Source of the DNA: an uncultured Pelagibacteraceae bacterium
GTDB taxonomy: Bacteria; Pseudomonadota; Alphaproteobacteria; Pelagibacterales; Pelagibacteraceae
Assembly (NCBI GenBank): GCA_902597515.1
Contig: CACJYB010000003.1
Span: 1-64,000 of the forward strand
Direction: 5' to 3'
DNA: 64,000 bases
Shown here: positions 1 to 64,000 of the stretch, piece by piece
How the letters are laid out: each line of letters begins with the position of its first letter
Numbering within the stretch: the stretch's first letter is position 1
Position numbers and translations under genes: made by a program
The notes under the pieces: model-generated
Seen by the model: the letters and a program-made list of their open reading frames with translations, nothing else
Databases searched by the model: none
Told to the model about the DNA's origin: nothing

Positions 1-399
1 ACAGATGGAACAATGACTCCTATCGATCTTCAAATGGATTGGATAGTAAGCAAGAAGAAATACGATTTCATAGGAAAAAGATCTCTTTATAGATCTGATA
101 CAATGAGAGAAGATAGAAAGCAATTAGTAGGTTTATTAACTGATGATCCAAATATTGTTTTAGAAGAAGGAGCACAAATAGTTTCTGAGTTAAATCAAAG
201 TCCAGTAGAAATGCTTGGACATGTAACTTCAAGTTATTTCAGTCCAAACCTAAAGAAATCAATAGCACTTGCAGTACTTAGAGGTGGAAAAGATATGATG
301 GGAAAAAAACTTTTTGTGCCCATGGAAAATAAAAATATTAATGTCACTGTTGCAAATCCAGTATTTTATGATGAGAAAAATGAGAGGTTAAATGCTTAA
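1..399 (+). CDS. soxA: Sarcosine oxidase alpha subunit / GcvT-like C-terminus (5' truncated by window)
   Basis: Open frame from base 1 (TDGTMTPIDLQMDWIVSKKKYDFIGKRSL...), GcvT C-terminal style; overlaps the following gamma-subunit-like ORF. Confidence 0.75.
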   Translation, partial: TDGTMTPIDLQMDWIVSKKKYDFIGKRSLYRSDTMREDRKQLVGLLTDDPNIVLEEGAQIVSELNQSPVEMLGHVTSSYFSPNLKKSIALAVLRGGKDMMGKKLFVPMENKNINVTVANPVFYDEKNERLNA

Positions 400-955
400 C
401 TATAATTCAGTTATTAAAAATGAAATTAAGCAAGAAAGTATTTCCGTAAAGGAAATCTACCCAGTAATAAAAATTAATATAAGAGGTAAAAAAAGAGAAT
501 TTTTAACATATGTTGGTAAAAATCTTAATATGATCTTGCCTACAGAAGCAAACACTTCAACAACAAGTGATAAATTAACAGCAATATGGCTTAGTCCAGA
601 CGAATGGATGATAATCTCAAATGAGCTGGCAAGTAAAGACCCTAATAAATCTGATCTATATGAAATGTTATTTAATAGTATTTCAAAAACAAATTTAGGT
701 GCTGTTATAGATGTAACAGATCAATTTGTTCAATTAGAACTTAAAGGTGAAAATGTCTATGAAATCTTTTCAGCAGGATCTCCCTTTAATTTTAATGAAT
801 TTAAAGAAAAAAAAGGATCAACAACTCAAACAATTTTAAATCATGTAGATGTAATTCTGCACCATAAAGATGAAAATGTTGTAAATCTGTTTGTTAGAAG
901 ATCTTTTGCTGAGCATCTTTGTTCTTGGATTGAAGACTGCTCTTCTAGACTATAA
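392..955 (+). CDS. soxG: Sarcosine oxidase gamma subunit
   Basis: 187 aa, 'WLSPDEWMII...DVTDQFVQLELKG' pattern; overlaps soxA end. Confidence 0.75.
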   Translation: MLNYNSVIKNEIKQESISVKEIYPVIKINIRGKKREFLTYVGKNLNMILPTEANTSTTSDKLTAIWLSPDEWMIISNELASKDPNKSDLYEMLFNSISKTNLGAVIDVTDQFVQLELKGENVYEIFSAGSPFNFNEFKEKKGSTTQTILNHVDVILHHKDENVVNLFVRRSFAEHLCSWIEDCSSRL

Positions 956-971
956 AAATATTTAAAATTAG

Positions 972-2258
972 TTAACAAGACTTTAAAACAAATCCTGTTT
1001 CATTAACATATTCCTTGCATTTCTTTCTATCATCTTGTGTTATTTCTTTAGCAGGATTTAAACATTCTATTACCCTGCCAATAGAATCTCTACCTGTACA
1101 TGTAGTAGGTTGTGCCTTATAACCCAATGGTAAATATACTAAGCTGTAATAGTCGTAATGTCTATCTGTAGAATGGGCAGTTATAATTCTATTATTATCA
1201 AAATCAATAACTACTGTTTGACCAGCAAAACCATCTAACATCATTATAATTCTATCTTCTAATCCGATTGGGTCAAAGTGAAACTGACCACCATAACTTT
1301 GTGTAGCCTGAAAGTTACCTTTAAACTTACTATATTCATATTTGCCTTTATCAATTCTTGTTTCATACATTGTTTTTAAATACTTACCAACACAAGTATC
1401 ATTATTCCAATGATTCATTATCATGTTAGCAATTCTTACATAATCATATCTGTCTGCATAGAATGAATATCTTCCGTATTCACCAGATTTTCTGTTACCA
1501 GTTTTTTTAGCATATAAAGTCTTATGAAAATAAACTCTTTTAGCAACTTTAGCGTCTTCTACAAATATCTTATGTAATAGCTTGTTCCAGTCATCACCAG
1601 TTTTGTAAATAACATAGTTCATAATAACATTGGTTGTTAAAGCAGAGTAATTGTAATTAACACCAGGTGTTATACCTTCTTTGCCTTTAAAGTATTTCTT
1701 CATAACTTTTTTAATTGGAATAGTATTTGTGTTAGGACCCTTACCCATCCAAGCGTTATCTTTTCTATATTTGGCGTGACCAATATATGGATCATCACCT
1801 GCTGTCATATGTAATAAATCAATTAACTTTTGATTTTCGTATAAAGTACCTACAACAGTTGGGTAATCAATTCTTTCAAAAACTGTATGATTAATATAAC
1901 CACCACACATAGCATAACCTGTAACTAAACCTACCAAAGACTTACCTACAGAATGTGAAGGATATGGTCCTTTGTATTTACTTTTTCTATTTTGATCAAC
2001 TAAAATTTTGTTGTTTTCAAATAAGATATAAGAAACTAAACCAGTTTTTTTATCTGATATTTGTTGTTCAACTGTTTTTGATAATCTGCTAGTTTCTAAA
2101 TCAAATTCAAACTCATAGGCGTTATCATTTTTTTTATCACCTATTTTATATTTGTGGTGACAATTAAAACAATATTTTTCATTAGAATGATGAGCAAAAG
2201 CAAAGTCCATCATAATAAAGAAGATTGAGATACAAAAAAATGAAATTAATTTTTTCAA
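972..2258 (-). CDS. Exported serine hydrolase, beta-lactamase/6-aminohexanoate-dimer hydrolase-like
   Basis: Signal peptide; SxxK (HSVGKSLVG) and 'YNYSALTTN' motifs; an N-terminal CFNCH motif. Confidence 0.7.
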   Translation of the reverse strand: MKKLISFFCISIFFIMMDFAFAHHSNEKYCFNCHHKYKIGDKKNDNAYEFEFDLETSRLSKTVEQQISDKKTGLVSYILFENNKILVDQNRKSKYKGPYPSHSVGKSLVGLVTGYAMCGGYINHTVFERIDYPTVVGTLYENQKLIDLLHMTAGDDPYIGHAKYRKDNAWMGKGPNTNTIPIKKVMKKYFKGKEGITPGVNYNYSALTTNVIMNYVIYKTGDDWNKLLHKIFVEDAKVAKRVYFHKTLYAKKTGNRKSGEYGRYSFYADRYDYVRIANMIMNHWNNDTCVGKYLKTMYETRIDKGKYEYSKFKGNFQATQSYGGQFHFDPIGLEDRIIMMLDGFAGQTVVIDFDNNRIITAHSTDRHYDYYSLVYLPLGYKAQPTTCTGRDSIGRVIECLNPAKEITQDDRKKCKEYVNETGFVLKSC

Positions 2259-2261
2259 ACC

Positions 2262-2792
2262 TTACCTTTTTTTTCTTCTAAAGTCCCATGGCATTTCAAA
2301 TTTACCTTGCCAAAGGCCTTTTTTTTCATTTTTAGCATTAATTTCGTTTGATATATATTTTTTTGAGTATTTTCTATAAGCTACTGCATAACCGTTTGAA
2401 ACTAGCCAAGAATTCAGATTTAAATTTTTTTTATAACATTCTCCAATAAATCTTTTGTATCTATCAACATCCAAAATTTTACAAGTTATTACTTTGTTAT
2501 TTATTTTTTTTTGTAATTTTTGAGTTGAAATTTTTCCACATGGATAATCTTTAGTAAAAGTAAAAAAAATTATTGTTAGATATGGTTTTTTACACATTTG
2601 CTTGAATTCAGGTGCATCAATTCCATATAATCTTATCTTTTTTGAATTTATTTTTATTGTATCTCCATCAATAATTTGAGCATTTCCAGAAATTTCTTTA
2701 ATCTCTTCAGACCTAACATCGTTATATGTGAGAATAAAAAAAATCGAACAAATTATAATTAAAATTATCACTTTCCTTTTTGTAAAAAACAT
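2262..2792 (-). CDS. Thermonuclease (SNase) family protein, exported
   Basis: N-terminal hydrophobic segment, 'IIDGDTIKINSKKIRLYGIDAPE', 'GYAVAYRKYS', 'KGLWQGKFEMPWDFR'. Confidence 0.85.
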   Translation of the reverse strand: MFFTKRKVIILIIICSIFFILTYNDVRSEEIKEISGNAQIIDGDTIKINSKKIRLYGIDAPEFKQMCKKPYLTIIFFTFTKDYPCGKISTQKLQKKINNKVITCKILDVDRYKRFIGECYKKNLNLNSWLVSNGYAVAYRKYSKKYISNEINAKNEKKGLWQGKFEMPWDFRRKKR

Positions 2793-2804
2793 ATTTAAAA
2801 AATA

Positions 2805-4142
2805 TTAAATATTAGCTAATTTATGTTTAATATAATATTTGACATAAAAAAGTAACATCAATGATATCAACCATTGAAAGATAGCCCAAATATAAAAAAA
2901 AGTTTTAAAATCTGCATTTAAATACTTTGCAATGTAAAAGGATAAAACTGGTACTATAACATTTCTGGCAATATTATTAATCATAGCTTTTTCAGATTTT
3001 TTTAAAGCCATAAAAAATCCATTTGATAAGAAAAATATTGGATAAGCAGGTAAAATAAATGCTGAAATCTTAAGGTACATCGAGCCATGCATAATTACCT
3101 CTGGGTTTGAAGAAAAGAATTTAGGAACAATGTCAGCACTTATAAAAATAACTACACCAGCGATTAACATTATAAATAGACCGTATTTTATTGAGGTAAA
3201 ATAGGATTGCTCCACTCTATCGTAATATTTTGCACCAATATTTTGCGCTATTATAGAAATTATTGCTGTATTAATTCCTAATATTGGTAACAAAACTACT
3301 TGCTCAATTCTTGTAGCAGATCCATACCCTGCTACAGCATATTCACCAAATATCCCAACATATGTAAAAACAATTGTTGCAGCAATAGAATACCCTAATA
3401 TGGCAATTGTAATTGGCATTGATTGAAAAAAAATATTTTTTAAGAAGAAAAATTTAACTTTGAAATGGTCTAAAGTTATTTGTTTAATTCTTTGATTATT
3501 TAATATTTTTATCAAAATAACCAACAAAGATACAAATTGAGCAATTAAAGTTGCTATCCCAATACCAGTTATTCCTAATGGTGGTATAAATAAAAAACCA
3601 AATATAAAAATTGGATTTAAAATAATGTTTAAGAAAAAAGAAAATATTAGAACATTTCTGTAAGTTTTAGTATCTCCTTCTGCGTGTAAAAATGAATTTA
3701 ATGCTACTACTAAAATAAATAATATCGTACCTAAAAAAATTACATTTATATATTCGAGTCCAAGAATTGTTACTTCTTGAGAGGAATTCATTAATAAGAA
3801 TATCTTTTCACCAAAAGCAAATCCTAAAATAGATACAACTATCGAGATTATAATCGAATAAATGATTACATTTCCAAAATAACTTAAAACATTTTTTTCG
3901 TTTTTTTCTCCGATACTACTGCCAATCAATGATGTTCCTGCTACGGTAACTCCAATGGATGTCGCAATAATCAAAAAATATATCGGAAAAGACTTGCTCA
4001 AAGCTGATAAGGCTTCTGGCGATATTTTTCCTGCATAAAAAGTATCTACGATTGTATAAAGTGTTTGGAATAAGGTTCCTACACTTGCTGGTACAGCAAG
4101 TTTTCTTACTAACAACGAAACTTCATCTTTTAATAAATTCAT
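2805..4142 (-). CDS. MATE family efflux transporter
   Basis: 445 aa polytopic; 'LAVPASVGTLFQTLYTIVDTFYAG' MATE N-terminus. Confidence 0.85.
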   Translation of the reverse strand: MNLLKDEVSLLVRKLAVPASVGTLFQTLYTIVDTFYAGKISPEALSALSKSFPIYFLIIATSIGVTVAGTSLIGSSIGEKNEKNVLSYFGNVIIYSIIISIVVSILGFAFGEKIFLLMNSSQEVTILGLEYINVIFLGTILFILVVALNSFLHAEGDTKTYRNVLIFSFFLNIILNPIFIFGFLFIPPLGITGIGIATLIAQFVSLLVILIKILNNQRIKQITLDHFKVKFFFLKNIFFQSMPITIAILGYSIAATIVFTYVGIFGEYAVAGYGSATRIEQVVLLPILGINTAIISIIAQNIGAKYYDRVEQSYFTSIKYGLFIMLIAGVVIFISADIVPKFFSSNPEVIMHGSMYLKISAFILPAYPIFFLSNGFFMALKKSEKAMINNIARNVIVPVLSFYIAKYLNADFKTFFYIWAIFQWLISLMLLFYVKYYIKHKLANI

Positions 4143-4156
4143 TAATTTAAGATTTA

Positions 4157-5062
4157 TTAATACTCTTTTTGGAAGATATGTCTTTTTCCTACTTCTTTAG
4201 CAAGATTAATTTGTTTTTGTCTCATCCTAAATCTTGATTTTTGATGATCTGTTAGATTGTCGTGACAATTTGGACATGAAACACCCTCTTCATATTTTTT
4301 TGATTTTTTATCCTTACGAGATACAGGCTTCCTACAACCGCTACACATTGAGTAAGAACCAACTTTTAGACCATGTTTTAAACTAATCCTGTTATCAAAA
4401 ACAAAGCATTCACCTTTCCATAAACTTTTTTTCCTATTTGTTTTTTTAAGATAATTTAAAATTCCACCATTTAACTGATAAATGTTATTAAACCCTTTAT
4501 TCTCCAAATATACAGATGCCTTTTCACAACGAATTCCACCAGTACAAAACATAGCTATAGGTTGATTTTTTTTTAATTTTTTTAGATATTTTGGAAAATC
4601 TCTAAAGTTATCAACATCAGGATTGATTGCCCCCTTAAATGTTCCAACATCATACTCAAATGGTTTTCTCGCATCTATTAGAACAGTATCCTTTTCTCTA
4701 ATCAGCTTATTCCATTTGATTGGATCTACATGGCTATCTTTTTTCTTTATTCTTTTATTTAAAAATAAGTTCATAGGAACAACTTCGTTTTTGATTTTCA
4801 CTTTAGGTTTATGAAATGGTTGGAATAAGCTTTTAGACTTATTGCTGCTGTTAAATTCTTTAAATTTAAAAGCTCTTTTTAAATTGTTAATTGTGAATTT
4901 AATGTCTGCAGCTTTACCAGAGATAGTTCCATTAACCCCTTCTTTGGAGATAATTATCGTGCCTCTAATGTTTTTCTTTTTTAAAGTTTCTAATAAAACT
5001 TTTTGATTTTTCTTTAGATAAGAAATTTTAACAAATTTATAAAAGCCAATTACTTCAAACAT
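4157..5062 (-). CDS. trhO: Rhodanese-domain tRNA uridine hydroxylase (TrhO/YceA family)
   Basis: 'GVNGTISG', 'DARKPFEYDVGTFKGA', 'MFCTGGIRCEKAS' rhodanese loop. Confidence 0.85.
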   Translation of the reverse strand: MFEVIGFYKFVKISYLKKNQKVLLETLKKKNIRGTIIISKEGVNGTISGKAADIKFTINNLKRAFKFKEFNSSNKSKSLFQPFHKPKVKIKNEVVPMNLFLNKRIKKKDSHVDPIKWNKLIREKDTVLIDARKPFEYDVGTFKGAINPDVDNFRDFPKYLKKLKKNQPIAMFCTGGIRCEKASVYLENKGFNNIYQLNGGILNYLKKTNRKKSLWKGECFVFDNRISLKHGLKVGSYSMCSGCRKPVSRKDKKSKKYEEGVSCPNCHDNLTDHQKSRFRMRQKQINLAKEVGKRHIFQKEY

Positions 5063-5712
5063 TATAATTTTCTACAAACGGTCATTCCATCTCCAAGAGG
5101 AATTATTAATTTTTCAACCCTTGTATCCTCTGAGATATGACTATTAAACTCTTTAATATATTTAGTAAATTTATCATTATTGTTTTCATTAACAACTTCT
5201 CCATACCATAAAACATTATCAATAATTATTAGACCATTTTGGTTCAATAATTGTAAAGAACGTTCATAGTATTCAATATAATTCATTTTATCAGCATCGA
5301 TAAAAACTAAATCAAACTTTTCATTTTTAATTTCTTCTAAACTTTCTAAAGCAGGTTTAATTAATGTTTTTATTTTATGGTCTTGATTAGCTTTTTTAAA
5401 AAAATCTATTGCAACTTTATTGGTTTCTTCATTTTTATCTAAAGCAATTATTTTGCCATCATCTAATAATGCCAAAGCCATAGATAACGTACTTAATCCT
5501 GTAAATGTACCTATCTCTAAAATTTTTTTGATATTTGAAATTTTTATAATTAAATGCAGAAATTGACTTTGTGAAATTGAGATTTGCATTCTTTTGATGT
5601 CACCAAGAGAATTGTTGTAATCAATTATTTCTTTTTGGACTGGATGTAAATTAAATCCATGACTTAAAATATACTCTTGGAGTTCTTTAGTTATATTTAG
5701 GTCTGAACCCAT
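5062..5712 (-). CDS. Class I SAM-dependent O-methyltransferase
   Basis: 'KKILEIGTFTGLSTLSMA', 'FDLVFIDADKMNYIEYY', 'IIIDNVLWYGEV'. Confidence 0.85.
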   Translation of the reverse strand: MGSDLNITKELQEYILSHGFNLHPVQKEIIDYNNSLGDIKRMQISISQSQFLHLIIKISNIKKILEIGTFTGLSTLSMALALLDDGKIIALDKNEETNKVAIDFFKKANQDHKIKTLIKPALESLEEIKNEKFDLVFIDADKMNYIEYYERSLQLLNQNGLIIIDNVLWYGEVVNENNNDKFTKYIKEFNSHISEDTRVEKLIIPLGDGMTVCRKL

Positions 5713-5717
5713 AAATT

Positions 5718-7181
5718 CTAAAGTTTTTTCTTTAAAATCTCATTAACTAATTGAGGATTTGCTTTTCCACCAGAAACTTTCATTACTTGGCCAACAAAGA
5801 AACCAAATAATTTGACTTTACCCGATTTATATTCGGTAGCTTTATCTCTGTTATCATCAATAACCTTATCTATCAGCGCCTCAAGTGCTTTTGGATCACT
5901 CTCTTGTTTTAAACCCTTTTCTTCAACAATTTTCTGAGGATCTTTGTCGCCTTCCATCATTTGTTCGAAAACTGTTTTTGCAATTTTTCCAGAAATTGTT
6001 CCGTCTTTAATTAAATTAATTAATTTTGATAAGTTGCCTGGACTTATAGGGCTTTCAGTTATTTCTATATTTTTTTCATTTAACGCTGCAAATAATTCAC
6101 CAATTATCCAATTTGTTGCAAGTTTTACATCAGACTTCTTAATTACATTTTCAAAGTAATTTGATGTTTCAATATCAGAAACTAAAATGTTTGCTTCATA
6201 AGCAGATAACTTGAATTTTTCTATAAATCTTTTTTTCTTTTCATCTGGTAGCTCTGGAATTTCTAATTTTAAGTTTTCAATGAAATCATCTGAAACTTCT
6301 AATGGCAATAAGTCTGGATCTGGAAAATATCTATAATCATGAGCATCTTCTTTTGATCTCATTGATCTAGTTTCATTCTTTTTAGTATCAAAAAGTCTTG
6401 TTTCTTGATCAATCGTTTGACCATCCTCAATTAAATCAACTTGTCTATTAGCTTCGTATTCAATTGCCATCTGCATGAACTTTATTGAGTTAACATTTTT
6501 TATCTCACACCTAGTTCCAAACTCTTTTGAACCTTTTTTTCTAACAGATACATTTACATCGGCTCTTAAAGATCCTTCCTGCATGTTTCCATCACAGGTG
6601 CCTAAATATCTCATTATAGATCTTAATTTTTTAATATATGCATTTACTTCATCTGGAGATCTTAGGTCGGGTTTGCTTACAATTTCCATTAAAGCCACAC
6701 CTGATCTGTTTAAATCTACAAAAGTATTTCCAGGATCTAGATCATGAATACTTTTACCCGCATCTTGCTCCAAGTGTAATCTTTCTATACCTACCTCTTT
6801 TTGACCGTCTGGCATATCAAGTATTACTTTACCCTCACCTACAATTGGATCTTTGAATTGTGAGATTTGATACCCCTGAGGTAAATCAGCATAAAAATAA
6901 TTTTTTCTATCAAAGACAGATCTCTTATTTATTTTAGCTTTTAAACCAATTCCTGTTTTAATAGCTTGTTTTACGCAATACTCGTTTATTACTGGCAACA
7001 TTCCGGGAAATGCTGCATCAACTAAACTTACTTGGGTATTTGGCTCAGCTCCAAATTTGGTCGCTGATGTTGAGAATAATTTTGATTCCGATGTAACTTG
7101 AGCATGAACCTCTAAACCAATGACAACTTCATATTGATTATCATGTCTATTAATTAGATATTCAGATTTGTTCTTACTCAC
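5718..7181 (-). CDS. gatB: Asp-tRNA(Asn)/Glu-tRNA(Gln) amidotransferase subunit B
   Basis: '[12 protein letters not shown]...SKLFS', '[16 protein letters not shown]'. Confidence 0.95.
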
Positions 7182-8635
7182 TTAATCCACCAATCAGTAA
7201 TATTGTTTTTAAAATTAATTTTTTCTTCCATAGCATATGCAATGTTTAAAATATTTTGTTCATCAAAAGCCTTACCAATTATCTGTAATCCCAATGGATA
7301 CCCTTTAGCATCATGGCCTGCAGGTATAGAAATTCCAGGTAAACCTGCTAAATTTACAGGAACAGTAAAAATATCATTTAAATACATTGAAACTGGATCA
7401 TTTGTTTTTTCACCAATTTTAAACGCAGAACTTGGAGTGGATGGGGTTAGAATTGCATCAACTTTTTTATAAGCATCATCAAAATCATTTTTAATAAGTT
7501 TTCTTACCTTTTGAGCTTTAAGATAATAAGCATCATAATATCCTGAAGATAAAACATAGGTTCCAATCATTATTCTTCTTTGAACTTCAGCACCAAATCC
7601 TTCAGATCTAGTTTTTTCATACATATCAATAAGATTTTCTCCTTCAGCTCTAAAACCATATTTAACACCATCGTATCTAGCCAAATTAGATGAGGCCTCT
7701 GCTGGTGCTACGATGTAATAAGTTGGTAGTGCATAATTAGTATGAGGTAGAGATATATCGATAATCTCAGCACCACAATCTTTTGCGTATTCAATACCTT
7801 TTTTCCATAGGTCTTCTATTTCTTTAGGCATGCCATCTACTCTATATTCTTTGGGTATTCCTATTTTTTTACCTTTAATATCTTTTGTTAATTCTTTGCT
7901 GTACTCGTTTCTTTTAAAGTCTATTGATGTAGAATCTTTTTCATCATAAGTGCTAATAACTTCCTGTAACAATGCACAATCTTTAACATTTTGTGCCATT
8001 GGACCAGCTTGATCTAAAGATGATGCAAATGCTACAATTCCGTATCTAGAGCAACTACCATAAGTAGGTTTTAATCCGACAATTCCAGTAAATGAAGCAG
8101 GCTGTCTTATAGATCCGCCTGTATCTGTTCCAATAGTTATTGGTGTTAATTGAGCTGCTACAGCAGAAGACGATCCACCAGAGGATCCTCCTGGAACTAA
8201 ATTCTTATCAATTGGGTTTTGTACATTACCAAAAAAACTAGTTTCATTAGATGAACCCATTGCAAATTCATCACAATTTAATTTACCCATTAGGATAGCT
8301 CCTTCATTCCAAATGTTTTGTGTGACTGTTGACTCGTATGTTGGAACAAAGTTATTTAAAATCTTACTACCTGCCGTAGTTCTTAAATCTCTTGTACAAA
8401 ATAAATCTTTTACAGCCATCGGAATACCAGGTAATTTCAGATCAAGATTAGGTTTTTCATCAAATTTTTTTGCTTTATTTAAAGCATTTGTATAATCTTC
8501 AGTTATATATGAATTTAATTCTTTTGATTTTTCTGATCTTTCAACAAATGCTTTAGTAACTTCACTTGAGGAAAGTTTTTTACCTTTTATATTTTCTACT
8601 AACTCAGATAATGATTGTTTAGTTATATCTGACAT
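7178..8635 (-). CDS. gatA: Asp-tRNA(Asn)/Glu-tRNA(Gln) amidotransferase subunit A
   Basis: Amidase signature '[13 protein letters not shown]...[12 protein letters not shown]'. Confidence 0.95.
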
Positions 8636-8922
8636 TATTCAATTACCTTTGGTACAACAAAATAATCTTCATTTTCCTTAGGAGAATTTTTTATTACTTG
8701 ATCTCTTAAGTTTTTACTTTTTACTTCATCTGACCTTAGTTTTAGAGTTGTTTCGGCAACAGAAGTTAATGGTTCAACATTGTCAGTTTTTAATTCGTTA
8801 AGTTTTTCAATAAAATCAAAAATTGAATTTAAATCTCCTGCAAGTTTCTCTGCTTTTTTCTCATCTACAGAAATTCTTGATAGTTTAGATATGTGCTTTA
8901 TTGTTTTAAGATCGATGCTCAT
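8635..8922 (-). CDS. gatC: Asp-tRNA(Asn)/Glu-tRNA(Gln) amidotransferase subunit C
   Basis: 'MSIDLKTIKHISKLSRISV...'; start moved to the internal Met; gatCAB order. Confidence 0.9.
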   Translation of the reverse strand: MSIDLKTIKHISKLSRISVDEKKAEKLAGDLNSIFDFIEKLNELKTDNVEPLTSVAETTLKLRSDEVKSKNLRDQVIKNSPKENEDYFVVPKVIE

Positions 8923-8972
8923 ATGGTATTTAAATATGTCGCAAACTATCACTTAAGTTTGAAATATACAAT

Positions 8973-9428
8973 ATGATCACTATTGAAGAATTCAAAAAAA
9001 AACAGTCTGAAACCTCTAGATTGATTGGTTTAGATCTTGGTTCAAAAAGAATCGGTGTATCAATTTGTGATGAAAAACAGTCAATAGCCACACCATTTAA
9101 AACAATCAATAAAACCAATAATGATGATCTAATCAACGAATTAAAAAAAATAATAAAAGAAAACAATATTAAAGGAATTGTTATTGGATATCCAATTAAC
9201 ATGGATGGTTCATTAGGTCCTTCTGCTCAATCAGTTAGTGATGTATCTAAAAATATAGACCAAAATATTGATGTAGAAGTTTGTTTATGGGATGAAAGAC
9301 TTTCAACTGTTGGGGCATTTAATCTATCCAGTCAGCTTGATATTAATGTCTCTAAGCGTGAAAAAAACATAGATCAAAACGCAGCTGCATTTATTCTTCA
9401 AGGAGCTATAGATTATTTAAATAATTAA
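8973..9428 (+). CDS. ruvX: Putative pre-16S rRNA nuclease / Holliday junction resolvase YqgF
   Basis: 'RLIGLDLGSKRIGVSICDE', 'VIGYPINMDGS', 'WDERLSTVGA'. Confidence 0.9.
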   Translation: MITIEEFKKKQSETSRLIGLDLGSKRIGVSICDEKQSIATPFKTINKTNNDDLINELKKIIKENNIKGIVIGYPINMDGSLGPSAQSVSDVSKNIDQNIDVEVCLWDERLSTVGAFNLSSQLDINVSKREKNIDQNAAAFILQGAIDYLNN

Positions 9429-9470
9429 TCCTTGCCATTTAGGGGCTTTATAGCTATAGAGTTAATTTTA

Positions 9471-10412
9471 ATGGCAATTAAAACCAATAAAGCTATTAAA
9501 ATCTCACAAAAACATCTGTTAGGTATCCAAGATTTATCTGTCAATGATATTAATTATATCCTGGATGAGTCAGAAGCTTTCATAAAATTAAATCAGAGTA
9601 AAAATAAAAAAATTGATGTGTTAAGAGGTAAAACACAAATAAATTTATTCTTTGAGCCATCAACCAGAACTCAAAGCTCATTTGAACTTGCTGGAAAAAG
9701 ACTTGGTGCAGATGTTATGTCAATGAATATGGGTAACTCTGCAATTAAGAAGGGTGAAACTTTGATTGATACGGCAATGACCTTAAATGCAATGCATCCT
9801 GATATAATTGTGATCAGACATCAAGACTCTGGTGCATGTAATCTATTATCTCAAAAAGTTAATTGTGTCGTATTAAATGCTGGTGATGGTAGACGCGAAC
9901 ACCCTACCCAAGCATTATTAGATGCTTTAACAATTAGAAATCGAAAAAAAAAAATTCAAGGATTAAAAATAGCAATATGTGGAGATATACTTCATTCAAG
10001 AGTAGCTAGATCAAATATTTATCTTCTTACAATGTTAGGAGCTGAGGTTAATATAGTTGCTCCATCTAACTTAATGCCAAAAGAAATTGAAAAATTTGGT
10101 GTAAATACTTTTACTGATATGAAAAAGGGCCTCAAAGATTGTGATATTGTGATGATGCTTAGATTACAAAATGAAAGAATGACCAGTTCATATCTTTCAT
10201 CGAATAGAGAATACTATGAATATTATGGATTAACGCCAGATAAACTTGATCACGCAAAGTCAGATGCTTTAATTATGCATCCTGGTCCAATGAATAGAGG
10301 GATTGAAATTGATACAAGATTAGCTGACGACATAAACAAAAGTGTAATTAAAGAACAAGTTGAATTAGGTGTTGCTGTAAGAATGGCATGCTTGAAAATA
10401 TTTTGTGAATAA
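9471..10412 (+). CDS. pyrB: Aspartate carbamoyltransferase catalytic subunit
   Basis: '[22 protein letters not shown]', '[12 protein letters not shown]'; start at the internal ATG 9471. Confidence 0.93.
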
Positions 10413-11699
10413 ATGAAAAAAAAATACTTTATAAATGCAAATATTATAGATCCTCATAATTCTATAAATGAATATGGTGGATTAATAATTGGAGAAGATG
10501 GAAAGATAGAAGCAATAGGAAAAAAGGTAAATACAAACAATTTACCAACTAGAGAAAAGCCTGCTGACTTAAAAGGTAAATATATATTTCCTGGTATAGT
10601 AGATATGAGAGTTTTTGTAGGCGAACCAGGATATGAATATAAAGAAAATTTTAGAACTTTAAGTAATGCTGCATTATCTGGTGGTGTTACCTCAGTTGTA
10701 ACGATGCCTAATACAGACCCAATTATAGATAATGTATCAATTGTAGATTTTTTAAAAAGAAGAGGACGTGATAAGTCTAAAATAAATATCTTTCCTTGCG
10801 CTTCTCTAACTCAAAACACTGAAGGCACCAATATGACTGAATTTGGGTTGCTAGCCAAAAAAGGAATTATAGCATTTACTGATGGTGTAAAAACAATTCA
10901 AAATACTAGACTTATGTCTAGAATTATGAATTCAGCCAAAGATTTGGGATGTCTTATAATGCAACATGCTGAAGATTACGATTTGGCTAAAAATGGAATG
11001 ATCAATTCTGGCATTATTGCAACAAAACTAGGCTTATCAAGCATACCAGATATTGCAGAAAGAATTATAATTGAAAGAGACCTTACTCTCTTAGAAAAAA
11101 CTAAATGTCGATATCATATATCTCAACTATCAGCAGGAAAATCCGTAGATATAATTAAGGAACGTAAACAAAATGTTAAATTTACTTGTGGTGTGTCAAT
11201 AAATAACCTCTCATTAAATGAAAATGATATTGGAGATTTTAGAACATTTTTAAAATTATCACCTCCACTAAGAAGAGAAGAAGATAGAGAAGCTTTAGTT
11301 CAAGGATTAAAAGATAAAACCATTGATGTAATTGTTTCTGACCATAAACCTGAAGATGAAGAATCTAAAAGATTAACTTTTGCTCAAGCTGCAACAGGTG
11401 CATCTGGTATTGAAACATTGTTATCTTTAAGTTTAGAATTATTTCATAACGGATCTGTAAAACTTGAAACTATAATTCAAGCTTTAACCTCTAACCCAGC
11501 AAAAATATTAAATATAAATAAAGGAAACCTGTCTATTGGAAATGATGCTGATTTTTGTATAGTGGATATTAATAAACCATGGATTGTAAAAAAAGAAAAT
11601 TTAATCTCTAAATCAAAAAATACTTCAATTGAAGATAAGAAACTTCAAGGAAAAGTAACCAATACATTTGTAAAAGGTATAGAATTATTTAAAATATAA
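10413..11699 (+). CDS. pyrC: Dihydroorotase
   Basis: 'GKYIFPGIVDMRVFVGEPGYEYKE', 'SDHKPEDEESK', adjacent to pyrB. Confidence 0.9.
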   Translation: MKKKYFINANIIDPHNSINEYGGLIIGEDGKIEAIGKKVNTNNLPTREKPADLKGKYIFPGIVDMRVFVGEPGYEYKENFRTLSNAALSGGVTSVVTMPNTDPIIDNVSIVDFLKRRGRDKSKINIFPCASLTQNTEGTNMTEFGLLAKKGIIAFTDGVKTIQNTRLMSRIMNSAKDLGCLIMQHAEDYDLAKNGMINSGIIATKLGLSSIPDIAERIIIERDLTLLEKTKCRYHISQLSAGKSVDIIKERKQNVKFTCGVSINNLSLNENDIGDFRTFLKLSPPLRREEDREALVQGLKDKTIDVIVSDHKPEDEESKRLTFAQAATGASGIETLLSLSLELFHNGSVKLETIIQALTSNPAKILNINKGNLSIGNDADFCIVDINKPWIVKKENLISKSKNTSIEDKKLQGKVTNTFVKGIELFKI

Positions 11700-11701
11700 A
11701 A

Positions 11702-12280
11702 ATGGAACTTTTTATAATAGGTATAATCTCATACCTGATGGGATCAATTCCTTTTGGATTAATTTTAACTAAAATATTTTTAAAAAAAGATATTAGAGAG
11801 ATAGGCTCTGGTAATATTGGTGCAACAAATGCTCTAAGAACCGGTAATAAACTAATTGGATATTCGACACTAATGCTTGATGTATTAAAAGCAGTAATAC
11901 CTGTTCTATACGTAAAAATTAATTTCCCTGATGCAGTATATATATCAGCTTTATGTGCTTTTATAGGTCATGTGTTTCCTGTTTGGTTAAAATTTAAAGG
12001 TGGTAAAGGTGTAGCTACATATGTTGGGATACTTTTTTCTTTAAATATTATTTTTGGTTTAGTATTTGGTATTTGTTGGTTAATAATTTTTTTTATTTCT
12101 AAATATTCATCTTTAGCTTCCTTGATAGGATCACTTTCTATACCAGTTTATATTTTAATTTTGGAGGGTTTAGAAAATGTATTTTTTTACTTAATAATGT
12201 TTATTTTAATATTTTTTACCCATAGAGAAAATATTAAACGCTTGAAAAATAAAGAAGAAACTAAGACAAAAATTTATTAA
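11702..12280 (+). CDS. plsY: Glycerol-3-phosphate acyltransferase PlsY
   Basis: 'YLMGSIPFGLI', 'IGSGNIGATNALRTG', 'FKGGKGVATYVG'. Confidence 0.93.
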   Translation: MELFIIGIISYLMGSIPFGLILTKIFLKKDIREIGSGNIGATNALRTGNKLIGYSTLMLDVLKAVIPVLYVKINFPDAVYISALCAFIGHVFPVWLKFKGGKGVATYVGILFSLNIIFGLVFGICWLIIFFISKYSSLASLIGSLSIPVYILILEGLENVFFYLIMFILIFFTHRENIKRLKNKEETKTKIY

Positions 12281-12317
12281 TTTGACTATCAAACTCTTTT
12301 GAGTAGTTTGTTATTTT

Positions 12318-14900
12318 ATGAATCTAGTCATAGTTGAAAGCCCTGCTAAAGCGAAAACAATTAATAAATATTTAGGTGATAACTATACCGTTTTAGCTAG
12401 CTATGGTCATATTAGAGATCTTCCCTCAAAAAATGGATCCGTTGATCCTGATCAAAATTTTAAAATGGAATGGGAAGTTGATAGCTTTTCAAAAAAATAT
12501 TTAAAAGAAATCACTGATGCTGCGAAAGATTCTTCAAAAATAATTCTTGCTACTGACCCAGATCGTGAGGGTGAAGCAATAGCATGGCATGTAAAAGAAT
12601 ATTTAGATGAAAAAAAACTTTTAAAGGATAAAGAAATTGAACGTGTGGTATTTAATGAAATAACAAAAAAAGCCGTCACACATGGTATTGAAAATCCAAG
12701 ACAGATAGAGCCTTTATTAGTCGATGCTTATATGGCTAGAAGAGCATTAGATTACTTGGTTGGATTTAATATATCACCAATACTTTGGACTAAACTTCCT
12801 GGTTCAAAATCTGCCGGTAGAGTTCAATCTGTTGCACTGAAATTGATCACTGAAAGAGAGCATGAAATTGAATTATTTAAGCCTGAAGAATTTTGGACTT
12901 TAAGTATTAATTTTCAAGATAAAAACAATAGCAAGATTACAGCAAGTATTTCTCAACTTGATGGAGAAAAAATTGAAAAATTCTCATTTAAAAATAAAGA
13001 GAAAATTGAAAAGGCAATTTCTAATATTAAGACCAAAAAATTTAACATAACTGATATTTCCTCAAAAGTTGTTAGTAGAAATCCCTCAGGACCATTTACT
13101 ACATCAACACTTCAGCAAGTTGCTTCTAGTAGATTGGGTTTTGGTGCATCAAGAACAATGCAAATAGCACAAAAACTTTATCAAGGAATAGAAATTGAGG
13201 GAGATACAGTTGGGTTAATTACTTATATGAGAACGGATGGAACTAATTTATCAGCTGATGCTGTCTCTGATTTTAGAAATTTTATTAAAAAAGAATATGG
13301 TAACGAATACTTGCCAGAAAATCCAAATAATTACTCAGGAAAAAAAGCAAAAAATGCTCAGGAAGCTCATGAAGCAATAAGACCAACTGATATTAATAGA
13401 AATCCAGATTCTGTTAAAAAGTATTTAAGTTCAGATCAGCAAAAATTATATTCTTTAATTTGGTCTAGAGCTCTATCGTCTCAAATGGAGACAGCAAAAT
13501 TTGATAGAAATACAATAACGATTGAATCTGAAGACGGTAAAACTATATGTAAATCAAGCGGATCAGTTTTGAAATTTGATGGATTTTTAAAAGTTTATTC
13601 AAATCAAAACAAAGATGATGATGAGCAAATTTTACCTGAGATGTCAAAAGGACCAATTAATATAGAAGCTCTTATTGATGAACAACATTTTACTCAACCT
13701 CCCCCACGCTACTCTGAGGCAAGTTTGGTTAAAAAATTAGAAGAGTTAGGAATTGGTAGACCTTCAACTTATGCAAGTATAATTTCAACAATAGCAAATA
13801 GAGGTTATGCAGAAATAGTTAATAAAAGATTTTTCCCAACTGACAGAGGTAAATTAATTTCTGCATTTTTAGAAAAACTATTTTCAAAGTATGTGGATTA
13901 TAACTTCACAGCTGGACTAGAGGATCAGCTAGATGAAATAACTTCTGGAAAAGAAAGTTGGTTAAAAGTCTTAGAAATGTTTTGGAAAGATTTTAATAGC
14001 AATGTTTCAGAGGTAAAAGAAAAAAGAACCAGAGAAGTTTTAGATCTTTTAAATGAAAGTTTGGGAGCATTGATATTTGACACTGATAAGGAAGGAAAGA
14101 TAGTTAGAAAATGCCAATTATGTGACACAGGTTCCCTTAGTTTAAAAAATAGTTTTAGAGGAGGTGCGTTTATTGGATGTTCAAATTATCCTGAATGTAA
14201 ATTCACAAGACCATTATCGAAAGCTAAAGCAGCTGCTCAGTCACAATTAGCAGAACCAAAATTTCTAGGAAAACACGAAAATGGAAATGATATTTTTTTA
14301 AAAAATGGCAGATTTGGTCCTTATCTTCAGTATGAGAAAGTTCTTGAGGAAAATATTGAAGAAGAAAAGCCTAAAAAAAGAAAAAAAACCAAAAAAAAGA
14401 AACCTGAAGTAAATGAACTATTGAAAAATGTATCTATACCAAAAGGAATCGAATTAGAAAGTATTGATTTAGATAAAGCAAAATTTTTATGTTCGCTTCC
14501 TAAATCATTAGGCATTAATACAGAAAATCAAAAAGAAATAACTTTGAACACTGGTAGATTTGGACCATATTTAAAATGTGAAAATAAATCAGCTAGAATA
14601 GAAAATGTCGAAGAAATTTTTTCTATAGGATTAAATAGAGCAATTACACTTATAGCGGAGGCAAAACCTGGAAGAATGTCTTCTTCAATTATAAAAGATT
14701 TAGGGGAGCATCCTGAGGATAAAAAGCCAGTCCGAATCATGAAAGGTCAATATGGACCATACATTAAATACAAATCTCTTAATGCAACAATCCCAGAGGA
14801 AAAAGACCCAGTAGAAGTAACAATGGAGGAGGCTCTTATACTAATTGAGAAAAGAAGAGAATACGATAAAAATAAAAAAAATAAAAAAAAGAAAAAATGA
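12318..14900 (+). CDS. topA: DNA topoisomerase I
   Basis: 'LVIVESPAKAKTINKYLG', 'TDPDREGEAIAWH', 'GLITYMRTDGTNLS', C-terminal zinc ribbon. Confidence 0.95.
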   Translation: MNLVIVESPAKAKTINKYLGDNYTVLASYGHIRDLPSKNGSVDPDQNFKMEWEVDSFSKKYLKEITDAAKDSSKIILATDPDREGEAIAWHVKEYLDEKKLLKDKEIERVVFNEITKKAVTHGIENPRQIEPLLVDAYMARRALDYLVGFNISPILWTKLPGSKSAGRVQSVALKLITEREHEIELFKPEEFWTLSINFQDKNNSKITASISQLDGEKIEKFSFKNKEKIEKAISNIKTKKFNITDISSKVVSRNPSGPFTTSTLQQVASSRLGFGASRTMQIAQKLYQGIEIEGDTVGLITYMRTDGTNLSADAVSDFRNFIKKEYGNEYLPENPNNYSGKKAKNAQEAHEAIRPTDINRNPDSVKKYLSSDQQKLYSLIWSRALSSQMETAKFDRNTITIESEDGKTICKSSGSVLKFDGFLKVYSNQNKDDDEQILPEMSKGPINIEALIDEQHFTQPPPRYSEASLVKKLEELGIGRPSTYASIISTIANRGYAEIVNKRFFPTDRGKLISAFLEKLFSKYVDYNFTAGLEDQLDEITSGKESWLKVLEMFWKDFNSNVSEVKEKRTREVLDLLNESLGALIFDTDKEGKIVRKCQLCDTGSLSLKNSFRGGAFIGCSNYPECKFTRPLSKAKAAAQSQLAEPKFLGKHENGNDIFLKNGRFGPYLQYEKVLEENIEEEKPKKRKKTKKKKPEVNELLKNVSIPKGIELESIDLDKAKFLCSLPKSLGINTENQKEITLNTGRFGPYLKCENKSARIENVEEIFSIGLNRAITLIAEAKPGRMSSSIIKDLGEHPEDKKPVRIMKGQYGPYIKYKSLNATIPEEKDPVEVTMEEALILIEKRREYDKNKKNKKKKK

Positions 14901-15181
14901 AAATAATTAAAATCATAATTTCAGTTTTATTAATTTATTTATTTAATTTAACAATTTCATATTCAGAAGATTGCACTAAATACGATAAGTTAAGTAAAGA
15001 ATATGCAAAATGTACATCAAATAAATTAAAAATAGAAACTTCTAAAAAAGCAAACGAAATAAAATCTAAAACAGCTAAGAAAATAGAAGATGGTAAAAAA
15101 AAATTAAAGAATTTTAATTTAAAAGATAAGCTTAACAAATTTAAGAACAGTAAAACTCATAAAGAATTTACTGAAAAATAA
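14897..15181 (+). CDS. Small exported Lys-rich hypothetical protein
   Basis: Signal peptide, Lys-rich; 4-bp overlap with topA. Confidence 0.6.
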   Translation: MKIIKIIISVLLIYLFNLTISYSEDCTKYDKLSKEYAKCTSNKLKIETSKKANEIKSKTAKKIEDGKKKLKNFNLKDKLNKFKNSKTHKEFTEK

Positions 15182-15182
15182 A

Positions 15183-15644
15183 ATGAATTTTGAAAATAAA
15201 ATTAATGAATTAAAGATTAACCTTCCAGAGGCAAAACCGCCGGTTGGTTCTTACGTTGCAACAAAAATTGTTGGCAATTTACTTTATATTTCAGGACAAA
15301 TTTCTATTTCAGAAAATGGTGAATTAATAAAAGGAAAAGTTGGAAAAGATCTATCTGTAGATGATGCTTATAAGGCAGCTGAAAGATGTGGTTTAAGTAT
15401 TATATCTCAAGCAAAAGTAGCTTGTAATGGAGATCTTTCTAAAATTAAATCATGCGTAAAATTAACAGGTTTTGTTAATTCAACCGATAACTTTACAGAC
15501 CAACCAAAAGTAATTAATGGAGCTTCTGATTTAATTGCTTCTGTTTTTGGTGGAGCAGGAATGCATACAAGAGCGGCTGTAAGCACAAATAGCTTGCCTC
15601 TTGGTGTGTCAGTTGAAGTTGATGCTATTTTTGAGTTAAACTAA
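15183..15644 (+). CDS. RidA/YjgF family protein
   Basis: 'PPVGSYVATKIVGNLLYISGQIS', 'GGAGMHTRAAVSTNSLPLGVSVEVDAIFEL'. Confidence 0.85.
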   Translation: MNFENKINELKINLPEAKPPVGSYVATKIVGNLLYISGQISISENGELIKGKVGKDLSVDDAYKAAERCGLSIISQAKVACNGDLSKIKSCVKLTGFVNSTDNFTDQPKVINGASDLIASVFGGAGMHTRAAVSTNSLPLGVSVEVDAIFELN

Positions 15645-15645
15645 T

Positions 15646-16944
15646 TTATCTTCCAATACCGAAATATTTAAAACCTAGTTTTTTAATTTTATTTGGTGAA
15701 TAAATATTTCTCATATCATAAATAATAGTTTTTTTATTTTTTAAAAATTTTTTAAAATTAATTGATTTAAAATCATTCCATTCAGTATGTATGATTACAA
15801 TATCTGATCCTTTAATTGATCCTTTTATTGAATTAGAAAATTCAACATTTTTTAATTTACTAAATTCTTTTTTTGATCCAGTAGGATCATAATATTTAAT
15901 TTTAGCACCTTTTTTTGATAGGAATGGGATTAATTTTAAGCTAGACGAGTCTCTCATATCGTCGGTATTTGCTTTAAAAGTTACACCTAAAAAGGATACA
16001 ACTTTATTTTTAATTTTATTATTCAAAATCAAACTTACTCTTTTGGATAATAAACTAGATCTTAAATCATTAGATCTGATAACACTTTTTACAACTGATA
16101 AATTGGTTTTGAATTTATCAGCAGTTGAAACTAAAGCTTTAGTATCTTTTGGAAAACACGACCCACCGTATGCAGGTCCAGCTCTTAAAAATCTACCACC
16201 AATCCTTTTATCCAGTCCAATTCCTATTGAGATATCCTCAACATCTATACCAGTTTTTTCACATAAATTTGATATTTCATTTATAAAGGTAATCTTAGTT
16301 GCTAAAAAAGCATTAGAAGCATATTTAATTAATTCTGCTGCTCTTCTTTTTGTAGAAACAAATTCTGTGCCTTTTGATATTAATGGTGAATATAAACTTT
16401 TTAATATTCTCTGAGATTTATTATCATTTGATCCAACTACCACTCTATCTGGATAGATAAAATCTCTTATAGCCTCTCCTTCTCTTAAAAATTCAGGATT
16501 TGATACTACTGAAAAAAATTTTTTATTAACTTTTTTAGAAATAATTTTTTCAATTTCATCACCTGTTGTTACAGGCACAGTTGATTTGTTAATAATAATT
16601 TTGAATTTTTTAATAGATTTAGATATTTCTTTTGCAGCAGAATATACTTGGCTTAAATCAGCACTATTACTATTTTTTTTGGTTGGTGTGCCTACACATA
16701 TAAAAACAATATCTGATTTATCCACCGATTCTTTTAGGTTTGTTGAAAAATTCAGTCTTTTATTTTTATAGTTTTTTAAAACTAATTCTTCTAGACCAGG
16801 TTCGTAAATAGGAATAATACCTTTTTTTAAATTGTTAATTTTTTTAATGTCTTTATCAACACATATTACATCATTACCTAAGTCAGAAAAACAGACTCCA
16901 CTTACTAAACCAACATAGCCAGTACCAATCATGCACAATTTCAT
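15646..16944 (-). CDS. ugd: UDP-glucose 6-dehydrogenase
   Basis: 'MKLCMIGTGYVGLVSGVCFSDLGNDV', 'GPAYGGSCFPKDTKAL'. Confidence 0.93.
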   Translation of the reverse strand: MKLCMIGTGYVGLVSGVCFSDLGNDVICVDKDIKKINNLKKGIIPIYEPGLEELVLKNYKNKRLNFSTNLKESVDKSDIVFICVGTPTKKNSNSADLSQVYSAAKEISKSIKKFKIIINKSTVPVTTGDEIEKIISKKVNKKFFSVVSNPEFLREGEAIRDFIYPDRVVVGSNDNKSQRILKSLYSPLISKGTEFVSTKRRAAELIKYASNAFLATKITFINEISNLCEKTGIDVEDISIGIGLDKRIGGRFLRAGPAYGGSCFPKDTKALVSTADKFKTNLSVVKSVIRSNDLRSSLLSKRVSLILNNKIKNKVVSFLGVTFKANTDDMRDSSSLKLIPFLSKKGAKIKYYDPTGSKKEFSKLKNVEFSNSIKGSIKGSDIVIIHTEWNDFKSINFKKFLKNKKTIIYDMRNIYSPNKIKKLGFKYFGIGR

Positions 16945-17756
16945 ATCTCGCCTATTTCTTTTGAAGACTTGATATAGCCACTCATTGTTCCACAATCAAG
17001 GTATTTACCTTCAAAATTATGAGCTATAAATTTTTCTTTATCATTTATTAATAACTGTATTGCATCAGTAATATGTATCTCTTTACCTTTAGAGGGTTTA
17101 AGTAATTTAATTTTTTTAAAAATTGTACGCGGCAATATATATCTCCCAATAACGGCATTGTTAGATGGAGCTTTTTTTAATGTTGGTTTTTCAACAACAC
17201 CATCTATAACATAATTTCTTTTATTTAATTTTTTATTAATTTTATATATTCCCCATCTCGAGACATTGCTTTTTTTTACTTTCATAGATGCCATAACCGA
17301 AGCTTGATATTTTTTATGAACCTTGATCATTGACTTTGAGCAATTTTTTTTAATTATTAAATCGTCGGGTAATAACATTAAAAAATATTTATTTTTAATA
17401 TATTTTTGAGTTTTAAGGACAGCATCACCTGTGCCCTTTGGGATGTTTTGAAATACAAATTTAATTTTATTTTTATATACTTGTACCTTTTTAAATTCAT
17501 TAATTATACGAGGGTCTCTCTTTTTTTTAATAATATTTTTATAAAACTGATCACTATAAAAATATTTTCTTATCATTAATTTTTTAGTGGAGATGATAAA
17601 TATAATCTCTTTAACACCTGCTTCGATACATTCATCAAGAATATATTCAATTCCCGGTCTTCCATTTATCGGGAGAAGTTCTTTAGCAAAAACACTTGTT
17701 AAAGGTAGTAACCGAGTTCCAAGTCCAGCCAAAGGAATAATTGCTTGTTTAATCAT
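16941..17756 (-). CDS. galU: UTP--glucose-1-phosphate uridylyltransferase
   Basis: 'KQAIIPLAGLGTRLLPLTSVFAKELLPINGRPGIEYILDE'; 4-bp overlap with ugd. Confidence 0.92.
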   Translation of the reverse strand: MIKQAIIPLAGLGTRLLPLTSVFAKELLPINGRPGIEYILDECIEAGVKEIIFIISTKKLMIRKYFYSDQFYKNIIKKKRDPRIINEFKKVQVYKNKIKFVFQNIPKGTGDAVLKTQKYIKNKYFLMLLPDDLIIKKNCSKSMIKVHKKYQASVMASMKVKKSNVSRWGIYKINKKLNKRNYVIDGVVEKPTLKKAPSNNAVIGRYILPRTIFKKIKLLKPSKGKEIHITDAIQLLINDKEKFIAHNFEGKYLDCGTMSGYIKSSKEIGEI

Positions 17757-17790
17757 TTAAATGTTTTACTTATTAAATATTTTTATACAA

Positions 17791-18606
17791 ATGAAAATTT
17801 TATTAAACAATACATCATTATTTGAATCATTAAGGCCATTTAATGACCTTGGTTTTGTTCCTACTATGGGTGGAATACATAAGGGTCATTTATCACTAAT
17901 AAATAAATCAAATAAACTTTGTAAAAAAACAATAGTAAGTATTTTTGTTAATCCAAAACAATTTAATAATAAAAAAGATTTAAGATCCTATCCAAGAAAT
18001 ATCAAAAAGGATTTAAAAATTCTCAAAAAAAGCAAAAAAGTTGATTTTGTTTATCTTCCTAAATTTAAAGACATATACAAAGATAAAAAAAAATCAAAAA
18101 TTACACTGCAAAAAAAAGACAAAATTTTGTGTGCTAAATTTAGAAAAGGTCATTTTGAAGGTGTTTTAGATGTAATGAATAAACTAACTAAAATTATAAG
18201 CCCTCAAAAGATATTTATGGGTGAAAAAGATTTTCAACAATTGTTTTTGGTAAAAAAAAAATTAGAACAAACATATAAAACCAAGGTAATCCCTTGTAAA
18301 ACAATTCGTGATAGGAATAATGTAGCACTTTCATCAAGAAACCTTCTTTTAAATAAATCTAATTTAATCATAGCAGCAAAAATTTATAAAAAACTAGTAG
18401 GGATTAAAAAAATAATTAAAAATAAGAAAAATATTTCAAGCTTTTTAAATCTTAAAAAAAAAGAATTAAAAAAAAATTATAAAATTAAAATTGATTATTT
18501 TGAACTAAGAAATATTAATAATTTAAAAATTTCAAGTACCACTAAAAATTCAAGATTATTTATTGCTTATTATTTAAATAACGTCAGATTAATTGATAAC
18601 CTGTAA
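17791..18606 (+). CDS. panC: Pantoate--beta-alanine ligase
   Basis: 'LGFVPTMGGIHKGHLSLI', 'VSIFVNPKQF', 'MGEKDFQQL'. Confidence 0.9.
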   Translation: MKILLNNTSLFESLRPFNDLGFVPTMGGIHKGHLSLINKSNKLCKKTIVSIFVNPKQFNNKKDLRSYPRNIKKDLKILKKSKKVDFVYLPKFKDIYKDKKKSKITLQKKDKILCAKFRKGHFEGVLDVMNKLTKIISPQKIFMGEKDFQQLFLVKKKLEQTYKTKVIPCKTIRDRNNVALSSRNLLLNKSNLIIAAKIYKKLVGIKKIIKNKKNISSFLNLKKKELKKNYKIKIDYFELRNINNLKISSTTKNSRLFIAYYLNNVRLIDNL

Positions 18607-18608
18607 TT

Positions 18609-19982
18609 TTATAAAAAATATGCTCCAACACCTAAAAATGAAACAAAACCAATTACATCTGTAATTGTTGTCACAAATACACTTGAAGCAATAGCTGGAT
18701 CGATATTTATTTTTTTTAGAGTAAAAGGAACTAGTATGCCAAATAATCCAGCTATTATCATTGTTAGCACCATTGATATTGCTATGATTATTGAAAGGAT
18801 ACTGTCTTGAAACCATATCTGAACAATAAAAGCACTTATTGCTGCAAATATAATTCCATTTAAAATACCTATAGAAAATTCTTTAAATACATTAGATGAA
18901 AAATTATTTTGAGTTAAATCATTTGTAGCTATAGTTCTTACTGTAACTGCAAGTGTTTGCATTCCAGCATTTCCACCCATAGATGCAACAATTGGCATTA
19001 AAAAAGCTAATACTACCATTTGTTCAATTGTTGCTCCAAATAAACTAATGCACCATGTGGCTAGAAAGGCGGTAAATAAATTAAGCAAAAGCCAATTAAA
19101 TCTTCTCTTTGTTTTTTTTACAACTCCATCTGTAATTTCTTCATCTCCTACCCCTGCTAATCTTAAAGCATCTTCCTCAGCTTCCTCTTTCAAGACTGTT
19201 AAAACGTCATCGTTCATAATCATACCTACTAATTTATTGTTTTTGTCTACAACAGCGGCAGAATTCAAATTGTAATTTTCAAATAAGTTAGCAACCTCCT
19301 CTTTATCCATTTCAACAGGAATTAATAATTGAGATTCTGACATAATTGTTACCATTTTAGTATCTCTTGGTGTTGTTAAAACTTTAGATGAGGGAACAGT
19401 ACCTATAGGTTTAAAATCCTCATTAACAATAAAAATTTCTAAAAACTCTTCTGGTAAATCTTTGTTTTCTCTTAAATAGTCAATTGTTTGACCTACAGAC
19501 CAATTGCTTGGTATAGCTGTAAATTCACGCTGCATAAGTCTGGCAGCAGTATCTTCTGGATAGCTCAAACTTTCTAATAAAGCAAATCTATCTTTTGGGG
19601 GTAAAGAGCTAAGGATTGCATTTTTGTCCTCTTCAGGAACATTTTCTAATATAGATATAGCATCATCTGATTCGAGACCCTTTAGAATACTAACTATAGA
19701 GTCTGATGATAAATAAGTAATAATTTCTGATTGAATAGATTCATTTAATTCAACAAAAACTTCCGGATCAATATTAAAATTATTTAGTTTAATTAAACTT
19801 TCTCTATCTCCTTCGTTAAGGTGTTCGATAATATCTGCAGCATCAGCAGGGTGCATTTCATTGAATGAATTGGTAATAAATTGAGCATCATTGTTAGCTA
19901 TTTTGCTAGTAACAACTCTTATATATTCTTTATTAAACTCAAAATTTACTTTTTTATCTTTAGTTTTTTTAGTTAAAGACAT
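18609..19982 (-). CDS. mgtE: Magnesium transporter MgtE
   Basis: MgtE N-domain, CBS pair and 5-TM C-terminus; 'PIVASMGGNAGMQTLAVTVR'. Confidence 0.92.
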   Translation of the reverse strand: MSLTKKTKDKKVNFEFNKEYIRVVTSKIANNDAQFITNSFNEMHPADAADIIEHLNEGDRESLIKLNNFNIDPEVFVELNESIQSEIITYLSSDSIVSILKGLESDDAISILENVPEEDKNAILSSLPPKDRFALLESLSYPEDTAARLMQREFTAIPSNWSVGQTIDYLRENKDLPEEFLEIFIVNEDFKPIGTVPSSKVLTTPRDTKMVTIMSESQLLIPVEMDKEEVANLFENYNLNSAAVVDKNNKLVGMIMNDDVLTVLKEEAEEDALRLAGVGDEEITDGVVKKTKRRFNWLLLNLFTAFLATWCISLFGATIEQMVVLAFLMPIVASMGGNAGMQTLAVTVRTIATNDLTQNNFSSNVFKEFSIGILNGIIFAAISAFIVQIWFQDSILSIIIAISMVLTMIIAGLFGILVPFTLKKINIDPAIASSVFVTTITDVIGFVSFLGVGAYFL

Positions 19983-20043
19983 AAATCTACCTATAATTTA
20001 GATTTGCACTATTAATACATAATAAAGATAATACAAATTATAA

Positions 20044-20661
20044 ATGAACATAGAGATCAAAAAGTCAATAAAACCAGTAAATTATTTTGATGCCATTAAT
20101 ATATTAGAGTCAAGATTAAAGGATTTATATGAAAATAATGAGCAAGAATTAATTTGGACTTTGGAGCATAATGAAGTTTTTACAGCAGGAACTTCTTATA
20201 AAGAGAATGAGATTATTGATAAATCCATTAAAATATTAGAAACGAATAGAGGTGGTAAAATTACTTACCATGGACCAGGTCAATTAATTTGTTATTTTGT
20301 TTTAGATTTGAGAAAAAAAAAAGATATCAGAAAATTTATAACAATTATCGAAAAAACAATAATTCAAACTTTAAAATTTTATAAAATAGAAACTTTTCCA
20401 GATAAAGATAATATCGGTATATGGCATAAATATAATAATGAAGTTAAAAAAATTGCTGCAATAGGTATCAGAGTTAGCAAATGGATTGCCTATCATGGTT
20501 TTGCAATAAATATAAATAATGATCTAGAAAATTATAAAAAAATTATACCATGTGGTATTTCAGATAAAGGAGTAACTAATTTAAAAAATATTTTAGATCA
20601 GGATTACTCAAATCTAAACGATATATTAATTAAAAATTTTATTTCAAATTTGAAAACCTAA
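20044..20661 (+). CDS. lipB: Octanoyltransferase LipB
   Basis: '[23 protein letters not shown]', '[22 protein letters not shown]'. Confidence 0.92.
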
Positions 20662-21556
20662 GTCTTTTAGATTTTAAAAGTTTTTTAAAATAATCAGGTA
20701 ACAATGCTGAATAAGTATGTTTTATGTCATTAATTTTAAATTTAATTTGATACGAATGTAACATTAAATTTTTATTAATTCCTTTATTGGAATTTGATAA
20801 TTTATATTTTGTATCTCCATATATAGGATTTCCAATTGCATATAATTGTTTTCTTAATTGATGCTTTCGTCCAGTAATAGGTTTTAATTCTAATAAACTT
20901 GCTTCAGAATTTTTATCAATAACTGTGAAAATTGTTTTTGCTTTTTCAATAATTTTTTTGTCACCGTCGTACCTAATTAAATCATCATCCCATACACCAG
21001 ATTTTTTATTAATTTCACCTTGGCAGATAGCTAAATAAGTTTTGTGTACTTTTCTTAATCTAAATAAAGAAGTAAGCAATTGGGCGCTCTCTCTGTTTTT
21101 AGCCATAACAAAAACTCCAGAAGTATCTTTATCCAATCTATGAACAGAATATGGTTTTGTTCCCTTAAAAATTTCACTTTTAGCAAAAATATCAACTAGA
21201 TTTTTTTTTGATTTAGTTCCACCTTGTACCGATATGCCTGATGCTTTGTTTATAACAATAAAATTGTCGTTGTTGTCAATAATTTGATCTTCATTTGATT
21301 TTACAATTTCTTTTGATGGTAAAAACTTAATTTTTTTTTGTTGAATTGTTTCTTTAAATTCAATGTTAAATATATTTATTTCATCTTTCGTTTTTACTTT
21401 AAAAGAGCTTTTAACTTTCTTTCTATTTAACTTTATTTTTCCTGTTCTTAAATATTTTTCAACAAGTCCTTGCGGAATTTTACCAATTTTTAATCTTAAC
21501 CATCTGTCCAAACGCATATCATTACACGTTGAATCAACGATGTAAGATTTCTTCAT
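20639..21556 (-). CDS. rluC: RluA/RluC-family 23S rRNA pseudouridine synthase
   Basis: S4-like N-terminus, '[19 protein letters not shown]', '[13 protein letters not shown]'. Confidence 0.88.
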
Positions 21557-21566
21557 GATTTAAGAT

Positions 21567-22010
21567 TTAAGCTGTAGCTTGTTTTTTCTCTTCAGTTTTA
21601 GGAGATTGTTTAGTTGTGTCTTTTTTTGGTCTATCAACTCTCTTGGCTTCAACGTCTCTATCAACAAATTCAATTATTGCCATTGGAGCATTGTCCCCAT
21701 ATCTAAATCCAGCTTTAATTATTCTTGTATAACCACCTTTTCTATTCAGATATCTTTTAGAAAGTGTCTTTTTAACTTTATTAGCTGATTTAATATCTTG
21801 TAGTTTAGAAACCAACATTTTGGTTGTCTGTAAAGTTTCTTTTTTTCCTAATGTTATTATTTTATCCGCTTGAGGTTTTAGAAATTTAGCTTTTGGCAAA
21901 GTAGTTTTAATCTGCTCATACTTAATCAAAGAATTGAGCATGTTTTTAAGCAGAGCCTTTCTGTGCTCTGATGTTCTATTTAATTTCTTATTTGCCAAAC
22001 CATGTCTCAT
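21567..22010 (-). CDS. rplQ: 50S ribosomal protein L17
   Basis: '[24 protein letters not shown]'. Confidence 0.95.
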
Positions 22011-23038
22011 TAAATTGCTTCCTCCAATTTTTTAGACATTTCTGCGATATTGTCAGGTGGCCAGTTAGGTATTTCCATTCCTAAATATAAAGACATACCT
22101 GTTAAAACTTCTTTAATTTCATTAAGTGATTTTCTTCCAAAATTAGGTGTTCTCAACATTTCACCTTCTGATTTTTGAACCAGATCTCCGATATAAATAA
22201 TATTGTCATTTTTTAAGCAGTTCATTGATCTAACTGATAACTCTAATTCATCCACTTTTCTAAGTAAGTTTTTGTTAAATTCAGGTTCTGTTGAAACCTC
22301 TTTTACTGGAGCTTCAACTGGTTCATCGAAGTTTATAAACATTTTAAGTTGATCTTGGAATATTCTAGCTGAATAAGCTACAGCGTCTTCAGCAGAAATT
22401 GATCCATTAGTTTCAACTTCCATAATTAACTTATCATAGTCTAATGCTTTACCTTCTCTAGCAGTACTTACTGAATATGAAACTTTTTTAACTGGGCTAT
22501 AAAGAGAATCAATAGCGATAAGACCTAATGGTGGTTCTTCAGGCTTGTTTAACTCTGCAGGAACATATCCTTTACCTGTATTAACATTCATCTCCATATG
22601 AAAAGTAGTATTTTCATCTAGATTACAAATAACTAAATCAGGATTTAAAATCTCAACATCTGCAACTGGAGCTATATCTGAAGCTTTAATTTCTCCAGGT
22701 CCTTTTGCATCTAAAATTAATTTTTTTGTGCCCTCAGAATTACTTTTCAATGCTAAAGATTTTACGTTTAAAACGATATCGGTCACATCTTCTCTAACAC
22801 CTTTAATTGAAGTGAATTCATGTAAAACTCCATCAATTTGAATTGATGTTACAGCGGCTCCTCTTATAGATGATAATAAAATCCTTCTTAGAGAATTTCC
22901 TAGAGTTAACCCATAACCTTTTTCTAAAGGCTCAGCTACAATTTTTGCATGAGTTAAGTCATCACTTATTTGAACATCTAATTTAGATGGCTTAATTAAT
23001 GACTTCCAATTTTTTACATTAACATTTTCGACTTCCAT
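22010..23038 (-). CDS. rpoA: RNA polymerase alpha subunit
   Basis: '[29 protein letters not shown]', alpha-CTD. Confidence 0.96.
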
Positions 23039-23487
23039 TAAACTCTCCTTTTCTTTGGTGGTCTAGTTCCATTATGAGGCATAGGCGTAGTGTCTTTGAT
23101 TGACAAAATCTTAAATCCTCTAGCTTGCAATGCTCTTAAAGCTGTTTCTCTTCCTGACCCAGGTCCTTTAACTTCAACGGACAAAGTTTTCATTCCATAC
23201 TCAAGCGCTTTCGAAGCTGCAGAATCGGCTGCTATCTGAGCAGCATAAGGAGTAGATTTTCTTGATCCCTTAAACCCTTTTTGTCCAGCAGACGCCCATG
23301 AGATTACATTTCCATTTGTATCAGCAATAGAGATGATTGTATTATTAAATGTTGATTGCACATAAGCAATTCCATTTAAAATATTTTTCTTAACTTTCTT
23401 TTTTTTTGAATAAGAACTTTTTACACTTTTCTTTGTAGATTTTTCTACTTTCTGATCTTTATTCTCAACCTTATCAGTTTTAGCCAT
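23038..23487 (-). CDS. rpsK: 30S ribosomal protein S11
   Basis: '[40 protein letters not shown]'. Confidence 0.96.
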
Positions 23488-23489
23488 AA

Positions 23490-23873
23490 CTATTTTTTAG
23501 TTGGTGTTAATTTTTTTCCAGCAATAGCAATTGCTTTTCCTTTTCTTGTTCTAGCATTACATCTAGTTCTTTGACCTCTAACAGGTAATTTTTTTCTATG
23601 TCTTGTTCCTCTGTAACAAGCTAGATCAATTAATCTTTTAATACTTAATGAATAATCTCTCCTTAAATCACCCTCTACTTTAAAGTTTTGATCGATGTAC
23701 TCTCTAATTTTTAAAATCTCTTCATCTGTTAATTCATTTACTCTTTTAGCTCTTGGAATTTCTAAAGATGAACAAATTTGCTGAGAGAATTTATCACCTA
23801 TACCATATATATAAGTTAAACCTATATGAACAAGTTTATTCTGTGGAATGTTTATACCTGCGATACGAGCCAT
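23490..23873 (-). CDS. rpsM: 30S ribosomal protein S13
   Basis: '[13 protein letters not shown]', '[27 protein letters not shown]'. Confidence 0.96.
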
Positions 23874-23896
23874 AATTTTTGTGATAAATTGTGCCT

Positions 23897-23924
23897 TTTA
23901 TATAAGAAGATTAATCAAAGTCAA
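23897..23924 (-). promoter_or_regulatory. Putative sigma70-type promoter upstream of rpsM
   Basis: Minus strand TTGACT-16 bp-TATAAA in the adk-rpsM gap. Confidence 0.45.
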
Positions 23925-23928
23925 CGTC

Positions 23929-24492
23929 TTATACATTGATAAAAGCATCTATTTTCCTTGTTATTTCCTCGATTTCTAAGCTTCCATCAATCTCCTTAAA
24001 ATTTGGATTCTCGGAGTAGAAATTTAGAACTGGTTGGGTTGTTTCCATATATTTCTCATACCTTGAAATTATCGTATGAGCATCATCATCAGACCTATTC
24101 TCTATAATTTTTCTCTTCTCAAGCCTTTTGAGAATTGTTTCTTTATCTACGTTTAGAAATAAAATTAAATCTATGCTCTGATTTGAATTTTTTAATAACA
24201 CTTCTAAATTTTTAGCCTGACTTAATGATCGAGGATATCCATCAAAAATTAATTTATTTTTTTTTTGAGGATCAGATATTAAATATTGTATAAGTTTATT
24301 AACAATATCATCACTTACAAATTTTCCATTTCTCATGTCATTGGTTATTGCTTTACCAATGTCTGAATTTTTTTTGATTTCTTCTCTTAAAAGATCACCT
24401 GTTGAAATTTGAAAAGCATTTAATTTGTTTACAAGATATTTAGACTGAGTACCTTTTCCAGCACCAGGAGGTCCAAATAAAATTATATTCAC
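23929..24492 (-). CDS. adk: Adenylate kinase
   Basis: 'MNIILFGPPGAGKGTQSKYL', 'FDGYPRSLSQA'. Confidence 0.95.
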   Translation of the reverse strand: MNIILFGPPGAGKGTQSKYLVNKLNAFQISTGDLLREEIKKNSDIGKAITNDMRNGKFVSDDIVNKLIQYLISDPQKKNKLIFDGYPRSLSQAKNLEVLLKNSNQSIDLILFLNVDKETILKRLEKRKIIENRSDDDAHTIISRYEKYMETTQPVLNFYSENPNFKEIDGSLEIEEITRKIDAFINV

Positions 24493-25773
24493 TTACTTAC
24501 CAAATTTTGTTTTTTTAATCAGTTGTTCGTATTGTGAACTCATTAATCTTGTTTGTATTTGTGTTACAGTATCGATAGCTACTACAACAACAATTAATAT
24601 AGATGCACCACCTAAATAAAAAGGTATTGGATAGTTTGCAATTAAAAACTCTGGCATCAAACAAACTAGTGTTAAATATAAAGCACCAATCGTAGTCAGT
24701 TTTGTTAAAATATTTTCAATATACAGCGCAGTACTTTCACCTGGTCTAATTCCAGGTACAAATCCTCCATACTTTCTCAAATTCTCAGCAGTTTCTGTTG
24801 GATTAAATGTTATAGAGGTATAAAAAAAAGTGAAAAATATTATTCCTGATGCATACAGCAACATATAAAGAGGTTGTCCTTGGGTAAAATACGAGCTCAA
24901 GTTTAAAAATGTTTCGTTATTAGAAAATGAAAAATTTGAAAAAGTTACTGGTAGCAATAGTAGTGCAGAAGCAAAAATCGCAGGAATTACTCCAGCTTGA
25001 TTTATTTTTAAAGGTAAATGTGATGATTCCCCTCCATACATTTTGTTACCCATTTGTCTTTTAGGATAGTTTACTAGAATTTTTCTTAATGCTCTTTCCA
25101 TAAAAACTACAAAAAGAATTGTAACTATTAATAGTACAAATATAGCTAGTATCATAAATGTAGAAACTGCACCCGTTCTACCTAATTCAAAAGTTGTAAC
25201 CAAAGCTCTTGGAATTTCTGCTACAATACCAGCAAAAATTATTAACGATATACCGTTACCGATACCTCTTTGAGTGATTTGTTCTCCCAACCACATTAAA
25301 AATATTGTTCCTGCAACAATGGTTGTAACAGTAGTTATTTTAAAAAAAGTACCTGGATTAATTACTAAGTCAGCCGATGACTCTAAACCAACAGATAAAC
25401 CATATCCTTGAACTGTTGCAAGTAAAACTGTTCCATATCTTGTAATTTGTGTAATTTTAGCTCTCCCTGTTTCACCTTGAGCTTTTAAATTTTTAAAATA
25501 ATCAGTAACTCCAGTCAAAAGTTGTACAATAATTGCTGAAGAAATGTAAGGCATTATACCTAATGCAAATATTGCCATTCGGCTAACTGCACCTCCTGCA
25601 AAAACATTAAACATGCCTAACAATCCTTTTTGATTGCCTTCCATCATTATTTTTAATTGCTCTGGGTCTATACCTGGTAAAGGTACAAAAGTTCCAAATC
25701 TATAAACGGCTAAAATTAAAATAGTAAATATAATTCTATTTCTTAAATCATTTGTTGATGATGATGCGCTCAT
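24493..25773 (-). CDS. secY: Preprotein translocase SecY
   Basis: SecY signatures; 10-TM protein. Confidence 0.96.
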   Translation of the reverse strand: MSASSSTNDLRNRIIFTILILAVYRFGTFVPLPGIDPEQLKIMMEGNQKGLLGMFNVFAGGAVSRMAIFALGIMPYISSAIIVQLLTGVTDYFKNLKAQGETGRAKITQITRYGTVLLATVQGYGLSVGLESSADLVINPGTFFKITTVTTIVAGTIFLMWLGEQITQRGIGNGISLIIFAGIVAEIPRALVTTFELGRTGAVSTFMILAIFVLLIVTILFVVFMERALRKILVNYPKRQMGNKMYGGESSHLPLKINQAGVIPAIFASALLLLPVTFSNFSFSNNETFLNLSSYFTQGQPLYMLLYASGIIFFTFFYTSITFNPTETAENLRKYGGFVPGIRPGESTALYIENILTKLTTIGALYLTLVCLMPEFLIANYPIPFYLGGASILIVVVVAIDTVTQIQTRLMSSQYEQLIKKTKFGK

Positions 25774-25782
25774 ATAAACAAA

Positions 25783-26235
25783 CTATTTTTTTAATTGAAT
25801 AGATCCACCAATTTTTTCTAGTTTTTCTATTGCTGATTTAGAGGCTAGGTCAGCTTCAATATTAATTCTATCTTTTACTTCCCCAGAACCTAAAATTTTT
25901 AATTTTTTTGAGTTTTTATTTATTAATTTTAGTTTTTTTAATAATTCTGAGTTTAATACTTCATTTGGATTAATATTTTTCTTGTCTATGAAAGATTGAA
26001 TTTTATCTAAATTTAAAATTGCAACACTCTCTTTTGATATTGGGTTAAAACCTCTTTTTGGAAGTCTTCTGTATAATGGCATTTGACCACCTTCAAAACT
26101 TTTTATAGCTACACCAGATCTAGATTTTTGACCTTTAACACCTCTACCTGATGTCTTTCCTTTACCAGAACCAATTCCTCTTCCAACTCTTATTTTAGAT
26201 TTATTGATTTTTTCTCTATTATTTAAAGTAATCAT
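25783..26235 (-). CDS. rplO: 50S ribosomal protein L15
   Basis: '[26 protein letters not shown]'. Confidence 0.95.
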
Positions 26236-26750
26236 TATCCTCTTTTTTCAATTATTTCAGAAATTTTTTTATTTCTAATTGCTGATATTTGTTTTGGTGA
26301 ACTTTGTTTCATTAATGCTTTCATTGTAGCTCTAATAACATTGTGTGCATTAGAAGTACCCATGGATTTTGCAACAATATCTTTTACTCCTAAAACTTCA
26401 CATACTGCCCTAACAGGACCGCCTGCAATAATACCTGTTCCTTTAGAAGCTGCTCTTAGCACTATTCTGCCTGATCCATCTTTCGCCTTAACGTCATGAT
26501 GTATTGTTCTGCCTTCTCTTAATGGTATATGAGTAAGTTTTCTTCTAGCCATCTCGTTTGCTTTTTTTATAGCATCAGGTACTTGTTTCGCTTTTGCGTG
26601 AGCTATACCAATTTTACCTGCTTGATTTCCAACAACTACAAGCGCGGAAAATCCAAATCTTCTTCCACCCTTAACAACTTTAGTTATACGATTTATGTGG
26701 ACTAATTTCTCTAATATATCGTCAGCTTTTTTATCTTTTATATTTTCCAT
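26235..26750 (-). CDS. rpsE: 30S ribosomal protein S5
   Basis: '[24 protein letters not shown]'. Confidence 0.95.
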
Positions 26751-26752
26751 AA

Positions 26753-27109
26753 TTAAAATTCCATCCCGTTTTCTCTTAGAGTTTCTGCAAAAACTTTAAT
26801 TCTACCGTGATATTTATAAGAACCTCTATCAAAATAAATTTTAGTAATTTTTTTCTCTTGAGCTTTTTTTGCTAATTTTTGAGCAACTAACTTAGATAAT
26901 TCAGTTTTATTAACTTTATCTGCTGATCTAAGATCTTTTTCTACAGATGAAGCTGATAACAAGGTTACTTTTTTCGTATCATCAATTATTTGAGCTGAAA
27001 TATTTTTTGATGATCTAGAAATACTTAATCTAAATCTATCTTTTGAAGCAACTTTTTTAACTTTATTGCTAACTCTAAATCTTTTTCTGATACTAGTGTT
27101 TAATTTCAT
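26753..27109 (-). CDS. rplR: 50S ribosomal protein L18
   Basis: '[26 protein letters not shown]'. Confidence 0.95.
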
Positions 27110-27648
27110 TATTTTTTCTTACCCTCTTTCTTAAGAACATACTGTCCTTTTTCTCGAACACCTTTTCCTTTGTAAGGTTCGATTTTTCTTAATGTTTTAA
27201 TTTTAGATGCTACTTCACCAACTAGCTGTTTATCAGATCCTGTGATTTTTAATGTTGTTTGTTTTTCAACTGCAATTTTAATGCCTTCTGGTATATCAAA
27301 ATTGATATCATGGCTATAACCCAACTGTAAATTTAACTGATTTCCTTTTAACGCTGCTCTATAACCAACACCAACTAACTCTAAAGTTTTTTCATATCCT
27401 GTGCTAGATCCAATAACAGCATTATTGATTAAACTTCTATTCATACCCCAAAGTCTTTTTGAGTTTTGATCTACTTTTTTTGGTTTAATAGAAATTTCTT
27501 TTCCTTCAATAATGTCTAAATTAAACATATCTAAATCAACATTGATTGATTTTTTTCCAAGAGGTCCTTCTATATTTATAATGTTTCCAGCTAAAGCAAC
27601 TTTTACTTTTTCAGGGATCGATATGTTTATTTTACCTATTTTAGACAT
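27109..27648 (-). CDS. rplF: 50S ribosomal protein L6
   Basis: '[23 protein letters not shown]'. Confidence 0.95.
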
Positions 27649-28043
27649 TAAAATACCTTACAAATTATTTCGCCACCAACTTTTTGTTTTCTAGCATCTA
27701 TATCAGTCATTACTCCTTTTGGAGTTGAAACAATAGCAATTCCTAAACCATTATTTATTTTAGGTAAGCTATCTGCAGATGAAAAAATTCTTCTCCCAGG
27801 TTTTGATACTCTTTCAAAAGCACTAATTACTGGATTACCTGAATGATACTTAAGTTCTAATGATAGAATTGGTTTCTTTTCCTCAGAACTTACTTTAAAA
27901 TCTTTAATAAAACCTTCATTTTTAAGTATATCTGCAATTTTTGTTTTAAAGTTAGATGAAGGTAATTCTACTTTTTTATGATTTCTAGCTTGAGCGTTCT
28001 TTACTCTTGCAATCATATCTCCTATTGGGTCACTTAAACTCAT
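27648..28043 (-). CDS. rpsH: 30S ribosomal protein S8
   Basis: 'DPIGDMIARVKNAQ', 'GGEIICKVF'. Confidence 0.95.
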   Translation of the reverse strand: MSLSDPIGDMIARVKNAQARNHKKVELPSSNFKTKIADILKNEGFIKDFKVSSEEKKPILSLELKYHSGNPVISAFERVSKPGRRIFSSADSLPKINNGLGIAIVSTPKGVMTDIDARKQKVGGEIICKVF

Positions 28044-28054
28044 AATTTTCCTTT

Positions 28055-28360
28055 CTACCAGCTAGATTTAACTAAGCCAGGTATCTTTCCTTGTAATCCT
28101 AATTGTCTTAATGCAATTCTTGAAATCTTTAATTTTCTGTAAACACCATGAGGTCTTCCAGTAATTTCGCATCTATTCATAACTCTTGTTTTAGCCGAGT
28201 TTCTTGGCAGTTTAGATAATTTTTGTTGAGCCTTAAATCTTTCTTCTAATGGAATCTTTTTATCCATTACAATTTTTTTTAATGCTTGTCTTTTCTTATA
28301 AAGCCTTTCTGAAAGCTTAATTCTTTTTTTATTTTTATTAACAGCGCTTAACTTTGCCAT
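28055..28360 (-). CDS. rpsN: 30S ribosomal protein S14
   Basis: 'RNRCEITGRPHGVYRKLKISRIALRQLGLQGKIPGLVKSSW'-type C-terminus. Confidence 0.95.
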   Translation of the reverse strand: MAKLSAVNKNKKRIKLSERLYKKRQALKKIVMDKKIPLEERFKAQQKLSKLPRNSAKTRVMNRCEITGRPHGVYRKLKISRIALRQLGLQGKIPGLVKSSW

Positions 28361-28362
28361 GT

Positions 28363-28917
28363 TTAATTATCTCCTTTTTTAATAAATGGAAAATTCATTT
28401 TTTCTAGTAATGCAAAACTATGCTCTTTATTTATTGCTTTAATAACTATTACTATATCTAAACCTCTAACTTTGTCTGCTCTATCAAAGCTTACTTCTGG
28501 GAAAATTATATGTTCTTTAATTCCAAATGTATAATTACCAAATTTGTCAAAGCCTTTTGGTGACAAACCTCTAAAATCTTTAATTCTTGGTAATGCAATA
28601 TTCACTAACCTATCTAAGAATTCATACATTCTATTTTTTCTTAATGTTACCTTTAAACCAGCATTTGATCCTTTTCTGGTTTTAAAATTTGCTACTGATT
28701 TTTTAAATTTAGTTGTAACTGGTTTTTGTCCAGTGATTTTAGCCATATCTTCTTCGCATGATTTTAAAATCTTCGAATCTGTACCATCTAAACCAAGACC
28801 CATATTTAAAACAACTTTCTCAATTTTAGGAGCCATATAAATATTTTTAAAACCAAACTGATCTTTTAATGCAGGCTGAATTTCTTTATTGAATATTTCT
28901 TTTAATCTTGGTGTCAT
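28363..28917 (-). CDS. rplE: 50S ribosomal protein L5
   Basis: 'PRIKDFRGLSPKGFDKFGNYTFGIKEHIIFPEV'. Confidence 0.95.
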   Translation of the reverse strand: MTPRLKEIFNKEIQPALKDQFGFKNIYMAPKIEKVVLNMGLGLDGTDSKILKSCEEDMAKITGQKPVTTKFKKSVANFKTRKGSNAGLKVTLRKNRMYEFLDRLVNIALPRIKDFRGLSPKGFDKFGNYTFGIKEHIIFPEVSFDRADKVRGLDIVIVIKAINKEHSFALLEKMNFPFIKKGDN

Positions 28918-29162
28918 TATTTTTTAACCTCTTTTTTCTTAGCCGCTTTTTCATCAATTAGTTTTAAGTTAGAAATATGAATAAAGCTTTCTTTTGGAAA
29001 AATTCCACCTTTTTTCTCTTTTGTTGTTTTAACGTGTTTTTTAACCATGTTTATTTCTTTAACTTTAGCTCTGTTATTGACTCTATCAATTTCAATAACT
29101 TCGCCCTCTTTTTTTTTATCTCTGCCAGCTATAACTCTTACTTTCAAACCTTTTTTAATCAT
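28917..29162 (-). CDS. rplX: 50S ribosomal protein L24
   Basis: '[23 protein letters not shown]', spc order. Confidence 0.92.
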
Positions 29163-29530
29163 TATAAAACCTCCGGAGCCAAAGAAATAATTTTCATTTG
29201 ACCTCTGCTTCTTAATTCTCTTGTAACTGGTCCAAAAATTCTTGTTCCTACTGGCTCCCCTTTGTCATCAACTAACACAGCAGCATTATTATCAAATCTT
29301 ACTTTAGAACCATCATTTCTATGAATTCCTTTTTTAACCCTTACAACAACAGCTTTGTGAACCGATCCTTTTTTAACTTTTCCCTTAGGTATAGCTTCTT
29401 TAACAGCAATCACAATTGTATCACCAATACTAGCGTATCTTCTTTTTGATCCACCTAGAACTTTAATGCACTCAATTCTTTTTGCACCAGTATTATCAGC
29501 TACTTGTAATTCTGTTTGAACGCCAATCAT
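29162..29530 (-). CDS. rplN: 50S ribosomal protein L14
   Basis: '[33 protein letters not shown]'. Confidence 0.96.
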
Positions 29531-29766
29531 TACTTTGTATTCTCCATAACTTGAAATTTTTTATTTTTAGAAAAAGGTTTGCTCTCAATAATTGAAACTT
29601 TGTCACCAGTTTTGAACTTATTATTTTCATCATGAGCGTTATAGTTTTTTCTAACTCTGATTACTTTTTTTAGAACTGGGTGAGAATATTTACGTTCTAC
29701 CATAACAGTGACTGTTTTATTTGGTTTATCGCTTATAACTACACCTGTAAGTATTTTTTTAGGCAT
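29530..29766 (-). CDS. rpsQ: 30S ribosomal protein S17
   Basis: '[27 protein letters not shown]'. Confidence 0.94.
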
Positions 29767-29950
29767 TTGCTTTTCCTTTTAAAATTGTTTTTAATCTTGC
29801 TATTGTTTTTCTAGTTTCCCCAATTTTAGCTGGGTTTGTTACTTGTGAATTCATTTTTTGAAATCTGAAATTAAAAAGATCTTTTTTAAGCTTATCTATG
29901 TTCTTCACAATTTCGTCCTTTGATAATTTTTTAATTTCTTGTTTTTTCAT
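29759..29950 (-). CDS. rpmC: 50S ribosomal protein L29
   Basis: '[33 protein letters not shown]'. Confidence 0.93.
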
Positions 29951-30360
29951 TATGCGAATCTCTTAATTGTTTTAGTCTTAATAGGTAATTTTGCTGATGC
30001 TTTGTATAAAGCTTCTTTTGCAATTTGTTCAGAAACACCATCAACTTCAAATAATATTCTTCCAGGTTTTACTCTGCATGCAAAGTACTCAGGTGAACCC
30101 TTTCCTTTACCCATTCTAACTTCAATTGGTTTTTTTGAAACTGGTATATTTGGAAATATTCTTGTCCAAACTCTTCCTTGTCTTTTCATATGTCTTGTTA
30201 AAGCAACTCTTGCAGCTTCAATTTGTTTTCCAGTAACTCTTTCAGGCTGTAAAGCTTTTAATGCGTAAGCACCATAATTAATAGTACTTGCTCTAGTAGC
30301 GTTACCATGAATTCTACCTTTATGTGCTTTTCTCCACTTTGTTCTTACTGGTTGAAGCAT
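29950..30360 (-). CDS. rplP: 50S ribosomal protein L16
   Basis: '[19 protein letters not shown]'. Confidence 0.96.
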
Positions 30361-31040
30361 TATTGTTTACCTTCCTTTGGTGTTACCTTGTTTGTCTCTT
30401 GGCTAAATTCTCTAGCAAAAACTTCACCTTTATAAATCCAAACTTTAATACCAATAATTCCATATGTCGTAAGAGCCTCTGCCTCTGCATAATCTATATC
30501 AGCTCTTAAAGTATGTGATGGTATGCTTCCATCTCTTAACCACTCAGTTCTAGCTATTTCATTTCCACCAAGTCTTCCACTCACAGAAACTTTAATACCT
30601 TTTGCTCCGAGTCTAATACATGATTGCATTGCTCTTTTCATAGCTCTTCTATAAGAAATTCTTTTAACAAGCTGCTGAGCTATGTTTTCAGCTACTAAAT
30701 AAGCATTAGTTTCAGGTTTTTTAACTTCTTTAATATTTAGATTAACTTCATTTGTTGTGAATTTTGAAAGATTGTTTTTAATTTTGTCTATATCACTTCC
30801 TTTTTTTCCAATAACAAATCCAGGTCTAGAAGTATAGATTGTAACATAACATTTATTAGATGTTCTTTCGATCATTACCTTGGATACACCAGAGTTAATT
30901 ACATTTTTCTTGATATATTCTCTAATTTTAAAATCCTCGATTAGATAATTTCCAAAATCTTTTTTCTTAGCATACCATACAGAGTCCCATCCTCTGTTGA
31001 CACCTAATCTAAAACCTACAGGATTAACTTTTTGCCCCAT
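30360..31040 (-). CDS. rpsC: 30S ribosomal protein S3
   Basis: '[24 protein letters not shown]'. Confidence 0.96.
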
Positions 31041-31422
31041 GCTTCTCCATTTGTTTTGCTTCTGATAATATTATTGTAACAGTTGACCAAGGTTTTAATA
31101 TTGGTGCCGCTCTTCCTTTGGCTCTTGGTCTAAATCTTTTCATAACTATTTTTTTTCCACAATATGCCTCTTTAACTATTAATTTATCAATATCGTATTG
31201 AAAATTATTTTCAGCATTAGCTACGGCTGAACTAATAGTTTTTCTAACATCTCTAGTAACTCTCTTTTCTGAAAACTGTAAATCTCTAATAGCAACATCA
31301 ACTTTTTTGCCAACAATGCTTTTTAGTATTGGATTTAGCTTTCTGACACTTGATCTAATACCGTTGTTAACAGACTTTACTGTTTTATCGTTAGATTTAT
31401 CTATTTTCTTTTTCTTGCCCAT
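31024..31422 (-). CDS. rplV: 50S ribosomal protein L22
   Basis: '[26 protein letters not shown]'. Confidence 0.94.
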
Positions 31423-31424
31423 AA

Positions 31425-31721
31425 TTATTTCTTCTCTGCTGTTGCTGGTTTAGCTTTTTTATCAGCTGGTGTATGACCAAAGAACGTTCTAGTTGGTGCA
31501 AACTCACCTAGTTTATGTCCAACCATATCTTCTGAAACAGTTATTGGTATAAATTTTTTACCATTATATATTTGGAAACTGACCCCTACAAAGTCAGGTA
31601 AAATTGTAGATTTTCTTGACCAAGTTTTAATAGGAATTTTTTTTGGATCGTCTTTATACTTATCTACTTTTTTCATTAAGCTTTCTTCTACAAACGGTCC
31701 TTTCCAAACTGCTCTAGCCAT
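31425..31721 (-). CDS. rpsS: 30S ribosomal protein S19
   Basis: '[19 protein letters not shown]...[13 protein letters not shown]'. Confidence 0.96.
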
Positions 31722-32560
31722 TACTTAGTATCCTTTCTCTTATTTCTTCTCTTAACTATAAATTTATCTGTTCTCTTATTATCTCGAGTTTTTAAACCTT
31801 TAGCAGATTGTCCTGAAGGTGAAACTGGATGTCTTCCTCCAGCAGATTTTCCTTCACCACCTCCATGTGGGTGATCAACTGGGTTTTTAACAACACCCCT
31901 AGTATGAGGTCTTCTACCCAACCATCTTGATCTACCTGCTTTTCCAATTTTAATATTTTTTTGATCTGGATTACTTAAAATTCCAATTGTGGCTAAAGCT
32001 CTTGAATCTATTTTTCTCACTTCACCTGAGGCTAATTTTATTAAGCTATAGTTTCCATCTAGACCACTAATAGTTACTGATGAACCAGCTGCTCTAGCAA
32101 TTTTTCCGCCACCGCCTGGCTGTATCTCAACATTATGTATATTAATACCCACTGGAATATCTTGCAATGGCATACAATTACCTACTTTAATTTCTTTTTT
32201 AGAACCGCTTTCAACTTTATCTCCAATTTTAATTTTTTGTGGTGCTAAGAAATATGAGTGAGTACCATCATCAAATTTAACCAGCATTATGTAACATGAT
32301 CTATTTGGATCATATTCAATTCTTTCAACCGTGGCTTCCATGTCGAACTTTTTTCGGTAAAAATCCACATGTCTGTACATTTTTTTATGCCCACCTGCTC
32401 TATTAATAGAGGTAATATGACCATTGTTATTTCTACCTTTCATGGCATTTTTTGGAGAGACTAATGACTTAAATGGTTTACCTTTCCATAAACCAGATCT
32501 ATCAACTAAAATAGTGCCTCTTGTAGATTTTGTGTATGGTTTAAAAGTTTTTAATGCCAT
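31721..32560 (-). CDS. rplB: 50S ribosomal protein L2
   Basis: '[38 protein letters not shown]'. Confidence 0.96.
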
Positions 32561-32563
32561 TTA

Positions 32564-32857
32564 TTAAATTCCTGTTGTTAGATCAATACTTTGACCTTTT
32601 TTTAAAGTTATTATTGCTTTTTTATAACCAGATACTTTTACTTTTCTACCTCTGGTAACTTTTGTTCTGTTTTGTTTGTTTATAATATTTATCTTAGTCA
32701 CATTAACTTTAAATATTTTTTCAATATTCTTTTTTAAGTTTTTCTTATTTGCACCATCTGGAACTTTAAATACAATTTTATTTAGTTCAGACAAGTTAGT
32801 TGATTTTTCAGTGACAACTGGCGAAAGAATTTTGTCGTATAAATGAATTTTTTCCAT
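32564..32857 (-). CDS. rplW: 50S ribosomal protein L23
   Basis: 'YDKILSPVVTEKSTNL'. Confidence 0.94.
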   Translation of the reverse strand: MEKIHLYDKILSPVVTEKSTNLSELNKIVFKVPDGANKKNLKKNIEKIFKVNVTKINIINKQNRTKVTRGRKVKVSGYKKAIITLKKGQSIDLTTGI

Positions 32858-32858
32858 A

Positions 32859-33482
32859 TTATAAATATCTCTTTTCTAATTCTTTTACAGAGCTTTCTGT
32901 GAAAACTACTTTTTTGAATTTAATAATGTCATAAGCGCTAAAATGATTTACATCTGTAACTTTAACATTTGGAATATTTCTTACTGATTTTTCAATTTTT
33001 TCTTTTGAATTTTTGTCTAAAATTATTAATGAATTTGTAATTTCAAGTTTATTAATAATTGAATTCATCTCTTTAGTTTTTTTAATTTCAGAACTAAAGT
33101 CATTTAAGATTAATAAGTTTTTATTATTATTTTTTTCTGTAATTAGTGAAGCTACGCTTTGTTTTTTCTCAGATTTGTTTAGTTTTCTTTTTTTATAAGC
33201 CAATTCACCTTTTGGTCCGTGAGCAATACCACCACCAACAAATATAGGAGCTTTTCTACTAGCATGCCTTGCACCACCAGTTCCTTTTTGAGCATATATT
33301 TTTGAAGTTGGTCCTTTTACCTCATTTTGTTGTTTAGTTTTGGCATGTCTTCCTTTGTAATTAGCATTCGTTTTATATAGAACAGCGCTAACTAATTTAT
33401 GGTTAATTTTAGCAGAAAAAATCTTATCCAAAACTTCAATACTATCTTTTTTCCCATCAATGCTAATTTTATCTAATTTCAT
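32859..33482 (-). CDS. rplD: 50S ribosomal protein L4
   Basis: 'QKGTGGARHASRKAPIFVGGGIAHGPK'. Confidence 0.95.
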   Translation of the reverse strand: MKLDKISIDGKKDSIEVLDKIFSAKINHKLVSAVLYKTNANYKGRHAKTKQQNEVKGPTSKIYAQKGTGGARHASRKAPIFVGGGIAHGPKGELAYKKRKLNKSEKKQSVASLITEKNNNKNLLILNDFSSEIKKTKEMNSIINKLEITNSLIILDKNSKEKIEKSVRNIPNVKVTDVNHFSAYDIIKFKKVVFTESSVKELEKRYL

Positions 33483-34192
33483 TATTTTTTCTTTTTCTCA
33501 GGTGTCTTTTTAGCCTCTTCAGCAGCTGCTTGCTTCTCACCAATTGTCATTTTGCTTATATTTTTTACTGATTTTTTAACCATTACTTCAGAATTTTTTG
33601 AACCAGGTATTGATCCTTTTAAGTAAAGAAGTTCGTTTTCTAAGTCAGTTTTTATTATTTCAATATTTTGCATTGTTCTTAGCTTGTCACCCATATGACC
33701 AGCCATTTTTTTTCCTTTAAAAACTTTTCCTGGATCTTGACTATGTCCTGTTGAACCATGTGCTCTGTGAGATATAGAAACACCATGACTGGCTCTTAAA
33801 CCACCAAAATTATGTCTCTTCATAGCACCTGCAAAACCTTTACCAATTGTTTTTGATCTTGTGTCTACAAATTTAATGTCTTTGAATATTTCTAAACCAA
33901 ACTCGTTTCCTTCTTTGTAAACAGATGTGTCGTTTACTCTAAATTCTTTTAATTTTTTCTTAGCTTCAGTATTTTTTTTAGCAAAAACACCTTTCATAGC
34001 TTTTGTTAATTTTGAATTTTTAATTTTCCCATATCCAAGCTGAACAGCCTTGTACCCTCTTTTTTCTTCTTCAATAACCTGAATAACTCTAGCTTTTTCA
34101 ACCTTAAGCACAGTCACAGGAACTAATTGACCAGATTTATAGAATTCTCTCGTCATACCTATTTTTTTTCCTAATAAAGCTATCTCACTCAT
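33482..34192 (-). CDS. rplC: 50S ribosomal protein L3
   Basis: 'LLGKKIGMTREF', 'ASHGVSISHRAHGSTGHSQDPGKVFKGKKMAGHMG'. Confidence 0.95.
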   Translation of the reverse strand: MSEIALLGKKIGMTREFYKSGQLVPVTVLKVEKARVIQVIEEEKRGYKAVQLGYGKIKNSKLTKAMKGVFAKKNTEAKKKLKEFRVNDTSVYKEGNEFGLEIFKDIKFVDTRSKTIGKGFAGAMKRHNFGGLRASHGVSISHRAHGSTGHSQDPGKVFKGKKMAGHMGDKLRTMQNIEIIKTDLENELLYLKGSIPGSKNSEVMVKKSVKNISKMTIGEKQAAAEEAKKTPEKKKK

Positions 34193-34194
34193 AA

Positions 34195-34503
34195 TTAAAT
34201 TTTTATCTCCACATCTACACCAGAAGCTAAATCAAGTTTCATTAATGCTTCTACAGTTTGTGGTGTTGGTTCAATTATATCTATTAATCTTTTGTGTGTT
34301 CTTGATTCAAATTGTTCTCTACTTTTCTTGTCTATATGAGGTGATCTTAATACAGTGTATCTTTCAATTCTTGTAGGTAGTGGAATAGGACCTTTAATTG
34401 TAGCTCCAGTTCTTTTTACTGTGTTAACAATTTCCTCTGTAGAAGCATCTAGTACTTTATTATCGTACGCTCTTAGTTTTATCCTTATGTTTTGTTTTTC
34501 CAT
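34195..34503 (-). CDS. rpsJ: 30S ribosomal protein S10
   Basis: '[14 protein letters not shown]', '[14 protein letters not shown]'. Confidence 0.96.
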
Positions 34504-36581
34504 TATCCCGCTACCTTTTTAGTTACTTCGTCTTGAACGTTTTGAGGAACTTTAGAATAATGATCAAAGAACATTGAATATTGCGCTCTTCCTTGTGACA
34601 TTGATCTAAGATTATTGATATAACCAAACATATTGGCTAGAGGAACCATAGCTGTAATCACAGTTGCATTTCCTCTTTGTTCTTGAGTACTAATTTGACC
34701 TCTTCTACTATTTAAATCACCAATAACATCTCCCATATAATCTTCAGGAGTAACAACTTCTACTCTCATTATTGGTTCTAGAAGTTTTAAACCACCTTGA
34801 GTACAAGCTTCTTTAAAACACGCTCTACTTGCAAGTTCAAAAGCTAAAACGCTTGAGTCAACATCATGATGTAAACCATCAACAATAGTTACTTTATAAT
34901 CGATCATTGGGAAACCTGCCAAAATTCCACTATCAGAGACAGTTTCAATACCTTTTTCAACACCAGGAATAAATTCTTTTGGAATAGCTCCACCTTTAAT
35001 AGCACTTTCAACTTCTCTTCCTTTTCCTGGTTCTTGAGGTTCAACAAATAATTTTACTTTAGCAAACTGACCAGCGCCACCACTTTGTTTTTTATGTATG
35101 TATTCATACTCAGCAGATTTTTCTATGGTCTCTCTGTAAGCAACTTGTGGAGCACCTACGTTTGCTTCAACTTTAAATTCTCTTTTCATTCGATCAACAA
35201 TAATATCTAAGTGAAGTTCACCCATACCTTTAATAATTGTTTGACCTGACTCTTCATCAGAAGAAACTCTAAATGATGGATCCTCTTTAGCTAATCTTGC
35301 TAATGCTTCACCCATTTTTTCTTGATCACCTTTTGTTTTTGGCTCTACAGCAATTTCAATTACTGGCTCTGGGAATTCCATTGGCTCTAACAACACTGGA
35401 TTTTCTTTGTCACATAAAGTGTGACCAGTCATAGTATTTTTTAATCCTGCTAGTGAAACAATATCGCCTGCATTAGCTTCCTTAATGTCTTCTCTTGAAT
35501 TAGCATGCATTAAAAGCATACGACCAACTCTTTCTTCCTTATCAGATGAAGAGTTGTATACAGCTGTTCCAGACTTAATTGTACCAGAATAAATTCTAAC
35601 AAATGTTAAAGAACCAACAAAAGGATCGTTTGCAACTTTAAATGCTAAACCAGAAAAAGATGAACCATCATCAAATTTCATCTCTATTTCATCTTCTGAT
35701 CCAACTTTTGTTCCTTTAATTGAACCTATATCAACTGGACTTGGTAAGTAGTTCACAACTGCATCTAGTAAAGGTTGAACACCTTTATTTTTAAAGGCAG
35801 ATCCAGTTAAAACTGGAACAAAACTAAAATTCAATGTTCCTTTTCTTATGCATTTAACCAAATCTTCTTCTTTAATTTCGTCTCCATTTAAGTAAGATTC
35901 CATTAATTTTTCATCTTGTTCTACAGCAGTTTCGATTAATTCTGTTCTGTACTTTTCGGTTATTTCTTTAAGATCATCAGGAATATCTTTGTATTCCCAC
36001 TCTGCACCTAAAGCCTCATTTTTCCAAACCTGAGCTTTCATTTTAACTAAATCAACAACTCCAGTTAAAGAGGCTTCAATTCCAATAGGAACTTGTAATA
36101 CTAATGGCTTAGCACCTAATCTATCTTTAATCATATCTACACATCTAAAGAAATCAGCACCTGTTCTGTCTAATTTGTTTACAAAACAAATTCTTGGTAC
36201 TTTATACTTATCGGCTTGTCTCCATACAGTTTCGGATTGTGGTTCTACACCTGCTACACCATCAAAAACAGCTACTGCACCATCTAAAACTTTTAAAGAT
36301 CTCTCTACTTCTATAGTAAAGTCTACGTGACCTGGAGTATCTATAATGTTAACTCTGTGATCATTCCAAAAACAAGTAGTTGCTGCAGAAGTAATTGTAA
36401 TACCTCTTTCTTGTTCTTGCTCCATCCAATCCATGGTTGCTGCACCATCGTGTACTTCACCTATTTTATGACTTTTACCTGTGTAATATAAAATTCTTTC
36501 TGTAGTAGTTGTTTTACCAGCATCTATATGGGCCATGATCCCAATGTTTCTGTATTTATCTAATGTATGAGTTCTAGCCAT
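34503..36581 (-). CDS. fusA: Elongation factor G
   Basis: '[24 protein letters not shown]'. Confidence 0.97.
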
Positions 36582-36587
36582 ATCTTA

Positions 36588-37058
36588 TTACCACCTAAAA
36601 TGAGCAAAGGCCTTATTGGACTCCGCCATTTTGTGTACATCCTCTCTTTTTTTAACAGCAGCACCTTTTTTTTCATAAGCATCATAAAGCTCATTAAAAA
36701 TTTTATCTGCCATGTGTTTATCTTTTCTTTTTCTTGCTGACTCAACTAACCATCTAATAGCTAAAGCTTGTGCTCTTTTACTTTTTACCTCAACAGGAAC
36801 TTGATAAGTTGCACCACCAACTCTTCTAGATCTAACTTCTACAGTTGGTTTGATGTTATTAATTGCTTCATTGAAAATATTAATCGGTTCATCTTTAGTT
36901 TTTGTTTTAATTTTATCTATAGCGTCATAAACTATTTTGGCAGCAATACCTCTTTTACCATCATACATGATATTGTTGATTAATTTAGGAATAATAGTTG
37001 ATTTGAATTTTGGATCTGGAACTACATTTTTTTTAGGTTGAGTTTTTTTTCTAGACAT
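36588..37058 (-). CDS. rpsG: 30S ribosomal protein S7
   Basis: 'VRSRRVGGATYQVPVEV'. Confidence 0.96.
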   Translation of the reverse strand: MSRKKTQPKKNVVPDPKFKSTIIPKLINNIMYDGKRGIAAKIVYDAIDKIKTKTKDEPINIFNEAINNIKPTVEVRSRRVGGATYQVPVEVKSKRAQALAIRWLVESARKRKDKHMADKIFNELYDAYEKKGAAVKKREDVHKMAESNKAFAHFRW

Positions 37059-37429
37059 TATTTACCTTTTTTTGTTCCGTATAAAGATCTTCTTTGTTTT
37101 CTATTTGCAACGCCCTGAGTATCTAGATTACCTCTTAGAATATGATAACGAACACCTGGTAAATCTTTTACCCTACCACCTCTAATCAATACTACCGAGT
37201 GTTCTTGAAGGTTATGACCTTCACCAGGAATATAAGCTGTAACTTCAAATCCATTTGACAATCTCACTCTAGCAACTTTTCTTAATGCAGAGTTTGGTTT
37301 TTTAGGTGTTGTTGTATAAACTTTTACACAAACGCCTCTCTTTAAAGGTTGTTTTTGTAAAGCAGGAACTTTGTTCCTTGCCGCTGGTTTAACCCTTTTT
37401 TTTCTTAACAACTGATTAATAGTTGGCAT
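37058..37429 (-). CDS. rpsL: 30S ribosomal protein S12
   Basis: '[12 protein letters not shown]', '[21 protein letters not shown]'. Confidence 0.97.
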
Positions 37430-37463
37430 AAATTTTTAAAATTAATTAATTTATTTTTAGATG

Positions 37464-37485
37464 AAAATAACTGACAGGTTATTTT
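37464..37485 (-). promoter_or_regulatory. Hairpin in the rpsL 5' leader
   Basis: Perfect 8-bp inverted repeat AAAATAAC-TGACAG-GTTATTTT. Confidence 0.4.
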
Positions 37486-37538
37486 GTGGCAGCGTTTAGT
37501 ACCGTTAGAAGCACTACATTCCAACCAAAAACATCGCC

Positions 37539-37566
37539 AAATTACTTATTAATAGCCCTTTGTCAA
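37539..37566 (-). promoter_or_regulatory. Putative promoter of the rpsL (str) operon
   Basis: Minus strand TTGACA-16 bp-TAATTT in the rpoC-rpsL gap. Confidence 0.45.
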
Positions 37567-37595
37567 ACTAAAACTGCAATTTTTAGGCGATTTTT

Positions 37596-40500
37596 TTACT
37601 GATTTGTCTGTGTTTCTTCAGGTTCTGAAGCTTCTATTTTATCCTGCTCAGCTAAGAAATTATTATCATCCTCTAGAGCTTTATTGTTCCATCTATTTTT
37701 AATATTACCAGTACCTGCAGGAACTAATCTTCCAACAATTACGTTCTCTTTTAGCCCATTTAATGGGTCAACTTTTCCTTTAATTGCAGCATCAGTTAAT
37801 ACTCTTGTTGTTTCTTGGAACGAAGCAGCTGAAATAAACGACTCAGTTTGAAGTGAGGCTTTAGTGATACCCATCAGAACTCTCTCACCAACAGCAGGGG
37901 TTTTGCCTTCAGCAACTAATTTTTCGTTTGTATTATCAAACTTAATTCTATCAATCACTTCACCAGGTAAATAACTTGAGTCACCTGACACTTTTACTTC
38001 AACCTTTTTAAGCATTTGTCTTAAAATAGTTTCAATATGTTTATCATTTATGATTACACCTTGTAATCTATAGACTTCTTGAACTTGGTTAACAAAGTAT
38101 TCCGTTAATTCTTTAATACCTAAAATTCTTAAAATATCATGTGGCAATGGCTGACCATCAAGAAGATATTCTCCTTTTTGAATTTTTTCACCAGGGTTGA
38201 AATTGATATGTTTACCTTTTGGAATTAAATAATTTGAAGGTTCTGATCCATCTTCAGGAACAATAGATACTCTTTGTTTACCTCTTACCTCTTTACCAAA
38301 AACAACACTACCATCATTTTCAGCAATGATTGCGCTGTCCTTAGCTTTTCTAGCTTCAAATAACTCAGCAACTCTTGGAAGACCTCCAGTAATATCTTTT
38401 GTTTTTGTAGTTTCCTTAGGTAATCTTGCAATTACATCACCAGCATAAACTTTTTGACCATCTTTAATTGATAAAATCGAATCCGGTACTAAATAATATC
38501 TAGCTTCATTATCATCAGCTTTTTTAATTACATTTCCTTTTTCATCTCTAAGAGTGATTCTAGGTTTTAAATCAGTGCTTTTTGATTGACCTCTCCAATC
38601 AATTACTGATTTAGAAGAAATTCCTGTTGCATCGTCAGTAGTTTCTTGAATTGAAACACCGTCAATTAGATCTACATAACTAGCTGTACCACTTTTCTCC
38701 GCTATAACTGGTGTTGTGTAAGGATCCCATTCACATATTTTAGTATTCGCTTTTACTTTATCACCGTTATTAAAAAATAATCTTGATCCATATGCAACTT
38801 TATAAACTGCAATTTGAACTCCATTATCATCCTCAATTGAAAGCTGAGTATTTCTACCCATTACAATTAAATTCTTTTTAGAATCCTCTAATATATTTGA
38901 GTTTATAATTTTTAATGTTCCTTCATTTTTAGTTACAATTTGTGAGTCCTGTTTAACAGAAGCAGTTCCACCTACGTGGAAAGTTCTCATTGTTAACTGT
39001 GTTCCTGGTTCCCCGATTGACTGTGCAGAAATCATTCCAATAGCTTCACCAACGTGAACCATTTTACCTCTAGATAAATCTCTTCCATAAGAAGTAGCAC
39101 AAACACCTTCTTTTGAACCACAAGTCATTACTGAGTAAACTTTTATTGATTTTACCCCTGCAGCATCAATTTTATCGCATCCAGCCTCATCGATCATGGT
39201 TTGTTTTTTGATTATTACTTCACCAGTTAAAGGATGTTTAACCTCATCAAATGTAACCCTGCCTAGCGCTCTTTCAGAAAGGCTAACTACTACATTACCA
39301 CCTTCTAAAATTTCAGAAAGTTCAATAAATCCTGGATTTTTACAGTCACAAGCTTTTTTAGTGACAGTTAAATCTTGAGCTACATCGCAAAGTCTTCTTG
39401 TTAAATATCCAGAACTAGCTGTTTTAAGCGCTGTATCTGCTAAACCTTTTCTAGCTCCGTGTGTTGAGTTGAAATACTCCAAAGCAGTTAATCCCTCTTT
39501 AAAGTTTGAGATAATTGGACTTTCAATAATTTCACCTGAAGGTTTAGCAATCAAACCTCTCATACCAGCTAATTGTTTCATTTGAGCAGCAGATCCTCTA
39601 GCTCCACTGTCTGCCATCATAAATACAGAATTTATTTTCAATCCTTCGTCAGTTTTTTCTGTAGCTGAAATTCCTTTCATCATTTCTCCAGCAACTTTAT
39701 CTGTACACTTAGACCAAGCATCAACAACTTTGTTATATTTTTCACCTCTTGTAATTAAACCTTCAGCATATTGAGTTTCATAATCTGCAATTAACTTCTT
39801 AGTATCATCAATTAATTGAGTTTTATTTTCAGGGATTACAAGATCGTCTTTTCCAAACGAAATTCCTGCTTTAAATGCGTGTTTAAATCCTAAATCTTTA
39901 AGCTTGTCACAGAAAATTACCGTTGTTTTTTGACCACAAAATCTAAATACAACATCAATTATTTCTGAAACTACTTTTTTAGGTAATAATCTATCTACTA
40001 AAGAGAACTTAATGTTGCTATTTTTAGGTAATAAATTTGCTAATAAAAATCTTCCAGCTGTAGAAGTGTATTTTTCCATTTTTTTATTACCTTGATCATC
40101 TACAGTCTCGTATCTTGAAATAATAGTACTATGTACATTTATTTGACCAGATGATAATGCGAATTCAATTTGATCTGAATTTGTAAAGTATCCAGCAGGT
40201 TTATCAGATATAGGCTCTTGTGAAAGATAGTAAATTCCTAAAATCATATCCTGACTTGGAACTATAATTGGTTTACCATTTGATGGAGAAAGAATATTAT
40301 TTGTAGATAACATTAATATTCTTGCCTCTAATTGAGCTTCTAAACTTAATGGCACGTGAACTGCCATTTGGTCACCATCGAAGTCAGCGTTAAATGCTGC
40401 ACAAGTCAAAGGGTGTAATTCAATCGCATCTCCTTCAATTAATTTTGGTTCAAACGCTTGAACTCCAAGTCTATGAAGTGTTGGTGCTCTATTTAAAAGT

Positions 40501-41774
40501 ACCGGATGCTCTCTAACTATTAATTCTAAAGCGTCCCAAACTGCATTTGTTTCTTTTTCAACTAATTTTTTAGCTTGTTTAATTGTTGAAGCTAAGCCTA
40601 ATTTGTTTAATCTTGCATACAAAAATGGTTTAAATAATTCTAAAGCCATTTTTTTTGGTAAACCGCACTCATGTAGTTTTAAATCAGGACCAACAACGAT
40701 TACTGATCTTCCAGAATAATCAACTCGTTTACCTAATAAATTTTGTCTAAATCTTCCTTGTTTACCTTTTAACATTTCAGCAAGAGATTTAAGTGGTCTT
40801 TTACCTGTTCCTGTTATTACTCTACCTCTTCTTCCGTTATCAAATAGAGCATCTACAGACTCTTGAAGCATCCTTTTTTCATTTCTTACAATGATATCTG
40901 GAGCTTTAAGATCCATTAATCTTTTTAATCTGTTATTTCTATTGATTACCCTTCTATACAAATCATTAAGATCTGAAGTAGCAAATCTTCCGCCATCTAG
41001 AGGAACTAATGGTCTTAGTTCTGGTGGTATAACTGGTACTACAGTCATAATCATCCATTCAGGTTTTTGACCTGTTTCAATAAATGACTCGATTAATTTT
41101 AATCTTTTAATTGCTCTTTCTTCATTAACTTTTGATTTGGTTTCTTTAATAAAGCTTACAAGGTTTTTTCTTTCTAATTCTAAATCTAAATTTTTCAGCA
41201 TCTCAAGAACAGCTTCTGCTCCTATTCCTGCTGTAAAACTTTCTTCACCAAACTCATCCTGGTATTTTGCTAATTCTTCCTCATTTAAGAGTTGATTTTT
41301 CTGCAAACCAGTTAAACCAGGTTCTATTACTATAAAGTTTTCAAAATAAAGAACTCTCTCTATTTCTTTCAATTTCATGTCTACCGCTAAAGCAATTCTG
41401 CTTGGAAGAGACTTCAAAAACCAAATATGTGCTACCGGTGTAGCAAGGTTAATGTGGCCCATTCTTTCTCTTCTTACATTTGATTTTGTAACCTCAACAC
41501 CACATTTCTCACATATAATTCCTCTAAATTTCATTCGTTTATACTTACCGCATAAACACTCATAATCTTTTATTGGTCCAAAAATCCTTGCACAGAACAA
41601 ACCGTCTTTTTCAGGTCTAAACGTTCTATAATTAATTGTTTCAGGCTTTTTAATTTCACCAAATGTCCATGATTTAATTTTCTCTGGGCTAGCAAGTGAA
41701 ATTTTAATGCTATTAAAATTTTGAGCTTCTGAAATTTCGCTGCCTTTAAATAGATCTGTTAATTCTTTTTTCAT
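37596..41774 (-). CDS. rpoC: RNA polymerase beta' subunit
   Basis: '[16 protein letters not shown]', zinc-binding N-terminus. Confidence 0.97.
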
Positions 41775-44700
41775 TAATTAAGCTCCACATTTAATGCTAA
41801 TGATTTAATTTCTTTAACTAAAACGTTAAATGACTCTGGTATTCCAGACTCAAAATTTTCTTCACCTTTAACTATAGTCTCGTAAACTTTAACTCTTCCT
41901 GCAACGTCATCAGATTTAACAGTTAAAATTTCCTGTAATGTATAAGATGCACCATAAGCTTCAAGTGCCCACACTTCCATTTCTCCAAATCTTTGGCCAC
42001 CTAATTGCGCCTTACCACCAAGAGGTTGTTGTGTAACCAAGCTGTAAGGTCCTGTAGATCTTGCATGAATTTTATCCTCAACTAAGTGATGAAGTTTTAG
42101 CATGTAAATTATTCCAACAGTAACCGGTCTATCAAATTTTTCTCCTGTTCTTCCGTCCCATAAATAAGTTTGTCCGGATCCAGGTAAATTTGCTAGTTCA
42201 AGCATCTCGGTAACATTTTTTTCTTTAGCACCATCAAAAACAGGCGTTGAGATTGCGATACCATTTTGTAAATTTTCACAAAGATCTTTAAATTCACTCT
42301 TGCTTAACTTATCAACTTTATCATTAAAAATTTCTTCTCCATAAACAGATTTTAAGAATTTTTCGATTTTTTCTGTTCTTTCAATTTTTTTATTGTTTTC
42401 GTTAACTAAATTTTTAACTTGTTCACCAAATTCTTTACATGCCCAACCCAAATGTGTCTCTAGAATTTGTCCAACGTTCATCCTACTAGGAACGCCCAGA
42501 GGGTTTAATACAATATCAACTGGTCTACCATCTTCTCTATATGGCATATCTTCGACAGGTACAATTTTACTCACAACTCCTTTGTTTCCATGTCTTCCTG
42601 ACATTTTATCTCCAGGTCTTAATCTTCTTTTTATAGCAACGAATACTTTTACCATTTTCATTACACTTGGTAATAAATCATCACCACTTCTAATTTTTAA
42701 AACTTTATCTTCAAATCTCTCTGTTATGTCTTCTTTTGCTTTATTATATTGATCTTTTAATTGAGCTAATGTTGCTTCGTCATTTACATTTCCTACTGTG
42801 ATTTTGAAAACATCATTAATGGATAGTTTATTAATTGTATCAAAATCTAACTTAGTTCCTTCTGGTAAATCTTTTACTTTTTTAGTTAAAGATGATCCTG
42901 ACAAGAATTGTGAAGCTCTTTGTTTAATACTTCTTTCTAATATTTCTTCCTCAACAATTTTATCTTGTTGAACTTGCTCAATTTCAGCTCTTTCAATAGT
43001 TATTGATCTTTCGTCCTTCTCAATTCCATGTCTATTGAATACCCGTACATCAACTACTGTTCCACTTGATCCTCTAGACATTCTTAAAGATGTATCAGTT
43101 ACATCAATAGCTTTTTCTCCAAAAATTGATCTTAATAATTTTTCTTCTGGACCAGATGCTGAGTCTCCTTTTGGAGTAACTTTACCTACTAAAATATCTC
43201 CAGCATTTACCTCCGCACCAATATAAACTATTCCTGATTCATCAAGGTTTTTTAGAGCCTCCTCATTCACATTTGGTATATCTCTTGTTATTTCTTCTTC
43301 ACCAAGCTTTGTATCTCTTGCCATTATTTCGTATTCAACAATGTGAACAGATGTAAAAACATCATCTGTAACACATCTTTCTGAAATTAAGATTGAGTCT
43401 TCAAAGTTGTAACCTTGCCACGGCATGAATGCTACAGTAACGTTCTTACCTAAAGCAAGTTCACCTAATTTTGTTGAAGGACCATCTGCAATAATATCTC
43501 CAGATTTAACTTTATCACCAACTCTAACTAGTGGTCTTTGATTTATACAAGTATTTTGGTTTGATCTTTTAAATTTTTGAAGGTTATAGATGTCTACTCC
43601 AGACTTACTAAAGTCTGTTTCCTCAGTTACTTTTATAACAATTCTTTTACCATCTATTTTATCAACAACTCCATCACGCCTAGCAACAATAGTCACCCCA
43701 GAATCTAAAGCAACATCACTTTCAATTCCTGTACCGACAAGTGGTGACTCAGGTTTTAATAATGGAACTGCTTGTCTCATCATGTTTGATCCCATTAAAG
43801 CTCTGTTTGCATCATCATTTTCTAAGAATGGAATTAAAGATGCTGCAACTGAAACTAATTGTTTTGGTGATACGTCAATGTAATCAATAGAGTCAGGTTT
43901 TGCTAAAAGAAAGTTAAGGTTTTGTCTGCATGAAACTAATTCTTCAGTAATTTTTCCTTTTTTATCAAGTTTTGTATTTGCTTGAGCAATAGTGAATTTT
44001 GTTTCTTCCATTGCTGATAAGTATTCAACTTTATCTTGAACAACACCGTCTTTTACTTTTTTGTAAGGACTTTCAATAAAACCATACTTATTAATTTTTG
44101 CATATGTAGATAAACTATTAATCAAACCAATATTTGGACCCTCTGGTGTCTCAATTGGACAAATTCTTCCATAGTGGGTTGGATGGACGTCCCTTACTTC
44201 AAAACCTGCTCTTTCTCGTGTTAAACCACCTGGACCTAACGCTGAAACTCTTCTTTTATGAGTAATTTCAGATAAAGGATTTGTTTGATCCATAAACTGA
44301 GATAGTTGTGAACTTGCAAAAAAATCTTTCAATGAAACTGTTAATGGTTTTGCATTAATTAGATCCTGTGGCATTGCTGACTCAACATCCAAAGTTGTCA
44401 TTTTTTCTTTAATAGCTCTTTCCATTCTATAAACACCAATTCTAGCTTGGTTCTCAACTAGCTCTCCAACAGAACGAACTCTTCTATTTCCTAGGTGATC
44501 AATGTCATCGACATCATCTTTACCATCACGTAAATCCAACATTTTATGAATAATTGCAATGATGTCATCATTTCTTAATATGGTAATTTTATCTGAACAC
44601 TCTTGGTTTAATCTTGAGTTCATTTTAACTCTTCCAACATCAGACAAATCATATCTGTCTGAGCTAAAGAAAAGGTTATTAAATATTTGAGTTGCTATCT

Positions 44701-45862
44701 CTATAGTTGGCGGTTCTCCAGGTCTTAACATTTTATAGATTTCTGTGATAGCTTCGTCTTTAGTATTATTTTTATCAGCTAAAATAGTTGTAAGTAGATA
44801 AGGTCCTTTGTTTATAGAGTTTGTAACAGAAATTTGAAGTGTATGTATTTTTGCATCTAAAATTTGTTGAATAATTGTATCATTTAATTCAGTCCCGATT
44901 TTAAATACATCGTCCTCTTCTTCATTGACTTTGACATCTCTGTGTAAAAATTTACCAAACAAAGATTCTCTAGAAACTAGTATGTCTTTAAGACCATCGT
45001 TAGCTAATTTTTTTGCATTTAAAAAATTGATCTTATCACCTAATTTGATAACTACTTCACCAGTTTTTGCATCAATTACTTCTTCTGAAAAATTTTTAGC
45101 CTTGTAGTTTTCTGGGTTAAATTTAGTTTTCCACTTTTCTGTTTTTGTGTCAAAAGAATATTGTTCACTTTCATAGAACTCATCAACTATTTCTGATTTT
45201 GTGTAACCTAAAGCTAATAATAAAGTAGATGAAAAAATTTTCTTTTTTCTGTCAATTTTAAAATATAGAAAATCCTTAACATCATATTCGAAATCTAACC
45301 ATGAACCTCTATTAGGTATTACTCTACAATTAAATAAAAGTTTACCGCTTGCATGAGTTTTTCCTTTATCATGATCAAAAAATACGCCTGGACTTCTGTG
45401 CATTTGGTTTACTACAACTCTTTGAACACCGTTAGTTATAAAAGTTCCACTATTAGTCATCATAGGAACTTCACCCATATATACTTCTTGCTCTTTAGCT
45501 GATAAAATATCTTTAGTATTATTTTCTTGATCTATTTCATAAACTACTAATCTTAAAGTACATTTAAGTGCTGATGAGTATGTAAGACCTCTTGCTATAC
45601 ATTCTTCAACATCAAATTTTGGTTTCTCTAATCTATATGAAACATACTCTAAAGTTGCTTTGTCATTTAAATCTTCAATAGGAAATATACTTTTAAAAAC
45701 TCTATCAAAACCTTTAGTAAGTTCTGCTGCCTCAACATTAAATTCTGTTAATTCTTTGTAGGAATTTTTTTGTACTTCAATTAAGTTAGGTATAGATAAA
45801 CTCTCTTTTAGTTTACCAAAACTTTTCCTAATGTTTTTCTTTTCAGTAAAAGATAATTGCAT
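41774..45862 (-). CDS. rpoB: RNA polymerase beta subunit
   Basis: '[46 protein letters not shown]'. Confidence 0.97.
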
Positions 45863-45873
45863 CTATGTTTATA

Positions 45874-45899
45874 AATACTGATTAAAAATAATCAGTATT
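45874..45899 (-). promoter_or_regulatory. Intergenic hairpin between rplL and rpoB
   Basis: Perfect 11-bp inverted repeat AATACTGATTA-AAAA-TAATCAGTATT. Confidence 0.6.
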
Positions 45900-45918
45900 C
45901 GAATTCTTTCTATTTAAT

Positions 45919-46284
45919 TTATTTAAGTTCTACTTTAGCGCCAGCAGCTTCTAACTTAGCTTTGATCTCTTCAGCGTCTTTTTTGTTTACACCAGATTTA
46001 ACTTCTTTCGGTGCTCCCTCTACAAGATCTTTAGCTTCTTTTAAACCTAATGAAGTAGCTGCTCTTACTTCTTTAATAACATTAATTTTTTTATCACCTG
46101 CAGAAACTAACATGATTGTAAAATCATCTTTATCCTCTGCTGGAGCCGCACCACCTGCTGCTGCTGGAGCTGCTGCTGCCATTGGAGTTACACCCCATTT
46201 TTCTTCTAGTTGTTTTGAAAGTTCAGCTGCTTCTGCAACAGTCAAACTTGATAAGTCTTCAATAATTTTGTTAAGGTCAGGCAT
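45919..46284 (-). CDS. rplL: 50S ribosomal protein L7/L12
   Basis: '[10 protein letters not shown]...[24 protein letters not shown]'-type. Confidence 0.95.
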
Positions 46285-46289
46285 ATGTA

Positions 46290-46811
46290 TTACTCTTTGG
46301 GTTGTGTTTCAGAATTTTCTGCCGACAAACTACTCATTTTTTCTGAATGTGCAAGCAAAATACTGATTAATTTAGATGCAGAAGCGTTCAAAATACCCAC
46401 AATATTGGCTCTTGCTTCATCTAGTGTAGGTAAACTAGCTACATTTTGGACACCGGCCTGATCTAAGACCTCATTATCCATAATTCCGCCAATTAATTTT
46501 AAGTTTTCGTTATCTTTTGCAAATTTTGAGAGAATCCTTGCAGACATTATAGCATCCTCTCCAAATGCTACTGCTGTAGGACCAGTAAATAAATTTGATA
46601 AATCTTTACACTTAGTTTTTTCTAAAGCTAATTTTGTAATTCTGTTTTTCGTTATCTTAAATATGATTCCATGTTCTCTCATTTTCGCTCTCAATTCATC
46701 TAATTGAGTCATAGTTAAACCTTGGTAATGAGTAACCATAACAGCTTTACTGTTTTCAAACTTGCTAGTCATTTCTTCAATATAATTTTTTTTTTGTTCT
46801 TTGTTCATCAT
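46290..46811 (-). CDS. rplJ: 50S ribosomal protein L10
   Basis: '[23 protein letters not shown]'. Confidence 0.95.
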
Positions 46812-46813
46812 AA

Positions 46814-47503
46814 CTATATCGATTTCCCTAACTTAACTTTATACGAAACACCCATTGTTGATGTGGCAAATACACTTCTAATTAAGTCACCTTTTAGAGT
46901 GTTGTTTGATTTTTCTTTTTCCAAAGCATCTAAAATTGCATTGTAATTTTTTAACAATTGATCATCACTAAAAGATTTTTTACCAATACTAACTCCAATG
47001 TTTCCATCTTTATCATTTCTAATTTCTACTTGACCAGATTTAGCATTTGTTACAGCCTCTTTAATATTTTCAGAAACTGAACCAAGTTTAGGGTTAGGCA
47101 TTAAACCTTTTGGTCCTAGAACTTTTCCTAATTTAGAAAGTTTAATCATCATTACAGGTGTACAAATTAATTTTTCAAAATTTAATTCTCCACCTTTAAT
47201 TCTCTCAACAAATTCATCACCACCTACTATATCTGCTCCAGCATCTTTTGCATCTTGAGTTTTATTATCTTCACAAACTACAGCAACTTTAACTTTCTTT
47301 CCTGTACCACCGGGTAAATTAACTACTGTTCTAATATTAACTTCACTTTTCTTTTGTTTGTTATTAATTTGAAAACTTAAGTCTAAAGACTCATCAAATT
47401 TAGTTGTGCAGTTTTTCTTAAGTTCAGGTAATAATTTTTCTATAGACTCAGCACTTAAGTCTTTAGTATTTTCAGGTAATTTTTTATATCTTTTAGATGT
47501 CAT
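46814..47503 (-). CDS. rplA: 50S ribosomal protein L1
   Basis: 'LGKVLGPKGLMPNPKLGSVS'. Confidence 0.96.
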   Translation of the reverse strand: MTSKRYKKLPENTKDLSAESIEKLLPELKKNCTTKFDESLDLSFQINNKQKKSEVNIRTVVNLPGGTGKKVKVAVVCEDNKTQDAKDAGADIVGGDEFVERIKGGELNFEKLICTPVMMIKLSKLGKVLGPKGLMPNPKLGSVSENIKEAVTNAKSGQVEIRNDKDGNIGVSIGKKSFSDDQLLKNYNAILDALEKEKSNNTLKGDLIRSVFATSTMGVSYKVKLGKSI

Positions 47504-47928
47504 TATTCTTTTACCTCAATACCCATTGATCTAGCTGATCCAGCAATAATTTTTATAGCCTCTTCAATATCATGAGCATTTAAATCATTCATTTTTTCTT
47601 TTGCTATGCTCTCTAATTGTTTTTTAGAAATTGTAGCAACAATATTTCTTCCTGGTTCTTTAGATCCACCTTTAAGTTTAACTGCTTCTTTAATATAAAA
47701 AGATGCTGGAGGTGATTTAATTTTAAAATCAAATTTTTTGTCTTTATATACTGTAATTTCAACTGGAACAGGTTTGCCTGCCATTGATTTTGTTTTGTCA
47801 TTAAACGCTTTACAAAACTCCATTATATTTACACCACGTTGACCTAATGCAGGACCAACTGGGGGAGCTGGATTAGCTTGACCGCCTTTAATTTGTAATT
47901 TTATAAACCCACTAATTTCTTTTGCCAT
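47503..47928 (-). CDS. rplK: 50S ribosomal protein L11
   Basis: '[29 protein letters not shown]'. Confidence 0.96.
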
Positions 47929-48458
47929 TAACTTACCTTCTCAACCTGATTATATTCTAAATCTACTGGTGTAGGACGACCAAATATAGAAACTGACACC
48001 TTAAGTCTAGCTTTTTCTTCATCAATTTCTTCAATCATTCCAGTAAATGACGCAAATGGACCATCTACGACCTGAACTTTTTCACCTACACTGTAATCTA
48101 CGCCAGATTTTGGCTGTGCAACACCATCTTTAATCTGACCTAAAATTTTCTCTACTTCTTTATCTGAAACTGGAACAGGAATACCTTTTGTGCCCAAGAA
48201 ACCACTAACTCTCTTTATGTTTTTAATCATGTGATAAATATTATTATCCATCTCACTTTTAATTAGTACATATCCAGGAAAGTATTTCTTTTTTCTTTGA
48301 ATTCTTTTACCTCTCTTAACCTCAGTAACATCGTGAGTAGGCACAATAATCTCTTCAAACTTATCAGCAATTTTAGCTTTATCTGCTTCTTCCTTAATTA
48401 AAGCTGCAACTTTATTTTCAAAACTAGAATGAGACTGAACTATGTACCAATTTTTCAT
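47928..48458 (-). CDS. nusG: Transcription termination/antitermination protein NusG
   Basis: '[15 protein letters not shown]', '[19 protein letters not shown]' KOW. Confidence 0.95.
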
Positions 48459-48649
48459 TAAATACTCACTTTAAGTAAAAGTTCTAAGAAAAATTTCAAA
48501 ACCTGATCTAAAAGAAGAAAAAATAAAGACATAACAACTGCCATAACAAAAACCATTAAAGCACCTTGCAATGTCTCTTTCCATGTTGGCCAGGTAACTT
48601 TAAAAGCCTCTTGCTTAACTTCTTGTATAAATTTAATCGGGTTTCTCAT
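48458..48649 (-). CDS. secE: Preprotein translocase SecE
   Basis: 'FIQEVKQEAFKVTWPTWKET' and single TM. Confidence 0.93.
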   Translation of the reverse strand: MRNPIKFIQEVKQEAFKVTWPTWKETLQGALMVFVMAVVMSLFFLLLDQVLKFFLELLLKVSI

Positions 48650-48666
48650 AATTTATAAGCTCAAAT

Positions 48667-48742
48667 TGGCAGGAGCGGAGGGACTCGAACCCTCAGCCTC
48701 CGGTTTTGGAGACCGGCGCTCTACCAATTGAGCTACACTCCT
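48667..48742 (-). tRNA. tRNA-Trp(CCA)
   Basis: Cloverleaf; anticodon loop CTCCAAA; encoded CCA. Confidence 0.95.
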
Positions 48743-48752
48743 ATTTATAGAG

Positions 48753-49943
48753 TTACTCTATAATTTTAGTTACTACTCCTGCTCCAACAGTTCTTCCACC
48801 TTCTCTGATTGCAAAATTTAATTTCTCTGCCATAGCAATTGGTGTAATTAGTTTAACAGTAAATTTAGCATCATCACCCGGCATAACCATTTCTGTACCA
48901 GCTGGTAATTCTACTTCACCTGTAACGTCTGTTGTTCTAAAATAAAACTGTGGTCTATACTTAGTAAAGAATGGAGTGTGTCTTCCACCTTCATCTTTTT
49001 TAAGCACATACGCTTGAGCTTCAAATTTAGTGTGTGGAGTAATTGAACCAGGCTTACAAAGAACTTGACCTCTTTCGATATCAGTTCTTTCAATACCTCT
49101 CAATAAAATTCCAACGTTATCTCCAGCTTCACCTGAATCTAAAAGTTTTCTAAACATCTCAACTCCAGTACAAACTGATTTTTTAGTTTCTCTAATTCCA
49201 ACTATTTCAACTTCCTCACCAGTTTTAATCACACCAGACTCAACTCTTCCAGTTGCAACTGTTCCTCTTCCAGAAATTGAGAATACGTCCTCTACTGGCA
49301 TCAAGAATGGTTTATCAACTTCTCTAGCTGGCTGTGGAATATGTTCATCAACAGCCTTCATTAATTCTAAAATTGAATTTTTTCCAATTTCATCATCTCT
49401 ACCTTCAACTGCTGCTAACGCCGAACCTTTAACGATTGGTGTTTTATCACCTGGGTATTTGTATGAAGTTAAAAGTTCTCTAATTTCTTCTTCAACAAGT
49501 TCAATCATTTCTTTATCATCAACTTGGTCTACTTTATTTAAGTAAACAACAATTGCAGGAATACCAACTTGTCTTCCTAAAAGAATGTGTTCTCTTGTTT
49601 GTGGCATTGGACCGTCAGCTGCATTAACTACTAAGATTGCTCCATCCATTTGTGCAGCACCAGTGATCATATTTTTAACATAGTCAGCGTGACCAGGACA
49701 GTCTACGTGAGCATAGTGTCTTTTTTCAGTTTCATACTCAACATGAGCTGTTGAAATTGTTATTCCTCTCTCTTTTTCTTCAGGTGCTTTATCAATTTGA
49801 TCATAAGCAACTGCAGTTCCGCCGCCAGCTTGTGCTAATACATTTGTAATCGCGGCAGTAAGAGTTGTTTTACCATGGTCGACATGACCAATAGTCCCAA
49901 TGTTACAGTGGGGTTTATTTCTTACAAATTTTTCTTTTGACAT
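48753..49943 (-). CDS. tuf: Elongation factor Tu
   Basis: '[21 protein letters not shown]'. Confidence 0.97.
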
Positions 49944-49988
49944 TACGTTTTACCTCAGTTTTTTTTGTTTCTTCTAATTTTAATTTCT

Positions 49989-50062
49989 TGGAGCGGGTAA
50001 AGGGAATCGAACCCTTACATCCAGCTTGGAAGGCTAGCGTTCTACCATTGAACTACACCCGC
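49989..50062 (-). tRNA. tRNA-Gly(TCC)
   Basis: Cloverleaf; anticodon loop CTTCCAA; encoded CCA. Confidence 0.95.
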
Positions 50063-50106
50063 ACAACCCCAAGAGTAACACTCCATGCTATTTAAAATTT
50101 ATTAAA

Positions 50107-50192
50107 TGGTGGAGGGGGAAAGATTCGAACTTTCGAAGACCGAAGTCAACGGGTTTACAGCCCGCCCCATTTGACCGCTCTGGAACCCCTCC
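50107..50192 (-). tRNA. tRNA-Tyr(GTA)
   Basis: Long variable arm; anticodon loop CTGTAAA; encoded CCA. Confidence 0.95.
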
Positions 50193-50321
50193 TTTGGGGA
50201 AGTGTCCCCTTGTTCAATAAAGCTTCAAATAACAAGCGTTTTATATATTTTATTTATGCAAATGCAACACGTGATTTAATAGGAAAATATATAAAAAACC
50301 GTATAAAACAGATACAAATTT

Positions 50322-51065
50322 ATGAATAAATCATCATTTTTCATTGTTGGCCAACACGCAGTTATTGAGGCTCTTAGAAACCCTAAAAGAAAGGTTTTAA
50401 GAGTATTTTTAACGGAGGAGTCTAAAAAAAATATTCATAGAAAAAACCCAAATAAAAACATTTTAGAGGATGTTAAAGTTTACTTTAAATCTAAAAAAGA
50501 ATTAGACAAATATACTTCTAAAGACCAATTAATGCATAATGGTTATGTTGCAGAGATTGAACATTTGGATCAACCAGATCTAAAAAAATTTATAAAAGAT
50601 AAAAATAATTTAACACTTGTCTGTCTTGATGAGGTTACTGATCCAAGAAATATTGGTTCATTAATCAGAAGTGCTGCATCATTTGACATTGATGGATTGA
50701 TAATTAAAGAAAGACATTTTCCACGTGATAGTAAGTTAATGTATAAATCAGCTAGTGGATGCATGGAACACGTAAATATATTTCAAGTATCTAATATTAA
50801 TTCCACTTTAAAAAATTTAAGAGAAAAAAATTTCTGGGTTTATGGGTTTGATGCAAAAGGTCAAAAAGATTTTACAGAAATAAAATGGGAAGGAAATAAC
50901 ATCCTTCTATTTGGATCAGAAGGATTTGGTATGAGACAGCATACAGGTAAATATGCAGATTTTTTTGTTAAAATTAATATTAATGAAGATATAGAAAGTT
51001 TAAATATCTCAAATAGTGCTGCAATAGTGTTTCATCACCTTAGTTATATAAAAAAAAAGAGTTGA
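50322..51065 (+). CDS. rlmB: TrmH-family 23S rRNA 2'-O-methyltransferase (RlmB-like)
   Basis: 'LDEVTDPRNIGSLIRSAASFDIDGLI', 'LLFGSEGFGMRQ', 'LNISNSAAIVFHHL'. Confidence 0.9.
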   Translation: MNKSSFFIVGQHAVIEALRNPKRKVLRVFLTEESKKNIHRKNPNKNILEDVKVYFKSKKELDKYTSKDQLMHNGYVAEIEHLDQPDLKKFIKDKNNLTLVCLDEVTDPRNIGSLIRSAASFDIDGLIIKERHFPRDSKLMYKSASGCMEHVNIFQVSNINSTLKNLREKNFWVYGFDAKGQKDFTEIKWEGNNILLFGSEGFGMRQHTGKYADFFVKININEDIESLNISNSAAIVFHHLSYIKKKS

Positions 51066-51098
51066 TTATTTAACAAATAGTTAATAATTATTGCGCAT

Positions 51099-51174
51099 GC
51101 CCTTGTAGCTCAGCTGGTAGAGCAATTGATTTGTAATCAATAGGTCCGCGGTTCGAATCCGTGCGGGGGCACCA
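51099..51174 (+). tRNA. tRNA-Thr(TGT), integration target
   Basis: Cloverleaf; anticodon stem-loop ATTGA-TTTGTAA-TCAAT; encoded CCA; its 3' 54 nt recur downstream. Confidence 0.95.
51121..51174 (+). repeat. att-like direct repeat copy A (inside tRNA-Thr)
   Basis: 54 bp identical to 52198-52251; last 50 bp match 59848-59897 with one mismatch. Confidence 0.9.
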
Positions 51175-51237
51175 TCACTCAATAAATTCAACACTTATTA
51201 TTTTTACTAAAATAGTTTTTAACTAAATTTTATAATT

Positions 51238-51259
51238 GATTGTGCCAGGATTGTGCCAA
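51238..51259. repeat. Two tandem 11-bp repeats GATTGTGCCA(G/A), left end of element 1
   Basis: GATTGTGCCAG GATTGTGCCAA. Confidence 0.7.
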
Positions 51260-51269
51260 GATCAAGTGG

Positions 51270-51902
51270 TCATTTACAATATGCTTTTCCAACTTTTGAT
51301 TTATTGGTGTTAAAAACTGTAATTCCAAAATATGTTGAACCTAATCCGTATCTAGATCTACCTCCACACATATATTCAGCAACTTGATTCCAATCCATTC
51401 CAAAAACGTAATCAACAACCATAAAAAAACTTGAGTCACTAACAAACTTTGCACTTAAAACTGCATCAATTGATAAAGCTGCTTCTGTAAAAGCTGACTT
51501 ACCATTTAATGGTTCATCATTTTTTTTTGTAAGAGCTTTAGTTGTAGGTTTTGAAATAGATTCTCTAGCATCATTAAGAGTGTAGTGCCAAGATTCTAAT
51601 GTACCGTTTCCTTGTTTGTTGCACATTATAATTCCACAATCTACAGGTTGAGAAACACCCCTGAATACATAGAATAAACTTTTATCAGCTCCCCATATAA
51701 TTTCTTTGTTTATGTCAGAATAAAATTCTGAGCCAGCACCATAAACAAATGGATCTGAGTAAGGCATCATCATTAGAAATAATTCATTCAGTTCACTTTT
51801 TGTCATATCTTGTTTAAGTTTATCTGTTGAAACAACAGATGAAGTTGTAGAACAACCCACTAACATTAAACCCAGAACCACGATCCCTAAAAGTTTTTTC
51901 AT
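51270..51902 (-). CDS. Putative lipoprotein, unknown function
   Basis: Start at internal Met: MKKLLGIVVLGLMLVGCSTT with LVGC lipobox. Confidence 0.65.
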   Translation of the reverse strand: MKKLLGIVVLGLMLVGCSTTSSVVSTDKLKQDMTKSELNELFLMMMPYSDPFVYGAGSEFYSDINKEIIWGADKSLFYVFRGVSQPVDCGIIMCNKQGNGTLESWHYTLNDARESISKPTTKALTKKNDEPLNGKSAFTEAALSIDAVLSAKFVSDSSFFMVVDYVFGMDWNQVAEYMCGGRSRYGLGSTYFGITVFNTNKSKVGKAYCK

Positions 51903-51904
51903 AA

Positions 51905-52084
51905 TCACATTTCCGAAAACCAAAAATAAAATCCTATAACTACCATACCAAGACCTACAAAACCTAACTCATATTCGTAAGGTGTAAACATACCTACTAT
52001 GCTAATAATAAATCCAATACACATTGGACCTAAAATTTTACTTTTAAATACTGCTTTCCAACCGTCTTTTTCTGAATTGCTCAT
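51905..52084 (-). CDS. Small membrane protein (59 aa)
   Basis: My translation: MSNSEKDGWKAVFKSKILGPMCIGFIISIVGMFTPYEYELGFVGLGMVVIGFYFWFSEM; below the ORF track cutoff. Confidence 0.45.
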   Translation of the reverse strand: MSNSEKDGWKAVFKSKILGPMCIGFIISIVGMFTPYEYELGFVGLGMVVIGFYFWFSEM

Positions 52085-52123
52085 TTTTAATATTCAGTAA
52101 ATTATTTCACTTAAAGACATTAT

Positions 52124-52146
52124 CAGTGTGCCAGCATTGTGACCAG
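52124..52146. repeat. Degenerate copy of the GTGCCA tandem repeat, right end of element 1
   Basis: CAGTGTGCCAG CATTGTGACCAG, resembling 51238-51259. Confidence 0.5.
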
Positions 52147-52197
52147 ATTAAAAAAATTCTTCGACAAATGTTACAAACAAATGTTTATTTAAACTTT

Positions 52198-52251
52198 AGC
52201 AATTGATTTGTAATCAATAGGTCCGCGGTTCGAATCCGTGCGGGGGCACCA
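52198..52251 (+). repeat. att-like repeat copy B (tRNA-Thr 3' fragment)
   Basis: 54/54 identical to 51121-51174; no 5' half, so not a functional tRNA. Confidence 0.92.
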
Positions 52252-52353
52252 CTAAAATCTCATTTATTTTCAACAAACTTAAATTTTACTTAAATTTTTT
52301 TTAAAATAAAAATCGTTTAATAAGACTATAGAAAGGAAGGAGATAGAACTCAC

Positions 52354-52374
52354 TGAAGTGAATTTGAAGTGAAT
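52354..52374. repeat. 21-bp repeat TGAAGTGAATTTGAAGTGAAT (two 11-bp-period units), left end of element 2
   Basis: Identical to 59752-59772. Confidence 0.8.
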
Positions 52375-52407
52375 CCATTTTTACTGTCGATAGCTTTCAC
52401 CGTATGT

Positions 52408-52746
52408 TTAATCAAAATATTGATATCCCCAAGCTTGCTTCATTCTAACTAAAAACCTAACCTCTTTATCTTTTAATTCGCCGTCCGACAAAGCAACTCT
52501 TTTAACAAATTCTTTTGCTTGTAATTTTGAATTATCTTTAGTGATATTTCCTAAATAAAAATCTTGAGCTACATCTAAATCACCTGAAAATTTTTCATTT
52601 ATTTCATCAGTCGCATTATGAACATTAAAATCAACTTTTATTTCTTTTGCAATTTTTAATATTTCACTAGTCTCATCCTTACCTAGGCCATGATCTGCAA
52701 GAGCCATACAAACACATAAATTTAATGAATTAATCTTATCCGACAT
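52408..52746 (-). CDS. TerB-like domain protein
   Basis: 'CMALADHGLGKDETSEILKIAKEI...RVALSDGELKDKEVRFLVRM' resembles the TerB helical repeat. Confidence 0.5.
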   Translation of the reverse strand: MSDKINSLNLCVCMALADHGLGKDETSEILKIAKEIKVDFNVHNATDEINEKFSGDLDVAQDFYLGNITKDNSKLQAKEFVKRVALSDGELKDKEVRFLVRMKQAWGYQYFD

Positions 52747-53311
52747 ATTTAAATCCCTTTTTTATACACTCACTTATTTTATCAGTATAAAACTCACCAT
52801 TGCTTATATCAATATGAACATTGTCATAAAGTTTATCAAATGGAAAAAAAAATAGTCTCTTCCCTTTTCTATTTATATTGCATTTTATCATTGGATAATT
52901 TTTATCTAATTTAATATTTCTGTGTTGAATATTTAATGCTTTTGCAACTTTTTTAGTATCATCATGAAACTTAGCAGTTGTTATAAAAACACCTGTTGGA
53001 ATTTTATGTTTTGGATTTTGATTTATATAATGCAAAATTGAACCTGCTAATTGCATTAAATGTTTTGGATAAATTGTTTTTTTATTTTTAACTGACCAGT
53101 TTTTTGCTTGGATTATTAAAACTTGTTTTTTCTTTGTACAAATTAAATCTCTTCCTAAATCACTTTTACCCTTTAAAATACCGTAGGGCTCAACCCTCCA
53201 ACCTTTTGTTTCGTAAAGATATCTTATTTGTCTTTCATAGAAATGACCAATACCGAGGTTATCGTGTGATTTTTTTTTATATGAATTATATTTTCTTTGT
53301 AAATCGTTCAT
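52736..53311 (-). CDS. Mrr-like PD-(D/E)xK restriction endonuclease-family protein
   Basis: 'GHFYERQIRYLYETKGWRVE...GRDLICTKKKQVLIIQAKNW' (D...QAK core). Confidence 0.7.
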   Translation of the reverse strand: MNDLQRKYNSYKKKSHDNLGIGHFYERQIRYLYETKGWRVEPYGILKGKSDLGRDLICTKKKQVLIIQAKNWSVKNKKTIYPKHLMQLAGSILHYINQNPKHKIPTGVFITTAKFHDDTKKVAKALNIQHRNIKLDKNYPMIKCNINRKGKRLFFFPFDKLYDNVHIDISNGEFYTDKISECIKKGFKYVG

Positions 53312-53355
53312 AAAAAAATATAGCACTCCTTATAAAAAGTAATTAGATCAAAATT

Positions 53356-53739
53356 CTATTTAAAATAGTTTCTTCTTATCCATTTATAATAAAAATAAAT
53401 ATATATTAAAAAAATTGGTAATAATATTGCTGTTAAAATCTGATTAATTCCTCCGAAGGCGAAGGCTATTCCTTCTACTCTTAATTCGGCATCTATACAT
53501 TCTGATAATTTTTCTTTCTCAGTTCCTAATTTTCTTCCACCAAAATTATTATTTTTACACCACTCTGTATAATAACCAATTTCATCATTGTTAGTGTAAA
53601 AAGGTGAATTTACATAATCTGGATTTTGAAGAGTGGTTTTGCCCAAAAAGTCACCAACCGTAAACCACGTTGAACATGATGTGGGTAGCAATAATAGAAT
53701 AAACAATATGGATAAAATAATTGATTTAAATAATTTCAT
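53356..53739 (-). CDS. Putative lipoprotein/membrane protein, unknown
   Basis: MKLFKSIILSILFILLLLPTSCSTW lipoprotein-like signal and C-terminal TM. Confidence 0.45.
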   Translation of the reverse strand: MKLFKSIILSILFILLLLPTSCSTWFTVGDFLGKTTLQNPDYVNSPFYTNNDEIGYYTEWCKNNNFGGRKLGTEKEKLSECIDAELRVEGIAFAFGGINQILTAILLPIFLIYIYFYYKWIRRNYFK

Positions 53740-53746
53740 AAATTTT

Positions 53747-53935
53747 TCATTTGAATGAGTCAATTATATAAAACATTACTAATCTTATTATTATGGGAGC
53801 AACTATTCCGGCTATGATTCCAAACCATAACAAACCACTACCATTAAAACCACCAATTGTTATTAAAGTTCCAATAGCTATCCAAATCCAAAAAGCTACA
53901 TTCACAATTGCCTTTAAACCATTTCCAATATTCAT
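53747..53935 (-). CDS. Small membrane protein (62 aa)
   Basis: Two hydrophobic segments. Confidence 0.45.
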   Translation of the reverse strand: MNIGNGLKAIVNVAFWIWIAIGTLITIGGFNGSGLLWFGIIAGIVAPIIIRLVMFYIIDSFK

Positions 53936-53963
53936 AATAATTTTTTAAGCTATTATATAAGTT

Positions 53964-54518
53964 TTAAACATCAAGCTCACCAGGTTTTGTAACTACAGGA
54001 TAGCCGTCAAAAATTTTTCTTAATTTTTCCTTGTATGCGTCCATATCTATACCTTTATAATGTTTCATAAATAAACTAGCCTCTAACTCGCTATAAACTT
54101 GCAATCTTCTTATAAAATATTCGAAAAAATTTATCTCTCGTTCCCAATACATTTCTTTAGATCTCTCTAAATCATCATATAAATTTGAATTCATTTTTAA
54201 TGCTGGAGGAAACCATTCATTTGCAAAATAATCATCTTCATTAAAAAGCTCCGTAAATTCCCAAATAATTTTTCTATTACCAAAACCTAAAAATTTAACA
54301 AAATTTTGTATAATACCTCCTCTATCTTCATGAGCAAAAGGTACTGTTGGATGAGCTCCGGTTCGATCCGTAAGATCTAAAAATATACCCTCAAAATAGA
54401 ATAACTTTCTCCTAATTAGCTCTGGATCATCTCTAGTAATATTTTTTTCAAGAGCATTAATCAGTTCTTTTGCAAACTCATAATCTTGATTTACTGCAAA
54501 TTTGTTAACATCAAACAT
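53964..54518 (-). CDS. Hypothetical cytoplasmic protein
   Basis: 184 aa, no recognised motif; directly follows the YHYH gene. Confidence 0.55.
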   Translation of the reverse strand: MFDVNKFAVNQDYEFAKELINALEKNITRDDPELIRRKLFYFEGIFLDLTDRTGAHPTVPFAHEDRGGIIQNFVKFLGFGNRKIIWEFTELFNEDDYFANEWFPPALKMNSNLYDDLERSKEMYWEREINFFEYFIRRLQVYSELEASLFMKHYKGIDMDAYKEKLRKIFDGYPVVTKPGELDV

Positions 54519-54522
54519 ATTA

Positions 54523-54810
54523 TCAAAAACAACTTAGTTTAACTTCACCATTATTTTCTTTAAACTTTAATGATTTATTATTAGTTCTTGATGGATCAAA
54601 TTCATAATATTGATCACCAATAACAATTTTGCAATTAAATTTTTTTAATTGTTGTACACTTTTACTTCTATGACAATGGTAGCCTCCAGTTTTTCGATTA
54701 TTGTGGCAACCTTGTTGATTTAAACCGCCTGAATGTGAAAAAGATATTTCAGCAAAAATCATAGATACAAATAATAAAAGTAAAAATCTCATTCTAAATA
54801 GTTTTTTCAT
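54523..54810 (-). CDS. Exported YHYH-type Cys/His-rich protein
   Basis: Signal peptide, 'HSGGLNQQGCHNNRKTGGYHCHR'; overlaps the SNase gene. Confidence 0.65.
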   Translation of the reverse strand: MKKLFRMRFLLLLFVSMIFAEISFSHSGGLNQQGCHNNRKTGGYHCHRSKSVQQLKKFNCKIVIGDQYYEFDPSRTNNKSLKFKENNGEVKLSCF

Positions 54811-55352
54811 TATTTAATTTCCATCCATATTTCTATATCTTTAAGAGTGCTTTTATCTTTTCTAAATTTTCTAATTTTAGCTCTCCATTCCCAAGGATAT
54901 AAAAATTTCATTGTCCATAAACCAAGGTTATTTTGTTTTGCATATTGTTCATCTAAATCAAATTTTTCTTTAGAATATCTCTTAAAATCAAAAGCATATC
55001 CATTTTTCACAAGATACCTGGATAAACTCTCATTGTTCACAAAACATTCGGCTAAAGTTCTCCCATATATATCTTTTTGCTCTTCTCTAATGCAATTGAC
55101 CTCGTTATTAGAAATTTTTTCTATAAGCTTATTTTTTGATAATTCTCCACAATATACTTTTTGACTATTTAGATAACAAAGCTGTTTGTATTTTTGATAA
55201 TAAGTTGTCTCAGGTGTGTCTATGCCAGAAAATCTTATTGTCTCTCCATTTATTTTGATTGTATCACCGTCTAAGATCTTAACATCTTGTGAAAATGAAT
55301 AATTTGTAAAAAAAATAAAGAGAATTGCTAAAAACAAAAAATTCTTCTTCAT
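54810..55352 (-). CDS. Exported thermonuclease (SNase) family protein
   Basis: Signal peptide; 'ILDGDTIKINGETIRFSGIDTPET', 'GYAFDFKRYSKEKFD', 'GLWTMKFLYPWEWR'. Confidence 0.88.
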   Translation of the reverse strand: MKKNFLFLAILFIFFTNYSFSQDVKILDGDTIKINGETIRFSGIDTPETTYYQKYKQLCYLNSQKVYCGELSKNKLIEKISNNEVNCIREEQKDIYGRTLAECFVNNESLSRYLVKNGYAFDFKRYSKEKFDLDEQYAKQNNLGLWTMKFLYPWEWRAKIRKFRKDKSTLKDIEIWMEIK

Positions 55353-55630
55353 TTAATAATTAAATCCTTCAAATTTGTTAAAGGCCAATATGTATAAATA
55401 ATATATGAAGCTATTGAGATTGTTGTGATTGATATCATGTAAATAATAAATCTCTTTTTTATATTTTTTCTTGAAGAAAAATAATTATAAACAGATAAAT
55501 CACTTTTATTAGTTACTATTTTCTCTAAATCAGAGACTGAATGTTTTATTTTTTTTTTTCTTAATAAGTTGCTCAAAACAGCTATTCTGAGAGCTAATAT
55601 CTTTTCATTTAAAGTTTCTTTATTCGTCAT
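55349..55630 (-). CDS. Small protein with C-terminal TM, unknown
   Basis: 93 aa; 4-bp overlaps with both neighbours. Confidence 0.6.
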   Translation of the reverse strand: MTNKETLNEKILALRIAVLSNLLRKKKIKHSVSDLEKIVTNKSDLSVYNYFSSRKNIKKRFIIYMISITTISIASYIIYTYWPLTNLKDLIIK

Positions 55631-56469
55631 TTATTTTTTCTATAGTATTGGTCAACATTATCATCTTGAAATATGTAATAAGTGAATATGTTTTCAACTG
55701 TATTATGAAGTAATCTTTTATATTCTGATTTATTATCATCTAATTCATCAAAAATTCTAACCTCATGTCTACAATCACGCCTCAAAGTGAGGTTTGGATG
55801 CTTACTATCAGTTTCTTTTTGGCTGATGACTAAAAGTTGATTAAAACTTTCAAGAAACTTTTTTGAAGAAATAATATTCATTGTATTATTTTTATAGTCA
55901 TCATACGAACTAAGAATACTTCTGTTAATTGGAAGTAAATTATATTGATCTTTATAAACGTTTTTAAAGTCTGGAATAACCGCTAGTTTATCTGTTCCTA
56001 AAAATATAATATTAAAAATTCTATCAGCTTTTTCATAATCTGGATTTTCGGGCCATCCTTTTGGCCAACAAGGAGGATTTCTTCCTAATCCTTCAGCTTT
56101 TGCAATAGCAGCTTTAGTATTTAATGGAAGATCTTCAGGATTTTCTTTACCTGTTTTTTCAGCAAATTTTTCAAGCATTTCTTTTAATTCTTTATTCTCC
56201 TCTTTTAATTCTATTAATTCCTTTTTAGCTTCTTTTAATCTGTCTTGAATATCAGGAGTCGTCGTCTTGTCTGGAAAATTTGGATATAACATCTTGTATT
56301 CCTCTGGAGTGCTAGTTCCTGTTACTTCAGTCCATTTAACTAATTCTTCATTTTTTTTATTTGTGATAAGCCATAAAAGTAATAATAAAATGAAAAGAAT
56401 TAACAAAATTAATTCAGTAAGAGTAAAACTAAATACTTGTCCTCTTCTAACTTTATGAAGATTTAACAT
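55627..56469 (-). CDS. Single-TM coiled-coil protein, MotB/ZorB-like topology
   Basis: 'FTLTELILLILFILLLLLWLIT' with an acidic residue at the TM N-terminus, coiled coil, then a 'PPCWPKGWPENPDYEKADRIFNIIF' domain. Confidence 0.5.
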   Translation of the reverse strand: MLNLHKVRRGQVFSFTLTELILLILFILLLLLWLITNKKNEELVKWTEVTGTSTPEEYKMLYPNFPDKTTTPDIQDRLKEAKKELIELKEENKELKEMLEKFAEKTGKENPEDLPLNTKAAIAKAEGLGRNPPCWPKGWPENPDYEKADRIFNIIFLGTDKLAVIPDFKNVYKDQYNLLPINRSILSSYDDYKNNTMNIISSKKFLESFNQLLVISQKETDSKHPNLTLRRDCRHEVRIFDELDDNKSEYKRLLHNTVENIFTYYIFQDDNVDQYYRKNK

Positions 56470-57440
56470 TATTTTCGTTTCAGTTTAGAAACTATTAAGT
56501 CTGACATACTTGACATATTGTTGTACATTTTTTGCAAAGCTTCTCTAGACTCTTCTAATGATTTGAAAATTTCTTTTTTATTTGATGTGATTTCTTTAAT
56601 ATCTGTTGAAACAATATTTTTATAAGCTTCCATTGATTTAGTCATATTGTCAAAAACATCTTGTAAATTTGATATCTCTCTTGCTGGGTTATTTTGTGTT
56701 AATGCAGAATTAAGTGTATTTAAATTTTCATTAAAGCTTTCTGTGGTCTTATTGAGATTTTCTAAAGTTTTATCTAAATCGCTTGTTTTTTTAACCAAAG
56801 TATCTGAAGCAAGATTTATATTTGAGATTACTTTTTTTGAGGATTTAGCAAATTCCTCTGAATTTTCTTTTAGAAAAGTAGTTAATTCAATACTATTTTT
56901 TTCTAAAGACTCGCTAGTTTTTCTACTCATTTCATCTATTAAGTTTTTAAAAGTACTTGTACTCATATCAAGCTGCGTTTTAAGACTTAGAGCTGTATCA
57001 GATAGCATTCTTTCAGACATTTCATTTATGTCCTCTTGTGATGCAGCAAATTGAGACATAAAAACTCTGACAAATATACCAACAACAGTAGTCGTTAGAG
57101 CTATTGCAAACTTTGGAATAATGTCTTCAGCGGTTGGGTCGTCGGATAAATCATAAAGAGCTAAAATTAATGCTGCCAGTGTTAAAATAAAACCCAAATA
57201 ATATACACTGTCACCTAGCTGATCTAGATTTAAAACATTTCTTCCCTTGTTGAATATAAAAATTGCATAAAACAAAACCACAAGGCCAGGTAAAGCCATT
57301 TGTAATAATAATGAATCTTGAAGCCCTCTTACAATTACTATTGATGCAACACCAATTACAGTAAAGATGAAAAAAAAATTTCTTAAATTTCCAGCACTGG
57401 TTCTTCTTAATTTTACAGTTGGTACTTCATTCTTAGCCAT
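56469..57440 (-). CDS. MotA/TolQ/ExbB-like (ZorA-like) protein with long coiled-coil tail
   Basis: Four TM segments, TM4 'FAIALTTTVVGIFVRVFMSQ', then about 180 aa of heptad-rich tail. Confidence 0.65.
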   Translation of the reverse strand: MAKNEVPTVKLRRTSAGNLRNFFFIFTVIGVASIVIVRGLQDSLLLQMALPGLVVLFYAIFIFNKGRNVLNLDQLGDSVYYLGFILTLAALILALYDLSDDPTAEDIIPKFAIALTTTVVGIFVRVFMSQFAASQEDINEMSERMLSDTALSLKTQLDMSTSTFKNLIDEMSRKTSESLEKNSIELTTFLKENSEEFAKSSKKVISNINLASDTLVKKTSDLDKTLENLNKTTESFNENLNTLNSALTQNNPAREISNLQDVFDNMTKSMEAYKNIVSTDIKEITSNKKEIFKSLEESREALQKMYNNMSSMSDLIVSKLKRK

Positions 57441-58273
57441 TATGAACCTATCCTAAAAAATTTAATATTATTATTATGTGCATCTATTTCTTGAAAATAT
57501 TTATTCCAAAAGCTCTCAACGTTATCACATTGTCCATTTTCAAATCGTTTATAACAGTATAGCTCCACATCAACATTATCTCTCAAACTAGAATAAACAT
57601 TTTTAAAATATCTAGTATCAGTAAATTTTTTAATATTTATATCTGATGTATTATAAAAAGAGTATTCACTAGTATGATGCATAAAATCTGAAAATATAAC
57701 AAGTTTATGAATATATTTTGGATTTGAATGTTTAAAACTATTAATGCTAACAACATTAATCATTTCAAAAATAGGTGATGTTGGACTGGTTGATCTTTCC
57801 ATTATTTTATCAATTACTGGATTTATTATCTGACTAAAATTTTTTTCCCAATCTTTCATATATTTTTTTACAGTTAAGGTGATTCCTGATTTTTCAAAAT
57901 AACTTAAATTTCTTTCATCTCCTGGATTACAAACAGAAACCTCAGGTTTTATATTTTGTCCCTCAGGGTCATTTTTAATCACATAAATAGATAGACGACT
58001 ATATTGAGGGACATCTATCTTAATTTTATCTAAAAAATTTCTAGCATCAACTTCAACAATAGGTTTATCTTTTACAGTGTCTGTTTGATCAAAAAGAACA
58101 ACATGTTCAGAATAAGGACCTTTAACTGGGCAGCCTTTTGAATTTAATTCTACAGAAGTTATGCTTTTATAAACAAAATAAAATATCACGAGTGCAACGA
58201 TAAAAATTAACACTCCAAAAATTAAGTAACCTTTATTATCTAGAGATTTTTTTTCATCTTCAAAACTTGGCAT
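57440..58273 (-). CDS. Membrane-anchored vWA-like protein
   Basis: N-terminal TM; 'HVVLFDQTDTV' (DxTxT, MIDAS-like); 'KLVIFSDFMHHT'. Confidence 0.55.
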   Translation of the reverse strand: MPSFEDEKKSLDNKGYLIFGVLIFIVALVIFYFVYKSITSVELNSKGCPVKGPYSEHVVLFDQTDTVKDKPIVEVDARNFLDKIKIDVPQYSRLSIYVIKNDPEGQNIKPEVSVCNPGDERNLSYFEKSGITLTVKKYMKDWEKNFSQIINPVIDKIMERSTSPTSPIFEMINVVSINSFKHSNPKYIHKLVIFSDFMHHTSEYSFYNTSDINIKKFTDTRYFKNVYSSLRDNVDVELYCYKRFENGQCDNVESFWNKYFQEIDAHNNNIKFFRIGS

Positions 58274-58275
58274 GA

Positions 58276-59709
58276 TTATCTTTCTAGCTCTTCTGAATGA
58301 AAATCAACAAGGTCCTGGACTTTTTTAGTTGCATCTTCATACTTAGACTCAATATGTTTAACAATTTCTTTTTGATCTTTTTCAATAGTTGAAATTTTAT
58401 TTTTCAATTTAACAACCATTTTAGTTTGATCATTTATATCAACATTTAATTTTCCAGTTTCCTCAAAAATAAATGGTTTTTCGAAATACTTAGGTGGTTT
58501 ATCTGTTCTTGCCCTCTCATTTTCATTTCTATAGTGCATTATAGCTTGTTTACACTCACTATTAATACGTTTGATTTGTATCTCGTATTTCTCTCCAAGT
58601 GTCGAAAATAAATCTATCATTTGATTTATTGATTTATATTTAATTCTCATTTGCTTGTATAATTCTCTTATTTCTCGAATTAAATGATCTTTATGATCTT
58701 TACACTCCATTAAATATTTATAATGTGTGTCTGCATATCTTTTCATCGTATTGTCTTTAAATCTCTCAGCAGCACCAAAACCTGGATAAGGGTCGTCTGA
58801 TTTATAACCACTGCCAACTGCAGAAACTCCAAAAACAATACCAACAACTAATAATGCAAAAGAAATAAAATCTTTTATTTCAAAAGGACTGGCTAGTATG
58901 AATTGTATAACTTCAATAAATGCTATTTCATTATTTACTACAACTAGGTCTCTATAGTGAGCTACAAAAAAATTAACACATAGAAACCACATTAAAATAA
59001 TTAATAAGCTTAAAAATCCAAAAAATTTTACAGTTCCATTAAAATGATTTTTGAAGGGCAAAACAAATCTGCCATATAAAAAACCTATCCAAACATTAAA
59101 AAAGGAAATAATTATAGCAATACCAAATCCTCCCATTATACCTGATCTTGTTACTTCTTTAAGAAATAAGCCATTAATAATACATTCAGCTAGGAACAGG
59201 GCGCTAACAGTAGCATAATAATAAACTAATGAAGGCGGAAAATTAGCTCTTCTATTTAAAGAATGTTTTTTTCTAAACTCATTATATCGATTAGTAGCAT
59301 CTTTTATCTTTTCATTATCAAAATATTTAAAATTTTTAGACTCTTTCTTTTTTTCATTAAACCAATTAGTAGAGTCTTTTTTATAATTATCAATTTTAGC
59401 ATCGACAGTCATTATTCCACTATTGTCGATATTTTGTTTTACGTTATTTGAATATTCAGTTCCAAATTTTTTGCTATTCTGCATTATGCTGTAATAATGG
59501 CCTTTAATTTTTTCTTCAGCTGCACTTAAATTTTTTCTATCAGATCTTGGTAGATTTTTTTCCCCATCTTTTTTAGCTTCCTCGTCTATTTTAAATTTTT
59601 TAATAACTTCATTTAGCTTCTCTAATTTTGGAAAAGTAAATGGTTCTTGAAGTTCAACTTCAGTAGAAAAAAGATTTTTAAATCCTGACCAAATATTCTG
59701 AAATACCAT
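58276..59709 (-). CDS. 4-TM membrane protein with flanking coiled coils, unknown family
   Basis: 477 aa; four TM segments, 'DDPYPGFG' motif; first gene of the operon. Confidence 0.65.
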   Translation of the reverse strand: MVFQNIWSGFKNLFSTEVELQEPFTFPKLEKLNEVIKKFKIDEEAKKDGEKNLPRSDRKNLSAAEEKIKGHYYSIMQNSKKFGTEYSNNVKQNIDNSGIMTVDAKIDNYKKDSTNWFNEKKKESKNFKYFDNEKIKDATNRYNEFRKKHSLNRRANFPPSLVYYYATVSALFLAECIINGLFLKEVTRSGIMGGFGIAIIISFFNVWIGFLYGRFVLPFKNHFNGTVKFFGFLSLLIILMWFLCVNFFVAHYRDLVVVNNEIAFIEVIQFILASPFEIKDFISFALLVVGIVFGVSAVGSGYKSDDPYPGFGAAERFKDNTMKRYADTHYKYLMECKDHKDHLIREIRELYKQMRIKYKSINQMIDLFSTLGEKYEIQIKRINSECKQAIMHYRNENERARTDKPPKYFEKPFIFEETGKLNVDINDQTKMVVKLKNKISTIEKDQKEIVKHIESKYEDATKKVQDLVDFHSEELER

Positions 59710-59751
59710 ATATAATAATATGATTTACTGAGATAAATTTGAAGAAAAATG

Positions 59752-59772
59752 TGAAGTGAATTTGAAGTGAAT
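59752..59772. repeat. 21-bp repeat TGAAGTGAATTTGAAGTGAAT, right end of element 2
   Basis: Identical to 52354-52374. Confidence 0.8.
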
Positions 59773-59847
59773 TTTAAAAGCCTGAATAGACAGGACGCAA
59801 TTAGTTAAGTATTATCAATGTTAATGAAAGAAAAAATAATTAAGTTT

Positions 59848-59897
59848 ATTGATTTGTAATCAATAGGTCCGCGGTTCGAATCCGTGCCGGGGCACCA
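59848..59897 (+). repeat. att-like repeat copy C (tRNA-Thr 3' fragment)
   Basis: 49/50 match to 51125-51174; G->C at 59888; similarity continues about 40 bp past CCA. Confidence 0.9.
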
Positions 59898-60011
59898 TCA
59901 CTCAATAAAATCAACATTAATAATTTTTGCTAAATCTGAAAAGTTTTAAATATTGTGTCGAGGATCTATCGAACTAGTGTCGTTATAAAGTAGTTATTTA
60001 ATTTATATGTC

Positions 60012-60137
60012 TTAAAATCCACCTCTCCAATTATCTTTATCTTCAAACTGTTCTTTTTCTTTTTTGGATGTAGGTCTAAATAAAAAATAAACTGTTAGAG
60101 CGACAGTTAATAAAATTATAATATTCTCAAGTGTCAT
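60012..60137 (-). CDS. Small TM protein (41 aa)
   Basis: My translation: MTLENIIILLTVALTVYFLFRPTSKKEKEQFEDKDNWRGGF. Confidence 0.4.
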   Translation of the reverse strand: MTLENIIILLTVALTVYFLFRPTSKKEKEQFEDKDNWRGGF

Positions 60138-60177
60138 AAACCAAAAACCATGATATCTAAAAGTTTTTTCGTTTGAT

Positions 60178-60315
60178 CTACCAAGCTGTTAATTTCCAGC
60201 ATTCGTTGGCATCTTCAATACGAACGTAACAACCAAGAAAAGACATAATTTTAAATGCACAAAAACCTCCAACTAAAATAATGACTACGAGCATTACTGG
60301 ATTTATTTTTTTCAC
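60178..60315 (-). CDS. Small TM protein (45 aa, GTG start)
   Basis: My translation: (V/M)KKINPVMLVVIILVGGFCAFKIMSFLGCYVRIEDANECWKLTAW. Confidence 0.35.
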   Translation of the reverse strand: MKKINPVMLVVIILVGGFCAFKIMSFLGCYVRIEDANECWKLTAW

Positions 60316-60318
60316 TTA

Positions 60319-61089
60319 CTAACTAGTCTCTCTTCTTATTTGTTCAATTTTAATCTTTTTTTGTAGACTTCTATTTTTATCATAAAGAAGATTAAACTTT
60401 ATTTTGTTATTAGTTTTTACTGTAATTGATTTGGCATTTCTTACTTCTAAATTATCAGCAACTGCACTAATAGGTCTCTTAGTTGGGTTTAAATTAGTTA
60501 TAACTATTTTTGTTTTATCATTAACTATTCTACCCTTCCATCTTCTTGGTCTAAATGCACTTATTGGTGATATTGATAATTTTTTTGAATGAAGACTTAA
60601 GATGGGCCCATGGACTGAAAGATTATAGGCTGTGCTTCCTGCAGGCGTTGATACTAATACACCATCTGAAACTAATTTTTTAATTATTTGTCTTGAACCT
60701 TGCTTAATTGACAATGAAGCAGCTTGTCTACTTTGTCTAAGAACAGACACTTCATTAATTGCTATAGATTTTCTAATTTGATTATTTCTAGTTTTAACTA
60801 CCATTTCTAGAGGAGAAATTGTAACCAAGTTTGATTTTGATAAATTTTTAATAATATCTTTAGATGAAAATTTATTCATAAGAAATCCATAATTTCCAGA
60901 ATTGATCCCATAAAAATGTTTGTTAGAATTTTTATTCTTTTTAAGCGTTTGAAGCATAAAGCCATCACCACCAATAACAATAATCAGATTTTCTTTTTTA
61001 AAATTATTAGACTTAATTTTTTTTATTAATAAATTTTTAAACTTAAAAGATTTCTTATTTTTATCTGAAATAATGTGAAGTTTGCTCAT
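60319..61089 (-). CDS. nadK: NAD kinase
   Basis: 'LIIVIGGDGFMLQTL', 'GINSGNYGFLMN', 'VSTPAGSTAYNLSVHGPIL'. Confidence 0.92.
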   Translation of the reverse strand: MSKLHIISDKNKKSFKFKNLLIKKIKSNNFKKENLIIVIGGDGFMLQTLKKNKNSNKHFYGINSGNYGFLMNKFSSKDIIKNLSKSNLVTISPLEMVVKTRNNQIRKSIAINEVSVLRQSRQAASLSIKQGSRQIIKKLVSDGVLVSTPAGSTAYNLSVHGPILSLHSKKLSISPISAFRPRRWKGRIVNDKTKIVITNLNPTKRPISAVADNLEVRNAKSITVKTNNKIKFNLLYDKNRSLQKKIKIEQIRRETS

Positions 61090-61093
61090 TTAG

Positions 61094-61179
61094 TGGTGCC
61101 CTCGGCCAGACTCGAACTGGCACTCCGCAAGCGGCAAGGATTTTAAGTCCTTTGTGTCTACCAATTTCACCACGAGGGC
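61094..61179 (-). tRNA. tRNA-Leu(TAA)
   Basis: Acceptor GCCCTCG/CGAGGGC; anticodon loop CTTAAAA; long variable arm; encoded CCA. Confidence 0.95.
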
Positions 61180-61249
61180 ATTAATGAATTTCATGAGTGT
61201 TTATGCTAATATTTATAATTGAACAAGTCTAATAATTAAATTTTTTTTA

Positions 61250-61654
61250 TCAAGACCCCTGTAATCCTTTCTTAAGATATTTTTCATTTAATTTACAATC
61301 TCTATATCCTCTTCTAACTACGTTTAGATATCTCTCAGTTGGAAATTTAAATGGTGATTTTTTTACCATTGTATAAGTCATCACTTTTTTTCCATAATAA
61401 TAAAAGTAGTGTTTTTTATAAAGAGTTGGAAAATCTTCATATACATCTAATTTTTTTTCATCACTTTTAGAAATTTCAAATAATGCGCCTGGAACAATAG
61501 AGTTTTTTTTAGGCTCTATATCTGCGGCTCTATATTTGCTTCTAAATGTTAATCGAAAATCTTTTAAATTTATTTTTTTTAAAAAAATACTATCTTTACA
61601 TCTACGCTTCATTTGAAAATGATGAAGATTACTTCCATAGGCAAAATAAAGCAT
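61250..61654 (-). CDS. Gamma-glutamylcyclotransferase-like protein
   Basis: 'MLYFAYGSNLHHFQMKRRC', 'VPGALFEI'. Confidence 0.82.
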   Translation of the reverse strand: MLYFAYGSNLHHFQMKRRCKDSIFLKKINLKDFRLTFRSKYRAADIEPKKNSIVPGALFEISKSDEKKLDVYEDFPTLYKKHYFYYYGKKVMTYTMVKKSPFKFPTERYLNVVRRGYRDCKLNEKYLKKGLQGS

Positions 61655-62403
61655 TATCTATCAACTACCTTAATTTTTTTCTCATTTACAAATTTTAAAA
61701 TTTGAGAATTGCAATTATCAATTTTATTTTGATCCTCAGATCTAATTACAATTGAAACTCCTAATTTTCCTGCATGAAAAAATGGGTAGCTACCAATTTC
61801 AACATCTTTATTATCATTTTGTACTTTAGTTAAAGAGTTTGCTATTTCACTTTCTACTGTTTTTAAACTTATTGTAAGACTTTTAATTGGTTCTCCACCA
61901 ACAATTTTATTTGTTAAACCACCTAACATAGATTTCAAAATAGAAGGAACGCCAGGTAAAGAAAAAACATTTTTAACATTAAATCCTGGTGCACCACTTG
62001 TTGGATTTAAAATTAATTTTGCATTCTCTGGCATCCATGCCATTTTTTGTCTCCCATCATTAAATTCACCTGGTTGATAATATTTTTCTAAAATCTTAAA
62101 AGCTTCCTTGTGAACTTCGTATTTTATTCCAAAAGCCTTTGATACTGACTGAGCTGTAATATCATCATGTGTTGGACCAATACCACCAGTTGTAAAAACA
62201 TAGTCATATGAGGATCTAAGTAAATTTAAAGTATCAACAATAGTCTCCTCTACATCGGGAATTACTCTGACTTCTGCAACATTAACACCAATTGAATTTA
62301 GCCAAATAGCCAAAGTTGAGGTATTTGTGTCTTGAGTTCTGCCAGATAAAATTTCATTACCTATAATTAAAATTGATGCATTAACTTTTGCTTTTTTATC
62401 CAT
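61654..62403 (-). CDS. CinA/MoaB-type molybdopterin-binding domain protein
   Basis: 'ASILIIGNEILSGRTQDTNTSTLAIWLNSIG', 'VFTTGGIGPTHDDIT'. Confidence 0.85.
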   Translation of the reverse strand: MDKKAKVNASILIIGNEILSGRTQDTNTSTLAIWLNSIGVNVAEVRVIPDVEETIVDTLNLLRSSYDYVFTTGGIGPTHDDITAQSVSKAFGIKYEVHKEAFKILEKYYQPGEFNDGRQKMAWMPENAKLILNPTSGAPGFNVKNVFSLPGVPSILKSMLGGLTNKIVGGEPIKSLTISLKTVESEIANSLTKVQNDNKDVEIGSYPFFHAGKLGVSIVIRSEDQNKIDNCNSQILKFVNEKKIKVVDR

Positions 62404-62423
62404 ATGAAATATATAATTTAGTA

Positions 62424-63122
62424 ATGGAATTTACCAAGTCTTTAGTAAAAGGCAAACTAATCAAACGATATAAAAGATTTTTTACTGACATAAAACTGGG
62501 TAAGGAAATTGTCACAGCTCATTGTCCTAACACGGGATCAATGAAAGGATTATTGGATGAAGGAAATGAAGTTTATTTACTTCCTAATAACGATCCAAAA
62601 CGAAAGCTTAAATATGGATTAGAAATTATTAAATCTAGAAAAAATTTAGTTGGGGTAAATACCCATATGGCAAATAGAATAGTTGAGCATGGGCTTAACG
62701 AAAATCTTATAAATGAACTTAAAAATAATGAATCTATAAAACCTGAGGTTTTTTTTAATAAAGAAACAAGATTTGATTTTTTGTTAGAAAAAAAAGGTCA
62801 AAAAATGTTTGTTGAGGTTAAAAATGTTACTTTATTTAGAAATAAAGATACTGCTGAATTTCCAGATGCGCCAACAGAAAGAGGAATTAAGCATTTATTA
62901 ACCCTTATTGATGCCATAAAAAAAAGTTATAAAACATACTTAATATTTTTAGTTCAAATTCAAAATATGAAATATTTTAAAATAGCTAAAGATATAGACG
63001 AAGAATATTATAAGAATTATTTAATTGCTAAAAAAGCTGGTGTAAATTTTTTAGCTTATAGATGTGATATAAGTTCTAAAAGAATTTTTATAGATAAAAA
63101 ATTAAAAATTGTAGATGACTGA
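62424..63122 (+). CDS. sfsA: SfsA family protein
   Basis: 'VTAHCPNTGSMKGLLDEG', 'KMFVEVKNVTLF...AEFPDAPTERGIKHL'. Confidence 0.9.
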   Translation: MEFTKSLVKGKLIKRYKRFFTDIKLGKEIVTAHCPNTGSMKGLLDEGNEVYLLPNNDPKRKLKYGLEIIKSRKNLVGVNTHMANRIVEHGLNENLINELKNNESIKPEVFFNKETRFDFLLEKKGQKMFVEVKNVTLFRNKDTAEFPDAPTERGIKHLLTLIDAIKKSYKTYLIFLVQIQNMKYFKIAKDIDEEYYKNYLIAKKAGVNFLAYRCDISSKRIFIDKKLKIVDD

Positions 63123-63885
63123 ATATAAAGAGAAATTTGAAAAAATGAGAGTTGCTGGAAATCTAGCTGCGAAAACTTTAGATATGTTAACTGAAAATAT
63201 TAAAGAAGGTGTTTCTACTGATTACATTGATAAGTTGGGATATGAGTTTATAAGAGACAATGGTGGCCACTCTGCCCCACTATATTATAGAGGGTTTACA
63301 AAATCATTATGCACATCTTTAAATCATGTTGTTTGTCATGGAATACCTTCTGATAGAATTTTACAAGAAGGTGACGCTGTAAATGTTGATGTGACAGCAA
63401 TTGTTGATGAACATTATGGTGATACGAGCAGAATGTTTTGCATTGGAAAAACTCCTGTTAAGTTAAACAATCTTATAGATGCTACTTATGAATCTATGAT
63501 GAGAGCAATTAAAATTTTAAAACCTGGAATTAAATTAGGAGATATTGGTTATGAAATTCAATCTTTTGTGGAAGAAAAAGGATTTTCAGTTGTCAGAGAT
63601 TTTTGTGGCCACGGAATAAGTACAATATTTCATGAGCCACCAAATATTTTACACTATGGTAAAAAAAATACAGGCATGGAATTAAGACCTGGTATGACAT
63701 TTACTATAGAACCAATGATAAACGCAGGTAAATATGATGTAAAAATGTTAAATGATGGATGGACAGCTGTTACAAAAGATAAATCTTTATCTGCACAATT
63801 TGAACATACGTTAGGAATTACTGAAAATGGTTATGAAATCTTTACAGAATCTGCTAAAGGTTATTCAAAGCCTCCATACTTATAA
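63115..63885 (+). CDS. map: Methionine aminopeptidase type I
   Basis: 'VNVDVTAIVDEHYGDTSRMF', 'CGHGISTIFHEPPNILHYG', 'GMTFTIEPMI'. Confidence 0.94.
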   Translation: MTEYKEKFEKMRVAGNLAAKTLDMLTENIKEGVSTDYIDKLGYEFIRDNGGHSAPLYYRGFTKSLCTSLNHVVCHGIPSDRILQEGDAVNVDVTAIVDEHYGDTSRMFCIGKTPVKLNNLIDATYESMMRAIKILKPGIKLGDIGYEIQSFVEEKGFSVVRDFCGHGISTIFHEPPNILHYGKKNTGMELRPGMTFTIEPMINAGKYDVKMLNDGWTAVTKDKSLSAQFEHTLGITENGYEIFTESAKGYSKPPYL

Positions 63886-63888
63886 TTA

Positions 63889-64000
63889 ATGATTAAAAGA
63901 TACTCGCGAAAAGAATTAACTGATATTTGGTCAGAAGAAAATAAATACAAAATATGGTTAAACGTAGAAGTTGCTGCTGCAGAGGCAATGGAAAAACTTG
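63889..64000 (+). CDS. purB: Adenylosuccinate lyase, 5' part (truncated by window)
   Basis: 'MIKRYSRKELTDIWSEENKYKIWLNVEVAAAEAMEKL'. Confidence 0.85.
   Translation, partial: MIKRYSRKELTDIWSEENKYKIWLNVEVAAAEAMEKL

Follow-up and report, generated by a model that had tools for sequence, protein, structure and literature searches.

What does a Zorya-like membrane motor do when it is encoded with partners other than those of Zorya? Zorya is an anti-phage system of types I to III, in which a 5:2 ZorA-ZorB motor is accompanied by ZorC and ZorD or by ZorE, and how it couples disturbance of the cell wall to destruction of DNA is a question on which its relatives bear. We analyzed one such relative, an operon on a 64,000-nucleotide stretch of Pelagibacteraceae DNA (hereafter the window) from a SAR11 bacterium of the ocean, whose gene content hints at a bacterial mechanism, not known until now, that would eliminate invading DNA prior to its entry into the cell.

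The operon lies on the minus strand. A first reading, made from the sequence only, had described five closely packed ORFs, and their coordinates, gap and overlaps were all reproduced: a 4-TM coiled-coil protein of 477 aa (ORF1, "TM4"; 59709 to 58276), a vWA-like protein of 277 aa (ORF2; 58273 to 57440), a ZorA/MotA-like stator subunit of 323 aa (ORF3, A; 57440 to 56469), a MotB/ZorB-like subunit of 280 aa (ORF4, B; 56469 to 55627) and a 93-aa protein with one predicted TM segment near its C-terminus (ORF5; 55630 to 55349). A 2-bp gap separates the first two, ORF2 and ORF3 share one base pair at 57440, as do ORF3 and ORF4 at 56469, and ORF4 and ORF5 overlap by 4 bp (55627-55630). Possible counterparts of ORF5 are found in two other loci (L008 and L034). 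The extent initially given to the operon was incomplete at its downstream end, where two minus-strand genes had been missed: a gene for a 180-aa staphylococcal-type nuclease (SNase) with a hydrophobic leader (54810-55352), overlapping ORF5 by 4 bp, and then, after a 1-bp overlap, a gene for an exported 95-aa YHYH-domain protein (54523-54810; NCBIfam YHYH_alt, 1.7e-11). This SNase/YHYH end provides the best clue to the role of the system.

The proposal that the operon sits on a tRNA-anchored element was borne out more sharply than it had been put, with 50-bp copies of a tRNA-Thr 3' end on both sides. The attachment site is the last 50 bp (51125-51174) of the plus-strand tRNA-Thr (tgt) gene at 51099-51174; an exact copy at 52202-52251 (plus strand) forms the near boundary of the operon-bearing element, and a copy with one mismatch at 59848-59897 (plus strand) the far one. 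Being bracketed by these copies, the operon block is an integrated cassette. The element also carries, outside the conserved core, minus-strand cargo genes for a protein with an Mrr-type restriction endonuclease domain (52736-53326; Pfam Mrr_cat, 2.7e-11) and for a TerB-domain protein (52408-52746; Pfam TerB, 1.3e-5), and no integrase was recognized among its ORFs by inspection and a partial Pfam scan. A relative (G012) displays the empty site, with a single tRNA 3'-end copy and a 118-bp gap between NADK and TrmH, and the insertion site is a cargo hotspot.

We then considered the motor pair. The four hydrophobic TM segments of ORF3 (about 22-40, 44-62, 78-96 and 111-129) enclose no TM2-TM3 cytoplasmic domain and are followed by a long helical tail; the protein scores 24.2 bits against Pfam MotA_ExbB (cut-off 22.9). 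Thr87 and Thr118 are invariant in the family (21/21). In the tree, the MotA-like proteins form their own clade (0.98), sister to ZorA (0.90) and apart from TolQ/ExbB and the other stator branches; their PADLOC ZorA matches are weak and mostly within the tail, and the AF2 model, built from the window and three near-identical sequences, is poor (pLDDT 45). ORF4 has one N-terminal TM segment carrying Glu19, followed by a coiled coil. This membrane acid is Glu in 24/24 family members (T-x-[AT]-E), versus Asp in MotB and ZorB; SVSDLMAGLMM is the sequence of the ZorB TM segment in three reference loci. Compared with the PDB, the MotB family profile matches ZorB of Zorya II best (8VVI, 8.5e-15), 8VVI and 8VVN being structures from the Zorya paper (PMC11890865). 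ZorB models match the periplasmic domain of many homologues, with PADLOC ZorB2 reaching 1.4e-27 in L048, 3.9e-27 in L068 and 5.4e-25 in L029. In the window protein, a PPCW...CRH domain replaces the C-terminal OmpA domain of most homologues, and neither a recognizable OmpA domain nor a match to ZorB periplasmic-domain models was found there with Pfam and PADLOC. The sequence-only reading had called ORF3 a MotA/ExbB-type protein with four TM segments and a long tail, had called ORF4 MotB-like with a membrane Glu, and had seen an affinity of the pair to Zorya; all three points stand, and the kinship of the A/B pair to the Zorya motor is well supported by sequence. The operon could be an ordinary Zorya with cytoplasmic effectors that are encoded at another place or escaped notice, as the ZorA-sister position of A and the ZorB-like periplasmic domains of B would allow. 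We regard this as the least probable of the readings weighed here, since no ZorC, ZorD or ZorE match was found with PADLOC among ten window proteins or in the scanned module proteins of other loci, Glu consistently takes the place of Asp, and two extra conserved genes are not among the Zorya components described in the literature searched.

These two extra genes encode ORF1 and ORF2. The 477-aa protein, present in every module locus, has a membrane core of ~4 TM segments (about 160-304) with long coiled-coil arms on both sides and a conserved DPYPG motif past the last TM segment; it gave no Pfam match above cut-off and belongs to no PADLOC family. ORF2 has a single N-terminal TM segment (16-34), then a predicted extracytoplasmic alpha/beta domain, in which D62, D65, S195 and D196 are invariant, the DxTD, SP and SD positions are conserved, and so are Cys48 and Cys115. 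Of the initial assignment to vWA/MIDAS proteins, the TM anchor was confirmed, and DxTD and SD motifs are present; the vWA fold itself was not demonstrated, with no Pfam vWA or PDB match, an hhalign probability of 0.6% for the family against 18 vWA_2 proteins, and a mean pLDDT of 41 for a poor AF2 model (window plus three near-identical sequences).

The order 4-TM protein, vWA-like, MotA-like, MotB-like recurs across alphaproteobacterial plasmids and genomes, where 22 groups share it, with the module genes side by side in all loci read. Queries with the MotA-like, vWA-like and 4-TM proteins against 72,556 plasmids returned 24 records each, of matching organism make-up. Given this four-gene order and the agreement between the three queries, the operon is not a chance arrangement. 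Co-conservation is strict, and neither of the two refuting outcomes stated beforehand, a 323-aa ORF unlike MotA/ExbB or homologues that are no neighbors in other genomes, came about. The module is patchy, being present in 13 of 386 genomes of the class and, among the Pelagibacterales relatives searched, only in G000 and G082. Of the 24 plasmid records, 11 are typed conjugative and 4 mobilizable; the module is also found on chromosomes and in SAR11 cassettes, and its hosts include clinical Paracoccus yeei and nodule bacteria. Cas10, AbiEii, SNIPE/PD-Lambda-1 or Mrr are encoded near some copies, SNIPE being close to one (L031); these neighbors are given as observed. The MotA-like query had no match in viral contigs, nor the 4-TM query in phages, and distant alignments proved too variable for use in such scans. 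Two weak 4-TM matches outside the class (G583 and G629) look like chance coiled-coil matches, and one match (G146) is an ordinary flagellar-type motA.

The window SNase contains the DGDT and R-F-S-G-I-D-T-P-E motifs, matches Pfam SNase (PF00565) above cut-off (4.2e-16) and, from its hydrophobic leader, appears to be an exported nuclease. An SNase adjoins or is fused to the module in 15 of the 22 groups, with ~0.6% expected per locus, and it is likewise present in the groups that a search with the 4-TM protein alone brought in afterwards (L066/L067 and L068). Since the SNase may lie upstream or downstream of the module, on the other strand or within a fusion, the module has probably gained it more than once. 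In four groups (L038, L042, L044 and L068) the SNase is fused to the MotB C-terminus, and in L048 a GmrSD_C/HNH domain takes its place at the periplasmic end of MotB; in the fused B subunits the OmpA domain precedes the nuclease. In five groups, the neighborhood lacks a nuclease, and decayed SNase remnants are all that two copies retain (L034 and L051), so that the nuclease is either not strictly needed or acts in trans. One L008 protein (L008:13145-13720) has a YHYH-like segment before its SNase domain. The same genomes also hold secreted SNases as stand-alone genes. Overall, the link between nuclease and motor module is well supported. The SNase leader, the OmpA domain preceding the fused nucleases and the conserved Cys of the vWA-like and PPCW domains together predict an extracytoplasmic placement for the SNase, the vWA-like protein and the domains of B.

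The nuclease would be a mere passenger if the module maintained the envelope or formed a surface apparatus of the Tol-Pal or gliding kind, in which the vWA-like protein transduces force. Such a role has been proposed for vWA proteins beside TolQ-like motors (PMC12204202), and pairs of TM4 and vWA-like genes do occur without a motor (L041, L043/L047, L045 and L069). We consider this quite unlikely given the frequency of the nuclease, with five B-nuclease fusions, the grouping of the MotA-like protein with ZorA rather than TolQ/ExbB, a patchy distribution ill-suited to maintenance, and a separate TolQ-type protein elsewhere in G000 (C5:36762). An exported nuclease in an organism of nutrient-poor water, with a second SNase in the window (2262-2792), could also belong to a machine that uses the PMF to capture DNA from outside the cell and break it down as a source of phosphorus or nucleosides. 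This reading appears very unlikely: the module is patchy and mobile, clinical and nodule bacteria carry it as well, five groups do without the nuclease, no transporter or phosphatase is conserved alongside, and scavenging has no need for a peptidoglycan-binding stator of the Zorya type.

The window SNase also resembles the NCBIfam EcnA model (6.1e-15), which we take to describe a plasmid nuclease. Together with the predicted periplasmic location and the plasmid records above, this is consistent with a barrier against plasmids and free DNA rather than phage, in which the motor would sense mating-pair or DNA-uptake structures and the nuclease would destroy single- or double-stranded DNA arriving by conjugation or transformation, shielding the resident plasmid from competitors. 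Such a restricted role seems unlikely, as the module is also chromosomal and in SAR11 cassettes, and as blocking conjugation in general would burden the several host plasmids that are conjugative themselves.

We favor a broader reading, to which we give a probability of roughly 0.55: a mobile relative of Zorya that senses the envelope, is driven by the PMF and is coupled to a nuclease in the periplasm, and that is probably directed against viruses or plasmids. Judging from the family, A and B would form a 5:2 proton motor of the stator type in the inner membrane, with Glu19 of B facing Thr87 and Thr118 of A. B would extend into the periplasm and end in a ZorB-type OmpA peptidoglycan-binding domain in most homologues, or in the PPCW domain in the window; the vWA-like protein would lie outside the membrane, and the 4-TM protein and the A tails would reach into the cytoplasm. 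A phage or a conjugation machine disturbing the wall would be the trigger. Proton flow through A/B would then alter the complex, and the nuclease (encoded as an SNase of its own in the window, as part of B in other genomes) would be released or brought into position to cut incoming DNA in the periplasm. Cutting there would spare the host, whose chromosome is absent from this compartment. Zorya itself requires ZorB D24 and peptidoglycan binding (PMC11890865), and SNIPE separates self from non-self by location (PMC13190303). The patchiness of the module, its carriage by plasmids, its cargo hotspot and its defense-gene neighbors may be taken as defense-like traits. We advance more tentatively, as somewhat doubtful, that this is an immunity class not described before, in which a proton-powered, wall-sensing rotary motor switches on a periplasmic nuclease and foreign DNA is destroyed in transit, short of the cytoplasm, with location as the sole mark of non-self.

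If the module is defensive, periplasmic cutting would require no check of sequence or modification, a location-based principle that has until now been put forward for SNIPE, on the inner side of the membrane. SAR11, which ranks with the most numerous bacteria of the ocean, would also gain an envelope-based defense; in the literature searched, we found no paper joining Pelagibacter, Zorya and defense system. With the nuclease inside the B subunit (four groups, and a fifth if the HNH fusion is counted), motor-nuclease coupling becomes directly testable in one polypeptide.

Compared with known systems, the module shares with MotAB, PomAB, TolQR and ExbBD an A subunit of four TM segments, with conserved Thr residues in TM3 and TM4, and a B subunit whose single TM segment bears an acidic residue, but differs by Glu in place of Asp, by the absence of the large TM2-TM3 domain present in the flagellar type, by its other gene partners and by its separate tree branch. 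The vWA force-transducer families, either TolA-like with an SHLS motif or TPH-vWA replacing TolR (PMC12204202), likewise encode a TM-anchored vWA-type protein beside a 5:2 motor, an assembly that the module would share; in the module, the protein is vWA-like by its motifs, and a distinct MotB-like subunit, a linked nuclease and the 4-TM protein are added. SNIPE/PD-Lambda-1 (PMC13190303) consists of one GIY-YIG protein that faces the cytoplasm and has no motor; it and the nuclease of the module both lie at the envelope and could recognize foreign DNA by place and not by sequence, whereas the latter is predicted to be periplasmic. Zorya is closest, with a MotA-like subunit that likewise lacks the TM2-TM3 cytoplasmic domain and has a long C-terminal helical tail, an OmpA domain in many MotB homologues that matches ZorB models and 8VVI, a nuclease partner and a mobile, patchy distribution. 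As the sequence-only reading had anticipated, the accessory set differs from that of Zorya: the 4-TM coiled-coil and vWA-like proteins always accompany the motor. The TM acid of B is Glu instead of the Asp of ZorB (D24, essential; PMC11890865), a PPCW domain ends B in the window, and the nuclease, be it an SNase or an HNH enzyme, has a predicted location outside the cytoplasm.

The operon is a Zorya-related envelope motor on a tRNA-Thr element, with Glu in place of Asp and two additional conserved partners. The sequence-only reading had placed five minus-strand ORFs at 55349-59709, encoding a 4-TM coiled-coil protein, a vWA-like protein, MotA-like (A) and MotB-like (B) subunits and ORF5; their coordinates and layout hold, but the operon does not end at ORF5, as an SNase gene (54810-55352; Pfam SNase, 4.2e-16) shares its first 4 bp with the end of ORF5 and is followed, with 1 bp in common, by a YHYH gene (54523-54810; NCBIfam YHYH, 1.7e-11). 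L008, a divergent copy from another genome of the same genus, keeps all four core proteins at 23-34% identity, and a YHYH-like segment there precedes the SNase domain within one protein. The window has a second SNase gene at 2262-2792; genome G082 likewise carries two.

The source genome is a 0.9-Mb Pelagibacteraceae draft in 56 contigs. The 50-bp 3′ end of tRNA-Thr, at 51125-51174 within the tRNA itself, recurs exactly at 52202-52251 and with one mismatch at 59848-59897, and is in single copy at the empty site of genome G012. Because these repeats bracket the operon and the empty site has only one copy, we assign the operon as cargo of an element spanning 52252-59897, which bears out the tRNA anchoring claimed earlier. 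A second small element, 51175-52251, adjoins it. Near-identical operon copies, with ORF3 98-99% alike and differing flanks, occur in three further SAR11 assemblies, which are Pelagibacteraceae single-cell records, and at locus L004 a 5.7-kb unit between two tRNA-Thr 3′-end copies contains only the operon and one further ORF.

Of 18 genomes, 5 have 118-125 bp between the NAD kinase and TrmH-type methyltransferase genes; in the other 13 the gap is 2.2-9.3 kb. This junction is a cargo hotspot in Pelagibacter (window 51175-60319 and loci L102-L114): where it is not empty it is filled with LPS-type genes, DUF6994 or other cargo, and several islands have additional tRNA-Thr 3′-end copies. An 879-aa ORF behind a DNA methylase gene in the L106 island may form a type III R-M system with it. 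A near-identical signal peptide (MKKLLGIVVLGLL...) begins otherwise unrelated small ORFs of these islands (L005:4983, L006:11409, L103:2000, L104:4559, L105:5425, L109:1500, L110:7560), frequently near an attachment-site copy, and a related ORF start lies at window 51270-51923; the peptide could be a common leader onto which differing cargo is joined. The L105 cassette (1188-4052) encodes three proteins, one with a TerB domain (1.2e-9), a multi-TM protein of 619 aa that had no match in a Pfam scan and a TM protein of 172 aa; it resembles the 4-TM partner in outline, yet does not match the 4-TM profile.

In the A-like protein, Thr87 and Thr118, which align with the TolQ/ZorA threonines of TM3 and TM4, are kept in 21/21 sequences. 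In a tree of 191 columns the family forms a single clade (0.98), separate from TolQ/ExbB and flagellar MotA and sister to ZorA (0.90), a support possibly inflated by long branches, a poor ZorA fragment (L123) and the absence of the TM2-TM3 domain in both. The B-like protein reads T-x-[AT]-E in 24/24, whereas ZorB of the Zorya reference loci reads SVSDLMAG at this position. Most homologues end in an OmpA domain (Pfam match in 13/19, threshold 0.1), replaced in the window, L008, L034, L035 and L036 by a P-[PS]-C-W...C-R-[HF] domain. The nearest PDB match of the OmpA-type C-terminus is Zorya II ZorB (8VVI; 8.5e-15), and homologues match PADLOC ZorB2 down to 1.4e-27. The ZorA-adjacent clade and the ZorB matches support the proposed MotA/MotB-type pair with Zorya affinity.

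Among 72,556 plasmids, each of three queries (vWA-like, MotA-like and 4-TM proteins) matched 24 records, and the organism counts were identical (Rhizobium 12, Paracoccus 6, Sinorhizobium 3, Microvirga 2, Tistrella 1). The vWA-like profile matched 13 of 386 genomes class-wide, and strong 4-TM matches across the phylum were confined to the same class. Profile searches recovered the complete four-gene order in 22 groups, tallied by hand with near-identical or same-genus copies merged (window, L008, L027-L036, L038, L039, L042, L044, L046, L048, L049, L066, L068, L070), the 4-TM gene of L042 and the MotB gene of L037 being truncated by contig ends. Pairs of 4-TM and vWA-like genes without motor subunits occur at L041, L043/L047, L045 and L069; downstream of the L041 pair, caspase-type protease-like and formylglycine-type enzyme-like ORFs were noted by eye.

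Carrier genomes hold ~0.55 SNase genes per Mb (35 in 14 genomes), hence a chance expectation of ~0.6% per locus. An SNase is fused or lies ≤3 kb away in 15 of the 22 groups (binomial 5e-29, a value that ignores phylogeny and is trustworthy only in direction). It is fused to the periplasmic end of B at L038, L042, L044 and L068, and L048 has a GmrSD_C/HNH domain there. Where the SNase gene is separate, its place varies (upstream, downstream, opposite strand), a pattern that favours repeated association; decayed SNase remnants are found at L034 and L051. No nearby nuclease was found in groups L029, L032, L033, L036 and L039; L036 is near Cas10 (3.7e-98) and L039 adjoins AbiEii (4.4e-73).

Both the Zorya kinship of the motor and its nuclease association are well supported. 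The nuclease of the operon is predicted to be extracytoplasmic: the grounds for a periplasmic placement are the SNase leader, the OmpA domain preceding fused nucleases, the one TM that B and the vWA-like protein each have at the N-terminus, and the conserved cysteines. Zorya function requires ZorB D24 and peptidoglycan binding (PMC11890865), and by analogy the motor here would sense the cell wall; we infer that the nuclease might then cut DNA within the periplasm as it enters. SNIPE, a membrane-bound nuclease, offers a precedent for discrimination by location (PMC13190303). Action of the present system against phage or plasmids is likely. The nearest published idea is that of vWA force transducers next to TolQ motors (PMC12204202), from which the present operon, with its putative vWA protein, differs because its MotB-like subunit is a separate protein and a nuclease is also present.
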